Assembly (NCBI RefSeq): GCF_019801145.1
Contig: NZ_JAHVJQ010000001.1
Span: 682,001 to 746,000 of the forward strand
DNA length: 64,000 nucleotides
Direction: 5' to 3'
DNA from: Leisingera aquaemixtae
Lineage (GTDB): Bacteria > Pseudomonadota > Alphaproteobacteria > Rhodobacterales > Rhodobacteraceae
Part shown: in pieces, positions 1 through 64,000 of the stretch
Layout of the letters: each line of letters begins with the position of its first letter
Position numbering within the stretch: the stretch's first letter is position 1
The notes under the pieces: generated by a model
Seen by the model: the letters and a program-made list of their open reading frames with translations, nothing else
Database searches by the model: none
What the model was told of the DNA's origin: nothing
Made by a program: the position numbers and the translations under genes

Positions 1-155
1 CCCTCGGCATAGATGGTATCGAACGCCAGCGAGGACTTGCCCGAACCCGAAAGGCCGGTGACCACCACCAGCTCATCGCGCGGAATATCCACGTCGATGC
101 TCTTCAGATTGTGCTCGCGCGCGCCGCGCACTTCGATGGATTTCAGCTCAGCCAT
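1..155 (-). CDS. uvrA: UvrA, excinuclease ABC subunit A (5' end only)
   Basis: This is the first 51 codons of UvrA, the damage-recognition ATPase of nucleotide excision repair; the rest lies beyond the window edge. The reading on the minus strand begins [20 protein letters not shown] and reaches the Walker A loop [14 protein letters not shown], the standard N-terminus of the family. The start is the ATG at 155-153. A LexA-type box lies 89 bases upstream, in line with SOS induction of uvrA. Confidence 0.95.
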
Positions 156-243
156 AATGCCCCCGTACCCGCGCCGCCGAACCCTTGGCGGACGCCCGCC
201 CTACAGATAGGGAATGCTGTGGAAAACGCCAAGGGCAAAATGA

Positions 244-258
244 GAACATTGCGCGAAC
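244..258 (-). promoter_or_regulatory. LexA (SOS) box upstream of uvrA
   Basis: The sequence GAAC-N7-GAAC is the reverse complement of GTTC-N7-GTTC, the known LexA operator of alphaproteobacteria. Both half sites are exact. It sits 89 bases before the uvrA start in a non-coding gap (156-414) in which I see no other feature. The role in repressing uvrA until DNA damage is inferred from the family. Confidence 0.75.
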
Positions 259-414
259 AGGATGAAGTTTGCTGACAGCAGCTGGCAGCAGGCGGAAAAC
301 GCGTGTTTGCCTGCCCGGAATCCGGCGCGATTTACGGCGCGCCGCGCCCCGCGCGGCGCCCGGCCCAACGGAAGACGGTACCCAGAAGGGGCCGGTGACG
401 GGCGGGAGCGGCGC

Positions 415-1584
415 CTAGGCCCAGGCCCTCCGCCGCGTGGCCAGCAGCTGATGCACCAGAATGCCCGCCAGGAACAGCACGCAGACCACCAGCATCATGC
501 CGCCGTAGCCCGCCACTCCCAGCGCCGACAACAGCAGCGGCGTGCCGATCACATTGCCGGCATTGCCTGCCTGCGACATGGCGCCGTTCGACTCGGCCTG
601 GTCCGCCGCGGTGGTGTTCAGCTGCGGCACTGAGGCAAAGCTGCCGCTCTGCACCAGGCCAAAGGCGGCGGCCAGCGCAAAGCAGGCCAGCCAGTCCCCA
701 GGCATTGCCCACAGCCACAGGCCCGCTGCCGCACAAAGCGCAAACCCCAGCTGGATCAGCTGCACCGCCGGCATCGCCCGCAGCAGGGCCACACCGATCA
801 CCATCGACGAGGCGATGGAGATCAGAGGAAACGCCCCCATCACAAAGGCCCGCTGCCCCTCCGGCACATGCGGCGGCAGCACCGTCAGCAGAGCCACAAA
901 GCAGGTGGTATAGAACAGCCAGCCCGCGGCCGGCGCCAGCTTGAACGGCGAGCGGTAGATGTGCAGATGCAGTGCCGGCAGGTTAGCCAGCTGCGGCATC
1001 GGCTGGCGCGGCGGCACCGGCAGGTCCCGCATCGCCCAGTGCAGCAGCACCGCCAGCGCCGCCATCAGCACCGCATGGGCGGCAAACAGCGCCAGCAGCC
1101 CGCGGGACGCCACCAGCGGCAGGCCCAGCCAATTGAGCAGCGCAAAGGCAACGCCAAAAAACGTGCTCCATACCGTCAGCGCCGTGCCCCGCTGGCGGTC
1201 ATCAGCCAAAAGCGCCATCAGCGTCGGGCCGGCCACCACGATGCCCAGATGCGACAGGCCTTCGGCCACCCGGGTAACCAGGAACAGCCCGTAAGGCAGA
1301 TGCAGCACCTGCAGCGCCGACATCGCGGCGCCGGTCCACAGCGCCCAGACCAGCGCGCGCCGGTAGCCGAAGGCAGAGACAAACAGCCCGGCCACCGCGC
1401 CCATCACGATGCCCAGCACGCCGGTCATCGACACACTCAGGCTCAGCGCCGCGCCGGCCTCGGGGTAAAGTGCGCCAAGCTGTTCAAAGACAACCGAAAC
1501 CTTGCCGTATTGCGCCGCCGCGCCAAGGCCGGCGGCCCAGACCGCCAGGATCGCGCCCCAGCGGGTTTTCCCGGATGCCATCAT
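415..1584 (-). CDS. MFS transporter
   Basis: A 389-residue integral membrane protein of the major facilitator superfamily. It has about twelve hydrophobic segments, a GYRRALVWALW stretch in the loop region after the second segment, and an intracellular loop with DDRQRGTALTVWS in the middle of the N-half. Length is typical for a single-domain MFS permease. The start is ATG with AGGGG eight bases upstream; a second ATG follows at once. It stands alone, downstream of uvrA in the same direction but separated by 259 bases. The substrate cannot be told from the sequence. Confidence 0.85.
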   Translation of the reverse strand: MMASGKTRWGAILAVWAAGLGAAAQYGKVSVVFEQLGALYPEAGAALSLSVSMTGVLGIVMGAVAGLFVSAFGYRRALVWALWTGAAMSALQVLHLPYGLFLVTRVAEGLSHLGIVVAGPTLMALLADDRQRGTALTVWSTFFGVAFALLNWLGLPLVASRGLLALFAAHAVLMAALAVLLHWAMRDLPVPPRQPMPQLANLPALHLHIYRSPFKLAPAAGWLFYTTCFVALLTVLPPHVPEGQRAFVMGAFPLISIASSMVIGVALLRAMPAVQLIQLGFALCAAAGLWLWAMPGDWLACFALAAAFGLVQSGSFASVPQLNTTAADQAESNGAMSQAGNAGNVIGTPLLLSALGVAGYGGMMLVVCVLFLAGILVHQLLATRRRAWA

Positions 1585-1711
1585 GACCGCTGCCCCTGAT
1601 TGTTCTTGTTCTGCTTCTGGTTACCCCGGCGCGTGCCGGGAGGCCAGAGCGCAGCGTGAACTAATAGCACATCCCGCAGCCCGGTCCGCGCCCCGCCGCC
1701 GGTTCGGCGCG

Positions 1712-1743
1712 CAAAAAAGGCGGCCCGTTACAGGCCGCCTTTC
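1712..1743 (-). terminator. Rho-independent terminator of lpdA
   Basis: Read on the minus strand, a 9-bp perfect stem (AAGGCGGCC / GGCCGCCTT, loop of seven) is followed by a run of T, directly after the lpdA stop codon. Confidence 0.85.
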
Positions 1744-1768
1744 CAAACTCCGGCTTTGCCGGGGCTGC

Positions 1769-3163
1769 TTACATATGGATCACCCGGCCGTAGGCGTCGA
1801 GCACCGATTCATGCATCATCTCGCTCAGCGTCGGATGCGGGAAGACGGTGTTCATCAGGTCTTCCTCGGTGGTCTCCAGCTGGCGGCCCACCACATAGCC
1901 CTGGATCATCTCGGTCACCTCGGCGCCAACCATGTGGGCGCCCAGCAGCTCGCCGGTCTTGGCGTCGAAGACGGTTTTCACCATGCCCTCGGCCTCACCC
2001 AGCGCAATCGCCTTGCCGTTGCCGATGAAGGGGAAGCGGCCGACCTTGATCTCGTAGCCCAGTTCCTTGGCCTTGGCCTCGGTATAGCCGACGGAGGCGA
2101 CCTGCGGCTGGCAGTAGGTGCAGCCGGCAATGCTCTCCGGCTTCACCGGGTGCGCGTGCTTGCCCGCGATCAGCTCGGCCACCATGACGCCCTCGTGGGA
2201 CGCCTTGTGAGCCAGCCAGGGCGCGCCGGCGATGTCGCCGATGGCATAGAGGCCATCGACGCCGGTGCGGCAGAATTCGTCAGTGATCACATGGGTGCGG
2301 TCGACCTTGACGCCCAGCTCTTCCAGCCCCAGGCTCTCGACGTTGCCGACGATCCCCACGGCGGAAATCACGGTGTCGAACTCCTGTTTCTCCACCTTGC
2401 CGCCCACTTCGATATGGGCCGTCACCTTGCCCTTGCCGCGGTCCAACTGCTTGACCATGGCTTTCTCCATGATCTTCATGCCCTGTTTGACAAAGGCCTT
2501 CTTGGCAAAGGCGGAGATTTCCGCGTCCTCGACCGGCAGCACCCGGTCCATCACCTCAACCACCGTGGTGTCAGCACCCAGCGTGTTGTAGAAGCTGGCA
2601 AATTCGATGCCGATGGCGCCGGAGCCGATCACCAGCAGCTTTTTCGGCATCCGCACCGGCTGAAGCGCATGCTTGTAGGTCCAGACCAGATCGCCGTCTG
2701 CTTCCAGCCCCGGCAGCTCGCGGGCGCGGGCGCCGGTGGCCAGAACGATATTCTTGGCGGTCAGCTCCTCGGTGCCCTTTTCGGTCTTGACCGAAACCTT
2801 GCCCTTGGCCGGGATCGAGGCTTCGCCCATCACCACGGTGATCTTGTTCTTCTTCATCAGGTGGCCGATGCCGGAGGACAGCTGTTTCGCCACCCCGCGC
2901 GAGCGTTTCACCACCGCGTCCAGGTCATAGCCGATGTTTTCAGCCTTCAGGCCGAAATCCTTGGCGCGCTCCATCAGGTGGAACACTTCCGACGACCGCA
3001 GCAGCGCCTTGGTCGGAATGCAGCCCCAATTCAGGCAGATGCCGCCCAGATGCTCGCGCTCGACCACACAGGTCTTCAGACCCAGCTGCGCGGCACGGAT
3101 GGCCGCAACATAGCCCCCCGGGCCTGCGCCGATTACGATCACGTCATAAGATTGTGCGGCCAT
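1769..3163 (-). CDS. lpdA: Dihydrolipoyl dehydrogenase (E3)
   Basis: A 464-residue flavoprotein that reoxidises dihydrolipoamide in 2-oxoacid dehydrogenase complexes, passing electrons to NAD. It shows the N-terminal FAD motif VIGAGPGGYVAA, the redox-active pair in GGICLNWGCIPTKAL, an NAD-binding GSGAIGIEFASF segment, a second FAD motif near GLYAIGDIAG, and the C-terminal HPTLSEMMHE with the catalytic His-Glu. I chose the ATG at 3163 (MAAQSYDV) because GAGGGAG lies just upstream; an earlier start at 3193 would add ten unlikely residues. The palindrome at 3198-3215 in its leader is shared with pdhA, so this E3 probably serves the PDH complex encoded 20 kb away. Confidence 0.95.
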   Translation of the reverse strand: MAAQSYDVIVIGAGPGGYVAAIRAAQLGLKTCVVEREHLGGICLNWGCIPTKALLRSSEVFHLMERAKDFGLKAENIGYDLDAVVKRSRGVAKQLSSGIGHLMKKNKITVVMGEASIPAKGKVSVKTEKGTEELTAKNIVLATGARARELPGLEADGDLVWTYKHALQPVRMPKKLLVIGSGAIGIEFASFYNTLGADTTVVEVMDRVLPVEDAEISAFAKKAFVKQGMKIMEKAMVKQLDRGKGKVTAHIEVGGKVEKQEFDTVISAVGIVGNVESLGLEELGVKVDRTHVITDEFCRTGVDGLYAIGDIAGAPWLAHKASHEGVMVAELIAGKHAHPVKPESIAGCTYCQPQVASVGYTEAKAKELGYEIKVGRFPFIGNGKAIALGEAEGMVKTVFDAKTGELLGAHMVGAEVTEMIQGYVVGRQLETTEEDLMNTVFPHPTLSEMMHESVLDAYGRVIHM

Positions 3164-3197
3164 GGTGCTCCCTCGCCCTCGAACAGGTTCCAAAAAC

Positions 3198-3215
3198 TAG
3201 TTTACCGTTAAACTA
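3198..3215. promoter_or_regulatory. Palindromic operator-like site upstream of lpdA
   Basis: TAGTTTA-CCGT-TAAACTA is a perfect 7+4+7 palindrome centred about 43 bases upstream of the lpdA start. The same design with one mismatch occurs 36 bases upstream of pdhA at 23163-23180. Shared placement ahead of E3 and E1 genes suggests a common transcription factor. The factor is not identifiable here. Confidence 0.6.
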
Positions 3216-3357
3216 TATTTTTCCGCACTGCAATAATCCTCTGCTGCGGCATAGCGGCCATGCGTTTTCCGGCAGGTTTCCGCTTGGCAGCGCGGGCACT
3301 TCCGGGCCAACATAGGCCGGAACCCATCCGCAATCCACCGCGCAGGACAGGACCCGC

Positions 3358-3780
3358 ATGACAAAAACCCTGATCGACCTCGCCAAGGCTCTCCTGAACG
3401 CCACGCTGATCCTGCTGGCGGTCTGCCTGTTCCTGGGGTGGAAGCTGATGGATGCCGCCGGGGGCGTCACTGCCAATGCCGCGGCCATCGCGGACCGTGT
3501 GACGCCGCTGCGCACCGCCGTGGCCGGATTGCAAGAAGAAACGGCCAGCCTCCGCGCGGCCCTTCAGGATGGAACAGGCACCGCACCCGCCGTCCGGCTG
3601 GAACAGCTGGAGCACCGTCTGGCGCAGATCCAGGACAGCCTGTCGGAGATGCGCGGTCTGCCGCAGCAGGCCGCTGCTGAGGCGGCCCGCGCAGGCGCTG
3701 CCGAGCTTGCCGCCCGCCTGATTAGCGCCGTGCCGGGGCTGAAGGACGGCGGCGCGGCCTGCACGCCACCCGGCAGTTGA
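3358..3780 (+). CDS. Small membrane-anchored coiled-coil protein of unknown function
   Basis: A 140-residue protein, not recognised as a named family. It has one hydrophobic segment at about residues 10-32 (LLNATLILLAVCLFLGWKLM) followed by an Ala/Leu/Glu-rich region (about 45-115) with heptad-like spacing (LEQLEHRLAQIQDSL), so a coiled coil outside the membrane is likely. AGGAC precedes the ATG. It is divergent from lpdA and convergent with the DUF924 gene. Could be a periplasmic scaffold; no function can be assigned. Confidence 0.7.
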   Translation: MTKTLIDLAKALLNATLILLAVCLFLGWKLMDAAGGVTANAAAIADRVTPLRTAVAGLQEETASLRAALQDGTGTAPAVRLEQLEHRLAQIQDSLSEMRGLPQQAAAEAARAGAAELAARLISAVPGLKDGGAACTPPGS

Positions 3781-3827
3781 TCCGGTGCAAGCCCGTTCAG
3801 GCCCGTGCCCTGCCGCTTGGCAAAAGA

Positions 3828-3859
3828 AAACGCCGCGCCCGGGTCAGGGCACGGCGTTT
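3828..3859. terminator. Hairpin terminator between convergent genes
   Basis: A 13-bp stem with one mismatch (AAACGCCGCGCCC against GGGCACGGCGTTT) and a six-base loop lies between the stop codons of the coiled-coil gene and the convergent DUF924 gene, with A and T at the two ends. It could work in both directions. Confidence 0.7.
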
Positions 3860-3881
3860 CAAACTTCTGTCTGCGCCGGTG

Positions 3882-4460
3882 TCAGCCGGCCGCTTGCATC
3901 TGCCGCACGGTCTCGCCGTAACCGCCTGCTGTCACATAGTCGATCTCGGGTCCGGTGCTGCTGCGGTGCAGCGCCTCGTTGCGGTAAGGGAAGCGGCCGA
4001 ACTGGCGGATCACTTCGCGGTGGGCGCGGGCGTGCAGCAGGTTGCTGCCGCCGGTCTCCGGCATCCGCTCCATCATCAGCCGGATGCAACGTTCCTGGTC
4101 GCACAGGTTCTCCGAATGCATCAGCGGCAGGTAGAAGAACTGCCGCGCAGGCTCGTTGATTTTCAAGTCCCAGTTTCTGTTGATTGCCACCTTGGCGGCC
4201 GACATTGCTGCCCGGTCAGAGGCAAATGCCTTGCCGTTGCCGCGGAACATGTTGCGCGGGAACTGGTCCATCAGGATGATGTAGGCCAGCGTGCCGCTCG
4301 GGTAGGTCAGCCAGAAGGAGAACTTGCCCTCGCAGGCCTCCTCCCAGGTCTTTTGGAACTTCGCGCGGATCTCCTCATCCAGCGCCTCATCCTGCAGATA
4401 CCACCCTTTCTCGCCCACTTCGTCGAGCCAGAATGCAAGTATCTCTTTGGGACCAGCCAT
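3882..4460 (-). CDS. DUF924 family protein
   Basis: About 192 residues, all-helical TPR-like DUF924 family. Family hallmarks are visible: the opening PKEILAFWLDEVGEKGWY, LAYIILMDQFPRNMFRG, FFYLPLMHSENLCDQE and the C-terminal RFPYRNEALHRSSTGPE. The biochemical role of the family is not established. I prefer the ATG at 4460 because GGAG lies nine bases upstream; a TTG at 4475 would add five residues (MELRP) with AGGAG four bases upstream. It is a single gene facing the coiled-coil gene. Confidence 0.85.
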   Translation of the reverse strand: MAGPKEILAFWLDEVGEKGWYLQDEALDEEIRAKFQKTWEEACEGKFSFWLTYPSGTLAYIILMDQFPRNMFRGNGKAFASDRAAMSAAKVAINRNWDLKINEPARQFFYLPLMHSENLCDQERCIRLMMERMPETGGSNLLHARAHREVIRQFGRFPYRNEALHRSSTGPEIDYVTAGGYGETVRQMQAAG

Positions 4461-4598
4461 CGGTCGTAACTCCAAGTTTCTCCTGACCCTATCTTCAGGC
4501 CATTTTACATTACCTTTACAAGTAAGCTTGGGTCACAAATTGCGACAGACAACCCCAATGGGTGAAATATTCCTCACAATTCTGGCTAGTTAGCGCAA

Positions 4599-5873
4599 TC
4601 AGCCCGGTTCCTGGGCAGTTTCTTGCTCTTCCAGCTCGGCTTCGATGGCGTATTCCTGGGCGAATTCTACCGCCACCGGCGACACCGCCGGCGACATCAC
4701 CGCATAGCTGCCGGTCTCGCCCACCGGGATCGACGCCCGCTGCGTCGCGCGGTAGGCGGCATAGGCGGCCATCGCAAGCATCAGCGCGCCGATGAAGGTG
4801 AAGAAACCCGCCGGGCCGAACACCGCATCTTCCATCAGCCAGCCGGTGATCAGCGGCCCGGCAATGGCGCCCAGGCCGTTGATGAAGATCAGCCCGCCGG
4901 AAGCCGCCGCCATGTCGTCATGCTCCAGGTAGTCGTTGGTATAGGCGATCAGCAGCGAGTAAAGCGGGTTCGACAGCCCGCCGATGAAAAAGGCCGCGAC
5001 CAGCAGCATCTTGAATTCGACACCGAACAGGAAGCCGATGACCGCTCCGGCGCCGCCCGCCAGCGCGGCACCCAGGATCAGCACCCGGCGGTCCATGCGG
5101 TCCGAAAGCCAGCCCAGCGGATACTGCAGGATCATCGCGCCGACATAGAAGGTGGAGACAAACACCGACAGCTGCCACAGGGTCAGCCCGGCGGCGGAAC
5201 CGTAAACCGCGCTCATGCCGAACTGAGCCGAGAACACGCCGCCCAGAAGGAACATGCCGACACAGCCCAGCGGCGAGGTTTCAAACAGCTTGCGCAGGGT
5301 CATCGGCTTGGTGGTGTCGAAGGCCGGGGTCGGCGAGATCGACAGCAGGATCGGCCCGAAGGAAACAGACACCAGGATCGACGCGATGATGAAGGCCTCG
5401 TAACCGGCCGGGTCGCCGATCTGGATCATCATCTGGGCAGCAATAATGCCGATGGTCTGCACGATCATATAGAGCGACAGCGCCTTGCCCCGGTTGGTGT
5501 TGTCGGCGGCGTTGTTCAGCCAGCTTTCGGCGGTCACATACACGCCCGAGAAGCAGAAGCCGATGATCATCCGCCCCAGCGCCCAGGCAACGGTGTTGGG
5601 CAGCAGCGGGTACAGGATCATCACCGCAGAGATGAAGGAGGCCAGCGCCGCAAACACCCGCACATGGCCGACCCGGCGGATCATCTCCGGCGCCAGCCGG
5701 GAGCCGCCCAGGAAGCCCACGAAATAGGCCGCCATCACGATCGACATCTGGAAAGTGGAAAAGCCCTCAAGCTCGCCGCGCACACCCAGCATGGTGCCCT
5801 GCAGGCCGTTGCCCACCATCAGCAAGCAAACCCCCAAGAGCAGCGCCCATGCGCTCGACAGCACCTGCAGCAT
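4599..5873 (-). CDS. MFS transporter (YcaD-like)
   Basis: A 424-residue major facilitator with twelve predicted membrane segments. The stretch VGFLGGSRLAPEMIRRVGHVRVFA is the usual TM2-TM3 loop, LNNAADNTNRGKALSLYMI follows TM4-TM5, and GWLSDRMDRRVLILGAA marks the repeat in the C-half. The pattern resembles the YcaD-like group of MFS proteins. The C-terminal 40 residues are acidic and cytoplasmic (Glu-rich end). AAGGAGG lies seven bases before the ATG. Substrate unknown. Confidence 0.85.
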   Translation of the reverse strand: MLQVLSSAWALLLGVCLLMVGNGLQGTMLGVRGELEGFSTFQMSIVMAAYFVGFLGGSRLAPEMIRRVGHVRVFAALASFISAVMILYPLLPNTVAWALGRMIIGFCFSGVYVTAESWLNNAADNTNRGKALSLYMIVQTIGIIAAQMMIQIGDPAGYEAFIIASILVSVSFGPILLSISPTPAFDTTKPMTLRKLFETSPLGCVGMFLLGGVFSAQFGMSAVYGSAAGLTLWQLSVFVSTFYVGAMILQYPLGWLSDRMDRRVLILGAALAGGAGAVIGFLFGVEFKMLLVAAFFIGGLSNPLYSLLIAYTNDYLEHDDMAAASGGLIFINGLGAIAGPLITGWLMEDAVFGPAGFFTFIGALMLAMAAYAAYRATQRASIPVGETGSYAVMSPAVSPVAVEFAQEYAIEAELEEQETAQEPG

Positions 5874-5889
5874 TTCATGCCTCCTTCGA

Positions 5890-5923
5890 AAGCAAAGCAG
5901 CCCTCCACAACGGGACGGGCTGC
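5890..5923 (-). terminator. Probable terminator of queA
   Basis: On the minus strand GCAGCCC-G-TCC pairs with GGA-GGGCTGC around a six-base loop and is followed by TTTGCTTT. It lies downstream of queA and just upstream of the next minus-strand gene, so it may separate the two units or act in the MFS leader. Confidence 0.55.
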
Positions 5924-6076
5924 CAACACCTTTGATTGTTATGTCCGGGCGATCAAGCCCGCCGGGCCGGTATCGCCGATTCCGGTTTCAGTTTCATGAC
6001 CCCGGTGCGCGCACGCGGGGCCTTCAGTTGCGGCGCTTGTCTACGATTTCCTGCCGCATTTCTGAGATGTATTCGC

Positions 6077-7126
6077 CTATGCCGGGATCAAAAGCGACGC
6101 ATCGCCATAAGAGAAGAACCGGTAGCCGTTCTCAACCGCATGGGCATAGATCCTGCGGATCTCCTCCTGCCCCATCAGCGCCGAAACCAGCATCAAAAGG
6201 GTGGATTTCGGCAGGTGGAAATTGGTCATCAGCGCATCCGCCACCTGGAAGGCAAAACCCGGAAAGATGAAGATGTCGGTATCGCCTTCCCAGGCGTGGA
6301 TCTGCCCGTCCTTGGCCGCGCTCTCGATCAGCCGCAGCGCCGTGGTGCCGACCGGGATCACCCGCCCGCCGGCCGCCTTGGTCGCCGCGATCTCAGACGC
6401 TGCCTCTGCGCTGACCTTGCCCCATTCCGCATGCATCCGGTGGGTGGTCACATCCTCCACCTTGACCGGCAGGAAGGTGCCCGCCCCCACATGCAGGGTG
6501 ACATAGGAAATCTCCACCCCTCGGCCGCTCAGCGCGTCCAGCAGCGGCGCGTCGAAATGAAGGGAGGCCGTCGGCGCCGCCACCGCGCCCGAGTTTTTCG
6601 CCCAGACGGTCTGGTAGTCGGTCTTGTCCTGTTCATCCGCAGCGCGTTTGGCAGCGATATAGGGCGGCAGCGGCATTGCCCCCGCCTCTGCCAGCGCGGC
6701 GTCGAAATCGGTGCCGCTCAGGTTGAAGCGCAGATGCCCCTGGCCGTCCTCGATGGCTTCCAGCCTGGCAGTCAGATCCTCGGAGAAGACGATCTCCTCG
6801 CCGCTCTTGATCTTCTTCAGCGGCTTCAGCAGCGCCGCCCAGCTGCCATCGGCACGCGGCTCCAGCAGGGTGGCCTCGATCCTGGCCGACACCGGTCCTT
6901 GGGCGCTGTCGCGGTGGCGCTGCCCGCTGAGCCGCGCCGGGATCACCTTGGTGTCGTTCAGAACCAGCCGGTCGCCGGGCTGCAGCCAGTGGACCAGGTC
7001 GGTCACCTGCCCGTCATGCAGATCCCCGCCAGCGGCCACCAGCAGCCGGGCCGAGCTGCGCGGGTTGGCAGGCCGGGTGGCAATCAGATCGTCGGGCAGG
7101 TCGAAGTCGAAATCACTCAGTTTCAT
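6077..7126 (-). CDS. queA: S-adenosylmethionine:tRNA ribosyltransferase-isomerase QueA
   Basis: A 349-residue enzyme that moves the ribosyl part of SAM to preQ1 at position 34 of tRNA, giving epoxyqueuosine. The family opening [20 protein letters not shown] is exact, followed by [47 protein letters not shown] and the C-terminal [18 protein letters not shown]. Length matches the family (about 350). It ends 200 bases before the MFS gene and no other queuosine gene is in the window. Confidence 0.97.
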
Positions 7127-7187
7127 GGCAGGCGCTATAGGATGTGCGGCAGGGGAAATCTATGGCGTTTTGCATCTTTTGCCAGCG

Positions 7188-10100
7188 CTACTTGCCGGCG
7201 CTGAGCGGCTCCTGCACCTGCGGCTCCTGGTCCTGCGGCTGTGGCGCCTGCGCTGCCGCCCCGCTGCCGGCGCTGAACGCGGGCTGCTGGCCCGGAACCT
7301 GCGGCGCCGGCCCGCGGAAGATTTCCCGCAGGAACCCCGGCGCCAGCCCCGCCAGCGGGTTGACGGCAACAGAGGGGTCGGCGGCAGTGCCGCGCAGGGT
7401 GAAGGTGAAGCCGAACAGCCCCTCGCCGTCGCGCGGCGACAGCACCCGTCCGATGGCGTTCAGCAGGTAGACCGGCGAAATCACCCCGCGCATGTCCAGG
7501 CGGCTGGACCGCAGGTCGTAATTGCCGTCCAGCGACAGCCCCATCGACGGCCCCACCGCGCTGCTTTCATGCAGGATCAGATGCGAGGCCCCCAGCCGGA
7601 ACCGCCCGTCCATGCTGGTGAACAGGATGCCCTGCCCAGTCATCTCATCGAGCAGACCGACCAGGCTGATCGCGTTCAGGATTGCCGCCATCGACGGCGC
7701 ATTGCGGACCCGGATGTTGCGCACCGCGACCTTGCCATCATACTCGCCCGGCGTGCCCGCCGGGATCAGGGTCATGTCGAACGAGCCGCCGCGCCCGTGC
7801 TCAAAGATCCCTGCAGAACGGAACACCCCGCCCGCATCGCTGGCCCGGATCCGCGCTGCGGTGCCGCCGTCATGCGGCACCACTGTTCCGGCCACCGGCG
7901 TCTGGCCGTTCAGCCTGCCGGTGAACTCGCCGTTCATGCCGCCCTGGGTCGAGAACCGGCCCTGGAAATTCTGCAATCCGATGCTTTCGGTGACCTGCAG
8001 GTTCTGCAGCCGCAGGCTGACCGGCACCGCCCCGCCACCGCTGCTGCTGCTGCCTGACGGCCCGTCAGCGGCAAACGGCGACCGAAACAGATCCAGCCTG
8101 CCACCCGTCACCTCGATCCCCGGCGGGGCGTTGCCGCGGCCGCGGAAGGTCACCGCGCCCTGGAACCAGTCACCCGCCCGCGCGGACGAAAACACCGCCT
8201 GATCGAGCCCGCCGCCGGGCCGGGTGGCCACCCGGCCGCTGGCCTCCAGCCCCGGCGCCGCCAGCTCCAGCCGTTCCACCGTGGCGCTCTCTCCCAGCAC
8301 CGCCGACAGCGACAGCCTGCCCCTGGCAGCCTCCGCCTTGCGCCAGCCGATTTCCGGGATCCGCAGGCCGACCCCCGCCAGATCCGACTCCAGCTCCAGC
8401 CGCGGCGGCACCCCCGGCGCCAGTTCCACCGCATAGCGCCCCTTTCCCTTGCCGAAAACGGAGCCGCGCGGCAGGCCGATGTTGAAGGCCTCCACCGTTT
8501 CCGCCGTCAGCGCGATGCGGCCCTCTGCGCGGCTGTCCTTGGGGGCATCCTTGCCGATCTGCTGCTGCCAGCTGGCGCTCAGCGGCACCCCCGACAGGCT
8601 GCCGTCGCCGCTGATGCGGACATGGCCCTGATCGCCCTCGACCGCCAGCACCGGCGCCTTTGCCACATGGCCCGGCACCAGCTTGGCAGTCTCCGCCGCC
8701 CGCACCGTGCCGCGGTAGTGGTACTGGATCTCCTCCACCTGCACATCTTTCTTCAGCGGCAGCGCCAGCGTGCCCTCCGCCTCCACCAGCCCCGCAGCCA
8801 GATCCACCGGCAGCCCGGCCTTGTCCATCACCTGCAATGGCTCCCGGTTCAGCAGCGACAGCGCCGCGGTGGCAGAGCCGCGCGCCTTGATCCGGGCAAT
8901 CCCCGGCGTGCCTTCCTTGGCCGACACGTCGGGGATGATGAAGGAGGTGCCCGCCACATCCACCGCGCCGCCCTGCTCCGGCAGCACCGTGCCCCTCGAC
9001 GCCGTCACCACAAAGCGCGTGCCGTAAAGGCTCAGCTGCCCGGCACCGCCGCGCACCGGCGGCATGAATTTCTGAAACAGCACCTCGGCGTTGTCGAACC
9101 CCAGGTCCAGGCTGACAAACGGCTTGCCCGGGCCGCGGCCGCGCATGTGGAAGCCGACGTCGCGAATCCGCCCGGACCGCAGGTTGTCCCGCACCCATTC
9201 CCGCGGCTTGGGCGCCAGCACAGCTGGCCACAGCTCCTTGACCCGTGCCGCGCTGACCGTGTCGACGCTGCCGTTCAGATCATAGTTCCAGCCTTCCTGA
9301 CCGGCCCCGACGGTGCCGTCGAAATGGATGCGGCTTTCGCCGTCGCGGACCAGCATCTCGCCCAGCCGCAGCCGGAAGGGCCGCAGCCGCAGATCGAAAT
9401 CCGCATCCACCGCGGGAAACCTGACCGGGGATTCGAACATCCGCCGCGGGTTCAGCTCCAAGTCGGAGAACCGCAGCTGACCCGCCAGCCCGGTGAGCTG
9501 GCCGTTCTCGATGCCGGCCAGGCTGGCCTGCCCCTGCATCACCCCCGAGCCCCAGCCGCTTTCGATGCTCAGCTCGGAGAACGCCAGAATCTGCCGCGCG
9601 GGATCATAGGTGAAATAGCTGCGCGCGCCGCTGATCGGCACCGGGCGGGTCTGCGCCTCCGGCTGGATCACCCCCTCGCCGATGCGCAGGCTGGCCTGCA
9701 CCGGCAGCACCGCGCCATCCGCCGCGACCGCGCCGCGCAGGGAGCCGGAGATCGGCGCCTGCAGCACCCCGAGCCAGCCAAGCGCCGGGCTCTGCACCGC
9801 AATATCCTCGCTGGCAATGTCAGAGACCAGCACCCCGAACTCCGCCTCCGGGCTGCCGATCTCGGAGCGGTAGCTGGCCTCCACCGTGCCGACCTCGCCG
9901 CGCCCGCTCAGCACCGAGAACGCGCCGGACAGCGACACCGCGGCGCCGTCGCGCTGCAGCCGGATGCGGCCGCCGTCCAGGGTCCAGCCGCGGCCCAGCC
10001 GGTCATCGGTATAGGACAGCGTCAGCGCGTTGGTCTCCACGCCCGTCAGCGCCGCCAGCACCGGCTTTTCCAGCTGGCTGTCCCATTGCTCGATCAGCTG

Positions 10101-17671: not shown

Positions 17672-18634
17672 CTATTTCAGCATCCATTTGCCGTCCGGCC
17701 AGAAGGCGTGGAAGGCAAAGGCGAACATTACGTCATGGGCCACGTCCCGCCCCTGCGCGTCCCGCACCCGGACGCTGCCGATGTCACGGCCCGCAGGAAT
17801 CCGGCCGCTGTCCAGCGCCGAGGCCTGTCCCGGCCGCCAGCTCAGCACCAGCCCCGCCTCGCGGATCTCCTCCTCCCGCGCCAGCCGCGCCAGCGGCCAG
17901 GCGCGGCTGCCGACGCGCACCACCCGCTGCATCGGCGCCAGCCCGTGCGGCGGCGGGCTGCCGTCATACAGGAACGGCCATTTCGCAGTGTCATAGCCGC
18001 GGTAGGGGTTGCGCCCGTAGTCCCGGTTCCACCGCGGCTCCGCCATCACCAGCCCGTCCGGGTTGCGGGCGGTGAACTCCTGCCAGCTTTCGACCCAGCT
18101 CGGCAGCGTCTTCAGCCGGGTCCCGGTCATCCGCCCGACGATGCCGGTGCCGGTCGCCTGCTGCCACCAGCTCTGGCTCTCGCGGTCATACATCACCATG
18201 TCGGAAAACCGCAGCTTGCCGCTGACGCCGAAACTTAGCGTCCCCGCCGCGGTGCGCCGGTCGAATGTCATTGCCGAATTGCACAGCGGGCAATAGGTCA
18301 CCGCCACCGGCACCCCCGCCGCCACGTCGTTCACGATCTCATGCCAGGTCAGGTAGCGCAGCGGATAGGCCCGAGGACGGGCGCCGTCCAGCTCCAGCGT
18401 GATCACAGGCTCCCGCGCGCTCAGCCGCCGGGCCTCGGCAGCCGTCACGAACTTGGGCGAATCCAGCGCCGGAATGGCATCCTTGCGCACCCCGCCGGAC
18501 CGGATCTGGCGCCACTCCGGCACCGCGGTGCGGCTGAAATCGGTCTGCGGCCACTCCCGCTTCCAGACCTGCGGATCCGCCTGCGCGCTCCAGGGCAGCA
18601 GCAAAGCGAGACACAACAGCAAACTCTTGAACAT
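17672..18634 (-). CDS. DUF3179 domain-containing secreted protein
   Basis: 320 residues from the ATG at 18634 (MFKSLLLCLALLLPWSAQAD), chosen because a signal peptide begins there and GGGAGG lies upstream; an in-frame start at 18718 would hide the signal. The family signature YPLRYLTWHEIVND and VTYCPLCNSAMTFDR, with a Cys pair, is clear. The protein is expected in the periplasm. The molecular role of DUF3179 is not known. Confidence 0.88.
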   Translation of the reverse strand: MFKSLLLCLALLLPWSAQADPQVWKREWPQTDFSRTAVPEWRQIRSGGVRKDAIPALDSPKFVTAAEARRLSAREPVITLELDGARPRAYPLRYLTWHEIVNDVAAGVPVAVTYCPLCNSAMTFDRRTAAGTLSFGVSGKLRFSDMVMYDRESQSWWQQATGTGIVGRMTGTRLKTLPSWVESWQEFTARNPDGLVMAEPRWNRDYGRNPYRGYDTAKWPFLYDGSPPPHGLAPMQRVVRVGSRAWPLARLAREEEIREAGLVLSWRPGQASALDSGRIPAGRDIGSVRVRDAQGRDVAHDVMFAFAFHAFWPDGKWMLK

Positions 18635-18727
18635 GACCAGCGCCTCCCTGCCCCAGTAAACGGCGCCAGGCAGGCGCGGAACAGGTGCCGGCACGGGCTT
18701 GTGACCGACCGTCATCACCCCGGACGC

Positions 18728-18762
18728 AAAAAAGCCCGCCCCCGGGGTGCCGGGCGCGGGCC
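18728..18762 (-). terminator. Terminator of the cyclophilin pair
   Basis: On the minus strand a GC-rich stem (GCCCGC paired with GCGGGC, with additional inner pairing) is followed by six T, after the stop of the periplasmic cyclophilin. Confidence 0.8.
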
Positions 18763-18788
18763 TGCGTCTTCCGGGAAGCCGGAAGAGC

Positions 18789-19337
18789 TTATTCGGTGAC
18801 GGTCACCTTGGTCATGGTGTCGGGCTGGCCGATCACCGCGCCATTCGGGCCTTCGCCGCGCTTGATCGCATCAACCACATCCATGCCCTCGGTCACCTTG
18901 CCGACCACGGTGTACTGGCCGTCCAGGAACGGGCCCGGTTCGAACATGATGAAGAACTGCGAATTGGCGCTGTTCGGGTCCTGCGCGCGGGCCATGCCGA
19001 CCACGCCGGTGCCGAAGGTGATATCCGAGAACTCGGCCGGCAGGTCGGGACGGTCAGAGCCGCCCTGCCCGGCCCGGCGCATGTCGCCGCCGGCCTTGCC
19101 GAACTGCACGTCGCCGGTCTGCGCCATGAAGCCCTCGATCACCCGGTGGAACACCACCCCGTCATACTGGCCTTCGGCGGCCAGCGCGGTGATCTGCTCC
19201 ACGTGCTTGGGCGCCACATCCTCGAACAGGTCGATCTTGACGGTGCCGTTGGCTTCGCCCTCGACCTGGACCTCCAGGCCGGTGGCAAAGGAAGGCCCTG
19301 CCGCCAGCAGGGCCAATGCGGCCAGCGCGTTACGCAT
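18789..19337 (-). CDS. Peptidyl-prolyl cis-trans isomerase, cyclophilin type, periplasmic
   Basis: 182 residues. An N-terminal signal (MRNALAALALLAAGPSFATG) is followed by one cyclophilin domain with FHRVIEGFMAQTGD, ANSQFFIMF and FLDGQYTVVGKVTEGMDVVD. It catalyses proline isomerisation during folding outside the cytoplasm. It overlaps the upstream cytoplasmic cyclophilin by 8 bases, so the pair arose by duplication and is co-translated. Confidence 0.93.
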   Translation of the reverse strand: MRNALAALALLAAGPSFATGLEVQVEGEANGTVKIDLFEDVAPKHVEQITALAAEGQYDGVVFHRVIEGFMAQTGDVQFGKAGGDMRRAGQGGSDRPDLPAEFSDITFGTGVVGMARAQDPNSANSQFFIMFEPGPFLDGQYTVVGKVTEGMDVVDAIKRGEGPNGAVIGQPDTMTKVTVTE

Positions 19338-19836
19338 CCGCAGCCACCTTGACGGAGATCATCCGGTCCGGGTTCGCAGGCGGCTCGCCGCGGGTGATCG
19401 CGTCGACGTGCTCCATGCCTTCGATGACACGGCCGTAAACGGTGTACTGGCCGTTCAGGAAGTGGTTGTCCTTGAAGTTGATGAAGAACTGCGAGTTAGC
19501 GCTGTCCGGGTTGGCAGACCGCGCCGCACCCAGGGTGCCGCGGTCATGCGGCAGCTTGGAGAACTCGGCCGGCAGGTTCGGCAGGCTGGAGCCGCCGGTG
19601 CCCGCCATGCGGATGTTGAAGCCGTCTTCCATGTCGCCGTTGGCCACGTCGCCGGTCTGCGCCATGAAGCCGTCGATCACCCGGTGAAAGCAGACGTTGT
19701 CATATTCGCCGGCACGCGCCAGTTCCTTCATCCGCTCGGAATGCTTCGGCGCCACGTCGGGCAGCAGTTCGATCACCACGTTGCCGTCTTTCAGCTCGAT
19801 GATGATGGTGTTTTCGGGATCTTTGATCTCGGCCAT
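19330..19836 (-). CDS. Peptidyl-prolyl cis-trans isomerase, cyclophilin type, cytoplasmic
   Basis: 168 residues, no signal peptide. It carries the active-site stretch CFHRVIDGFMAQTGD and ANSQFFINFKDNHFLNGQYT. I chose the ATG at 19836 (MAEIKDPENT) because AGGAGG lies seven bases upstream; a longer frame upstream has no support. It is the first gene of the cyclophilin pair and is divergent from pgk, leaving 140 bases for both promoters. Confidence 0.94.
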   Translation of the reverse strand: MAEIKDPENTIIIELKDGNVVIELLPDVAPKHSERMKELARAGEYDNVCFHRVIDGFMAQTGDVANGDMEDGFNIRMAGTGGSSLPNLPAEFSKLPHDRGTLGAARSANPDSANSQFFINFKDNHFLNGQYTVYGRVIEGMEHVDAITRGEPPANPDRMISVKVAADA

Positions 19837-19976
19837 GTGGCCCTCCTGTCGTCGAAATTTGCAACGATAGTTAAGGCCAGCGCCCGGAAATGCCAAGGGA
19901 GCATTGACTGATGCGCAAAAACCCCCGAAACAGCCCGCGGATTTGACTGCACTTTCACCATAAGGGGGCTCGAGAG

Positions 19977-21167
<1,191 letters not shown>

Positions 21168-21191
21168 GCCACACGCCCTCCCGCATAACCG

Positions 21192-21219
21192 CGCCCCGGC
21201 CTTCCCGCCGGGGCGTTTT
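21192..21219 (+). terminator. Terminator of pgk
   Basis: CGCCCCGG pairs with CCGGGGCG across an eight-base loop, followed by TTTTC. Confidence 0.85.
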
Positions 21220-21307
21220 CATTGTCACGGGACAATAAAAGCTTTGCCCCGTGACAGTCCTTCCCCGTAGCGTCGCTGCAACCACTGGCGCAGCAGGGAG
21301 GCCCGCC

Positions 21308-22450
21308 ATGTTCCAGGACCGCATGAGCCGCCTGCGGCAGAAAATGGCGGAGGCCGCCATCGACGTGGCCCTGATCACTGACGACGACAGCGTCTATTAC
21401 CTGACCGGCTACTACGACTACCTGCATATGGAGTTCGGCCGCCCCACCATCCTGGTGGTCCCGCGCGACGGGCAATCCCTGCTGATCACCCCGGTGATCG
21501 ACGTGGTGATGGCGGAGGAGGTTGCGCAGGTGGACCGCATCGCCGCCTGGAACGACGGCGACGGCGCCGAGTGGCGGGCAGAACTGCCGGCCGCCCTCGC
21601 CCCGGCCCGCCGCATCGGCCTGGAAACGGACCACATGCCGCCAATGGTGCGCGCCTGCGTGAATGAGCTGGCGGGCAGCGCGGAGATCACCAGCATCACC
21701 CCGGCTCTGTCCGGCCTCAGGATGATCAAATCCCCCGAAGAGCTACAGCTCGCGCGCCACGCAGGCCAGGTCGCAGGCGCCATGATGGCGGCAGGCCGCG
21801 GTGCCATTGCCGCCGGCGTGCCGGAATACGAGGTCGCCATCGCCACCTCCCAGGCCGGCACCCGCACCGCGGCTGAGCTGCTGCGCAGCCATTACAGCGA
21901 TGCCAACATGTCGCCCAGCACCCATTTCCTGCAGATCATGGCCTCGGGCAAGGACATCACCAAGACCCACCACCGCGCCTCCACCCGCGTCATGCAGCAC
22001 GGCGAGCCGGTATTCCTCTGCTTCTGCGGGATGACCAATTTCCACCGCTTCAAGCTGGGCTTCGACCGAACCTTCTGGATCGGCGAAGCAGACCCGGAAC
22101 AGGCCCGCATCTACGAGGTGGCGGTGGCCAGCCAGCGGGCGGCGCTGGACCGACTTGGCCCCGGCGTCGAGGCGCAGGAGGTGCACCGCGCCTATGCCGA
22201 AGCGATCCAGGACGCGGGCTTCAGCTACCCGTTCCGCTGCGGCCGCGCCACCGGCTTCAGCTTTCTCGAACGCCCGCAGCTGGTCACCGGCGACACCACC
22301 GTGCTGCAGCCCGGCATGGTGTTTGCCGTCGACGGCTCCGTCTCGACGGACACGTTCCGCGCCCAGGTCGGCGACAGCTTCATCATCACCCGGGACGGCT
22401 ACGAGCAGATCACTTCCCACCCCAAGGCGCTGGAGGACGTAATCCTATGA
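21308..22450 (+). CDS. M24-fold (creatinase/aminopeptidase P-like) protein with altered metal site
   Basis: 380 residues from the ATG at 21308 (MFQDRMSRLRQKM), with GGGAGG six bases upstream; the GTG at 21251 is less likely. Two domains are seen: the creatinase N-domain (1-125) and a pita-bread M24 domain. The five metal ligands of aminopeptidases look mostly replaced: the first Asp region reads PVFLCFCGM, the usual His region reads RCGRATGFSFLERP, and the last Glu region reads FAVDGS. GFDRTF keeps one Asp. It may be a metal-free creatinase-type hydrolase rather than a peptidase. Substrate unknown. Confidence 0.8.
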   Translation: MFQDRMSRLRQKMAEAAIDVALITDDDSVYYLTGYYDYLHMEFGRPTILVVPRDGQSLLITPVIDVVMAEEVAQVDRIAAWNDGDGAEWRAELPAALAPARRIGLETDHMPPMVRACVNELAGSAEITSITPALSGLRMIKSPEELQLARHAGQVAGAMMAAGRGAIAAGVPEYEVAIATSQAGTRTAAELLRSHYSDANMSPSTHFLQIMASGKDITKTHHRASTRVMQHGEPVFLCFCGMTNFHRFKLGFDRTFWIGEADPEQARIYEVAVASQRAALDRLGPGVEAQEVHRAYAEAIQDAGFSYPFRCGRATGFSFLERPQLVTGDTTVLQPGMVFAVDGSVSTDTFRAQVGDSFIITRDGYEQITSHPKALEDVIL

Positions 22451-22600
22451 CGCCTTCCGTTGCTTAGCATCTTCCGCAAATTTTCCCCGCTTTGGACAGA
22501 TTTGGGATTCCCAAGCAGATTCGCTTGTGGCATTCTGATTTTAGACGCCGGCAAACGGCGCAAAATACATCAAGAGCAGTAACATACAGGCACCTCCAAA

Positions 22601-22900
22601 GTGACCCGAAGCACACGGCCGTCCCTCGGCGCCATCGCCTTTTTTGCCATCGCATTCGCGCTCAGCGCCTACTTCACGTTTGCGGCGGTACAGGGCGACT
22701 TCGGGCTGTTCCGGAGGGTCGAGATCCAGGCCGAGGCACAAGAGCTTCAGCAGGATCTCGGCCGTCTCCAGTCCCGCATCGGCGAGATGGAGAACCTGAC
22801 CCGCCGCCTGTCCGATGACTACCTCGACCTCGACCTCCTTGACGAACAGGCACGCACGGTTCTCGGTCTCGTCCGCGCGGACGAGATCGTGATCCGCTGA
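22601..22900 (+). CDS. FtsB/DivIC-like septum formation initiator
   Basis: 99 residues with a membrane segment at about 10-30 (AIAFFAIAFALSAYFTFAAV) and a leucine-zipper-like coiled coil (EIQAEAQELQQDLGRLQSRIGEME), then a short domain ending RTVLGLVRADEIVIR. This is the FtsB/DivIC plan; such proteins join the divisome. The start is GTG with only a weak AGG ahead. In this lineage it commonly lies ahead of the PDH genes, but a terminator-like hairpin separates it from pdhA here. Confidence 0.85.
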   Translation: MTRSTRPSLGAIAFFAIAFALSAYFTFAAVQGDFGLFRRVEIQAEAQELQQDLGRLQSRIGEMENLTRRLSDDYLDLDLLDEQARTVLGLVRADEIVIR

Positions 22901-22944
22901 TCCTCTCTGCAAAGACCGCTACCGGCACGCCGTTGCGCTGCAAG

Positions 22945-22972
22945 AAAACCGGCTAGACTAGCCGACGGTTTT
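22945..22972 (+). terminator. Terminator of the FtsB-like gene
   Basis: AAAACCGGCTA-GAC-TAGCCG(A)CGGTTTT forms a long stem with one bulge and ends in TTTT, 45 bases after the stop. Confidence 0.7.
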
Positions 22973-23162
22973 CGGGGGCCGGGTTTTGCCGGACTTCCGC
23001 ACCTCCCCGCTCCCTTCTGAAATCCTCCGGTTCCGCCCTGCCAGCGGCTGTGCCTGCTGCATCCAAGCGTGGCATTTTTGCGCGCTGATCGGCGGATCTT
23101 TACCCTGCGTCCGGGCCGCGTCAGAATAGCACTATTCAGCCGCGCCAAAACCCGCTATGAAT

Positions 23163-23180
23163 TTGTTTAACACTAAACTA
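23163..23180. promoter_or_regulatory. Palindromic operator-like site upstream of pdhA
   Basis: TTGTTTA-ACAC-TAAACTA matches the lpdA site with one arm mismatch (6 of 7 pairs). It is centred 36 bases before the pdhA start. The core GTTTA-N4-TAAAC is identical in both. Probably bound by a regulator of pyruvate dehydrogenase genes; identity unknown. Confidence 0.6.
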
Positions 23181-23207
23181 TCTAGCCTTCAGGGGGAGCT
23201 GACCACC

Positions 23208-24203
23208 ATGGCCGCTAGAAAAAGCGCAAAGAAACCAAACGTTTCTGCCGAAGAACTGACGAAACACTACCGCGAGATGCTGCTGATCCGCCGATTCGAG
23301 GAAAAGTCGGGCCAGCTCTACGGCATGGGCCTGATCGGCGGCTTCTGCCACCTCTACATCGGCCAGGAAGCGGTTGTCGTGGGCCTGGAGGCCGCCGCCG
23401 AGGAAGGCGACAAGCGGGTCACCTCCTACCGCGACCACGGCCACATGCTGGCCTGCGGCATGGACCCCGACGGCGTGATGGCCGAACTGACCGGGCGCGA
23501 GGGCGGCTACTCCAAGGGCAAGGGCGGCTCCATGCACATGTTCTCGAAAGAGAAGCATTTCTATGGCGGCCACGGCATCGTCGGCGCCCAAGTGCCGCTT
23601 GGCGCCGGCCTCGCCTTTGCCGACAAGTACAAGGGCAACGGCCGCGTGACCTTCGCCTATTTCGGCGACGGCGCCGCCAACCAGGGCCAGGTCTACGAGA
23701 CCTTCAACATGGCCGCCCTGTGGAAGCTGCCGGTGGTCTTCGTGATCGAGAACAACCAGTACGCCATGGGCACCGCCCAGCAGCGCTCCACCTCCAGCGC
23801 CGAGATCTGGGAACGCGGCAAGGCCTTCGGCATCCCGGGCGAAGCGGTCGACGGCATGAATGTCCTAAGCGTCAAGGAGGCCGGCGAGCGCGCCGTGGCC
23901 CACTGCCGCAGCGGCGACGGCCCCTACATCCTCGAAGTGAAGACCTACCGCTACCGCGGCCACTCGATGTCGGACCCGGCTAAATACCGCACCCGCGAAG
24001 AGGTCCAGAAAATGCGCGAGGAGCGCGACCCGATCGAGCAGGTCCGCGAGATGCTGCTGACCGGCAAGCACGCCACCGAAGAGGATCTCAAGGCGATCGA
24101 CAAGGAGATCAAGGAGATCGTCAGCAAATCCGCAGAATTCGCCAAGGAGAGCCCGGAACCGGCTCTGGAAGAGCTGTGGACCGACATCTACGACGAGGCG
24201 TGA
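23208..24203 (+). CDS. pdhA: Pyruvate dehydrogenase E1, alpha subunit
   Basis: 331 residues. With PdhB it decarboxylates pyruvate with thiamine diphosphate and acetylates lipoyl groups. The ThDP motif GDGAANQGQVYETFNMAALW ... ENNQYAMGT is present, as are the family stretch GGFCHLYIGQEAVVVG and the phosphorylation-loop-like RYRGHSMSDPAKYR. I chose the ATG at 23208 (MAARKSAKK) with GGGGGAG upstream; an in-frame ATG at 23157 would put the start inside the palindrome. First gene of the PDH operon. Confidence 0.96.
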   Translation: MAARKSAKKPNVSAEELTKHYREMLLIRRFEEKSGQLYGMGLIGGFCHLYIGQEAVVVGLEAAAEEGDKRVTSYRDHGHMLACGMDPDGVMAELTGREGGYSKGKGGSMHMFSKEKHFYGGHGIVGAQVPLGAGLAFADKYKGNGRVTFAYFGDGAANQGQVYETFNMAALWKLPVVFVIENNQYAMGTAQQRSTSSAEIWERGKAFGIPGEAVDGMNVLSVKEAGERAVAHCRSGDGPYILEVKTYRYRGHSMSDPAKYRTREEVQKMREERDPIEQVREMLLTGKHATEEDLKAIDKEIKEIVSKSAEFAKESPEPALEELWTDIYDEA

Positions 24204-24206
24204 CCG

Positions 24207-24596
24207 ATGCCTCATTTTGAAATTCACGCAAGCGACGTAGAGCAGGCCAAGGCCTTCTACACCGGCCTGCTCGGCTGGAGCTTCGACCCGATGCCCGGCG
24301 GCGAAGACGTTGGCTATCACCTGATCGAAGGCAACCAGATCGGCATGGGCCTCGGCCTCACCGGCGGTCTGATGCAGCGCCTCGGCGATGCGCCGGATGC
24401 AGGCAGCCCTGTGCGCGGCGGCACCATGACCTTTGAGGTCGCGGACTGCGACGAACGTTACGCCTGGGCGCTGGCCAATGGCGGCGCCGAGGCACTGCCG
24501 CCGACCGACTACCCCGGCATCGGCCGCTGCGCCTATGTGGAAGACGGACAAGGAAACATCGTCGGGATGATCACCCCGGCCCCGGAGGGAAACTGA
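24207..24596 (+). CDS. VOC (glyoxalase-like) family protein inside the PDH operon
   Basis: 129 residues, vicinal-oxygen-chelate fold: HFEIHASDVEQAKAFYTGLLGW at the start and IGRCAYVEDGQGNIVGMITP at the end, the usual paired beta-alpha-beta-beta-beta units. It begins three bases after pdhA and ends three bases before pdhB, so it is part of the same transcript. Whether it binds metal or acts on a ketoaldehyde cannot be told. Its position hints at a link to pyruvate metabolism. Confidence 0.85.
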   Translation: MPHFEIHASDVEQAKAFYTGLLGWSFDPMPGGEDVGYHLIEGNQIGMGLGLTGGLMQRLGDAPDAGSPVRGGTMTFEVADCDERYAWALANGGAEALPPTDYPGIGRCAYVEDGQGNIVGMITPAPEGN

Positions 24597-24599
24597 GAC

Positions 24600-25973
24600 A
24601 TGGCAACTGAAATTCTGATGCCCGCCCTGTCGCCGACCATGGAGGAAGGCACCCTGGCCAAATGGCTGGTCAAGGAAGGCGATACCGTGAATTCCGGCGA
24701 CATCCTCGCCGAGATTGAAACCGACAAGGCGACGATGGAGTTCGAAGCCGTCGATGAAGGCAAGGTCGGCAAGATCCTGATCGGTGAAGGCACCGAAGGC
24801 GTGAAGGTCAACACCCCGATCGCGGTGCTGCTGGAAGACGGCGAAAGCTACGATGCCTCCGCTGCCCCTGCCCCGGCTGCTGAAGCCCCGGCTCCCGCAG
24901 CTGAGGCTCCCGCAGCCCCCGCCGCCGCTGCTGCCGCGCCTGCGCCGGTTGAAAGCCGCGTGCTGGAGCCGGACTACCCGGAAGGCACCGAGATGGTGCA
25001 GACCACCGTGCGCGAAGCGCTGCGCGACGCCATGGCCGAGGAAATGCGCCGCGACGAGGACGTGTTCCTGATGGGCGAGGAAGTCGCCGAGTACCAGGGC
25101 GCCTACAAGGTGTCCCAAGGGCTTCTGGACGAATTCGGCTCCAAGCGGGTGATCGACACCCCGATCACCGAGCACGGCTTTGCCGGCATCGCCACCGGCG
25201 CGGCCTTCGGCGGCCTGCGCCCGATTGTCGAGTTCATGACCTTCAACTTCGCCATGCAGGCGATTGACCACATCATCAACTCGGCGGCCAAGACGCTCTA
25301 TATGTCCGGCGGCCAGATGGGCGCCCCGATGGTGTTCCGCGGCCCCAACGGCGCCGCCGCCCGCGTCGCCGCCCAGCACAGCCAGGACTACGCCGCCTGG
25401 TACATGCAGATCCCGGGCCTCAAGGTGGCGATGCCCTACTCCGCCGCCGACGCCAAAGGCCTGATGAAGACCGCGATCCGCGACAACAACCCGGTGATCT
25501 TCCTGGAGAATGAAATCCTCTACGGACGCGCCTTCGACGTGCCGAAACTGGATGATTTCACCATCCCCTTCGGCAAGGCCCGGATCTGGCGCGAAGGCTC
25601 TGACGCCACCATCGTCTCCTTCGGCATCGGCATGCAATACGCGCTGGAAGCCGCCGACAAGCTGGCCCAGGACGGCATCGCGGCTGAGGTCATCGACCTG
25701 CGCACCCTGCGCCCGATGGACCTGCCCACGGTGATTGAATCGGTCAAAAAGACCAACCGCCTGGTGACGGTCGAAGAAGGCTGGCCGCAGGGCTCCGTCG
25801 GCAGCTACATCGCCTCCGAGGTGATGCAGCAGGCGTTCGATTATCTGGACGCGCCGGTCATCACCTGCACCGGCAAGGACGTTCCGATGCCCTACGCCGC
25901 CAACCTGGAACGCCACGCGCTGATCACCACGGATGAAGTGGTCGAGGCCGTGAAGCAAGTGACCTACCGCTAA
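24600..25973 (+). CDS. pdhB: Pyruvate dehydrogenase E1, beta subunit, with N-terminal lipoyl domain
   Basis: 457 residues. Residues 1-80 are a lipoyl domain ([10 protein letters not shown], Lys is the lipoyl site), then an Ala/Pro linker (about 85-120), then the transketolase-type beta subunit with [42 protein letters not shown] and the C-terminal [15 protein letters not shown]. Plain E1 beta proteins are about 330 residues; the lipoyl extension is a known alphaproteobacterial form. It follows the VOC gene by three bases. Confidence 0.96.
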
Positions 25974-25981
25974 GGACGAAG

Positions 25982-26242
25982 ATGGAAATCAGGGGCCGCG
26001 ATCCCGAAACCGAATGCTACCGCGTCACGCTGACCGTCGACGGGCGCACAGTCACCGCACTGGTTCCCGAACGGCTGGCAGCAGACACACGGCTGATCGG
26101 CTCGCGGCCCTCCCATCAGGAAGCCTACGTCTGGATGGCGGAGAAGAAAGACAAGATCGAAGCCGCGATCACTTTGCTTGCCCGCGGCACCCGGCGCCCC
26201 AGGGCGCCCTATGACCAAATTGTTCTGATTGAGGAGCGCTGA
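25982..26242 (+). CDS. Small conserved-looking protein in the PDH operon, function unknown
   Basis: 86 residues, beginning [21 protein letters not shown] and ending [17 protein letters not shown] do not recognise the family. The composition is soluble and mixed alpha/beta with no signal or membrane segment. AAGGACGA lies just before the ATG. It starts eight bases after pdhB and its stop is immediately followed by pdhC, so it is in the operon; co-translation argues it is a real gene that supports the complex. Confidence 0.7.
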
Positions 26243-26243
26243 C

Positions 26244-27575
26244 ATGCCCACCGAAATCCTGATGCCCGCGCTTTCTCCCACCATGGAGGAAGGCACCCTT
26301 GCCAAATGGCTGGTCAAGGAGGGTGACACCGTCTCCTCCGGCGACCTGATCGCCGAGATCGAAACCGACAAAGCCACCATGGAATTTGAAGCCGTGGACG
26401 AAGGCGTGGTCGGCAAGATCCTGATCGCCGAAGGCTCCGAGGGCGTGAAGGTCAACACCCCCATCGCGGTGCTGCTGGAAGACGGCGAAAGCGCCGACGA
26501 CATCCCGTCCGCCGGCACCTCTGACGGCGGCGGCGCCCCGGCCAAGGCTGACGCCCCTGCCGCCGCAGAAGCCCCCGCAGCCGCCCCCAAGGAAGAGGCC
26601 AAAGCCGCCCCCGCCGCGCCGCAGGGCGCCGACGGCAGCCGCATCTTCGCCTCCCCCCTGGCGCGCCGCATCGCCGCCGACAAGGGCCTGGACCTGAGCC
26701 AGATCACCGGTTCCGGCCCCAAGGGCCGCATCGTCAAGGCCGACGTCATGGACGCCAAGCCGCAGGCCGCCGCCGCAGCTAAGGCAGGCGGCACCGACAC
26801 TGGCCCCGCCGCAGCAGCCCCCGCTGCCGCAGCAGCCCCTGCCGGCCCCTCCGCCGACATGGTTGCCCGCATGTACGAGGGCCGCGAGTTTGAGGAGGTC
26901 AAGCTGGACGGCATGCGCAAGACCATCGCCGCCCGCCTGACCGAGGCCAAGCAGACCATCCCGCATTTCTACCTGCGCCGCGACATCCAGCTCGATGCGC
27001 TCTTGAAATTCCGCGGCGAGCTGAACAAGCAGCTTGAGGGCCGCGGGGTGAAGCTCTCGGTCAACGACTTCATCATCAAGGCGGTTGCGCTGGCGCTGCA
27101 AGCGGTGCCGGACGCCAACGCGGTCTGGGCCGGCGACCGGGTGCTCAAGATGAAAGCCTCCGACGTGGCGGTGGCCGTCGCCATCGAAGGCGGGCTGTTC
27201 ACTCCGGTGCTGCAGGACGCAGACAGCAAATCGCTCTCGGCGCTGTCCTCGCAAATGAAGGACCTGGCGTCGCGCGCCCGCGACCGCAAGCTGGCCCCGC
27301 ATGAATACCAGGGCGGCAGCTTCGCGATCTCCAACCTCGGCATGTTCGGCATCGACAATTTCGACGCCATCGTGAACCCGCCGCACGCGGGCATCCTGGC
27401 GGTCGGCTCCGGCGTCAAGAAACCTGTTGTGGGTTCGGACGGCGAGCTGAAGGTCGCCACCGTGATGAGCGTTACCATGTCGGTCGACCACCGCGTCATC
27501 GACGGCGCCCTCGGCGCGGACCTGTTGAAGGCGATCGTCGACAACCTGGAAAACCCGATGGTGATGCTGGCCTGA
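26244..27575 (+). CDS. pdhC: Dihydrolipoyllysine acetyltransferase (E2 of PDH)
   Basis: 443 residues. One lipoyl domain (1-80, [15 protein letters not shown]), an Ala/Pro linker, a peripheral-subunit binding domain at about 130-165 ([33 protein letters not shown]), a second linker, and the catalytic acyltransferase core ending with [16 protein letters not shown], which holds the catalytic His and Asp. It forms the core that accepts acetyl from E1 and gives acetyl-CoA. I chose ATG 26244 (GAGGAG upstream); an earlier frame start at 26229 overlaps the previous gene. Confidence 0.96.
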
Positions 27576-27603
27576 TCCGACGCATCAGTGCAAAACACCA
27601 AAG

Positions 27604-27630
27604 CCCCGGCCTCAGCGCCGGGGTTTTTTG
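27604..27630 (+). terminator. Terminator of the PDH operon
   Basis: CCCCGGC pairs with GCCGGGG across a six-base loop, followed by six T. Confidence 0.9.
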
Positions 27631-27887
27631 TGTGTGATACAGCCGCTCGTCTCAATTGGCCGCTTCGAGCCCACAGCAGTCCTTGGCCACCCAGTAGCAC
27701 CTCGCATGTGCAACACGTCGCGAACGACGGTTACCCGACCTTCGTGTGGCACAGCGGACAGCCAGAATTGGGTTCCTGTAGGTCTGCAACTCTCCAGTAA
27801 GCAGGTTGCCTTGGTAGAAGATTCATGTGACTTCCGACATAGGTCAATACTGTTTGAGCAAGGGCGCTCGCAGCTAAGGTGCGGATA

Positions 27888-28739
27888 ATGAATTCCAAAT
27901 TTCTTACTTCACTTTTCTTCGCCACCTTTCTTCCTGCAGCTACAGGTGCAGGTGGGTTACTAGAAAGGCAGGACTGTGAATCTATTTCCGCTTACGACCG
28001 AGAAAATAGTCTGTCCTTTCCAGAGCGGTTTGCGAAAATGGCACATCAGCGCGAATATTGCTTTGATGATGGTGCTGCATGCCAAGTGCCTTTGATGAAG
28101 CGTGTAGAAGATTTCTATGTTGTTGTTCGAGGGGAAAGACATTTCGCTTCTGATCAGTTGTCGCAGGTAGCAGGGGATGCCCTGGTCAACGTTGCTAAAC
28201 AAGTACTGAAAACAACAGGGATTAGGCCTTTGTTCACTAGACCCAGCGGGGCCAGTAACTTTGCTTACCTAGTTTTTGTTGACAAAGAGATAGCCAACGA
28301 CAGGTTCGACGACTATGTGACAGGTTGGATCACACCGGATAGCGTTGCAGCAAATGCTGACGGTAAAGCTGAGCTTCGAAGGATTTTCCAAAACTTCCTA
28401 GATGTCGATCAACCCTGCATGGTGATTAATCACCTAACTGACCACAACAGGATTGAGAGAGCGCAAATCTGGATCCGTGCAGATTTGGATGAAGTCCAGA
28501 TGCGAAGATGCATTGCGGAAGAGTTTTATAACTCGCTCGGGCTGTCAGAGGGTGTAGAGGTTGGAAGCATTTTTGATTTCCGTTTTTCGCATGGCGCGGA
28601 TGATGTTGAGCTTTCAAGTTTCGATTTGCTTCTTCTAAAAATTTTGTACTGGAAAGAAATTCCAATTGGATCGACAAGGGGGCAGTCTGTTAAATCGGTC
28701 GAGCGATTATTGGCCACTGACTGCAAGATAAAACAGTGA
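27888..28739 (+). CDS. Secreted DUF2927-like protein
   Basis: 283 residues from the ATG at 27888 with AAGG eight bases ahead; a GTG at 27879 is also in frame. A signal peptide is visible (MNSKFLTSLFFATFLPAATG). The C-terminal region DEVQMRRCIAEEFYNSLGLS, SIFDFRFSHG and LSSFDLLLLKILYW follows the DUF2927 pattern (a conserved RCIxEE helix and a short D-x3-L-x-LLY end). The gene is poor in G+C: positions 28621-28680 have 21 G+C of 60. That suggests recent acquisition. Function unknown. Confidence 0.7.
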   Translation: MNSKFLTSLFFATFLPAATGAGGLLERQDCESISAYDRENSLSFPERFAKMAHQREYCFDDGAACQVPLMKRVEDFYVVVRGERHFASDQLSQVAGDALVNVAKQVLKTTGIRPLFTRPSGASNFAYLVFVDKEIANDRFDDYVTGWITPDSVAANADGKAELRRIFQNFLDVDQPCMVINHLTDHNRIERAQIWIRADLDEVQMRRCIAEEFYNSLGLSEGVEVGSIFDFRFSHGADDVELSSFDLLLLKILYWKEIPIGSTRGQSVKSVERLLATDCKIKQ

Positions 28740-29004
28740 ACTCGGAAGCATGAGATTGCATAGGTTCGTTGTCAATGCTGCGAAATTCCCGCGACTTCTG
28801 ATCCCTTCCGAAGAGGCGCGCCAGAGCATCCAAAAAGATGACGACCTCACGGGGGCTTTTGTTATTTCAGGGGCGGCGTTTTCTGGACGAAGGCAGCAAC
28901 GAGCCCAAAGCCGCCGCCCTTCGTAGCAATAATTAATGCCGTGTTCGTTTTCCGAAACTAATTTGAACTCGATGGAATACTGAAGGTTAGGTGAAGATTT
29001 TCTT

Positions 29005-29466
29005 ATGCTGTTGTTGAGTAAGTTCAGTCTCGGACCGAAGTTGTCCGCAATTTATTTCTGCTTAATCCTGCCAAGCATAACATTTGCCGAGGATCGAGGC
29101 GATCTACACTCAGCGCCCAACTTCCATGAGCATCTTGAAAAACTGGATAGTTGCATTTCCAAGGGGGTGGATGATGGAAGTCAACTCATTGATTGTTATC
29201 GACATATTACAGGAATTTGCGTCAGGGATGTCCCGGTTGGGGAAGATATCTCGCCTTGCCTGTTTGAGGAAACACGCTTCCTTTCAACTCAATTGAGGGA
29301 AGAGTTGATCGAGAAGGGCTTTAGCAATTCCCAAGCGGAAAAAGTGGTTGGCGAGATTACAACTCATTGCGATAAACTGGATGACGTGGTTGATCACGTC
29401 TGCATCCAATCTGCACTTGCCGCAGAGCTCCTTGCACTTCGTCTAGAGTTCATACCCCAAGAATAG
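29005..29466 (+). CDS. Small secreted Cys-containing protein, low G+C
   Basis: 153 residues with a signal peptide (about 1-28, ending ITFAED) and six Cys in the mature part (LDSCISKG, LIDCYRHITGICVRD, SPCLFEE, THCDKLDD, HVCIQSA), so disulfides are likely. The CxxxG...DCY pattern recalls the LprI/DUF1311 group of lysozyme-inhibitor-like proteins, but the match is weak and I leave it unassigned. It shares the low G+C of the previous gene, from which it is separated by 265 bases with no visible feature. Confidence 0.6.
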   Translation: MLLLSKFSLGPKLSAIYFCLILPSITFAEDRGDLHSAPNFHEHLEKLDSCISKGVDDGSQLIDCYRHITGICVRDVPVGEDISPCLFEETRFLSTQLREELIEKGFSNSQAEKVVGEITTHCDKLDDVVDHVCIQSALAAELLALRLEFIPQE

Positions 29467-29566
29467 ATCTACCGGTCAGGGTGACTCAATTGAACGGCAG
29501 CAAGGTCCCGCACAGTGTGCACTGAGACAGCTAGATCTACAGTTCAGCCATCAGCCATCGGGACTC

Positions 29567-29594
29567 AAAAAAGGGAGCGCCCCCGCCCCCTTTT
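29567..29594 (-). terminator. Probable terminator of cysK
   Basis: On the minus strand AAAAGGG ... CCCTTTTTT brackets a GC-rich centre and ends in six T, about 85 bases after the cysK stop. Confidence 0.6.
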
Positions 29595-29678
29595 CACCTT
29601 TCCCAAAATACTCACCTGCGCCACAGCCGCCGCCAGCACCCCGCCAGCGGCGGCGCCATGCCAGCGGCGGCGCGCCGC

Positions 29679-30743
29679 TCAGTACTGGAACCCGGGCGTC
29701 GAGGCCGACAGCGCCTGCTCCGCCTCATCCATATCCGCCGGGATGCCGTCAAACAGCGGCGTCGACAGATAGCGCTCGCCGGTATCCGGCAGCACCGCCA
29801 GCAGCACAGAGCCCTCCGGTGCGGTCTCGGCCACCTTCATCGCCGCCGCCAGGCTGCCGCCGCTGGAAATCCCCGCCAGGATGCCTTCCTCCGCCGCCAG
29901 CCGCCGGGACCACTTGATGCTGTCCTCGCCGCTCACCGGCTCCAGCGCGTCGAAATACCCGTTGTCCAGCGCCTCCTGCAGCACCAGCGGGATGAAATCC
30001 GGGGTCCAGCCCTGAATCGGGTGCGGGGTGAAGGCCGGATGGGTCGCCGCAGGCTCGCCCTCCTCGTTGCGTTCCTGCGCCTGTCCCGACTGCACCAGCG
30101 CCGCATTGGACGGCTCGCTGAGGGTGATCTTCAGATCGGGGCGCGCGCCCTTCAGCACCCGCCCCAGGCCCGAAACCGTGCCGCCGGTGCCATAGCCCAG
30201 CACCACATGGTCCAGCCGCTGCCCGTCAAAATCGCCCAGGATTTCCCGCGCGGTGGTGCTCTCGTGGATGTCGGCGTTGTCCTTGGTCTCGAACTGATGC
30301 GCCAGGAACCAGCCGTTGGCCTCCGCCAGTTCCTTGGCCTTCACCACCATGCCGACCGCCTTGTCTTCCTTGCGGGTCAGCACCACCTTGGCGCCTAGCA
30401 TCCGCATCAGCTGCCGCCGCTCGACCGAGAAGCCGTCGTGCATGGTAATGACCAGCGGGTAGCCCTTGGCGGCGCAGACCATGGCAAGGCCGATGCCGGT
30501 GTTGCCGCTGGTGGCTTCCACCACGGTCTGGCCCGGCTTCAGCCGGCCTTCGCGCTCCGCCGCCTCGATGATGTTCAGCGCCAGCCGGTCCTTCACCGAT
30601 CCCGCCGGGTTGAACGCCTCGAATTTCACATACATGGTCACATGCGCCGGAGCGATATTGTTCAGCCGGATCGCAGGCGTGTTGCCCACCGTCTCCAGGA
30701 TCGAGCCAAACAGCCGCCCGCGGCCTTCGGTTGTATAAATCAT
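29679..30743 (-). CDS. cysK: Cysteine synthase A (O-acetylserine sulfhydrylase)
   Basis: 354 residues. PLP enzyme that makes cysteine from O-acetylserine and sulfide. The PLP lysine lies in NPAGSVKDRLALNII; the substrate loop TSGNTGIGLAMV and the phosphate-binding GYGTGGTVSGLGRVLK are present, and SGGSLAAA is near the C-terminus. The true start is the ATG at 30743 (MIYTTEGRG) with GGGGGA ahead; the frame runs open upstream to 30917 but without a plausible N-terminus. It lies downstream of cysE on the same strand, with a cysE terminator between. Confidence 0.94.
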   Translation of the reverse strand: MIYTTEGRGRLFGSILETVGNTPAIRLNNIAPAHVTMYVKFEAFNPAGSVKDRLALNIIEAAEREGRLKPGQTVVEATSGNTGIGLAMVCAAKGYPLVITMHDGFSVERRQLMRMLGAKVVLTRKEDKAVGMVVKAKELAEANGWFLAHQFETKDNADIHESTTAREILGDFDGQRLDHVVLGYGTGGTVSGLGRVLKGARPDLKITLSEPSNAALVQSGQAQERNEEGEPAATHPAFTPHPIQGWTPDFIPLVLQEALDNGYFDALEPVSGEDSIKWSRRLAAEEGILAGISSGGSLAAAMKVAETAPEGSVLLAVLPDTGERYLSTPLFDGIPADMDEAEQALSASTPGFQY

Positions 30744-30979
30744 GATCTGTCCCCCAAATCGAAACTGCAGATAACTATCGTGTTCCACAGGAATATGCGC
30801 GCCGGCGCAGCCAGGTTCAAGCCAGCCCGGGGCCGCGGGCAGCGATAAGGACCAGCCTCCGCCGCCCTTGCCGCAATGCGGAACCGCAGCGGCCGCCAGC
30901 CGCGCCCCGCAGATCATTTACCGCCGCCAACACGCTATTAGAAAACAATTTTCCCGGACAGGCCAGGCAGGCCGGACAG

Positions 30980-31004
30980 AAAAAAGGGGCGCATTCCGCG
31001 CCCC
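30980..31004 (-). terminator. Terminator of cysE
   Basis: On the minus strand GGGGCGC-GGAAT-GCGCCCC is followed by six T. Confidence 0.85.
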
Positions 31005-31052
31005 TTCTTCTTTGCAGAAATACGAGATGCGCCAACGCCGGCGGCGCAGGCC

Positions 31053-31871
31053 TCAGTCGCTGCTGGTGCCGTTCGGGAACCGCTGGTCCATGTTGACCGA
31101 GGGCTGATCGCAGCCCGCCTCGCCGACGATGCGCGCCGGGATGCCTGCCACGGTTTTGCACGGCGGCACCTCTGCCAGCACCACCGAGCCGGCGGCAATC
31201 CGGCTGCAATGGCCGACCTTGATATTGCCCAGCACCTTGGCGCCGGCGCCGATCAGCACCCCGTCGCCGATCTTCGGATGCCGGTCCTCTTCCTCCTTGC
31301 CGGTGCCGCCCAGGGTCACCGAATGCAGCATCGACACGTTGTCGCCCACCACCGCGGTCTCGCCGATCACGATGGAATGGGCATGGTCGATCATGATCCC
31401 CTTGCCGATCACCGCCGCCGGATGGATATCGACGCCGAAGATCTCGGAGATCCGCATCTGGAAGAAATAGGCCAGGTCCCAGTCGCCCTGCTGCCACAGC
31501 CAGTGGCCGATGCGGTAGGCCTGAACCGCCTGATACCCCTTGAAGTAGAGGATCGGCTGCAACAGCCGGTGGCAGGCCGGGTCGCGCTCATAGACCGCCA
31601 TCAGGTCGGCGCGCGAGGCTTCGACGATGCCGGGATCGGACTCATAGGCCGCATCGACGATCTCCCGCAGGATGGTCATCGACATCTCGTTGGAGCACAG
31701 CTTGGCGGAAATCCGGTAGGACAGCGCCTTCTGCAGCGATTTGTGGTGCAGGATACAGGCATGGATCAGCCCGCCCATCAGCGGCTGCGAATCGACAGCG
31801 TCCTGGGCTTCCTGGGTAATCCGGTCCCAGACGGGATCCAGCGAGGCGACGGCTTGCTGCGTTTTGAACAT
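31053..31871 (-). CDS. cysE: Serine O-acetyltransferase
   Basis: 272 residues. It acetylates serine with acetyl-CoA, the first step of cysteine synthesis, and feeds the neighbouring cysK. The helical N-terminal domain is followed by the left-handed beta-helix of hexapeptide repeats with DIHPAAVIGKGIMIDHAHSI, VIGETAVVGDNVSMLHSVTL and IGAGAKVLGNIKVG; DH and H in these are catalytic in the family. The C-terminal tail is longer than usual and ends in Asp instead of the CysK-binding Ile. Confidence 0.95.
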   Translation of the reverse strand: MFKTQQAVASLDPVWDRITQEAQDAVDSQPLMGGLIHACILHHKSLQKALSYRISAKLCSNEMSMTILREIVDAAYESDPGIVEASRADLMAVYERDPACHRLLQPILYFKGYQAVQAYRIGHWLWQQGDWDLAYFFQMRISEIFGVDIHPAAVIGKGIMIDHAHSIVIGETAVVGDNVSMLHSVTLGGTGKEEEDRHPKIGDGVLIGAGAKVLGNIKVGHCSRIAAGSVVLAEVPPCKTVAGIPARIVGEAGCDQPSVNMDQRFPNGTSSD

Positions 31872-31955
31872 GGCGATGCATCCTTTCTCCGCTCAAGATA
31901 GCCATCTAAGGTCTTTTTCGGCAAACGCAAACCCGTGATGGGCTATATTTCTGAT

Positions 31956-32294
31956 ATGAATGACCCGGATCAGCAGCGCCTGCAGGCGCAGATCACCGCC
32001 CGGCTGGCAGAGCTTGCGGCAGAGGACGCCCGCGGCGCAGAGGCGCAGGGCGTGGTGGCGCTGGACCAGCAGATGGTGGGACGGCTGTCGCGCATGGACG
32101 CCCTGCAGATGCAGGCGATGGCCAAGGCGCAAGCCGCCCGCCGCCAGCTGGAAACCCGGCGCCTGAAGGCCGCGCTGGCCCGCATCGAGGAGGGCGAATA
32201 CGGCTATTGCGAGGACTGCGGCGAAGACATCTCTCTGAAGCGGCTGGCGCTGGACCCGGCGGCGCTCAAATGCATCTCCTGCGCCTCCGGATAG
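31956..32294 (+). CDS. TraR/DksA family zinc-finger protein
   Basis: 112 residues from ATG 31956 (an ATG at 31938 is also in frame; neither has a clear ribosome binding site). A helical coiled-coil N-part is followed by the four-Cys zinc finger YCEDCGEDIS ... CISCASG. DksA-type proteins bind the RNA polymerase secondary channel. The length fits the short TraR-like group rather than full DksA (about 150). It is divergent from cysE, sharing an 84-base promoter gap. Confidence 0.85.
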   Translation: MNDPDQQRLQAQITARLAELAAEDARGAEAQGVVALDQQMVGRLSRMDALQMQAMAKAQAARRQLETRRLKAALARIEEGEYGYCEDCGEDISLKRLALDPAALKCISCASG

Positions 32295-32452
32295 GTCGGC
32301 CTTGAGGTTTTTTTGCTTTGGGCTTTGCCCGGAACGGCCCGCGCCGCGCGCCTGCGGCGGACGGCGCAGGTGCCATGCATCCGCAGGTATGGTCAGCCGC
32401 TTGGCCGGAGGGCAGGCAGCGCCTGATGGTGCAGAGATTTTGCTGGGAAGCG

Positions 32453-32479
32453 CTTGAGGGCGCATCCTGCGTCCTCAAG
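32453..32479. terminator. Hairpin 3' of the GTA cluster
   Basis: CTTGAGG-g-CGCA-TCC-TGCG-t-CCTCAAG is a nearly perfect 12-step hairpin, 35 bases beyond the last GTA-linked stop codon. No T run follows on the minus strand, so it may be a Rho-dependent end or a 3' stabiliser of the GTA messenger. Confidence 0.45.
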
Positions 32480-32513
32480 ACGCCTGCCCAAGTGTATAAC
32501 CAGTCTGACAGCC

Positions 32514-32879
32514 TCAAGGACAAGCCGCGCCCGGGCGCGGGGGCCTGCGGCCCTCCTTGACCCCGCCAGCCTGACGGGTGGATGCCTCCCCGCCCGTCTC
32601 CAGCACTGCCGACAGTTCCCGCAGCACCAGCCGGGTGCAGCTGAGATAGGCCGCATCATCCAGAAACGGCTCCTCCGCCAATTCGAACCGCCGGGCCGCT
32701 GCGCTCAGGCTGCCGTCGCCCCAGCTCCGGTGCAGCCTGCCAAGCACTGCGCAATGCGCTGCCGCCTCCGCCGCGCCGCCAAAGATCCGGCGGCAGAGGG
32801 AAAGCCGCTGATCCTGCGGCACCCGCAGCAGGGCCCGCGCCACCGCCGACACATCTCCGGGCAGCACCGGCTGCCTCAT
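32514..32879 (-). CDS. Gene translationally coupled to the end of the GTA cluster, function unknown
   Basis: 121 residues, helical: MRQPVLPGDVSAVARALLRV, CRRIFGGAAEAAAHCAVLGR, FLDDAAYLSCTRLVLRELSA. Its ATG overlaps the stop of g15 in an ATGA junction, so it is translated with the GTA genes. I believe it belongs to a small conserved Rhodobacterales family found at this place, but I do not know a function. The last 20 residues are basic and Pro-rich. Confidence 0.65.
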   Translation of the reverse strand: MRQPVLPGDVSAVARALLRVPQDQRLSLCRRIFGGAAEAAAHCAVLGRLHRSWGDGSLSAAARRFELAEEPFLDDAAYLSCTRLVLRELSAVLETGGEASTRQAGGVKEGRRPPRPGAACP

Positions 32880-35800
32880 GCCAGCACAACCTTGGCTGCA
32901 AGGCCCGCACCGAACCGGGCAGACCGCTGCGCCACCTCGATCACGTCACCCGCCTGCGCCCCGTCCGCCGCCTGCCAAGCGGCCGGATAGCTCCAGGAGG
33001 TGCTGGCGGAAACCGCCTCGCGCAGCACCGCGGAGCCGCGCAGCACCCGGATGCGGTAGGATTCGGTCTCTTCGCCGAGCGGCACCTCTTCCAGGTCCCA
33101 GCTGTCACCCTCGATCCGGGTCCGGCGCACCCAGGTGACGCCGGTGTCCTGCCCCAGCCCCCCGTCCAGCCGCAGATGCACCGGCGCATAGGGCCTCAGG
33201 CCGATGCCCTCAAACGCTTCCTGCAGATGCAGGTAGGACGGATCCTCCAGCCCCCGCTGGGCCGGGCCGATCCGGTAGTGCCGCAGCCTGCGGCGCTGCT
33301 CCGGCGACAGGTCCATCTGCACCGGCGTGCCATCGAGCAGCACGACATACGACCCGGCAGGCCAGACCTGCGGCATCAGCGCGTCGCTGCCCAGCTGGCC
33401 GCGCAGGCGGCCGCGCAGAAGATAGGTCTGCGGCGCAATCAGCTCCGCCTCGCGGAACTGGAACAGCTCCCAGTTGCCGGCCGTGCCGTCGCCGATGACC
33501 GCGGCATTGGCGCCGTTAAGCACCGCTTCGGCGCTGCGGCTCTCCAGCGTGCCAGAAATCAGCTTCACCTGCAGATCCTTGCCCAGGTCCCAGCGCCCGG
33601 GTCCGGCGGCAAACAGCGGCGTCTGCGTGACGCCAATGACCTGCCGCGCCGCAACCACCTGTTCCAGAGCGTAATTCTCATCCGCTTCCGATCCATAGAC
33701 CGCCACGCTGCCCGGCCAGGCCGCGGCGGTCAGCGCCAGATGCGGCGCATGCGGCACCTCGTCGCCGCGCATCAGCGGCAGATCCATGAACAACGGCAGC
33801 ACCGGCCCGGGCGCGGCAAAGGCGTTGACCCCCGGCAGCTCCTCCGCCACCGCGGCCAGGTCATAGGTGCCGGGCTCGATCCGCACCGCCTCCAGCATCT
33901 GCGCCTCTGCCTGCTCGACCCGGTCGATGCGGTAGAACTGGTCCTTGCCCTCCACCGGCAGCGAGACCACATCCCCCGCACCAAGATGCAGCATCGAGGG
34001 CGGCAGCGCGAACCGGACCGTGTCGCGGGAGATCCGCGCCTCTGCCAGCCAGCGGCTGACGGTCTGGCGCGCCTCGGCCCTTGTCAGCGACAGCGGCAGC
34101 TCGTTCTGGCTGGCGCTGTGCGTTGCTTCATCCGGCAGCACCGCCTCCACCGACCGCACAGCATGGTCGCCGCCCCACTCGGTGAAGCGCAGCCGCACCC
34201 TGCCCGCCAGTTCCGCCTCGCTGGCGCGGCTCAGCTCCAGGCTGCTGTCCATCTCATCGCTCACCGCCAGATGCTCCGGCAGCAGCGACGTGCCGCTGCT
34301 GCCCTTGCGGGACCGGAACATCAGGACGCCGCCGCGTTCCACCGCGTCGAACCCGTGCCGCAGCATCAGCGGCTGCAGCACCGCGCGGGCGTCGGCCACA
34401 TCCGGCACGACATAGCCATGCACCACGCCGTAAAGCTGCGAGACATCAATGTCCTGCAGCCCGGCGCGACGGCACACTTCCTCCACAATCGAGGCCAGCG
34501 TGCGCTGCCCGGCCCGCCCGTTCAGCCAGTGGCCGCGCAGGTAGTTTTCGCCGTCGTTCCAGACCTTGCTGCGGCTGGGAAAGGCCGGAAACGGCCGGGC
34601 GTCCCAGGCCCAGACATAGGCGTTGGCCATGTCCAGCATCGGCCCGCCGTATGCCTCGGAAACCGGATTGTTTTCCGCCGCGCCCCAATAGCCCAGAATG
34701 GCCCGCAGATACTGGATCTGCATCAGATCGTCCCGCATCCCGTTGGAATGATACGGCAATCTGGATTCTGAGCTTTTCGGGTCCAGGAACTTGTTGGGCT
34801 GGTTGGTGCCCTTGTCGATGGCGGCGCAGCCCAGTTCGGTGAACCACACCGGCTTCGACTGCGGCACCCAGGCGGTGGGCGCCTCCTGCCGCACCCCGCC
34901 AATCCGCTCGTGGTGCGGATTGCCCCACCAGCCGCGGATGTCCTTGTAGCGCCACACCCAGGGCTCGCCGTGCGCCCCGTCGGTGATTGGGGTGCGGATC
35001 TGCGCCGCCCGCGCGCCGCCGGATCGGTAGTACCAGTCGAACCCCTCGCCGCCCTCCACATTGCCGCGCAGGTAACCAAGGTCATAGATGGCCGGCACGC
35101 CCGCCTGCGCATCCAGATGATCCTCGCCGCCGCGCCAGTCGCTCAGCGGCATGTAATTGTCGATGCCGATGAAATCGATGTTGTCGTCCGCCCACAGAGG
35201 GTCGAGGTGGAAATACCGGTCGCCCTCCGGCGACTGGTAGCCCCAGTACTCCGACCAGTCGGCGGCATAGCTGATCCTGGTCCCGGCCCCCAGCAGCTGG
35301 CGCACCTCTGCCGCCAGCGCCCGCAGCCGCGCCACCGCCGGAAAGCCATTGGCGCCGCGGATCTGGGTCAGCCCCCGCATTTCGGAACTGATGCAGAAGG
35401 CCTCGACCCCGCCAGCCGCCTTGCACAGCGCCGCATTGTGCAGGATGAAGCGGCTGAGGGTCCATTCCTGCGGGCCGCTGTAGCTGACGCTGCCGCCGCT
35501 GACGCTGAAATCGCTGGCCGTGACATTGCCAAAGAACGCCGCCACCTGCGCATCCGCCGCGGCGGTGCCGTCCGGCGATCCGGGCTGGCCCGGTGCCGCG
35601 GACAGGGTGATGCGCCCGCGCCAGGGCAGATGCGGCTGGCCGACGCCGCCGGTCCAGGGGTCGGGCAATGTGTTTCCTTCCGCCTGGTCCATCAGGATGA
35701 ACGGGTAGAACATCACCCGCAGGCCCCGCTTGTGCATCTCCTGGATCGCCTGGATTACTGAGCCGTCGGCCGGCGTGCCGCCGTATTGCGGCGTGCCGTC

Positions 35801-36802
35801 CTTGGTCAGCACCCGCTCCGCCGCGCTGCGGCTCAGGCCGCTGACGGACCACGCCATGTCGCCCTCGGCGTCCTTGTGCTCCACCTTGGGTTTCAAGCGG
35901 CAGCTGCCGCAGCGCAGGTCATTGCCGAACCACGACACGATGAGCGAGGCCGCGCCACAGGCCGGCAGTTCCTTGCGCAATGCGGTCAAAGAGGTCTTGA
36001 GGTCGGACATCCCTGCGTGCGTATGCTCATTGGCGGCCTTGGCATCCCCCGGCCCGCCGGAATAGGTCACGCGGCCGACCGCCAGCGCGTATTCGCCGGT
36101 TCCCGGCATCAGCGCCACGCCCTGCACCAGCTGGCCCAGATCCTCTGCATGGGTGCTGCTGGCGGGCTGTTCGGGGCGCAGCACGTCAAAGGAGAACTGC
36201 GGCACCCGGTTGCCGAAGCGCGCCAGCGGCACATCCTCCATCACCACGTAAGCCGTGCCGCGGTAGGCAGGCACTTTGCCCGCGCCCTCGACCGCCTCCA
36301 TCACCGGATCGGGCAGCTGATCGGCGGTGCCGCGGTAGACGCGCATGTTCAGATCCTTGGGCGACACTTCCTCGCCATCGGCCCAGACCCGCGAAACATG
36401 GGCCACCTCCCCCTCGCAGAGCGCAACCGCCAGCGACACGGAGTAGCTGTAGGTGGTCACCTCCGGCTCCGGCGGCCGCGGCCGCCCCTTGCCGCCGCCC
36501 CCGCCGCCGGTGGTGGTGGAGGTCTCCAGAAACCGCGAGGACCAGATCACCTGGCCGCCCAGCCGCATCCGGCCATAGACCTGCGCCACCGGCTCTCCTT
36601 CGCTGGCCTGGGTCAGCCGGAAACGGTCGACCTTGCCGGTCTCCACGGCTTCGGCGCCGCTGCCCATCAGCCGCTGGTCGATGAGCCGCCCCAGGGTGGC
36701 GCCCACCGCCCGGCCGATCACCGCAGAGGACAGGCCCATGACGCTGCCGCCGATTGCGCCGCCAATCGCCGCGCCGGCGGCGGAAAGAACTATGGTTGCC
36801 AT
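32876..36802 (-). CDS. GTA g15, host-specificity / tail fibre-like protein with TIM-barrel-like domain
   Basis: 1308 residues, the largest GTA protein and the tip of the tail. The N-terminus is Gly/Ala-rich (GAAIGGAIGGSVMGLSSAVI), then a phage-tail domain (RFRLTQASEGEPVAQVYGRM), a Gly run, then a TIM-barrel-like glycoside-hydrolase-type domain (about 400-740: GVEAFCISSEMRGL, FIGIDNYMPLSDWRGG, KPVWFTELGCAAIDKG), and then beta-rich tail domains to the C-terminus. It is thought to contact the recipient cell and wall. Start and g14 stop overlap by one base (TGATG). Confidence 0.93.
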   Translation of the reverse strand: MATIVLSAAGAAIGGAIGGSVMGLSSAVIGRAVGATLGRLIDQRLMGSGAEAVETGKVDRFRLTQASEGEPVAQVYGRMRLGGQVIWSSRFLETSTTTGGGGGGKGRPRPPEPEVTTYSYSVSLAVALCEGEVAHVSRVWADGEEVSPKDLNMRVYRGTADQLPDPVMEAVEGAGKVPAYRGTAYVVMEDVPLARFGNRVPQFSFDVLRPEQPASSTHAEDLGQLVQGVALMPGTGEYALAVGRVTYSGGPGDAKAANEHTHAGMSDLKTSLTALRKELPACGAASLIVSWFGNDLRCGSCRLKPKVEHKDAEGDMAWSVSGLSRSAAERVLTKDGTPQYGGTPADGSVIQAIQEMHKRGLRVMFYPFILMDQAEGNTLPDPWTGGVGQPHLPWRGRITLSAAPGQPGSPDGTAAADAQVAAFFGNVTASDFSVSGGSVSYSGPQEWTLSRFILHNAALCKAAGGVEAFCISSEMRGLTQIRGANGFPAVARLRALAAEVRQLLGAGTRISYAADWSEYWGYQSPEGDRYFHLDPLWADDNIDFIGIDNYMPLSDWRGGEDHLDAQAGVPAIYDLGYLRGNVEGGEGFDWYYRSGGARAAQIRTPITDGAHGEPWVWRYKDIRGWWGNPHHERIGGVRQEAPTAWVPQSKPVWFTELGCAAIDKGTNQPNKFLDPKSSESRLPYHSNGMRDDLMQIQYLRAILGYWGAAENNPVSEAYGGPMLDMANAYVWAWDARPFPAFPSRSKVWNDGENYLRGHWLNGRAGQRTLASIVEEVCRRAGLQDIDVSQLYGVVHGYVVPDVADARAVLQPLMLRHGFDAVERGGVLMFRSRKGSSGTSLLPEHLAVSDEMDSSLELSRASEAELAGRVRLRFTEWGGDHAVRSVEAVLPDEATHSASQNELPLSLTRAEARQTVSRWLAEARISRDTVRFALPPSMLHLGAGDVVSLPVEGKDQFYRIDRVEQAEAQMLEAVRIEPGTYDLAAVAEELPGVNAFAAPGPVLPLFMDLPLMRGDEVPHAPHLALTAAAWPGSVAVYGSEADENYALEQVVAARQVIGVTQTPLFAAGPGRWDLGKDLQVKLISGTLESRSAEAVLNGANAAVIGDGTAGNWELFQFREAELIAPQTYLLRGRLRGQLGSDALMPQVWPAGSYVVLLDGTPVQMDLSPEQRRRLRHYRIGPAQRGLEDPSYLHLQEAFEGIGLRPYAPVHLRLDGGLGQDTGVTWVRRTRIEGDSWDLEEVPLGEETESYRIRVLRGSAVLREAVSASTSWSYPAAWQAADGAQAGDVIEVAQRSARFGAGLAAKVVLA

Positions 36803-37290
36803 CAGATCAGCTCCTTGGGGAAATGAAACCGCGCCACGATGCGGCGCTGCCAGGGCGGACTCAGCGGGCTTTCGACAACCCCGTGGCCGGCGTAGGCGTG
36901 GATGAATGCGGGGCCTTTTGCCAATTTAACCGCCCGGGCCAGCGGGACGGTTGCTGCCCTCGCGTTTCGTTCTTCAGCAATGCTTTGAAGACCCAGATGC
37001 TTTGCCACCGATCCTTCGCGCATCCGGAACAGGATCACATCGCCGGCGGCGGCCTCACCTAGGGGTTTCGCCAGCAGATGCCGCGCCGCCGCCTGCCACA
37101 GCGCCTCGGCGCCCTGCGGCTCCGACCAGTCCATCGTATAGGCGGGCGGCGCTTCGGGCTCAGCCCCGTAAAGCTCCCGCCACAGGCCCCGGATCAGGCC
37201 CAGGCAATCGCATCCCGCGCCCTTGCACGACGCCTGGTGCACATAGGGCGTGCCGATCCAGCCCCTTGCCGCTGCCACCACCCGGCTCAT
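36802..37290 (-). CDS. GTA g14, NlpC/P60 cell-wall peptidase
   Basis: 162 residues. NlpC/P60 fold with the catalytic Cys29 in GAGCDCLGLIRG and His98 in SVAKHLG. It should cut peptidoglycan to let DNA into the recipient. The ATG overlaps the g13 stop (ATGA at 37287-37290). Between His98 and the final strand FIHAYAGHGVVESPLS there is an unusual basic stretch of about 25 residues (SIAEERNARAATVPLARAVK...), longer than I expect for this loop in GTA homologues; it may be an insertion. Confidence 0.9.
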   Translation of the reverse strand: MSRVVAAARGWIGTPYVHQASCKGAGCDCLGLIRGLWRELYGAEPEAPPAYTMDWSEPQGAEALWQAAARHLLAKPLGEAAAGDVILFRMREGSVAKHLGLQSIAEERNARAATVPLARAVKLAKGPAFIHAYAGHGVVESPLSPPWQRRIVARFHFPKELI

Positions 37291-38174
37291 CGCCTGCTGC
37301 CCCCGGTGTTGGAGCCCGAACGGCGCGGCACCGCCATCACCCAGTCCTCGCCGGGGATGTCGGGGAAGCCCTGAAAATTCAGAATGTTGTTGAACTTCAG
37401 CCGGCAGCTTTCCAGCCGCTTGTCGCAGCCGGCCTCCAGCCGCACCAGATCGCCCGGCGCAACCCGTGCGCGGATCGGCTCCCACAGCGAAACCCTGCGC
37501 CCCGCGGCGTCGGCCTGATCCGCCTTCACCGCGGCCCACAACCCCTCTGCCGCGCCGCTCAGCACCGTCAGGCGGCCATCGTCGAACCAGCCCGGCTCAA
37601 ACCCCGGCAGCGCGTCCCAGCGGAAATCCTGGCTGCGCACCACCTCTGCCGCTTCCAGCTCCGCGGCATAGCCGGGTGTCTCCAGATCAAAACGGCAAGC
37701 GGCATCGCCCAGCACCGCGGTGCAGGGCTTCTGGTAAACCCGCCCCAACGGCTGGTTCAGCGCCTCAGTGAGCCCGCGCAGCTCCGCCTCAAAGGCGCCG
37801 CCGGCGCGGCGGATCTCGCCGATGGAGCCGCGGAACTGCAGCCAGCGCATCGAAACATCCCGCCAGTTGACCAGCCAGCAGCGCACCTCGGCCCCGTCAA
37901 AGCGGCCCGCCTCGATGTCCTCCTCGCGCACCGCGGCATCGCTCAGAACCCCCAAAGCCTCGGTGTTGTCGACCGACAGGCCGGTGGCCTGCTGCACCGC
38001 CCGCGCCGTCAACCCGCTGCCGGGCTGGAAGGTGATGCCGTCAAAGGACAGGACGCAGTCGTGGTCGGTGAATCCCAACACCGCGCCGTCGCGCCGGGTC
38101 AGTGCCCAGGCGCGGCAGACGGTGGTGATGCCGGATTGAAGATGGGCGCGCAAGTTATTGGGAACACTGCTCAT
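37287..38174 (-). CDS. GTA g13, tail hub protein (DUF2163)
   Basis: 295 residues, DUF2163 with the phage tail-hub beta barrels. Four Cys lie in PCTAVLGDAACRFD and GCDKRLESCRLKFNN; in the R. capsulatus GTA the equivalent hub protein is reported to hold an iron-sulfur cluster, so the same is likely here. RAHLQSGITTVCRAWAL at the start is the family opening. Overlaps g12 (ATGA). Confidence 0.92.
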   Translation of the reverse strand: MSSVPNNLRAHLQSGITTVCRAWALTRRDGAVLGFTDHDCVLSFDGITFQPGSGLTARAVQQATGLSVDNTEALGVLSDAAVREEDIEAGRFDGAEVRCWLVNWRDVSMRWLQFRGSIGEIRRAGGAFEAELRGLTEALNQPLGRVYQKPCTAVLGDAACRFDLETPGYAAELEAAEVVRSQDFRWDALPGFEPGWFDDGRLTVLSGAAEGLWAAVKADQADAAGRRVSLWEPIRARVAPGDLVRLEAGCDKRLESCRLKFNNILNFQGFPDIPGEDWVMAVPRRSGSNTGGSRR

Positions 38175-38803
38175 ACCCGCACCTCCACCACCGGAACGGC
38201 AGGTGCCTCGCCGACCTGGAATGACGCCACGCTGGTCTGGATGCTGGCAGTGTCAAAGCGCACCGGCACGTCGAATTCAAACCCGGCGCTGATGCTCAGC
38301 CCCTTCTCCGGCGGGTGCGCCAGGGTGATGAGGCCGGTGGCGGTGTCCAGCTCGTAATCGACGCTTTCGCGCAGCTCATCCTGCTCGATCCCAACCCGCA
38401 CGGTGCCCGCAACCGGCTTGGCAATCGGGCGCTGGTAGGTGAACTCACCGGACCGGTAGGTCTTGGCGAGCTGGAACGCCACGGTGCTGCCGTCACCGGT
38501 GGCGATCACCTGATCGTCGAACGCTACCCCGGAGCTGGGCCGGGCGGATTTGTAGTCGCTCCAGTCCTTCCAGCGGAAGCCGTAAAGCTGCCCCTGGCGC
38601 GCCTCGAAGAAGGCGATCAGCACCTCGATATCCTCCAGCGCGCGCAGGCCCAGCCCGGCGTCATAGCGGCGGCGGGAGTGCGCCCAGGGGGTGTTGCGTT
38701 CCTCGAACCCGTTGGCCAAGGTCACCACATCGGTGCGCCGCTCAGGTCCGCCGACGGAGCCGAAGCTGAGCGAGGCGGGAAAGCGGACTTCGTGAAAATT
38801 CAT
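38171..38803 (-). CDS. GTA g12, distal tail protein (DUF2460)
   Basis: 210 residues, DUF2460 (TIGR02217). The opening MNFHEVRFPASLSFGSVGGP, LANGFEERNTPWAHSRRRYD and FRWKDWSDYKS are the family marks. I chose ATG 38803 because GGAGG lies eight bases upstream. It forms the ring between tail tube and hub. 17 bases separate it from g11. Confidence 0.93.
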   Translation of the reverse strand: MNFHEVRFPASLSFGSVGGPERRTDVVTLANGFEERNTPWAHSRRRYDAGLGLRALEDIEVLIAFFEARQGQLYGFRWKDWSDYKSARPSSGVAFDDQVIATGDGSTVAFQLAKTYRSGEFTYQRPIAKPVAGTVRVGIEQDELRESVDYELDTATGLITLAHPPEKGLSISAGFEFDVPVRFDTASIQTSVASFQVGEAPAVPVVEVRV

Positions 38804-38820
38804 GGTGTTAACCTCCATCC

Positions 38821-39480
38821 TTAACGGTTGCGCCCGCCGCGGCTCAGAGCCCGCGACAGCTGCGCGGCGATCTGGCTGCGGCTGCGTTCAAAGCCTTTGA
38901 CGTCGGGGGTGGAGACATTCATCACCACGTTCACCGCGCCGCCGCCCTGGCTGCGCACACCCAGCGAGCCGTCGGCGCCGCGGGTCAGCGGCAGGATCGC
39001 CTCCGGCCCGGCCTCGCCCATCAGCCCGGTGGCGCCGCGCATCGGAAACGCCACCGGCCCGGTGACGATGCCGCCCTTGGCAAATGGCATCACCTTGCCC
39101 TGGCTGAAGGCGGCACCGTTGGCGAAAGGCAGAATGGTTCCGATCAGACTGCCGATACCGTCGGATATCAGCCCGCCCACATGGTTGGTGACCGGTTTCA
39201 TCGCCGCGTTATAGGTGGTGCGGATCATTGAGCGCGCCAGCGTGTCCATCGCCTCTGACAGGCTGGCGCCATCGAACACAAGATCGTCAAAAGCGCGCCG
39301 CAAGCCCTTGGAAAGACTGCGGTCCAGAATCTGGGCGTCGCGGCCGGTCTCGGAAAAGCCTTCCTTGACCCGCGCCAGCACCTCGGCAAAGGCGGCGGCC
39401 ATGCCAGAGGCGCCGTCGAGCGCTTCTCCCAACGCCTCGCCCTGCAGTTCCAGTTCCGCCATCGCGGATGAGTCAGTCAT
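38821..39480 (-). CDS. GTA g11, short tail tape measure protein
   Basis: 219 residues. Helical N-half (LDRSLSKGLRRAFDDLVFDG), hydrophobic centre (GGLISDGIGSLIGTILPFANG) and the common tape-measure tail MPFAKGGIVTGPVAFPMRG with AGPEAILPLTR. The short length agrees with the short GTA tail. It overlaps g10.1 (ATGs and stop within 39473-39480). Confidence 0.9.
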   Translation of the reverse strand: MTDSSAMAELELQGEALGEALDGASGMAAAFAEVLARVKEGFSETGRDAQILDRSLSKGLRRAFDDLVFDGASLSEAMDTLARSMIRTTYNAAMKPVTNHVGGLISDGIGSLIGTILPFANGAAFSQGKVMPFAKGGIVTGPVAFPMRGATGLMGEAGPEAILPLTRGADGSLGVRSQGGGAVNVVMNVSTPDVKGFERSRSQIAAQLSRALSRGGRNR

Positions 39481-39697
39481 CTGTTGTCTCCTTGTCCTGC
39501 GGGCTTGCCGGGCTGGCGGCGTCCGGGAAGTTCCTCATCAGCGCCGCCAGCCGGTCGCGGCCCAGCGGCTGCGGCGCAGCAGCGTCGCCCAGCATCAGCC
39601 GCAGCTCAGCCGGGGTTAGCTGCCAGAAATCGCGCGGCAGCAGCTTCAGCCCCGCGATCCCGGCGCGCATCAGGGCGGGCCAGTCGAGCGCGCTCAT
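39473..39697 (-). CDS. GTA g10.1, tail assembly chaperone
   Basis: 74 residues with WPALMRAGIAGLKLLPRDFW and TPAELRLMLGD, the DUF2376 / rcc01693-type chaperone that sits between g10 and the tape measure gene in GTA and siphophages. ATGA overlap with g10 (39694-39697). It probably binds the tape measure during tail assembly. Confidence 0.85.
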   Translation of the reverse strand: MSALDWPALMRAGIAGLKLLPRDFWQLTPAELRLMLGDAAAPQPLGRDRLAALMRNFPDAASPASPQDKETTDD

Positions 39698-40014
39698 GGG
39701 CTGTCCGGCACGGCAAAGCTGCGCACCAGAAGTTCCGCCGCCACCCGTGCCGCCTGCATCGGGCCGCCGTCTATGGCGGCGGAGGCGAGGTCCTCGCGGC
39801 TGAGCTCATGCCCGCCGCCCTGCAGTCCGGCTGCCAGCAGCGCCAGCACGTCGCGGGCGGAAAACCGGCCCTGCTCGAACCGCTGCACAAGATCCACCAG
39901 CGTGCCTTCCTCCAGCGCGGCCTCAAGCCCCGCCAGCGCACCCAGCGTCAGCTTCAGCGCGTAAGGGGTTCCATTCACGAGCAATTCTGCCTCGCCTGCG
40001 TGCGGGTTCACCAT
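39694..40014 (-). CDS. GTA g10 family tail tube chaperone
   Basis: 106 residues from ATG 40014 (MVNPHAGEAELLVNGTPYAL). The LTLGALAGLEAALEEGTLVD and FSARDVLALLAAGL segments are the GTA_gp10 family. An earlier in-frame start lies inside g9 and is rejected. It follows g9 by four bases. Confidence 0.88.
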   Translation of the reverse strand: MVNPHAGEAELLVNGTPYALKLTLGALAGLEAALEEGTLVDLVQRFEQGRFSARDVLALLAAGLQGGGHELSREDLASAAIDGGPMQAARVAAELLVRSFAVPDSP

Positions 40015-40018
40015 CGGA

Positions 40019-40432
40019 TCACACCGCCGCAAAGCTGAGCTGGCCGGCGCTGGCGAGCGACAGCTCATAAGTTGCCTCGCCATTGTGGCTGCCTGCGTAT
40101 TCCAGGGCGGTCACCTGGAACGGCCCCTGCACGATGCCGAAATCGGGGATGATGACCTGGAACTCCGGCGTGAGCCCGTCAAAGAACAACTGCCGCGCGC
40201 GTTCGTCCGTCGCCTCGTCCCGGAAGATGCCGGAGCCGGAAATGCTGGCGGACCGCACGCCGGCGCCGGCCAGCAGTTCGCGCCAGCCGCCCTGGCTTTC
40301 GAGGCTGGTCACATCGACGCTTTCGGCGTTGAAGCTGATGCGGGTGGCGCGCAGGCCGGCGATGGTTTCGAACAGGCCGGCGCCGTTCATGTCCACTTTG
40401 ACCAAGAGGTCCTTGCCGTTTTGAACTGTCAT
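40019..40432 (-). CDS. GTA g9, major tail tube protein
   Basis: 137 residues, TP901-1-type major tail protein: MTVQNGKDLLVKVDMNGAG, TRISFNAESVDVTSLESQGG and a C-terminal GEATYELSLASAGQLSF. It polymerises as hexameric rings to make the tail tube. A leader of 45 bases separates it from g8. Confidence 0.92.
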   Translation of the reverse strand: MTVQNGKDLLVKVDMNGAGLFETIAGLRATRISFNAESVDVTSLESQGGWRELLAGAGVRSASISGSGIFRDEATDERARQLFFDGLTPEFQVIIPDFGIVQGPFQVTALEYAGSHNGEATYELSLASAGQLSFAAV

Positions 40433-40477
40433 GGGGTTTCTCCATGTATTTCAATTGGTTTCATGGGTTTCTGCGGT

Positions 40478-40885
40478 TCAAATATCATCCACCCGCGCCC
40501 GGAACCGGAGGGTGATTTGCCGGCCGCCGGTGCTGAGCCGCTCCGCCTTGGCCCGGTCGAACCAGAGGCCCGTCATCTGGCCGCGCGGCAAAGGCACCGC
40601 GGCGCCGACCAGCGCGTCGCAGACGGCCGCGGCGGCGGATTTGGCGGTGGCAAAGCCGGCCATGTCGGTGGTGACGGTGACAAAGAAGCGGTGTTCGGCC
40701 CCGCCTGCGGTCTTGTCGGAGCGGTCCAGCACCTCTTCGCTGCCAAGCGCCACATAGGTCTGCGGCAAGGGGCCTGCGGGGAGAGCGTCATAGATGGCGC
40801 TGCCGACCAGGGCGGTCAGATCCGCATCGCCGGTCAGATGGGTGTAGACGGCGGATTGCAGCCCGCCTGCGATGGCGTAGGTCAT
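40478..40885 (-). CDS. GTA g8, tail terminator (DUF3168)
   Basis: 135 residues, DUF3168: LQSAVYTHLTGDADLTALVG, YDALPAGPLPQTYVALGSEE and HRFFVTVTTDMAGFATAKSA. It ends the tail tube and joins it to the head. ATGA overlap with g7. Confidence 0.92.
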   Translation of the reverse strand: MTYAIAGGLQSAVYTHLTGDADLTALVGSAIYDALPAGPLPQTYVALGSEEVLDRSDKTAGGAEHRFFVTVTTDMAGFATAKSAAAAVCDALVGAAVPLPRGQMTGLWFDRAKAERLSTGGRQITLRFRARVDDI

Positions 40886-41214
40886 GTGCTCACCTCCTCA
40901 ACCGCGAAACAGGTGAGGTACCGGCCTGCGGGTTCGCTTTCCGCAACCGCATCAATGCGGTAGAGGCGGTTCCCGTCGCGGAAGCGCTGATCAGGGCGCG
41001 GGCGGGATGCAAAACCATCCGGGGAAGCGCGCAGGGTGATGCGGTATTTCTGCAAAGACAGGCTGTCACTGCTCAGACGCCCGCTGAGGGGTTTCACCTC
41101 AGCCCAGAGGGTGCCAAGCGCGACCCAGGTTTCCGTGTATCCGCCGGCGCCGTCGGGGCTGCGCTGGGGGTCCTCCAGCACCAGCTTGCGGGTCAGGTTC
41201 GGGGGGCGTTTCAT
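40882..41214 (-). CDS. GTA g7, head-tail stopper (head closure) protein
   Basis: 110 residues from ATG 41214 (MKRPPNLTRKLVLEDPQRSP). YTETWVALGTLWAEVKPLSG and YRITLRASPDGFASRPRPDQ are typical of SPP1 gp16-like head-completion proteins. ATGA overlap with g6. The longer frame upstream is antisense noise. Confidence 0.9.
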   Translation of the reverse strand: MKRPPNLTRKLVLEDPQRSPDGAGGYTETWVALGTLWAEVKPLSGRLSSDSLSLQKYRITLRASPDGFASRPRPDQRFRDGNRLYRIDAVAESEPAGRYLTCFAVEEVST

Positions 41215-41813
41215 GCCAGGCCTCCCAAGGTCAGCCGCAGGCTGCGGTAGCGTTCGATCAGGCTGGTGACGCCAAAGGGCATGCAGCCGCCATGCAGGCC
41301 GGTGTCGGCCCGGTATTCGTAGTAATGCGCGGCCAAGAGCATCACCGCCTGGGCCAGATCGGCGGGCAAACCGCCCCAATCTGCGGCCATGCCGGCCTGC
41401 AGGGTGATCCGTGCCAGACCGCCGGCGGTAATGGCCGGCAGCAGGCTGGCGGCTGGGCACAGGTGCGGGCGCTGGCTGTCGCGCTCCAGATGGTAGGCGG
41501 CGGGATCCAGAACCGTCTCCGCACCGCTGGCGTCGCGGACCACCACCTCTGTCACTTCCTGTACCGGGGCGATGGGGAACACCATCCGGGCGCGGTCGCG
41601 CCAGTGGCGGATCTCCAGCTCGAAATCGCGTGTAATCAGCGCCTTGCCGGTCCTTCCTTCGATCGCGGCCAGGGCGGCGCGCAGAAAGCCAAACAGCACC
41701 TCGTCCTGCAGGCTGTCCTCGCCAAAGCCGGTGCCCATACGCAGATGCGCCTTGAACTGGGCCAGCGGCAGGGCGGCCTCGGGCACGGGGGTCACTTCGC
41801 TCAGCATCATCAT
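41211..41813 (-). CDS. GTA g6, head-tail connector
   Basis: 200 residues, phage gp6-like connector (phiE125 gp8 group): LPLAQFKAHLRMGTGFGEDS, VLFGFLRAALAAIEGRTGKA and PADLAQAVMLLAAHYYEYR. Three ATG codons stand in a row at 41813-41805; AGGAG is four to ten bases ahead, so the second or third may be used. It follows the capsid gene after a 176-base gap with a strong hairpin. Confidence 0.9.
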   Translation of the reverse strand: MMMLSEVTPVPEAALPLAQFKAHLRMGTGFGEDSLQDEVLFGFLRAALAAIEGRTGKALITRDFELEIRHWRDRARMVFPIAPVQEVTEVVVRDASGAETVLDPAAYHLERDSQRPHLCPAASLLPAITAGGLARITLQAGMAADWGGLPADLAQAVMLLAAHYYEYRADTGLHGGCMPFGVTSLIERYRSLRLTLGGLA

Positions 41814-41952
41814 CTCACTCCTGCGGGCCTCCCCCTGAGCCGGCCCGGGTCTGCTGTCCGTTTCCAAGGTTCGGCCGGCACGCACCGTTCCCTGCCGCTC
41901 GGACGGAGGGGGAGCAGCTAGACGGCAGGGAAATATTGGGTGCGTGCCAGCC

Positions 41953-41976
41953 GGCGGACCGGGCTGCCGGTCCGCC
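41953..41976 (-). terminator. Hairpin between GTA capsid gene and g6
   Basis: GGCGGACC-GGGCTGCC-GGTCCGCC is an 8-bp perfect stem 13 bases after the capsid stop. There is no T run, so it probably protects the capsid messenger or partly stops transcription, raising capsid over later genes. Confidence 0.45.
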
Positions 41977-41989
41977 ATCAGCGCAAGCG

Positions 41990-43171
41990 TCAGCTCACGC
42001 CGAATTTCATCAGCTTGATCGCGGCAAAGTCACTGACGTCGCCGCCGACGCGCTTGGTCGCATAGAAAAGCACATGCGGCTTGGCGCTGAAGGGATCGCG
42101 CAGCACGCGCAGGTCCGGGCGTTCAGCGATGGTGTAGCCGGCGCGGAAGTCGCCGAAGGCGATGGAAAAGCTGTTGGAGGCCGGGTCGGGCATGTCCTCG
42201 GCGATCAGCACCGGGTAGCCCATCAGGCGCGCAGGCTCCGCCGCGGCCAGCCCGTCGGACCACAGGAAGCGGCCATCGGCGTCCTTCAGCTTCCTGAGCA
42301 TTCCCGCGGTCTTGGAGTTCATGATGAAGGTGGCATTGGCGCGGTATTCCGCCCCCAGCGCATAGACCAGGTCGATGACCGCATCGCCGTCGCCGACGTC
42401 GGCATCAATGCCGGAGGCGATGTAGCCGAGGTTGCCCCAGGTCCAGCTGCCGTTTTCGGCCACGGTGTAGCTGAGGAAGCCGGTGGGCTTGTCGATGCCG
42501 TCGCCGTTGATGAAGGCATCGGCCTCGGACCGCGCGAATTTGTCGGCGATGCGCCCGGCCAGCCAGCCCTCGATATCAAAGGCGCTGTCATCGAGCAGCC
42601 GTTGCGACGCCTTGGGCAGCGCGCTGAGTTCGTGCAGCGGGATGGTGATGCGGTCGATCGAGCCGGTGGCGGTTTCTGCTGCGGGATCCGTTTCGGTCGC
42701 CCAGCCGGCGCCCATTTCGCTGTGGTCGATCAGCACGTCATAGGAGGTTGCCTCCACATGCACAACCGAGGCCACCGAACGGATCGAAGCGGAGGCGTTC
42801 AGCACCGATTTCACGGTCTCCGCGGTCTGCGGGTCGACCAGGTAGCCGCCGTCGCTGTTGACGGCTGTGGACATCGCCTTGCCGTCCAGTTCGAGGCCGC
42901 GCAGGCCGTCGTCGTCGCCGCTGCGCAGGTAGGCGTTGAACGCCTTGTGATGCGGGGCGCCGGCGTCCTGGCTGGCGGCCAGATGGGGGCGGTTCGGAGA
43001 GATAGTCTTACGGTCCAGCATGTTCACTCGCTCTTCTGCCTGTTTCAGCCTTGATTGCACGTCGTCCTGAAACCCCTTGAATTCATGAAGAAAGCCGGTA
43101 ATGGCCTGTTTCACTTCATGCGCCAGGGGCGCTGCATCCCCGGTTTGGGCCGGGAGGTCTTGATTGCTCAT
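41990..43171 (-). CDS. GTA g5, major capsid protein (HK97 fold)
   Basis: 393 residues. A helical N-terminal scaffold (about 1-110, FLHEFKGFQDDVQSRLKQAE) that the g4 protease should remove, followed by the HK97 shell: DGGYLVDPQTAETVKSVLNA, DVLIDHSEMGAGWATETDPA, GWLAGRIADKFARSEADAF and ATFIMNSKTAGMLRKLKDAD. The ribosome binding site AGGACAG is part of a 16-bp tandem repeat. Confidence 0.95.
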   Translation of the reverse strand: MSNQDLPAQTGDAAPLAHEVKQAITGFLHEFKGFQDDVQSRLKQAEERVNMLDRKTISPNRPHLAASQDAGAPHHKAFNAYLRSGDDDGLRGLELDGKAMSTAVNSDGGYLVDPQTAETVKSVLNASASIRSVASVVHVEATSYDVLIDHSEMGAGWATETDPAAETATGSIDRITIPLHELSALPKASQRLLDDSAFDIEGWLAGRIADKFARSEADAFINGDGIDKPTGFLSYTVAENGSWTWGNLGYIASGIDADVGDGDAVIDLVYALGAEYRANATFIMNSKTAGMLRKLKDADGRFLWSDGLAAAEPARLMGYPVLIAEDMPDPASNSFSIAFGDFRAGYTIAERPDLRVLRDPFSAKPHVLFYATKRVGGDVSDFAAIKLMKFGVS

Positions 43172-43174
43172 GAT

Positions 43175-43222
43175 GTCTGTCCTGTTTTAAGTCTGGCCTG
43201 TTTTAGGTCTGGCCTGCTTTGA
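43175..43222. repeat. Three 16-bp tandem repeats at the g4-g5 junction
   Basis: Three direct copies: GTCTGTCCTGTTTTAA, GTCTGGCCTGTTTTAG and GTCTGGCCTGCTTTGA. They cover the last codons of g4, its stop and the ribosome binding site of g5. Each copy on the minus strand carries an AGGxCAGAC core that resembles the g5 ribosome binding site. Confidence 0.7.
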
Positions 43223-43772
43223 GGCCGCGGGTGATCTGGCGCAGGCCGTCGGCCAGGGCGCGCAGCGCTTCGGCTTCGGCTTCCGCGGCGGAGGATTTGC
43301 CCGCCACACGCGCGGCCGGCAGCATCGGGAAAGTGACCAGCGACACCTCCCACAGCTCCACCTGGGTCAGGTGGCGGGTGCCGTCCGGGGCGCGGGTGGC
43401 CTTTTGGGTCCGGTAGCCGATCGAGAGGCCGTCAATGGCGCCTGCCTCGATCAGCGCGGCAGCCTCGGCGCCCTTGGGGGTGGCGGTGAGGATGCGGCCT
43501 TTCACATAAAGACCGCGCGCATCCTCGCGCACCTCGTCCCAGACGCCGATGGGCTGGTGCGGGTCGTGCTGCCACAGCATCTTGACGCTGCGGCCCTGAT
43601 CGCGGAGCGCCTTGAGCGAGGCCGCATAGGCGCCGCGCTCGACCACGTCGCCGCCCTGATCGGCCTGGCCGAACAGGCTGGCGTAACCCTTGATCTCGGT
43701 TGCTTCCTTCAGCGAGAGATCCTCGCCGAAGCGTGCGAATTTGTGTTCCAGCTGGGGTGTTCCCTGCATCAT
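43203..43772 (-). CDS. GTA g4, prohead protease (HK97 family)
   Basis: 189 residues. Family marks: IKGYASLFGQADQGGDVVERGAY, MLWQHDPHQPIGVWDEVRED (catalytic His), GLSIGYRTQKATR (catalytic Ser) and LWEVSLVTFPMLPAARV. It matures the capsid. The start MMQGTPQLEHKF has two ATGs, so the first may be one codon later. The C-terminus ends within the tandem repeat. Confidence 0.93.
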   Translation of the reverse strand: MMQGTPQLEHKFARFGEDLSLKEATEIKGYASLFGQADQGGDVVERGAYAASLKALRDQGRSVKMLWQHDPHQPIGVWDEVREDARGLYVKGRILTATPKGAEAAALIEAGAIDGLSIGYRTQKATRAPDGTRHLTQVELWEVSLVTFPMLPAARVAGKSSAAEAEAEALRALADGLRQITRGLKAGQT

Positions 43773-43795
43773 GTCTGCCTCGCAAGTCTTTGGAG

Positions 43796-44020
43796 TTACG
43801 GCAATTGCACCGCCAGGAAGGATTGGAAGGCCTGCGCCAGGATTACCGCGGCGACACCGTAGACAGTGAGCCAGAGGCGTTTTTCCAGCCGCTCCATCAT
43901 CTGTTCGATCCGGTCGAGGCGGCGGTTCATGGCCTCATGCTGGATCTGGGCCACCCGCTCATGGGCGGACAGGCGCAATCCCGGTGAACAATCGAATGCG
44001 TGCATCGGGTGCTCAGTCAT
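43796..44020 (-). CDS. GTA g3.5, small head-formation membrane protein
   Basis: 74 residues from ATG 44020 (MTEHPMHAFDCSPGLRLSAH). A helix (HEAMNRRLDRIEQMMERLEK) is followed by a membrane segment (WLTVYGVAAVILAQAFQSFL). It matches the RCAP_rcc01685-type GTA head formation family by position and plan. Its start overlaps the portal gene by eight bases; GGAGG precedes it. Confidence 0.85.
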   Translation of the reverse strand: MTEHPMHAFDCSPGLRLSAHERVAQIQHEAMNRRLDRIEQMMERLEKRLWLTVYGVAAVILAQAFQSFLAVQLP

Positions 44021-45242
44021 CCTGTCCGCCCTCCGTCTGCTCTGTGGGCAGGGTTTCTGTGGGCAACCCCAGCAGACGCCGCTTTTCCTCATGGGTGAGG
44101 AAATCCGCGGAAGCGACCCGCCGCCACTGCGCCTCGCGCTCTGCCGCCAATGCGGGCAGTTGGTCGAGGTCAGGCTTCAGTGTCAGCGCGTCGCCGGTCC
44201 AGGTGGCCAGCCAGTCACTCAGCGCGGCGGTCACCTTGGAGACCAGGGGCAGCACGGTCAGCCGGTAGAAGGCGCGGTTGGCCTCCTGGTAATTGGCGTA
44301 GGTCGCATCGCCGGGGATGCCGATCAGCATCGGCGGCACCCCAAAGGCCAGCGCGATTTCGCGGGCGGCAGTGTCCTTGGTTTTCTGGAATTCCATGTCG
44401 GAGGGCGAAAACCCCATCGGCTTCCAATCCAGCCCGCCCTCCAGCACCATCGGGCGGCCGGCGTTCTGGGCACCCTGGAAATTTGTTTGAATCTCTTCAC
44501 TTAGGTGGCGGAATTGATCGTCTGACATCTGGCCCTGGCCGTCAGAGCCGGTCCAGACCAGCGCGCCGGAGGGACGGGCTGCGTTGTCCAAGAGCGCCTT
44601 GGACCAGCGGGAGGCGGCGTTGTGAACGTCAATCGCCATTGCCGCCGACTGCAGGGCTGAGAGGCCGTAGTGGTCGTCCTGCGGGTGGAAGCTTTTGATA
44701 TGGCAGACCGGGGATCTGCCCGGTTCGTTGGCGAAACGGTGCTTGCGTCCGCCCACCACATAGTCAAAGCCTGCGGGCCAGCCGTCAGGGCCCGGCACCA
44801 CGTTCATCCGGTCGGAACGCAGCACATGCAGTTCTGCGGGCGCGGCATCCTCTGCCGCGACCATCTCGACATAGGCGTTGCCGGACAGCAGCAGGTGGCC
44901 GTAGAGCGCCTCCAGCAGTTCGGCCTGGGTCTGCGCCGGGTTGGGGCGCGCCAGCAGCGCCAGCCAGGGGTGGGTGTCATAGCGCCGGCGGCTGTCCTGC
45001 AGGACCAGCGGCACCGCGGCGGCGGCCTCGGCGATCAGGCGGATCACCCGGTGCGTGACCGGATTGCCGGCAAAGCCGCTGCGGGTCAGGGATACGGTGT
45101 CGCGCGGGCTCCAGGCGATGCGGCCGGCGCCGTGCCAGGAGACCACGCGGGCGGTCTGGCTGGCCTTCTGTTCCAGGCCCGGATTTTCGGGGCCCGGTTT
45201 CCGGGGGTCCGGCGTTGTGCGCCGCAGCAGGTCAAAGACCAT
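44013..45242 (-). CDS. GTA g3, portal protein
   Basis: 409 residues, HK97-type portal: GNPVTHRVIRLIAEAAAAVP, LEALYGHLLLSGNAYVEMVA, HIKSFHPQDDHYGLSALQSA, and VPPMLIGIPGDATYANYQEA. It forms the dodecameric ring through which DNA is packed. GAGGAG lies seven bases before the ATG. Its first bases follow a 322-base gap after terL that holds one copy of the 23-bp repeat. Confidence 0.95.
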   Translation of the reverse strand: MVFDLLRRTTPDPRKPGPENPGLEQKASQTARVVSWHGAGRIAWSPRDTVSLTRSGFAGNPVTHRVIRLIAEAAAAVPLVLQDSRRRYDTHPWLALLARPNPAQTQAELLEALYGHLLLSGNAYVEMVAAEDAAPAELHVLRSDRMNVVPGPDGWPAGFDYVVGGRKHRFANEPGRSPVCHIKSFHPQDDHYGLSALQSAAMAIDVHNAASRWSKALLDNAARPSGALVWTGSDGQGQMSDDQFRHLSEEIQTNFQGAQNAGRPMVLEGGLDWKPMGFSPSDMEFQKTKDTAAREIALAFGVPPMLIGIPGDATYANYQEANRAFYRLTVLPLVSKVTAALSDWLATWTGDALTLKPDLDQLPALAAEREAQWRRVASADFLTHEEKRRLLGLPTETLPTEQTEGGQDD

Positions 45243-45564
45243 TGTCCGCTCCTCAGGTTGTTCCTATCCGGCGCTGGAACCCCTTGGGGCTGGTGCGCCT
45301 TTGCTGAGGATCATTGATGCCGGAAAGGCCTGAAGATTTGGCAAGCGGTGCGTACGGTGGGTGCGCAACACCTTGAGCCAAGCCTCTGAAATGAAACGGA
45401 TATAAAGGAAACAATACAGTGTTGCATCACACTGAGGGCGGCGCCCGGCCCGGCGGGATGGAAGCGAAGCGCCCGCCCCATCGTGCTGGAAGCACGCCTC
45501 CGGCATGACGGAGGGCGGACGGGCGCTGCCCGGCCTGCGGCCAGGCGGTTGGTTTTGAGAAGTC
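45243..45564. other. Gap between GTA terL and portal genes
   Basis: No convincing gene; the open frames here (for example 45264-45506 on the minus strand, low complexity of family signals) do not look like proteins. The gap holds the 23-bp repeat at 45347-45369 and is a good candidate for a second GTA promoter. Confidence 0.5.
45347..45369. repeat. 23-bp repeat, copy upstream of GTA g3
   Basis: Core GTGCGTACGGTGG then GTGCGCAAC. The copy at 47359-47381 is identical in 22 of 23 bases and has the same orientation. The element is an imperfect dyad (TGCGTAC and GTGCGCA). It lies 105 bases upstream of the portal start. Confidence 0.6.
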
Positions 45565-46980
45565 CTAGAGCACCCTGACCTGCGGTCTCCTGAGGTTTGC
45601 CGCGGGCTGGATGATCAGCTCATGCAGCGCCCAGACCAGCGCATCCACCCGGTCGGGCGAGCCGCTGCCGCGGTAGCCTTGCGGGGTCATCTGGCACATC
45701 TGGTCCTCCAGCTCTCCAAGCCCCGGAAGGTGAAACACCCGGCCTTGCTCGTATAGGGCTGCCACCGGTTCGGCGCGGGCGGATTTGCCTTTCTTCGCGT
45801 GGAGCGCGCGGAACGGCACCAGCGGGTCGGCCTGGCGCAGCACGGTTTCGACCAATGCGCCGCCCTGGTTGACCTCTGCCACCACCCGTTCGGCGCCAGA
45901 GCGGTCGCGGGCAGCGATCGCCGCCTGAGCCCAGGCCAAGGGGCCAACCCCCTGCACGGTGCAATCGGCCAGCACATAGGCGCGCCAGTCCTGCGGCGGG
46001 CCGTGGGTGACGGCCCCCGCCACCACGATGCCGCAGGCGTCGGAGTTCTTGCCTGCGCTCACCGCCGGATCGACGGCGACCACCACCCGGTCAAGCGGCG
46101 GGGCCTCTGCCACCTGGGCCTCCACCAGTGCTGCAGTGGACCAGAGCGCGCCCTGGATGTCCGACAGCATCACCCCGTCCAGCTCCTGCCGGCCCAGACG
46201 GGTGCCTGCGTAGCGCGCCCGCACCTCCGACAGGAAGGAGGGCGCGAGGTTGGCGCGGTTGGCCTCTGTCGCGGCGTGGGTGGTGACGGTGCTGGGCGAG
46301 GCCAGGAGCCGTTTCAGCACGGGGGCGTTGCGCGGCGTGGTGGTGACGCAGACGCGGGGGTCCTGGCCAAGCCGCAGCGCAAACTGCAGCATGTCCCAGC
46401 TCTCCTGCCCCTTCTTCCACTTGGCCAGCTCATCCGCCCAGGCGGCGTCGAACTGGGGACCGCGCAAGGCTTCATGGTCGTGGGCGGAAAACGCCTGCGC
46501 CTCGGCGCCGTTGGGCCAGATCAGCTTGCGCTCCGACGCCTTCCACTTGGGGCGCCGGTCGGGCGGCGAGCAGGCCAGGATGCCGCTGTCGCCGTGGATC
46601 ATCACGTCGCGCACCTGGTCATAGGTTTCCGCCACCAGCGCGATGCGCCGCGCGGTGCCGGGGTCGTATGGGCTTGCCCCTTCGGCCAGCGAGCGGACCC
46701 ATTCGGCCCCTGCCCGCGTCTTGCCGGCGCCGCGCCCGCCCAGGATCACCCAGGCGCGCCAGCCGCCATCCGGCGGGCGCTGGTGGTCCAGCGCCCAGAT
46801 GTGAAACAAGTGCGGCAGCGCGCAGAGCGATTTGCGGTCCAGCTCATTCAAGAAGAAGTTCAGGAGCGAGGGCGGCACGCAGGCGAGAAAGTCCGCGCTC
46901 GACAGCTGCGCGCGCCGCGCCGAGATCGAGTTCGTGTTCGGATTTGAGCATGCGGGCGAATTCGGTGCTTTGTTCTGCAA
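45565..46980 (-). CDS. GTA g2, terminase large subunit
   Basis: 471 residues. The packaging motor: Walker A in VILGGRGAGKTRAGAEW, Walker B in FDAAWADELAKW, and the nuclease aspartates in VVVAVDPAVSAGKNSDACG. The start is TTG at 46980 with GGAG seven bases upstream, inside g1, giving a 137-base overlap between the two terminase genes; no nearer start codon is in frame before the conserved region. Confidence 0.92.
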   Translation of the reverse strand: MQNKAPNSPACSNPNTNSISARRAQLSSADFLACVPPSLLNFFLNELDRKSLCALPHLFHIWALDHQRPPDGGWRAWVILGGRGAGKTRAGAEWVRSLAEGASPYDPGTARRIALVAETYDQVRDVMIHGDSGILACSPPDRRPKWKASERKLIWPNGAEAQAFSAHDHEALRGPQFDAAWADELAKWKKGQESWDMLQFALRLGQDPRVCVTTTPRNAPVLKRLLASPSTVTTHAATEANRANLAPSFLSEVRARYAGTRLGRQELDGVMLSDIQGALWSTAALVEAQVAEAPPLDRVVVAVDPAVSAGKNSDACGIVVAGAVTHGPPQDWRAYVLADCTVQGVGPLAWAQAAIAARDRSGAERVVAEVNQGGALVETVLRQADPLVPFRALHAKKGKSARAEPVAALYEQGRVFHLPGLGELEDQMCQMTPQGYRGSGSPDRVDALVWALHELIIQPAANLRRPQVRVL

Positions 46981-47212
46981 TGACTTTCTCCACTTTCTGG
47001 CAATCCCGGATCAGGCCCTCGAGGCGGCTGATCTGGGCGTTGGCGCCGGTGCTCTCATCACCGCCGGTGGTTTCAAGCTGCTCCCGTAGCTCTTCCGCCG
47101 CGTTGCGCAGGCGGTGCATGCTCTCCTGCAGCGATCGCAGGAGATCGGCGGTGTAATGCACCTGCCGCTGCAGGACGGCGGCACCGTCCTGTTCTGGTGT
47201 CTGGTCTGTCAT
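46844..47212 (-). CDS. GTA g1, terminase small subunit
   Basis: 122 residues from ATG 47212 (MTDQTPEQDGAAVLQRQVHY). Mostly helical with SLQESMHRLRNAAEELREQL and LEGLIRDCQKVEKVIAEQST. By position and composition it is GTA g1, which is reported to be the small terminase of the R. capsulatus agent. First gene of the cluster. The 220 bases ahead of it separate it from the divergent HAD gene and hold the other copy of the 23-bp repeat. Confidence 0.82.
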   Translation of the reverse strand: MTDQTPEQDGAAVLQRQVHYTADLLRSLQESMHRLRNAAEELREQLETTGGDESTGANAQISRLEGLIRDCQKVEKVIAEQSTEFARMLKSEHELDLGAARAAVERGLSRLRAALAPELLLE

Positions 47213-47358
47213 GATGTGCTCAGCCTCATGCGTTTTTGTCCGCACAAGAGAAAGACAGGACGGCCGCCGGCGGAGGGGTCCGGGGCCGTCCATGTTTCTT
47301 CCAGCTGCACCACAACCTATACGCGATTTTGCTGCAAAAGTCAAGGTTTGCAGGGAGG

Positions 47359-47381
47359 GGTGCGTACGGTGGCTGCGCAAC
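47359..47381. repeat. 23-bp repeat, copy upstream of GTA g1
   Basis: Same core GTGCGTACGGTGG followed by CTGCGCAAC; one difference from the copy upstream of g3. It lies 147 bases ahead of the g1 start, in the divergent promoter region. Confidence 0.6.
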
Positions 47382-47432
47382 GGGGCTGGCGGGTGATTTG
47401 ACGCGGGCATACGGGTCAGGCAGAGTCTGGAC

Positions 47433-48206
47433 ATGGCACAAACCGTATTGCTCGATGTGTCCGGCGTCCTCTACCAGGGCAGCCGGGCAATTCCAGGGGC
47501 CGTGCAGGCCCTGTTGCGGCTGCGGGCCGCTGGGCGGCAGGTGCGCTGCCTCACCAATTCCACCCGGCAGCCGAAGCGGCGCATCGTGGCCAAGCTTCAG
47601 GAACTCGGATTCGACATCCAGCCGGTGGAGGTTTTCACGCCGGTCGCCGCCGCACTGGCGTGGCTGGAGCGCACCGGCCACAGCCCGCATTTGCTGGTCC
47701 ATCCGGCGCTTGAGGAAGAGTTTCGCGGCTGCAAGCATGGCGGCCCGCCCGCGGTGGTCATCGGCGACGCTGGCGAGGCTTTCAGCTATGACAACATGAA
47801 CCGCGCTTTCCGGGTGCTGCTGGAGGGCGCGCCATTGATTGCGCTGGCGGACAACCGTGTTTTCCTGGACGCGGACGGGCGGCTAAGTCTGGACGCCGGC
47901 CCGTTCATCAAGGCGCTGGAATTTGCCGGCGATGCCAAGCCGAAGCTGTTCGGCAAACCCGATCCGGAATTCTTCCGGGCTGCCGTGGCCAGCACCGGTG
48001 CGGAGCCGCAGCAGGCGGCGATGATCGGCGATGATGCGGAAAGCGATGTGGCGGGTGCCTTGGCGGCCGGGCTGGCGGCAGGCTATCTGGTGCGGACCGG
48101 AAAATACCGCGACGGCGACGAAAACCGCTGCAAACCGGCGCCGACCGCCACAGTTGCGGATGTGCAAGAAGCAGTGGACCGCCTGCTGGCGCAGGATGGC
48201 GAATGA
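47433..48206 (+). CDS. HAD-superfamily hydrolase (HDHD2/LHPP-like)
   Basis: 257 residues, HAD-IIA type. Motif I is LLDVSGVLY (Ser in place of the second Asp, as in HDHD2 and LHPP), motif II TNSTRQPKRR, Lys motif LFGKPDPEFF and motif III/IV MIGDDAESDVAGA. It should be a phosphatase acting on a small phosphate or phosphohistidine; substrate not known. Divergent from the GTA cluster and followed by a terminator. Confidence 0.85.
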   Translation: MAQTVLLDVSGVLYQGSRAIPGAVQALLRLRAAGRQVRCLTNSTRQPKRRIVAKLQELGFDIQPVEVFTPVAAALAWLERTGHSPHLLVHPALEEEFRGCKHGGPPAVVIGDAGEAFSYDNMNRAFRVLLEGAPLIALADNRVFLDADGRLSLDAGPFIKALEFAGDAKPKLFGKPDPEFFRAAVASTGAEPQQAAMIGDDAESDVAGALAAGLAAGYLVRTGKYRDGDENRCKPAPTATVADVQEAVDRLLAQDGE

Positions 48207-48240
48207 TCTGCGCCCCTTGCGGCGGCGGACCATCCAGCCA

Positions 48241-48267
48241 CAAAAAAGGGCGCCCTGCGGCGCCCTT
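48241..48267. terminator. Bidirectional terminator between HAD and mltG genes
   Basis: AAGGGCGCC-CTGC-GGCGCCCTT, 9-bp perfect stem, with six T on the minus side after mltG and TTCCCTTTG on the plus side. Confidence 0.85.
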
Positions 48268-48289
48268 CCCTTTGTCCAATGCCTCAGCT

Positions 48290-49444
48290 TCAGTTGTTCT
48301 GCTGCTGGGCTTCGATCTCGCGCCATTTGGCGACGTTCCTGTTGTGCTCGTCCAGCGTCTCGGCAAAGGCGTGGCCGCCGGTGCCGTCGGCAACGAAGAA
48401 CACGAAGTCCGTAGTCTCCGGGTTCACCGCAGCCTCGAGGCTGGCAAGCCCCGGGTTGGCGATGGGCGTCGGCGGCAGGCCCTCGATCACATAGGTGTTC
48501 CAAGGGGTGGCCTTGCGCAGTTCGCTCTGGCGCAGCCCGCGGCCCAAGACCCCTTCGCCCTTGGTGACGCCGTAGATCACCGTCGGGTCGGTCTGCAGGC
48601 GCATGCCGCGGTTGAGGCGGTTGGTGAAGACAGAGGCGACCAGGCCGCGCTCCTCGGCGACGCCGGTTTCCTTCTCGATGATCGAGGCAAGGATCAGCAT
48701 CTCCTCGGGGCTGGCGACGGCGGCGTTTTCGGACCGGCCTTCCCAGGCGGCGTTGATGCGCAGCTGCTGGCGCTCCTGCATCTCGGCCAGCACGGCGGCG
48801 CGCTCGGTGCCCGGTGTAACCTCGTAGCTGTCAGGCGCCAGCAGGCCCTCGGCCGGGCGCTCGCCGGGCTCGCCGTCCAGCATGTCGATGGCCTTGAGCG
48901 CCTCGACCACCTGCCAGCTGGTCACACCTTCGGCCAGCGCGATGCGGTAGCGGGTGTCGGCGTCCTGGCGGGTTTCGGTGTACTCAGACGGGGCCTCATC
49001 CTCGCCGAGGATGAAATCGGCGATGTCCTCAAACTTGTTGGTGGCCGGGTCCAGTTCGCGGACCAGGGTCTGGGTGCGGGTCACGCCGACGCGGTAGACG
49101 ATTTCGGTGCCGCAGGTGGAGGCGCCGGAATGGGTGATCTCGTCAACGATCCGCTCCATCGAGGCGCCCGGCTCCACCAGGAAGCTGCCGGCCTTCAGCT
49201 GGCCGGTCTTCTCGCTGTACTTGGCGCCTAGGCGGAAGATGGTGGCGGAAGACACCGCTCCTTGCGCTTCGAGGTCGCGGCTGACGCGGGCCATGTTGGA
49301 GCCGCGCTCCACCCGCAGGCAGATGGCGGTGTCCAGCGGGCCTTCGGAGGTGTACTGCGCCTGGCCCCACAGGATGACGCCGCCCAGCAGGAACAGGGCG
49401 GCGATCAGGACCGTCAGCATATTAGAGGCGAGGCTGCGCCACAT
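48290..49444 (-). CDS. mltG: Endolytic transglycosylase MltG
   Basis: 384 residues. One N-terminal membrane anchor (about 8-28), then a LysM-like region and the YceG catalytic domain with ASIIEKETG (catalytic Glu), NRLNRGMRLQTDPTVIYG and TPWNTYVIEGLPPTPIANPG. It cuts nascent glycan strands and ends their growth. Its ATG overlaps the fabF stop (TGATG); a GTG three bases earlier is possible. fabF-mltG coupling is common. Confidence 0.94.
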   Translation of the reverse strand: MWRSLASNMLTVLIAALFLLGGVILWGQAQYTSEGPLDTAICLRVERGSNMARVSRDLEAQGAVSSATIFRLGAKYSEKTGQLKAGSFLVEPGASMERIVDEITHSGASTCGTEIVYRVGVTRTQTLVRELDPATNKFEDIADFILGEDEAPSEYTETRQDADTRYRIALAEGVTSWQVVEALKAIDMLDGEPGERPAEGLLAPDSYEVTPGTERAAVLAEMQERQQLRINAAWEGRSENAAVASPEEMLILASIIEKETGVAEERGLVASVFTNRLNRGMRLQTDPTVIYGVTKGEGVLGRGLRQSELRKATPWNTYVIEGLPPTPIANPGLASLEAAVNPETTDFVFFVADGTGGHAFAETLDEHNRNVAKWREIEAQQQNN

Positions 49445-50709
49445 CACTTGGGTTTCCCGAAGATCACCGAAGCGTTGGTGCCGCCGAAGCCGAAGGAGTT
49501 CGACAGCGCCACGTCGATCTTGCGCTCGCGCTTGGCGTTGGGCGCCAGGTCGACCGGGGTTTCGACAGCGGGGTTGTCGAGGTTGATGGTCGGCGGCGCC
49601 ACCTGGTCGCGGATCGCCAGGATCGAGAAGATCGCCTCAATCGCGCCGGCGGCGCCCAGCAGGTGGCCGGTGGCGGATTTGGTCGAGGACATGGTGACAT
49701 TGGCCGCATGGTTGCCCAGCAGCCGCTCAACCGCGCCCAGTTCGATGGTGTCGGCCATGGTCGAGGTGCCGTGGGCGTTGATGTAGTCGATGGCAGAGGC
49801 GTCCAGCCCTGCGTTGGCCAGAGCCGCCTTCATCGAGCGCTCGCCGCCTTCACCGTCCTCGGAAGGCGCGGTGATGTGGTAGGCGTCGCCCGACAGGCCG
49901 TAGCCCAGCACCTCGGCATAGATCTTGGCGCCGCGGGCCTTGGCGTGCTCGTAGTCTTCCAGCACCACGATGCCGGCGCCCTCGCCCATGACAAAGCCGT
50001 CACGGTCGGCGTCATAGGGGCGCGAGGCCTTGGTTGGGTCGTCAGCGCGTTTGGTGGACAGCGCCTTGCAGGCGTTGAAGCCGGCAATGCCGATCTCGCA
50101 GATCGCCGCCTCAGCGCCGCCCGCGATCATCACGTCGGCGTCGCCGGATTTGATCAGCCGGGCCGCGTCGCCGATGGCGTGGGCGCCGGTCGAGCAGGCG
50201 GTCACGACGGAGTGGTTCGGGCCCTTGAAGCCGAAGCGGATCGAGACCTGGCCGGAGATCAGGTTGATCAGCGCGCCAGGAATGAAGAACGGCGACACCC
50301 GGCGGGGGCCTTTTTCCTTGATCATCACCGCGGTGTCGGCGATCGAGCTGAGGCCGCCGATTCCGGAACCGATCATCACGCCGGTGCGCAGGCGGCTTTC
50401 CTCGTCCTCGGGCGTCCAGCCGGCGTCGCGCACGGCCATGTCGGCGGCAGCGATGCCATAGAGGATGAAGTCGTCAATCTTCTTCTGCTCTTTCTTGATC
50501 ACCCAGTCATCCGGGTTGAAAGTGCCATCCGCGCCGTCGCCGCGCGGAACCTCGCAGGCGTAGGTGGTGGTGACGCCGCTGGCTTCGGCGTCAAACAGGG
50601 TGATGGGGCCTGCACCCGACTGGCCGTCCAGCAACCGGGACCAGGTTTCTTCGACTCCGCTGGCCAGCGGGGTAACCAGGCCCAGTCCGGTGACAACTAC
50701 TCGACGCAT
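49444..50709 (-). CDS. fabF: 3-oxoacyl-ACP synthase II
   Basis: 421 residues. Condenses malonyl-ACP with acyl-ACP. The active-site Cys is in VTACSTGAHAIGDA, and the two His in INAHGTSTMADTIE and KSATGHLLGAAGAIE; GFGGTNASVIF is near the end. The start is ATG 50709 (MRRVVVTGLG) with GGAG and AAGGA upstream. It is separated from acpP by hisA and two PilZ genes, unlike the usual compact order. Confidence 0.96.
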   Translation of the reverse strand: MRRVVVTGLGLVTPLASGVEETWSRLLDGQSGAGPITLFDAEASGVTTTYACEVPRGDGADGTFNPDDWVIKKEQKKIDDFILYGIAAADMAVRDAGWTPEDEESRLRTGVMIGSGIGGLSSIADTAVMIKEKGPRRVSPFFIPGALINLISGQVSIRFGFKGPNHSVVTACSTGAHAIGDAARLIKSGDADVMIAGGAEAAICEIGIAGFNACKALSTKRADDPTKASRPYDADRDGFVMGEGAGIVVLEDYEHAKARGAKIYAEVLGYGLSGDAYHITAPSEDGEGGERSMKAALANAGLDASAIDYINAHGTSTMADTIELGAVERLLGNHAANVTMSSTKSATGHLLGAAGAIEAIFSILAIRDQVAPPTINLDNPAVETPVDLAPNAKRERKIDVALSNSFGFGGTNASVIFGKPK

Positions 50710-51233
50710 TCCTTGCTCTCCTTTGCCTCGGCAATCCGTCTGTCCAAATAGCTTGGAATGGCCCGAAGGTGCAAGAGCGGGCGCGCAGACCGTTTTACGG
50801 GACGTAACATGCAAAATTGCAGCAAGTTTTCCCTGCGTGAACGCTTCATTAACTACTCCCCCTCAGGTTGACAGCATCCGAACCAAGAAACTTGGCGGCT
50901 GAATTCAGTGCCGCCGGTGCGGGCTGGAGCTCTGGGCCATTTTGCCTCCAGCCCGTTCTTTTTTTGCGCGTCCCCTGCTTCAAGTTCACTATAAGCCCTT
51001 CCTTATTGCCGGAACGGTGCCGTCCGGCCCGGTGATGGGACGGCGGTACCGTGCCTGTGCGCACCGGAAAGGGTTGTCTGCCGCGGCAGGATTTGGCCCG
51101 CCCCGGATGCGGCCAGCGGGGCGAAGCACACGGAGTTTTTACAGAAATCTTTAATGGCAGGCTTCCGCGTTAACCTCAGATTCGTTTCTGTAGGCGAGGA
51201 TTGCCTCCGGAGAGATGTAAGGAAGACCCTGCC
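50710..51233. other. Divergent intergenic region
   Basis: 524 bases between fabF (minus) and the first PilZ gene (plus). No supported gene. It holds AT-richer patches near 50845-50870 and 51130-51190, with a single TTAACC half site at about 51171, so it probably carries both promoters. Confidence 0.5.
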
Positions 51234-52106
51234 ATGCGCAAATGGCTGCCGACAGCTGCACTTCTGCTGACAATTTTCCTGCTGCCCGCGCGCGCGGGCG
51301 CGTCCTGCGCCGTGCATCAGGATCTCTCCGACCTGAACCGGGCCTCGGCCGGGTTCCTTTCTTACCTGGACAGCGGCCAGGGCGCCTATCACGTCCAGCA
51401 GCTGGGCAGCTGGCTCAGCGCGAATCCGCCTGCGCCCTTGCGGCAGCGGATGCGGGCGGTGGGCATCCAGTCCGCCGAGGGCGGCACCCTGAAGCTGATG
51501 CAGCAGCATACTGTTCTGCTGCAGATGCTGGCCAGCCAAGGCCGCACCGCAGCGCTGGAAAGCGCCCGCCACATGGGCATGTTCGAGCTGCAGGCGGCCT
51601 ATGGCACGCTGGTCGAGGCGCTGCCTTGCGACCAGTTCAAGGAAGACGGCTATGGCAGCAAGCTGGTGGCGATCAACGCCAATGATGCCCGCCAGCGCCA
51701 GCAGATCATCAATGCGGCAATTGCCTGGGTATCGTTCCTGGTGCTGGGCGGCAGCGTTCTGTATTTCCTGGACCGGATCGGCATCCGCAAGATCCGCCGC
51801 ACCAAACGCTACCCCTGCGCGGTGCCTTGCGTGCTGCAGGCCGGCGGGCGGACCGTGCAGGCGCATCTGGTGGATCTCAGCCGGGCCGGCGCCAAGGTGC
51901 GCCCGGACACCCCCTGCCAAGCTTCCGGACGCGTCCGGCTGTCCTTTGGCGGCCATACGGTGGATGCTCAGGTGCGCTGGAAGACGGCCGATTACATCGG
52001 CGTCCAGTTTGTGCAGGAGTTCAATTTCATGCAGCTGCACCGTCTGCTGGAGGCCTTTCCGATGGAGGATGGCGGCCTGCGCGAAGAAGTGCGGCTTGGC
52101 CTGTGA
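51234..52106 (+). CDS. Membrane-anchored PilZ-domain protein (paralogue 1)
   Basis: 290 residues from ATG 51234 with AAGGA ten bases ahead. Signal peptide (1-22), helical periplasmic domain (23-155) with Cys25 and Cys132 likely paired, membrane segment 159-179, and a cytoplasmic PilZ domain (about 190-285) with KRYPCAVPC and LVDLSRAGAKV. PilZ domains sense cyclic di-GMP through RxxxR and (D/N)xSxxG; the second motif is present, but the second Arg of the first is replaced by Cys, giving CxxxC. Paralogue 2 follows. Confidence 0.8.
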   Translation: MRKWLPTAALLLTIFLLPARAGASCAVHQDLSDLNRASAGFLSYLDSGQGAYHVQQLGSWLSANPPAPLRQRMRAVGIQSAEGGTLKLMQQHTVLLQMLASQGRTAALESARHMGMFELQAAYGTLVEALPCDQFKEDGYGSKLVAINANDARQRQQIINAAIAWVSFLVLGGSVLYFLDRIGIRKIRRTKRYPCAVPCVLQAGGRTVQAHLVDLSRAGAKVRPDTPCQASGRVRLSFGGHTVDAQVRWKTADYIGVQFVQEFNFMQLHRLLEAFPMEDGGLREEVRLGL

Positions 52107-52435
52107 CGCGCAGCCTGCAGCGCGGCCTGTAAGCCGCCCGCCCTTTACATCGCCCCCCTGCCCCTGACGGCGGCTGGCGCCGCCCGGCACCGCTGACACC
52201 CGAACACCCGGATCGCGCCGCTTCCGCTGCGCCGCCCGGCCGCAGCGGGTTTCAATTGCCTTTCCCGATTGCCTCTCTCGCCCGGCCAGGATGCCAGCCT
52301 GTCCGGCCCTGACGCTTTTACGGCGAATTAACTGTACGCTTAAGTAGCGTTAATAAGTGCGTACACAGCCTATGATAGATTGAAGGGAATTCAGCCGCCT
52401 GTAATAACTAACTGACTGTTCTAGCGAGTTCCGGC
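52107..52435. promoter_or_regulatory. Promoter region of PilZ paralogue 2, with dyad and TTAA cluster
   Basis: 329 bases without a gene. At 52334-52364, GTACGCTTA and TAAGTGCGTAC form an inverted repeat. Within it are three TTAA elements spaced 8 and 6 bases apart (52328, 52340, 52350), one base off the CtrA spacing of 7. The 8-mer GTGCGTAC is shared with the two GTA-linked repeats. Confidence 0.4.
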
Positions 52436-53335
52436 ATGAAACACTGGCCTATTATTTTCGCCGCGCTTGCGGCGCCGGCAGCCGTCCTCTCCGACACCGG
52501 TGCGGCTGCAGCCGCCAGGCCGACCTGCTTGCTGCAATCGGACCTTGTGATGCTGCAGCACGAGGCACGCGGCTTTCTCGAATTTCTGAAATCAGGCGCC
52601 GACCCGGCCGAGGCGCGCCAGCTGCAGCACTGGCTGGACGATCACCCGGAAGTAGCGCTGAGCATGCAGTTGCGGCGCACCGGGATGGAGGGTTTTGAGC
52701 CGATAACCATGCAGCTGATCAGCCAGCAGAAAGGCCTGCTGGAAATCTACCGGCTGCACGGCCTGGCCAAGGCTGGGGCGAGCGCCGAGCGGCTGGGGGC
52801 GGCTGCGCTGCTGGAGGAGTTTGCCAGCCGCATCATTCCGCTGCCCTGCGACTTCACTCCGCTGGAAAACCTGAAGGACAGCACCGCAGCCGGCATGGGC
52901 CGTATCAAGGGGCTTTCTCAGGAAACCGCCATTGCCAGCTCGTTTCTGGTGGTGGTGCTGGGTGCAGCCGGCGCCTTTCTGGCGGAACGGATTGCCCGCA
53001 GGCAGCGGCGGCGGCGGCGGCGGCATCCCTGCTCGCTGCCCTGCACCCTGCAATGCGGCCCGTACCGGCTGCCTGCAAAGCTGGTCGATATCAGCCGGCT
53101 GGGCGCCAAGGTGCGTATCTGGGACCGCAGCGGCACCCCGCTGACCGCGATGAGAAGCGAGGTCAAAGCCATGGTGCCGGTGCTTGGGGAGGTTGCCGCG
53201 CAGGTTCCCTGGCAGACCAGCGACTATGTTGGCCTGAAATTCACCAGGCCCCTGTCCCAGGAGGACTTGCAGGCCTTGCTGCAATGGTCGCCGAGGACCG
53301 CCGTTCAGCCGGCCGCGGCCGCCAAACCTGCTTGA
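52436..53335 (+). CDS. Membrane-anchored PilZ-domain protein (paralogue 2)
   Basis: 299 residues with the same plan as the gene before it: signal (1-27), helical periplasmic part with Cys31 and Cys138 at matching places (TCLLQSDL, LPCDF), membrane segment 165-185, a run of eight Arg, then a PilZ domain with RHPCSLPC and LVDISRLGAKV. Again Cys stands where the second Arg of RxxxR should be. Clearly a duplicate of paralogue 1 that has diverged. A terminator follows. Confidence 0.8.
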   Translation: MKHWPIIFAALAAPAAVLSDTGAAAAARPTCLLQSDLVMLQHEARGFLEFLKSGADPAEARQLQHWLDDHPEVALSMQLRRTGMEGFEPITMQLISQQKGLLEIYRLHGLAKAGASAERLGAAALLEEFASRIIPLPCDFTPLENLKDSTAAGMGRIKGLSQETAIASSFLVVVLGAAGAFLAERIARRQRRRRRRHPCSLPCTLQCGPYRLPAKLVDISRLGAKVRIWDRSGTPLTAMRSEVKAMVPVLGEVAAQVPWQTSDYVGLKFTRPLSQEDLQALLQWSPRTAVQPAAAAKPA

Positions 53336-53415
53336 CCGCCGGACCTGCGGCCAGGCGCCGGCTCCGCCGTCCTGCTGCTGGCGGCAGAGCCAGCCTAGCC
53401 CAGAGGCGGTCCGCA

Positions 53416-53450
53416 AGCGTCTGCGGGCAGAAGTCCGCAGACGCTTTCTT
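53416..53450 (+). terminator. Terminator of PilZ paralogue 2
   Basis: AGCGTCTGCGG-GCAGAAGT-CCGCAGACGCT, 11-bp perfect stem followed by TTCTTT; it lies between convergent genes. Confidence 0.85.
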
Positions 53451-53466
53451 TGGCTGCTGGCCTTTG

Positions 53467-54210
53467 TTACTGGAATTCCGCAACCGGTTCCGGTTCCGGG
53501 CGGGCCACCGCCAGCGCTTCCTCGACCGAGAGTGTCTTGCGGAACAGGGCGCGGCCGACCTGGGCACCGGCGATGTTGTGGATGTACTTCAGCCGCGAGA
53601 TGTCATCGGCGTTGCGCACCACACCGCTGGCGATCACCGGCAGCTTCACCTTGGACGCGAGGTGCGAGATCAGCCCCATCTGCGCCTCGGTATCGGCGAC
53701 GTCAGCATCGATGTCGGTGATGATGATGCCGGCAAAGGGAGCGCCCTCGAAAGCCTCCAGATAGGCTTCGGGGGTGAACGCACCTGACTTGCGCCAGCCG
53801 TCGGTCATCACCTGGCCCTGCCAGATGTCCACCGCCAGCACGATCTGGTCCGGGTGGTGTTCGGCCAGTTCACGCACCAGATGTGGGTCGCGGGCCGCCA
53901 GGGTGCCGATCACAATGCGCCCGGCGCCCTTGTCGATCCAGTGCTCGACCTGTTCGCGCGAACGCATGCCGCCGCCCAGCTGCACCGGGATGCCGGCGCC
54001 GCGGATGATTTTCAGGACCAGCTCTTCGTTGCTGCTGTCGCCTTCAATCGCGTTGAAATCGGTGAGGTGCATCCATTCCGCCCCCGCCGCGGCAAAGCCC
54101 TTGGCGGTTTCAACCGGATCCACATGCCAGATCTGCGGTTCCTCCAGGCGGCCTTTTTCGAGGGTTACGCAACGGCCGTTCTGAATTTCCATAGTGGGGT
54201 AGATCATCAT
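53467..54210 (-). CDS. HisA-family protein with altered active site
   Basis: 247 residues, (beta/alpha)8 barrel of the HisA/HisF family. Phosphate loops VQLGGGMRSREQ and VIASGVVRNADD, and TDIDADV, are present. The N-terminal catalytic strand, PAIDLKDG in ordinary HisA, reads YPTMEIQNGRCV, with Glu8 in place of the general acid/base Asp8; Asp128 (LAVDIWQG) is kept, and Asp is present in TDIDAD without the following Gly. No other histidine gene is near. It may be a divergent isomerase or a paralogue with another substrate. GGAG precedes the ATG. Confidence 0.8.
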   Translation of the reverse strand: MMIYPTMEIQNGRCVTLEKGRLEEPQIWHVDPVETAKGFAAAGAEWMHLTDFNAIEGDSSNEELVLKIIRGAGIPVQLGGGMRSREQVEHWIDKGAGRIVIGTLAARDPHLVRELAEHHPDQIVLAVDIWQGQVMTDGWRKSGAFTPEAYLEAFEGAPFAGIIITDIDADVADTEAQMGLISHLASKVKLPVIASGVVRNADDISRLKYIHNIAGAQVGRALFRKTLSVEEALAVARPEPEPVAEFQ

Positions 54211-54411
54211 GGTGCCAGTCTCCTGTGTGTCGCCACTTGCGCTCAGATTAGCACGGATTTTTCCGCGCGATACGCCGTATCATGACCATTTATGGAACAA
54301 TTGCGGCGTGTTTCCCGGGCGTTGATGATAGCGCAAACGGGAAAGCTGCCGCTGCGCCGCCGGCCGCTGGGAAATCAGGGATTCGCAGCCGCGGCAGGCG
54401 CGGGTGCCGGC

Positions 54412-54449
54412 AAAAAAAAAACGGCGCCCTCCGCACAGGAGAGCGCCGT
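54412..54449 (-). terminator. Strong terminator of acpP
   Basis: On the minus strand a stem of about 11 bp (CGGCGCTCTCC paired with GGAGGGCGCCG, one wobble) with a five-base loop is followed by ten T. Confidence 0.9.
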
Positions 54450-54475
54450 GAATTCCGGTCATCCGGAAGCGTGGC

Positions 54476-54709
54476 TTAGGACGCTTCGGAGATGAACTTG
54501 ACCGCGTCGCCGAAGGTCTGGATGGTTTCGGCTGCGTCGTCCGGGATCTCGATGCCGAACTCTTCTTCAAACGCCATCACCAGTTCCACGGTGTCCAGGC
54601 TGTCTGCGCCCAGATCGTCGATGAAGGAGGCGTTTTCGGTGACCTTGTCCTCTTCAACACCCAGGTGCTCAACAACGATCTTTTTAACGCGATCTGCGAC
54701 GTCGCTCAT
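54476..54709 (-). CDS. acpP: Acyl carrier protein
   Basis: 77 residues, acidic. Phosphopantetheine Ser37 in [20 protein letters not shown]. The start is ATG 54709 ([10 protein letters not shown]) with GAGGAAGAG ahead; longer frames are noise. It carries the growing acyl chain for FabF, FabG and FabD. Confidence 0.97.
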
Positions 54710-55070
54710 GTCTCTTCCTCGTTTTTCAGGGCACTCTGCCCGGTTCTGCCCTTGCCCGTTCGGGCGGCGTGGTTTTTGCCCGGAGCGGGCGGTGTGATCC
54801 CCGCGGGACGGGGACAGTGCGGCGTTTCCATTAGGAAATACCAGCGGATATGGGCCGCCTATAGCATAGACCGCGGCCAAGGCAAACGGTTTCGCTTGGT
54901 CGCGGCAGCAGGGGGCGGCCCGCATCGCGTGCCTATGAAGCGTGCAGATGGCGCCGCAATCAAGGGCTTGCAAGCCCAAGACCGGCTTTTTTTGCCATTT
55001 CCGCCGATATTCAAGCGCTTGGCGGCGCAGGCTGATGGGGCGGCGCGGGGCCCGGCGCGGCAGACGCGCA
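54710..55070. other. Leader and promoter region of acpP
   Basis: About 360 bases between the fabG terminator and acpP. I see no gene. acpP therefore probably has its own promoter, in keeping with the high ACP need of the cell. Confidence 0.45.
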
Positions 55071-55105
55071 AGAAAATTGCCCCGCAGCCGGGCTGCGGGG
55101 CAATT
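55071..55105 (-). terminator. Terminator of fabG
   Basis: AATTGCCCCGCAG-CCGGG-CTGCGGGGCAATT is a 13-bp perfect stem; on the minus strand TTTTCTT follows. Confidence 0.88.
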
Positions 55106-55129
55106 CTGCAGGACCGGATCAGGCCCGGC

Positions 55130-55867
55130 TCAGATCATTGCCATGCCGCCGTTCACATGCAGGGTGGTGCCGGTGACATAACCCGCTTCCTGGCTGGCCA
55201 GGTACAGCACGGCGGAGGCGATTTCCTTTGATTCCCCCATGCGGCCCGCCGGGATCTGGGTCAGGATCGCGTCCTTCTGGTTGTCGTTCAGCTTGTCGGT
55301 CATCGCGGTGGAAATGAAGCCCGGCGCAACCGCGTTGACGGTGATGCCGCGGTTGGCGACCTCATAGGCCAGCGATTTGGACATGCCGATCATGCCGGCC
55401 TTGGAGGCGGCATAGTTGCCCTGGCCCGGGTTGCCGGTGGCGCCCACCACGGAGGAGATATTGATGATGCGGCCCCAGCGCGCCTTCATCATGCCGCGCA
55501 GAACGCCGCGGCACAGCCGCATGGTGGAGGTGAGGTTCACGTTCAGAACGGACTCCCATTCCTCGTCCTTCATCCGCATGAACAGGTTGTCGCGGGTGAT
55601 GCCCGCGTTGTTGACCAGGATGTCGACAGAGCCCATCGCCTCGGCCGCCTGTTTCGGCAGCGCCTCGACCGCTTCGGCGTCGGAGAGGTTGCAGGGCAGC
55701 ACATGGGCGCGCTCGCCCAGTTCCGCGGCCAGCGCCTTGAGCGGCTCCTCGCGGGTGCCCGACAGCGCCACAGTAGCGCCGGCGGCGTGCAGGGCGCGGG
55801 CGATATCTCCGCCGATGCCGCCCGAGGCGCCGGTGACCAGCGCGTTCTTTCCAGTAAGATCAAACAT
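55130..55867 (-). CDS. fabG: 3-oxoacyl-ACP reductase
   Basis: 245 residues, short-chain dehydrogenase fold. NADPH site TGASGGIGGDIARAL, NNAGITRDNLFMRM, catalytic Ser/Tyr/Lys in NISSVVGATGNPGQGNYAASKAG, and AVAPGFISTAMTD. It reduces the FabF product. It is the last gene of the fabD-fabG unit. Confidence 0.97.
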   Translation of the reverse strand: MFDLTGKNALVTGASGGIGGDIARALHAAGATVALSGTREEPLKALAAELGERAHVLPCNLSDAEAVEALPKQAAEAMGSVDILVNNAGITRDNLFMRMKDEEWESVLNVNLTSTMRLCRGVLRGMMKARWGRIINISSVVGATGNPGQGNYAASKAGMIGMSKSLAYEVANRGITVNAVAPGFISTAMTDKLNDNQKDAILTQIPAGRMGESKEIASAVLYLASQEAGYVTGTTLHVNGGMAMI

Positions 55868-55889
55868 GAATTGTTGCCCTCTTGGCTTC

Positions 55890-56480
55890 TTAGTCCCGCA
55901 GGACCGGTTTGGTCAGGAGACCGTAGCGGTTCACCTCCGCCTCGGTCATTTCGTGAATGTCGCTGGCCGGAGCGGCCTGGATCGTGAACCAGTAGAAATC
56001 GTCGCTGCCCAGCATCCGGGTGGTATAGGCCACATAGGGCGCATGTTCCGGGTGGCTTGGCGGGTATGCGCCGGCCGGTTTGTCGCCGGCCCAGGCGTGC
56101 ACCCCCAGGATAGCGCCGTCCTCCATGGTGCGCTCCCGGCCCGCCAGGAAGATGTCCACGGCGCCGGAGTAGATTTCACTGGTGGCGGTGACATGGGTAT
56201 CGAGGCCCAGGTCGCGCACCAGATGCCCCAGCCTGAGGTTGGTCTCGTCATCGACGGAGCCCGGCATGTCCAGCAGCACCAGCCGTTCGGCTTCCGGGTG
56301 GCGGGACATGAACGCGCTGAACTGAGCCAGCGACCGCGCGTTCAGGGTGCCGTTGACCAGGACATCCCGCCCCTGCAGCTCCAACCGGGTGGTCTGCACC
56401 AGGTTTTCGGCAATCCCGCAGCCCCACAGGGCTGCGGCAAGGGCGGGTCCGGCCGCGAGAAACGAGAACCGTCTCCGCAA
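55890..56480 (-). CDS. Envelope protein with ClpP/crotonase-like fold, in the fab operon
   Basis: 196 residues. The N-terminus MRRRFSFLAAGPALAAALWGCG is a signal with a possible lipidated Cys (the residue before it is Gly, but Trp precedes, so the lipobox is weak). The body shows ERLVLLDMPGSVDDETNLRL, TATSEIYSGAVDIFLAGRER and ILGVHAWAGDKPAGAYP, which resembles the COG3904-type periplasmic ClpP-like proteins with Ser in YSGA. It is three bases from fabD, so it is co-transcribed. Function unknown. Confidence 0.65.
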   Translation of the reverse strand: MRRRFSFLAAGPALAAALWGCGIAENLVQTTRLELQGRDVLVNGTLNARSLAQFSAFMSRHPEAERLVLLDMPGSVDDETNLRLGHLVRDLGLDTHVTATSEIYSGAVDIFLAGRERTMEDGAILGVHAWAGDKPAGAYPPSHPEHAPYVAYTTRMLGSDDFYWFTIQAAPASDIHEMTEAEVNRYGLLTKPVLRD

Positions 56481-56483
56481 GGT

Positions 56484-57416
56484 TTAATTCCCGGCTGCGG
56501 CCTTGGCGTCCTCCGGGGTGCCGACCTGGCGGCAGGCCAGGTTGCGGTCGATCTTGCGGATCATGCCCGACAGCGCCTTGCCTGCGCCGATCTCCCAGAA
56601 TTCGGTGACGCCCTTGGCAGCCATCGCCTGCACGCTTTCGCGCCAGCGCACGGAGCCGGTCACCTGCTCGACCAGCAGTTGGCGGATTTCGTCCGGGCCG
56701 GTGACGGCGTCGGCGCGCACGTTGGCAATCAGCGGCACCGCCGGGGATTTGATGTCGACGCTGGCCAGCGCCTCGGCCATCGCGTCGGCGGCGGGCTGCA
56801 TCAGGGCGCAGTGGAAGGGGGCGGACACCGGCAGCATCACCGCGCGCTTGGCGCCCTTTTCCTTGGCGATCTCAGCGGCGCGTTCCACCGCGGCCTTGGC
56901 GCCGGAGACCACCACCTGGGTGGGGTCGTTGTCGTTGGCGGCCTGGCAGACCTCGCCCTGCGCGGCTTCCTCGGCCACCGCGCGCACGGCGTCGAGGTCG
57001 AGGCCGAGGATCGCCGCCATGGCGCCCTCGCCCACCGGCACCGCGCTTTGCATCGCGAGGCCGCGGGTGCGCAGGAGGCGGGCGGTGTCGGCAACCGTGA
57101 GGGCACCGGCAGCCGCCAGCGCGGAATATTCGCCGAGGCTGTGGCCGGCCACGAAAGACGCCTTGTCAATCGTGACGCCTTCGGCCTCCAGCGCGCGCAT
57201 CGCGGCCATCGAGGTGGCCATCAGGGCGGGCTGGGCGTTCTGGGTCAGGGTCAGGGTTTCGATGTCGCCCTCCCAGATCAGCTGGCTCAGGCTTTCCCCG
57301 AGTGCGCTGTCCACCTCGTCAAAGATGGCCTTGGCGGCCGGATAGGCCTCGGCCAGCGCCTTGCCCATGCCGATGGTCTGGGCGCCCTGCCCGGGGAACA
57401 CAAATGCGATCGTCAT
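56484..57416 (-). CDS. fabD: Malonyl-CoA:ACP transacylase
   Basis: 310 residues. AFVFPGQGAQTIGMGKAL at the start, catalytic Ser in VAGHSLGEYSALAAAGAL, and His in PVSAPFHCALMQPAADAM. It loads malonyl onto ACP. The start is ATG 57416 (MTIAFVFPGQ) with GAGG ten bases ahead. First gene of the fab unit. Confidence 0.97.
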   Translation of the reverse strand: MTIAFVFPGQGAQTIGMGKALAEAYPAAKAIFDEVDSALGESLSQLIWEGDIETLTLTQNAQPALMATSMAAMRALEAEGVTIDKASFVAGHSLGEYSALAAAGALTVADTARLLRTRGLAMQSAVPVGEGAMAAILGLDLDAVRAVAEEAAQGEVCQAANDNDPTQVVVSGAKAAVERAAEIAKEKGAKRAVMLPVSAPFHCALMQPAADAMAEALASVDIKSPAVPLIANVRADAVTGPDEIRQLLVEQVTGSVRWRESVQAMAAKGVTEFWEIGAGKALSGMIRKIDRNLACRQVGTPEDAKAAAGN

Positions 57417-57583
57417 TGATGACCTCGTCCGTTTTAGCGTTTTGCCTGATGTACCCGCCCTTTCCCTAACGTACAAGCAAAGGCGCACGAAACCTGTGCG
57501 CGGGCTGACAGCACTCGTGCGTTGCAACAGGGGGAGCCGTGGTTAGGTTATGGGCAACCGGATCTTGACCAGGAATAACGCCC

Positions 57584-58831
57584 ATGTCCCGTGGCAACAC
57601 GTTTTCTTCTTACGGCAGCGTCGCCAAAGGCCTTCACTGGCTGACCGCGCTGCTGATCTTCTCTGCCTTTCCGCTGGGCTATTTCGCAAACCAGCTGGCG
57701 CATGAGATCCAGAGCCCCGGGTTTGACGGCAGCCAGGCGGTGATTGCGCGGGCGACGCTGCTGTTCTCCCTGCACAAGACCATCGGGGTGGCGGTATTCC
57801 TTACCGCGCTGCTGCGGATCCTGTGGGCGCTGAGCCAGCCCAAGCCGGGCCTGCTGCATCCGGACCGCAAGGCCGAGGCGCTGGCGGCGGAGATGGTGCA
57901 TTGGCTCTTGTACGGCTCGCTGGTGGCGGTGCCGCTCACGGGCTGGATCCACCATGCCGCGACCACCGGCTATGCGCCGATCTGGTGGCCGTTCGGGCAG
58001 AGCCTGCCGTTTGTGCCGAAATCGGAAGCGGTGGCAGGTCTGTTCAGCGGGTTGCACTGGCTGCTGGTCTGGACATTGGCGGCGGCGCTGGGGCTGCATA
58101 TTGCCGGCGCGCTGAAGCACCATGTGATCGACCGCGATGCCACCCTGCGGCGGATGCTGCCGGGCCGCGCCCGCCTGCCCCAGCCGCCGGCCCAGGCGCA
58201 CAGCCTGCTGCCGCTGCTGGCAGCACTTGCGGTCTGGGCAGGCGTGCTGGGCGGCGGTGCGGTGTTTGGCATCCTGGGCGGCAAAACACCCGCGGAGACC
58301 GGCACCGCGGCCCCGGTGGTTGCCGCGGACCCGGCTGAAGCCGCAGCAGGCAGCTGGGCGGTGCAGTCCGGCACGCTGGGCATTTCCGTCACCCAGATGG
58401 GCAGCGCGGTTTCCGGCAGCTTCAAAGAGTGGACCGCGGTCATCAATTTCGAGGAACCCGCGGCGCCCGGCCCGGCAGGGGACGTGGAGGTGGCCATCGC
58501 CATCCCCTCGCTGGAGCTGGGCAGCGTGACACAGCAGGCAATGGGCGCGGACTACTTTGACAGCGCCAGCTTCCCCACGGCTCTGTTTACGGCGGAGATC
58601 GAAAAGCTGGCAGAGGGCTACCAGGCGGTGGGCACGCTGACGATCAAGGATCAGACGGTGCCGGCCACCCTGCCCTTTGAACTGGCGCTGGAGGGGGATA
58701 CCGCGAAGATGACCGGCGCGCTGACCCTGAACCGGCTGGACTTCGGCGTCGGCAAGAGCCTTCCGGACGAAAGCTCGCTGGGATTTGCAGTGGACGTGTC
58801 GGTGGAGCTGGAGGCCCGGCGGGCGCAGTGA
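57584..58831 (+). CDS. Cytochrome b561 - YceI fusion protein
   Basis: 415 residues. N-terminal part (about 1-185) is a four-helix cytochrome b561 with haem-ligand His in KGLHWLTALL, LHKTIGVAVF and LHIAGALKHH; a further membrane segment (about 207-232, LLPLLAALAVWAGVLGGGAV) leads to a periplasmic YceI lipocalin-like domain (about 255-412, TQMGSAVSGSFKEWTAVINF, YQAVGTLTIKDQTVPATLPF). YceI domains bind isoprenoid quinones, so the pair may pass electrons between quinol and haem. A separate YceI gene lies 1.2 kb downstream. Confidence 0.9.
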   Translation: MSRGNTFSSYGSVAKGLHWLTALLIFSAFPLGYFANQLAHEIQSPGFDGSQAVIARATLLFSLHKTIGVAVFLTALLRILWALSQPKPGLLHPDRKAEALAAEMVHWLLYGSLVAVPLTGWIHHAATTGYAPIWWPFGQSLPFVPKSEAVAGLFSGLHWLLVWTLAAALGLHIAGALKHHVIDRDATLRRMLPGRARLPQPPAQAHSLLPLLAALAVWAGVLGGGAVFGILGGKTPAETGTAAPVVAADPAEAAAGSWAVQSGTLGISVTQMGSAVSGSFKEWTAVINFEEPAAPGPAGDVEVAIAIPSLELGSVTQQAMGADYFDSASFPTALFTAEIEKLAEGYQAVGTLTIKDQTVPATLPFELALEGDTAKMTGALTLNRLDFGVGKSLPDESSLGFAVDVSVELEARRAQ

Positions 58832-58915
58832 CCCGCCCCCGGGGCGGGCGCAGGCGCTCCCGCGCCCGCAGATGCCCGGCGGTGCCGGCACATTCTGGCC
58901 GCCTTGCGGATGTGT

Positions 58916-59412
58916 TCAGAAGTCCTTTTCCAGGATCACCACGGCAATGTCCGGCAATCCCGCATCCCGGCCGGGAAACACGCCGCGGCCGGTTTTTTGG
59001 AAGCCCCATTTTCTGTAGAATGGGACCGCATTCAGGGTCGCTTCGATCCGGACATGGCCGCTGCCTGCCGTCAGAGCGTCCTTGAGCGCGCGCTGCATCA
59101 GCCCGGCGCCCGCGCCAATGCCCGTGTAGCCGGCGGCGACGAACAGGCGTTTGACCTCTCCCGGGACGCCATGAGAAAATCCGACCGGTGTCTGCCCGGC
59201 CTCAGCGATCCAGACCTCACCGCTGGCGCAGTCCGCCAGGTAATCCTCGGGAACCCGGCCTGCCATCCAGCTGTCCACCACTTCTTGCGGGTAAGGTTCA
59301 GGCGCCAGGCAGCTGACCGAAGCGCCGACCAGATCAAAAACAGCCGCCGCATCCTCGCGCCGCGAGCGCCGGTAGCGGAGGCTCCCCCCCCCTGTGCCTT
59401 ACCTGACTTCAA
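58916..59412 (-). pseudogene. GNAT acetyltransferase interrupted by a frameshift at a G9 tract
   Basis: The open frame from 59281 (VVDSWMAGRVPEDYLADCAS) to 58916 is a GNAT domain with VKRLFVAAGYTGIGAGAGLM as the acetyl-CoA loop and FYRKWGFQKTG. The same frame continues upstream without a start codon (LRYRRSRREDAAAVFDLVGA, the expected first strand and helix) to a TAA before a run of nine G (59392-59384). One G more, or two fewer, would join it to a TTG at 59412 with GGAG six bases ahead. So the gene is frameshifted, phase-variable, mis-sequenced, or starts at an inner GTG and is N-terminally shortened. Confidence 0.7.
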
Positions 59413-59530
59413 GACATGCTCCAATAAGCCGGGGCGGGTATTGCCCTTCCGGCTTCTTGCATGGTTCCCTTGCAGCTGGCAACAGCCCTGAGGTGAATAT
59501 TGTGCGCCAAATGCAATTTAGACGCAGCAC

Positions 59531-59866
59531 TCAGTGGCTGTGCCGGTAGTAGCCGCCGTGGCGGGTGCGGTGGCGGTGGATGCCCCGGTAGTGGTGCCGG
59601 TGGTGTTTGGCATGATGGCGGCCGCCGTAAGGCTTGTAATAGCTGCGCGGATAGTAGGTGCGCGGGTAATAGCCTTTGTTGTGGCTGTAGTGGCGGTGCT
59701 TGCGGTCATCCAGGCTCTTGACGATGATGCCCAGGGCAATCAGCCCGGCGAGGGCGCGGGCCGCATCGCCGCCTGAGTCATGAGCGGCAGCCGGCGCGGT
59801 AAATGCCAGGTTGGCTGCGAGGGCCAGGGCCGCAGCGGCTGAAGCGAGATAGCCTAAGCGGAACAT
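59531..59866 (-). CDS. Small secreted His/Tyr/Arg-rich protein
   Basis: 111 residues from ATG 59866, with GGAGG upstream. Signal peptide (1-29, ending TAPAAA), a hydrophobic segment (ALAGLIALGIIVKSLDD) and a tail with many His, Tyr and Arg (YYPRTYYPRSYYKPYGGRHH, KHHRHHYRGIHRHRTRHGG). Such tails can bind metals or polyanions. Not a recognised family. It has the look of roseobacter envelope proteins of unknown role. Confidence 0.65.
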   Translation of the reverse strand: MFRLGYLASAAAALALAANLAFTAPAAAHDSGGDAARALAGLIALGIIVKSLDDRKHRHYSHNKGYYPRTYYPRSYYKPYGGRHHAKHHRHHYRGIHRHRTRHGGYYRHSH

Positions 59867-59972
59867 GGGTGCCTCCTTTCCGAAGTGGCCGGAGGGGCCG
59901 CCTTCAGTGTGCGCCTTCAGCCTTGGAAACGCCAGTGAACCCCGGTCACAGTTTGGGGAGGAGTGCGCGGGC

Positions 59973-60010
59973 GCAAAAGAAAACCGCCGGCCCATCGGGA
60001 GCCGGCGGTT
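59973..60010 (-). terminator. Terminator of yceI
   Basis: On the minus strand AACCGCCGGC (loop of nine) GCCGGCGGTT is followed by TTCTTTT. Confidence 0.85.
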
Positions 60011-60036
60011 GGAACTGCACCCGGGCAGCAGCAGGA

Positions 60037-60621
60037 TCAGTTGTCGGCTTTCATCGCCTCGACCGAGATCTGGATTTGCACTTCGTCGCTGACGAAGGGC
60101 GCGAACTGGCCCAGGTTGTAGTCGGAGCGCAGCACGGTGGCGGTGGCATCGAAACCGGCCCAGGGCTTCTTGGCCATCGGGTGCTCGCCTACCTGGTTCA
60201 GCTTGGCATCCAGCACCACCGGCTTGGTCACGCCGTTGAGGGTCAGGTCGCCGGTGATCTTGGCGGTGGTGTCGCCGGTCACTTCAATCGCGGTGGATTT
60301 GAAGCTGACGGTTTCATCCTCGGTTGCGTCGAAGAAGTCCTTGGTCATGAAGTGGTCGAAACGGGCCTGCCAGCCGGTGAACATCGAATTGAGCGGCATC
60401 GAGACCGCAACGCTGGACGCAGCCGGGTTTTCCTGGTCGAAATGGATCTCACCCTCGAAACCCGAGAACATGCCCCATGTGGTCGAATAGCCAAGGTGGT
60501 TGTAGCTGAACAGGATCTGGCTGTGGCTGGCGTCCAGGACGTATTTTTCAGGTGCTTGAACGGCAAAGGCGCTGGTGGCAGCCGCGCCGAACAGGGCGGC
60601 GGCAAGCAGGGTCTTTTTCAT
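60037..60621 (-). CDS. YceI family periplasmic protein
   Basis: 194 residues from ATG 60621 (MKKTLLAAALFGAAATSAFA), a clear signal peptide, then the YceI beta barrel: YVLDASHSQILFSYNHLGYS, FEGEIHFDQENPAASSVAVS and AKITGDLTLNGVTKPVVLDA. The family binds polyprenyl ligands in its barrel. The earlier in-frame start would bury the signal. It sits close to the b561-YceI fusion. Confidence 0.93.
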   Translation of the reverse strand: MKKTLLAAALFGAAATSAFAVQAPEKYVLDASHSQILFSYNHLGYSTTWGMFSGFEGEIHFDQENPAASSVAVSMPLNSMFTGWQARFDHFMTKDFFDATEDETVSFKSTAIEVTGDTTAKITGDLTLNGVTKPVVLDAKLNQVGEHPMAKKPWAGFDATATVLRSDYNLGQFAPFVSDEVQIQISVEAMKADN

Positions 60622-60774
60622 GGGGAAGGCTCCGTCTGAATGAATGTTGTGCAAAAGATGTGGCATTTGGCCCGCGGATTGGAAGCCCGCAAAAACCAAC
60701 ACTATCTGTGAGCGCGCGAACACAAAACCCGGCTGCGGGCAGCCGGGCTGTGTCTCGCGGGAATGTGATGGGCG

Positions 60775-61308
60775 TTATGTCAGGATCCGCACCGCGCCGC
60801 TGAGCTGGTCGCGCAGCTGGCTGCGCATCGCGGCGGAGCCGATCGGCAGCTCGATCAGCAGGCTGCCGTCGCCTTCGTACATCTGCACCGAGGAGGCGGT
60901 GAGCCGCACCCCGCCGAGGCTGCCGTAGCTGCGGCGCAGGACGGTGCGCGGACGGCCCTGGGCGTCGCGTTTCAGCAGCCGCAGTTCGCGGCGCACCGGG
61001 TCAAAGCAGGCTTCCGGGCTGCCCGCCGGCTGATGGGCGGTCATCAGCACCAGCCCGGCCAGCAAGAAGGCAACCGACACGCCGATCCGGATCAGGTTCA
61101 TTTCCGGGTCCGCGCCGGCGCCCTGCACCAGCCACAGCCCGATAGAGCCGAGGATCATCGCGGCGCCCAGCAGGCGCACCATGACAACCCGTACCCGCCA
61201 GTTGGCCTGCAGCCGCAGGCGCAGCGGCATCGCGCCGGCCAGGCCGCCCAGGGCGCCGGCTGCGGAGGATCTGCCGGCCCGTGCGGTGAATTGATCTGTC
61301 GCTGCCAT
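60775..61308 (-). CDS. Two-TM protein of unknown function with CtrA-type promoter site
   Basis: 177 residues from ATG 61308 (MAATDQFTARAG), AGGAG nine bases ahead. Two membrane helices at about residues 42-63 and 72-92 (VVMVRLLGAAMILGSIGLWL, LIRIGVSVAFLLAGLVLMTA), then a soluble domain with VRRELRLLKRDAQGRPRTVL and SLGGVRLTASSVQMYEGDGS. I do not recognise the family; the C-part looks like a PH-like beta domain. A CtrA consensus lies 61 bases upstream. Confidence 0.65.
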   Translation of the reverse strand: MAATDQFTARAGRSSAAGALGGLAGAMPLRLRLQANWRVRVVMVRLLGAAMILGSIGLWLVQGAGADPEMNLIRIGVSVAFLLAGLVLMTAHQPAGSPEACFDPVRRELRLLKRDAQGRPRTVLRRSYGSLGGVRLTASSVQMYEGDGSLLIELPIGSAAMRSQLRDQLSGAVRILT

Positions 61309-61368
61309 CCGTCTGCTCCTTTCCCAAGCTGCCAAAGCCGCCCTTGCGGCCCGCGGCTTCTGTCCGCG

Positions 61369-61383
61369 TTAAGGCTTCGTTAA
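61369..61383 (-). promoter_or_regulatory. CtrA-type binding site
   Basis: On the minus strand TTAA-CGAAGCC-TTAAC matches the CtrA consensus TTAA-N7-TTAAC in full. It is 61 bases before the start of the minus-strand two-TM gene and 228 bases before rpsF, in a 302-base gap with no other gene. Confidence 0.6.
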
Positions 61384-61610
61384 GGAGTGAAGACCTGCAT
61401 TGGGGCAGCAATGGGGCGGGCTTGCGGTTTTGCCGCGGCGGGCTGTTGCAGCCGCCGCAAATCCCCTTTTGCCTTGCTCTTTCGGCGCCAGCCTGTATAG
61501 GAGGCCCTGCTTCCGCGACTTCTTCGATCCGCGCAGCCTCTCGTGACCGGGCAGCGGAAGTGTGACATGCCCCGTCTATGAAATGCGCCTAGACACAAAC
61601 AGGAGTTCGC

Positions 61611-61964
61611 ATGCCACTCTATGAGCATGTCATGATTGCGCGTCAGGACCTGTCCAACTCGCAAGCTGAAGGCCTCATCGAACACTTCGGTGCTGTTCTG
61701 TCCGACAACGGCGGCAAGCTGGTCGACCAGGAGTACTGGGGCGTCAAGACCATGGCCTACAAGATCAACAAGAACCGCAAGGGCCACTATGCCTTCCTGA
61801 AGACCGACGCACCGTCGGCCGCCGTTCAGGAAATGGAGCGCCTGATGCGTCTGCATGATGACGTGATGCGCGTCCTGACCATCAAGGTCGACGAGCACGC
61901 CGAGGGCCCTTCGGTCCAGATGCAGAAGCGCGACGAACGCGACGGCCGTCGCGAGCGCCGCTGA
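61611..61964 (+). CDS. rpsF: Ribosomal protein bS6
   Basis: 117 residues. Family opening MPLYEHVMIARQDLSNSQAE and WGVKTMAYKINKNRKGHY. First of the rpsF-rpsR-rplI operon. The C-terminal tail is short and charged. CAGGAG lies six bases before the ATG. Confidence 0.98.
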   Translation: MPLYEHVMIARQDLSNSQAEGLIEHFGAVLSDNGGKLVDQEYWGVKTMAYKINKNRKGHYAFLKTDAPSAAVQEMERLMRLHDDVMRVLTIKVDEHAEGPSVQMQKRDERDGRRERR

Positions 61965-61992
61965 TCAACGCTTGAGAAAAGGACGCTAAATC

Positions 61993-62220
61993 ATGGCAGC
62001 CAAACCGTTTTTCCGCCGCCGCAAGGTTTGCCCGTTCTCGGGTGAAAATGCGCCGAAGATCGACTACAAAGACACCCGTCTGCTGCAGCGCTACATCTCT
62101 GAGCGCGGCAAGATCGTGCCTTCGCGCATCACCGCCGTTTCGGCAAAGAAGCAGCGTGAGCTGGCCCGTGCTATCAAGCGCGCCCGCTTCCTCGCCCTGC
62201 TGCCCTACGCCGTGAAGTAA
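61993..62220 (+). CDS. rpsR: Ribosomal protein bS18
   Basis: 75 residues. [20 protein letters not shown] and [20 protein letters not shown] are the family marks. It binds bS6 on the small subunit. 28 bases after rpsF. Confidence 0.98.
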
Positions 62221-62232
62221 GGAGATAAGCAG

Positions 62233-62844
62233 ATGCAAGTTATCCTTCTTGAGCGCGTTGCAAAGCTGGGCCAGATGGGCGACGTCGTTGACGTGAAGCC
62301 CGGGTTCGCCCGCAACTTCCTGCTGCCGCAGGGCAAGGCGAAAACCGCCTCCGAGTCCAACATCGCCGCCTTCGAGGCCCAGAAAGCGCAGCTGGAAGCG
62401 CGCAACCTGGAGACCAAGAAAGAGGCCGAGGCTCTGGCAGAGAAGCTGGACGGCCAGCAGTTCATCGTGATTCGCTCCGCATCGGACGCGGGCGCGCTGT
62501 ACGGCTCGGTCACCCCGCGCGACGCCGCCGAAGCCGCAACCGAAGCAGGTTTCTCGGTCGACAAGAAACAGGTCGCCCTGATCGCACCGATCAAGGAACT
62601 GGGCCTGCATTCGGTCGCCGTCAAGCTGCACCCGGAAGTGGAAGTCGAAATCAAGCTGAACGTGGCCCGCTCCGAAGAGGAAGCCGAGCTGCAGGCATCG
62701 GGCAAATCGATCCAGGAGCTGGCCGCCGAAGAGGAAGCCGCTGCTGAGTTCGAAATCTCCGAGCTGTTCGACGACATCGGCTCTGCCGCGTCTGACGACG
62801 ACGAAGCACCGGTTGCCGACGCCGCTGGCGAAGAAACCAACTGA
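62233..62844 (+). CDS. rplI: Ribosomal protein bL9
   Basis: 203 residues. N-domain [20 protein letters not shown] and [12 protein letters not shown], long helix, C-domain with [20 protein letters not shown]. The tail beyond residue 150 is acidic (about 50 residues, Glu/Asp/Ala) and longer than in E. coli (149), as often in alphaproteobacteria. Terminator follows. Confidence 0.97.
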
Positions 62845-62870
62845 TCCTGTTCGGGACAGTGAGACATGGG

Positions 62871-62899
62871 AAAGGCCGCCCTCCGGGGCGGCCTTTTTC
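62871..62899 (+). terminator. Terminator of the rpsF-rpsR-rplI operon
   Basis: AAAGGCCGCC-CTCCGG-GGCGGCCTTT, 10-bp perfect stem, then TTCG. Confidence 0.9.
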
Positions 62900-63025
62900 G
62901 TTCTGCCGGGCAGCCTTTGAAAAGCTGAGGCAAATTGCGCGCAAATCCCCTGCCCCGGAATAACCATCTGTTTGCCGCATTCGGCCAGAATAATCCGGGA
63001 GTGGAGTGAAAAAGGGGGATGCGCC

Positions 63026-63217
63026 ATGCAGGACGCATTGGAGAGTGAGGAGCTGGCCCTGCGACGGCGGCTGTTGTTCCGGCTGCTGCGCGGCAGCGGG
63101 CCGGGCCGGACGGCCGCCCGCGCCGAGACCATTTCGGAGCTGGTGCCGAAGGGGCTGATTGCGCCGGGCGAAAGCCTGTTCCAGCGGCCGCAGGCGGCGG
63201 AGCAGAAGCCGGCCTGA
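63026..63217 (+). CDS. Small basic hypothetical protein
   Basis: 63 residues from ATG 63026 (MQDALESEELALRRRLLFRL) with GGGGG six to eight bases ahead. Arg-rich helix, then ETISELVPKGLIAPGESLFQ. No family recognised. It could be a real small gene or chance; the good ribosome binding site favours real. Confidence 0.45.
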   Translation: MQDALESEELALRRRLLFRLLRGSGPGRTAARAETISELVPKGLIAPGESLFQRPQAAEQKPA

Positions 63218-63657
63218 TCCAGCCCTCAGGCTGCTGCAAGGGCTGCACCGCTGCAGGCTGCAACCCGTTTATCTGAACCCGGCGGATGTCCGCGCCAGCG
63301 CCTGTTGAGTGCCTGCTGCCGGTGGTTATAGGGACCGCGAAATTTGGGAAACAGCCGCGGTCCCCTCTGCCCGACATGGTCAGCTGCCCCACAGGCGTGA
63401 GGGGCAAACTGCCCTGAGGGTTGTTCTGCCTCAATGCGCAACACCAATATGTAGTGGCCCGCCATATTTAACAAACCTCTAATCATTAAAGTTTGAACCA
63501 CCCGGCGCGCGGCCTTGGAAGGGGGCTGGAACCGGCGGAATCCCCCGCAGCGGATGGCGGTTCCCCGCCGCTTCCCGAAGCCGCGGCACGGGCGCCGTTG
63601 CAGCCCGCCGGGATGCGGCTAATCTGCCGGTTGTGAGAAACCGCTTTCGGAGGCCGC
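63218..63657. other. Intergenic region upstream of the lytic transglycosylase
   Basis: 440 bases without a supported gene. An AT-rich patch at about 63460-63495 stands out in the GC-rich surroundings and may hold the promoter of the next gene. Confidence 0.45.
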
Positions 63658-64000
63658 ATGACGCGCCGCACCACTCTGATCTTGTTTATTGCCGCCGCAG
63701 TGCTGTCTGCCTGCGCCAGCACCGCCTCCCCGCCCGAGGTGTCCAGAGCCGCCCCGCCGCTCTACCCCAATGAGACGCCGGAACTGCGCCAGAAGATCAA
63801 CTACTGGGCAGACCACTACGAGGTCCCGCGCAGCCTGGTGCACCGGCTGGCGGTCCGCGAGAGCACCCACAGGCCCAAGGCGGTGAACCGCCCCTACTAC
63901 GGGCTGCTGCAGATCCTTCCCGCGACAGCGCGGTCGATGGGCTTCAAAGGCGAGCCTCAGGATCTGCTGGATGCCGATACCAACCTGCAGTTTTCCGTGA
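63658..64000 (+). CDS. Lytic transglycosylase (SLT domain) lipoprotein, 5' part
   Basis: The first 114 codons are in the window; the gene runs off the edge. The N-terminus MTRRTTLILFIAAAVLSACA has the lipobox LSAC with lipidated Cys19. The SLT domain follows with LVHRLAVRESTHRPKAVNRP (catalytic Glu in RES) and YYGLLQILPATARSMGF. CGGAGG lies four bases before the ATG. It should cut the glycan strands of peptidoglycan from the outer membrane side. Confidence 0.9.
   Translation, partial: MTRRTTLILFIAAAVLSACASTASPPEVSRAAPPLYPNETPELRQKINYWADHYEVPRSLVHRLAVRESTHRPKAVNRPYYGLLQILPATARSMGFKGEPQDLLDADTNLQFSV

Follow-up and report, generated by a model that had tools for sequence, protein, structure and literature searches.

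A palindromic operator shared by pyruvate dehydrogenase and malic enzyme genes in Rhodobacteraceae, and its candidate MarR-family repressor

Introduction

In a 64,000-nucleotide stretch of the Leisingera aquaemixtae genome – hereafter the window – the genes for pyruvate dehydrogenase (PDH) are split, with E3 in one place and E1 and E2 in another, and both groups are preceded by a palindrome of the form TAGTTTA-N4-TAAACTA. The same palindrome stands before the malic enzyme gene maeB elsewhere in the genome, and it recurs before PDH genes in other genera of the family. From sequence comparison we consider it quite likely that a MarR-family repressor uses this palindrome as its operator; our candidate is the MarR protein encoded after comF, grxC and nit.

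The operator in the window and in the genome

The features of the window are the following:

1769..3163, minus strand: lpdA, dihydrolipoyl dehydrogenase (E3), identified by Pfam and by NCBIfam TIGR01350 (565.8 bits, cut-off 408.8)
3198..3215: operator before lpdA, TAGTTTA-CCGT-TAAACTA (TAGTTTACCGTTAAACTA); the same or nearly the same 18-mer precedes lpdA in relatives within the genus
23151..23162, plus strand: probable -10 region directly upstream of the pdhA operator, from base frequencies in 47 pdhA leaders
23163..23180: operator before pdhA, TTGTTTA-ACAC-TAAACTA (TTGTTTAACACTAAACTA), supported by a footprint across genera
23208..24203, plus strand: pdhA, PDH E1 alpha, identified by Pfam and by NCBIfam TIGR03182 (516.4 bits, cut-off 393.85)
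24600..25973, plus strand: pdhB, E1 beta with a lipoyl domain, identified by Pfam
26229..27575, plus strand: pdhC, E2 acyltransferase, identified by Pfam; the coordinates are the bounds of the open reading frame

The two palindromes, already reported in the first-pass annotation, differ in a single arm base. From the edge of the operator to the likely start codon – ATG at 3163 on the minus strand for lpdA and ATG at 23208 on the plus strand for pdhA – the distances are 34 and 27 bp, respectively, while the 43 and 36 bases given in the annotation agree with distances from the operator centre. The pair are the sole matches in the window at up to three mismatches and lie far beyond chance, as none of 100 dinucleotide shuffles of the window gave any match at that threshold. 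The operator of PdhR differs from TAGTTTA-N4-TAAACTA, and the annotation's statement that the motif does not resemble the E. coli PdhR site finds support, with the PdhR motif taken from general knowledge.

No regulator gene was found between lpdA and pdhA among the open reading frames submitted to Pfam. This interval also encodes a 504-residue protein with RTX calcium-binding repeats (16103-17617), and a 173-residue protein with a C-terminal ribosome modulation factor domain (30.7 bits, cut-off 27.9) lies at 12371-12892.

Searched across the 4.88 Mb genome, the strict pattern TDGTTTANNNNTAAACHA – whose degenerate D and H positions were fitted to the three sites themselves – matches three times and its reversed control not at all, where a first-order Markov model of the window gives an expectation of 0.0015. 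The third site (G000:C1:925889-925906, TGGTTTAACGCTAAACAA) lies outside the window on the same contig, 22 bp upstream of maeB, whose product is a malic enzyme carrying a phosphotransacetylase-like tail (PF00390, PF03949, PF01515). The remark that there is no third copy is therefore correct inside the window but not genome-wide; likewise, one operator does unite the split E3 and E1-E2 genes, as had been proposed, but a regulon dedicated to PDH is too narrow a description, since maeB, and sometimes aceE, also belong to it. At up to three mismatches the genome yields 13 places against 52 for the reversed control, and such loose matches are meaningless because the control has more; those with two or three mismatches, for example before a glucose/sorbosone dehydrogenase gene, were set aside for this reason.

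Conservation in the genus and the family

Of 21 genomes of the genus, 20 contain three strict sites and one contains two, while the reversed control matches once, in one of the 21. With one locus read in each of the 20 relatives, every site there precedes lpdA, pdhA or maeB.

For the wider family, pdhA was sought by protein match, and hence independently of the motif, in 61 genomes read as Rhodobacteraceae, each of another genus. Among the 30 best loci of the 57 genomes with a match, 28 have a leader site that matches 11 or more of the 14 arm bases; G022 (10/14) and G073 (none) do not. A further 20 leaders gave 13 with the site, six without it (G024, G028, G034, G092, G103 and G063, the last with a distant homologue of pdhA) and one, in G035, with the altered palindrome TTGTTTG-ATGT-CAAACTA; pattern searches added eight more genera with the site at pdhA. 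Once G061, G074, G091 and G098 (no pdhA at E 1e-60) and the distant G063 are left out, 56 genera have a true pdhA, of which 49 have the site, six have none and one has the altered form, with some leaders scored positive partly by eye (G064 at 9/14, G022 and G067 at 10/14). G035 was set aside as a variant, which leaves 55 genera for the tests of regulator co-occurrence described below. The annotation had reckoned with a motif missing from near relatives or scattered at random over many unrelated places; the strict motif is kept in the genus and, at pdhA, in the family, and it is not scattered in this way.

Outside the genus, the strict pattern alone matches in eight of 16 genera of the family and in two of 24 genomes beyond the family, both times away from target genes (L014, L015). 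A looser pattern, applied to 50 genomes, gave 136 sites among the matches listed, against 55 for the reversed control (27 of them in G034, G073 and G103), and with a control this high some unlabelled sites are chance. Combined with tblastn labels, the same pattern places copies, among the matches listed, before lpdA and maeB in many genera and in unrelated places too. As the lpdA, maeB and aceE loci outside the genus were found via the motif, their numbers give no conservation rate.

An AceE-type E1 gene is preceded by the site in G022, G069, G097, G064, G079 and G100. The AceE protein of G022, cut by the sequence end, reaches 768.6 bits over the N-terminal half of TIGR00759, the model for homodimeric PDH E1, the cut-off of 859.9 being set for the whole protein. 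The operator is thus present at PDH genes of two E1 types, and its presence at homodimeric E1 genes in some genera indicates that it tracks function rather than gene family. Of the aceE loci, just one, L162, showed a frame that by eye resembles GntR; it lies some 6 kb away, next to an aminotransferase.

Several single loci deserve separate mention. Paired operators stand about 158 bp apart before aceE in G022, G069 and G097 (L041, L087, L145), a distance that might allow the DNA to loop. In G031 (L121 1511), genes that by eye resemble aroC and thiB flank a near-perfect palindrome, TAGTTTAACGTTAAACCA; PDH uses thiamine diphosphate as its cofactor. The perfect palindrome TAGTTTAATATTAAACTA is found in G089 (L154 1510) at a malic enzyme gene 52% identical to maeB, and in G076 (L104 1501) between the ends of two convergent genes, apparently with no target.

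From the operator to a MarR-family candidate

A scan of a species collection of 84,980 genomes for TAGTTTAAYGYTAAACTA gave at least 118 stretches, 80 of which were examined. Among the matches listed, 63 of the 80 18-mers precede target genes – pdhA in 45 cases, maeB in 13, lpdA in three and aceE in two, with one maeB label (L257) resting on 41% identity – and nearly all these records are titled as Rhodobacteraceae, their genera or alphaproteobacterial bins. Of the 17 listed loci away from targets, seven (L248, L261, L264, L281, L290, L297 and L299) carry a MarR gene, confirmed by Pfam, adjacent to the site or in its vicinity; they come from Bacilli, a cyanobacterium and Proteobacteria. A test for MarR-like frames finds eight of these 17, the eighth (L271) being without a Pfam match, and none within 2 kb at the 63 target loci. 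In L299 (3434) the site is followed by a gene for an Acg-family FMN oxidoreductase (NF047509, 214.3 bits, cut-off 199) and then by the MarR gene. In both L233 (893) and L299 (3434) the 18-mer stands before genes for related Tat-type proteins, and L233 has a TetR-like frame on the other side of the site.

With the L299 MarR protein as query, the candidate was traced in 56 family genomes, where a single clade answers, whose members share the stretch RPDWDDAR and a helix that resembles FHVTRGAMTNTL. In L. aquaemixtae its gene lies outside the window (G000:C2:382263-382676, plus strand), after comF and nit as identified by Pfam; several other loci have grxC, comF and nit ahead of it. The winged-helix domain scores above the curated cut-offs (PF12802, 49.4 bits, cut-off 27; PF01047, 34.2 bits, cut-off 24.6), while the candidate reaches no NCBIfam MarR subfamily model (cut-offs of 120-240, best score about 24 bits); its closest sequence in the PDB has an E-value of 6e-9. 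Membership of the clade, set by the sequence signature, agrees with the tree, a quick one with a long-branch warning, in which the 49 members form one branch (SH-aLRT 99).

A clade member occurs in 48 of the 49 site-positive genera but in none of the six site-negative ones (Fisher 2.4e-7, shared ancestry ignored), the sole miss being G077, a draft 74% complete. Without the five genomes below 90% completeness the figures become 45/45 and 0/5; with G064 counted as negative they become 47/48 and 1/7 (p 1.7e-6). The six negative genera may represent few independent events, and five of them also lack CceR, the regulator discussed in the next section. In one of them, G024, comF-grxC-nit is kept and MarR is absent after it; in another, G028, the MarR match falls outside the clade and groups with L299.

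A further hint comes from G035. One position of the helix, which the MarR fold presumably makes the recognition helix, is A in 48 of 49 clade members and T in G035, the genus in which the usual GTTTA-N4-TAAAC at pdhA is replaced by GTTTG-N4-CAAAC, the only such palindrome in a 278 kb contig. A joint change of helix and operator is expected from direct contact, though this is a single case: lpdA and maeB were not found on that contig, and the correspondence comes from one genus. No operator copy was found around the MarR gene in the stretches examined, so no autoregulation links MarR to the motif.

Co-occurrence differs from binding, and three candidate regulators were profiled in all; a different regulator might accordingly bind the operator, with MarR merely co-distributed. 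We think this unlikely, given that MarR was reached via the neighbours of the operator in other bacteria, before its profile was known.

Two other regulators considered

The operator could instead belong to CceR (GapR, RSP_1663), a LacI-family regulator of central carbon metabolism. In the portion available of a network study in R. sphaeroides, RSP_1663 is predicted to bind [AGT]GTT-N6-8-AAC[ACT] and to control malic enzyme and PdhAB (PMC4344238), and our operator, which reads as GTT-N8-AAC, fits that motif. CceR presence also correlates with the site (45/49 against 1/6, Fisher 2e-4, ancestry ignored). Here L075 was provisionally taken as CceR, because in the accessible text of Ravcheev 2014 gapR can have two copies, one of them transcribed divergently from gapB, and L076 fits that copy (PMC4052901).

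Nevertheless, CceR does not occur wherever the site does: at 60% identity or more, an orthologue is absent from four of the 49 site-positive genera – G021, G088 and G101, each 99% complete, and G077, 74% complete – and one is present in the site-negative G092. CceR is thus a poor fit, since genera without it keep the site. The spacer also counts against CceR: in the available part of the network study the predicted RSP_1663 targets form two clusters by spacer difference (PMC4344238). In the L. aquaemixtae genome, N6-spaced matches include two at eno and one each at zwf and pyk, genes recognised from their sequence; these make up four of 14 matches at up to one mismatch, where the reversed control gives 28. 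These N6 sites agree with the GapR regulon of Ravcheev 2014, and pdhA, lpdA and maeB are absent from the accessible text on that regulon (PMC4052901). A CG spacer centre occurs in only 29 of 47 pdhA, 10 of 30 maeB and 5 of 16 lpdA sites; taken at one stage as a sign of a LacI protein, it was dropped, as lpdA and maeB sites have other centres. CceR was rejected as the reader on its distribution across genera, and we regard its ownership of the operator as decidedly improbable.

The other candidate was a regulator of the XRE type that carries a PF09856 (ScfR) domain and whose gene adjoins those of a response regulator and a symporter-like protein. Members of the PF09856 family sense acyl-CoA, and the regulator is present in 46 of 49 site-positive genera. 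It is, however, absent from the site-positive G067, G097 and G077 and present in four of the six site-negative genera, two of these as partial matches (Fisher 0.09), and none of ten loci read has an operator copy around its gene. Rejected on distribution, it seems very improbable indeed as the protein that binds here. The XRE loci have features of their own: a divergent PF09856 regulator, whose middle part by eye resembles a histidine kinase, is widely conserved (L221, L212-L214, L218-L224); several of these loci also encode a response regulator and a symporter-like membrane protein next to it, an arrangement reminiscent of the CrbSR acetate system.

Promoter position and proposed mechanism

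When 47 pdhA leaders are aligned on the operator, T is favoured at -12 and -7 and TT at -37/-36; read as -10 and -35 elements just upstream, these preferences would place the operator over the transcription start. Some 18 nt ahead of the operator, 16 lpdA leaders show a preference for TTG and 30 maeB leaders a less clear one for TT, so that in these leaders the operator would cover the -10 region. The operators thus probably overlap the core promoter, as for a repressor. An inverted repeat near a start codon, possibly transcribed at pdhA, might alternatively work as a hairpin in the leader RNA; this we hold to be exceedingly improbable, given the probable position over the -10 region at lpdA and, less clearly, maeB, and the identical 18-mer adjoining MarR genes in other phyla.

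Returning to the MarR candidate, we infer binding, repression and an effector from what was computed – the site, the content of the regulon, its conservation and the co-occurrence. In this model a MarR dimer would sit on TAGTTTA-N4-TAAACTA at the core promoters of pdhA-pdhB-pdhC, lpdA and maeB, and of aceE where present, and would prevent their transcription until it is released by an effector from the pyruvate or acetyl-CoA node, the nature of the effector being a guess. The path from malate through pyruvate to acetyl-CoA would thereby run as one regulon, which is metabolically sensible, as malic enzyme yields pyruvate and PDH converts pyruvate to acetyl-CoA.

Relation to known systems and significance

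According to the available text of a survey of 196 proteobacterial genomes, PdhR is a GntR protein of pyruvate metabolism found in six taxonomic groups, the lineages named there, such as Enterobacteriales and Vibrionales, being gammaproteobacterial (PMC5343134). Like the proposed repressor, it regulates PDH genes; it responds to pyruvate and in several lineages controls solely aceEF-lpdA, as far as that text goes (PMC5343134). It differs in belonging to the GntR rather than the MarR family and in acting on a single aceEF-lpdA operon, as opposed to split genes plus malic enzyme. CceR/GapR is closer in being a central-carbon regulator of Rhodobacteraceae with GTT..AAC palindromes and, in the portion available, PDH and malic enzyme as predicted targets (PMC4344238), yet its N6 sites lie at glycolytic genes and four genera keep the N8 site without its orthologue. 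With MarR regulators whose operators neighbour their genes the candidate shares the winged-helix domain (Pfam) and, if it binds as proposed, a palindromic operator, the very 18-mer that adjoins MarR genes in other bacteria; it differs in its predicted targets, which are distant genes of central metabolism, and no operator copy was found near the MarR gene itself.

The RSP_1663 prediction probably already included this motif, judging from the text available (PMC4344238). The assignment to MarR, the exact operator and the set of maeB, pdhA, lpdA and aceE appear to be new: among the literature matches listed, from a coverage that leaves most subscription journals outside, a MarR regulator of PDH was not found. 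On balance it seems probable, as far as genome comparison goes, that Rhodobacteraceae possess an undescribed MarR master repressor of pyruvate oxidation that governs malic enzyme and either E1 type (PdhA or AceE) and answers to an effector of the pyruvate/acetyl-CoA node – a third solution beside the GntR protein PdhR and the LacI protein CceR.

PDH is a main entry to the TCA cycle, and Rhodobacteraceae are abundant in the sea. If the MarR assignment is true, the published network prediction would have fused two regulators under one motif, and a previously unassigned motif would be given a named candidate regulator, an operator and a small regulon.
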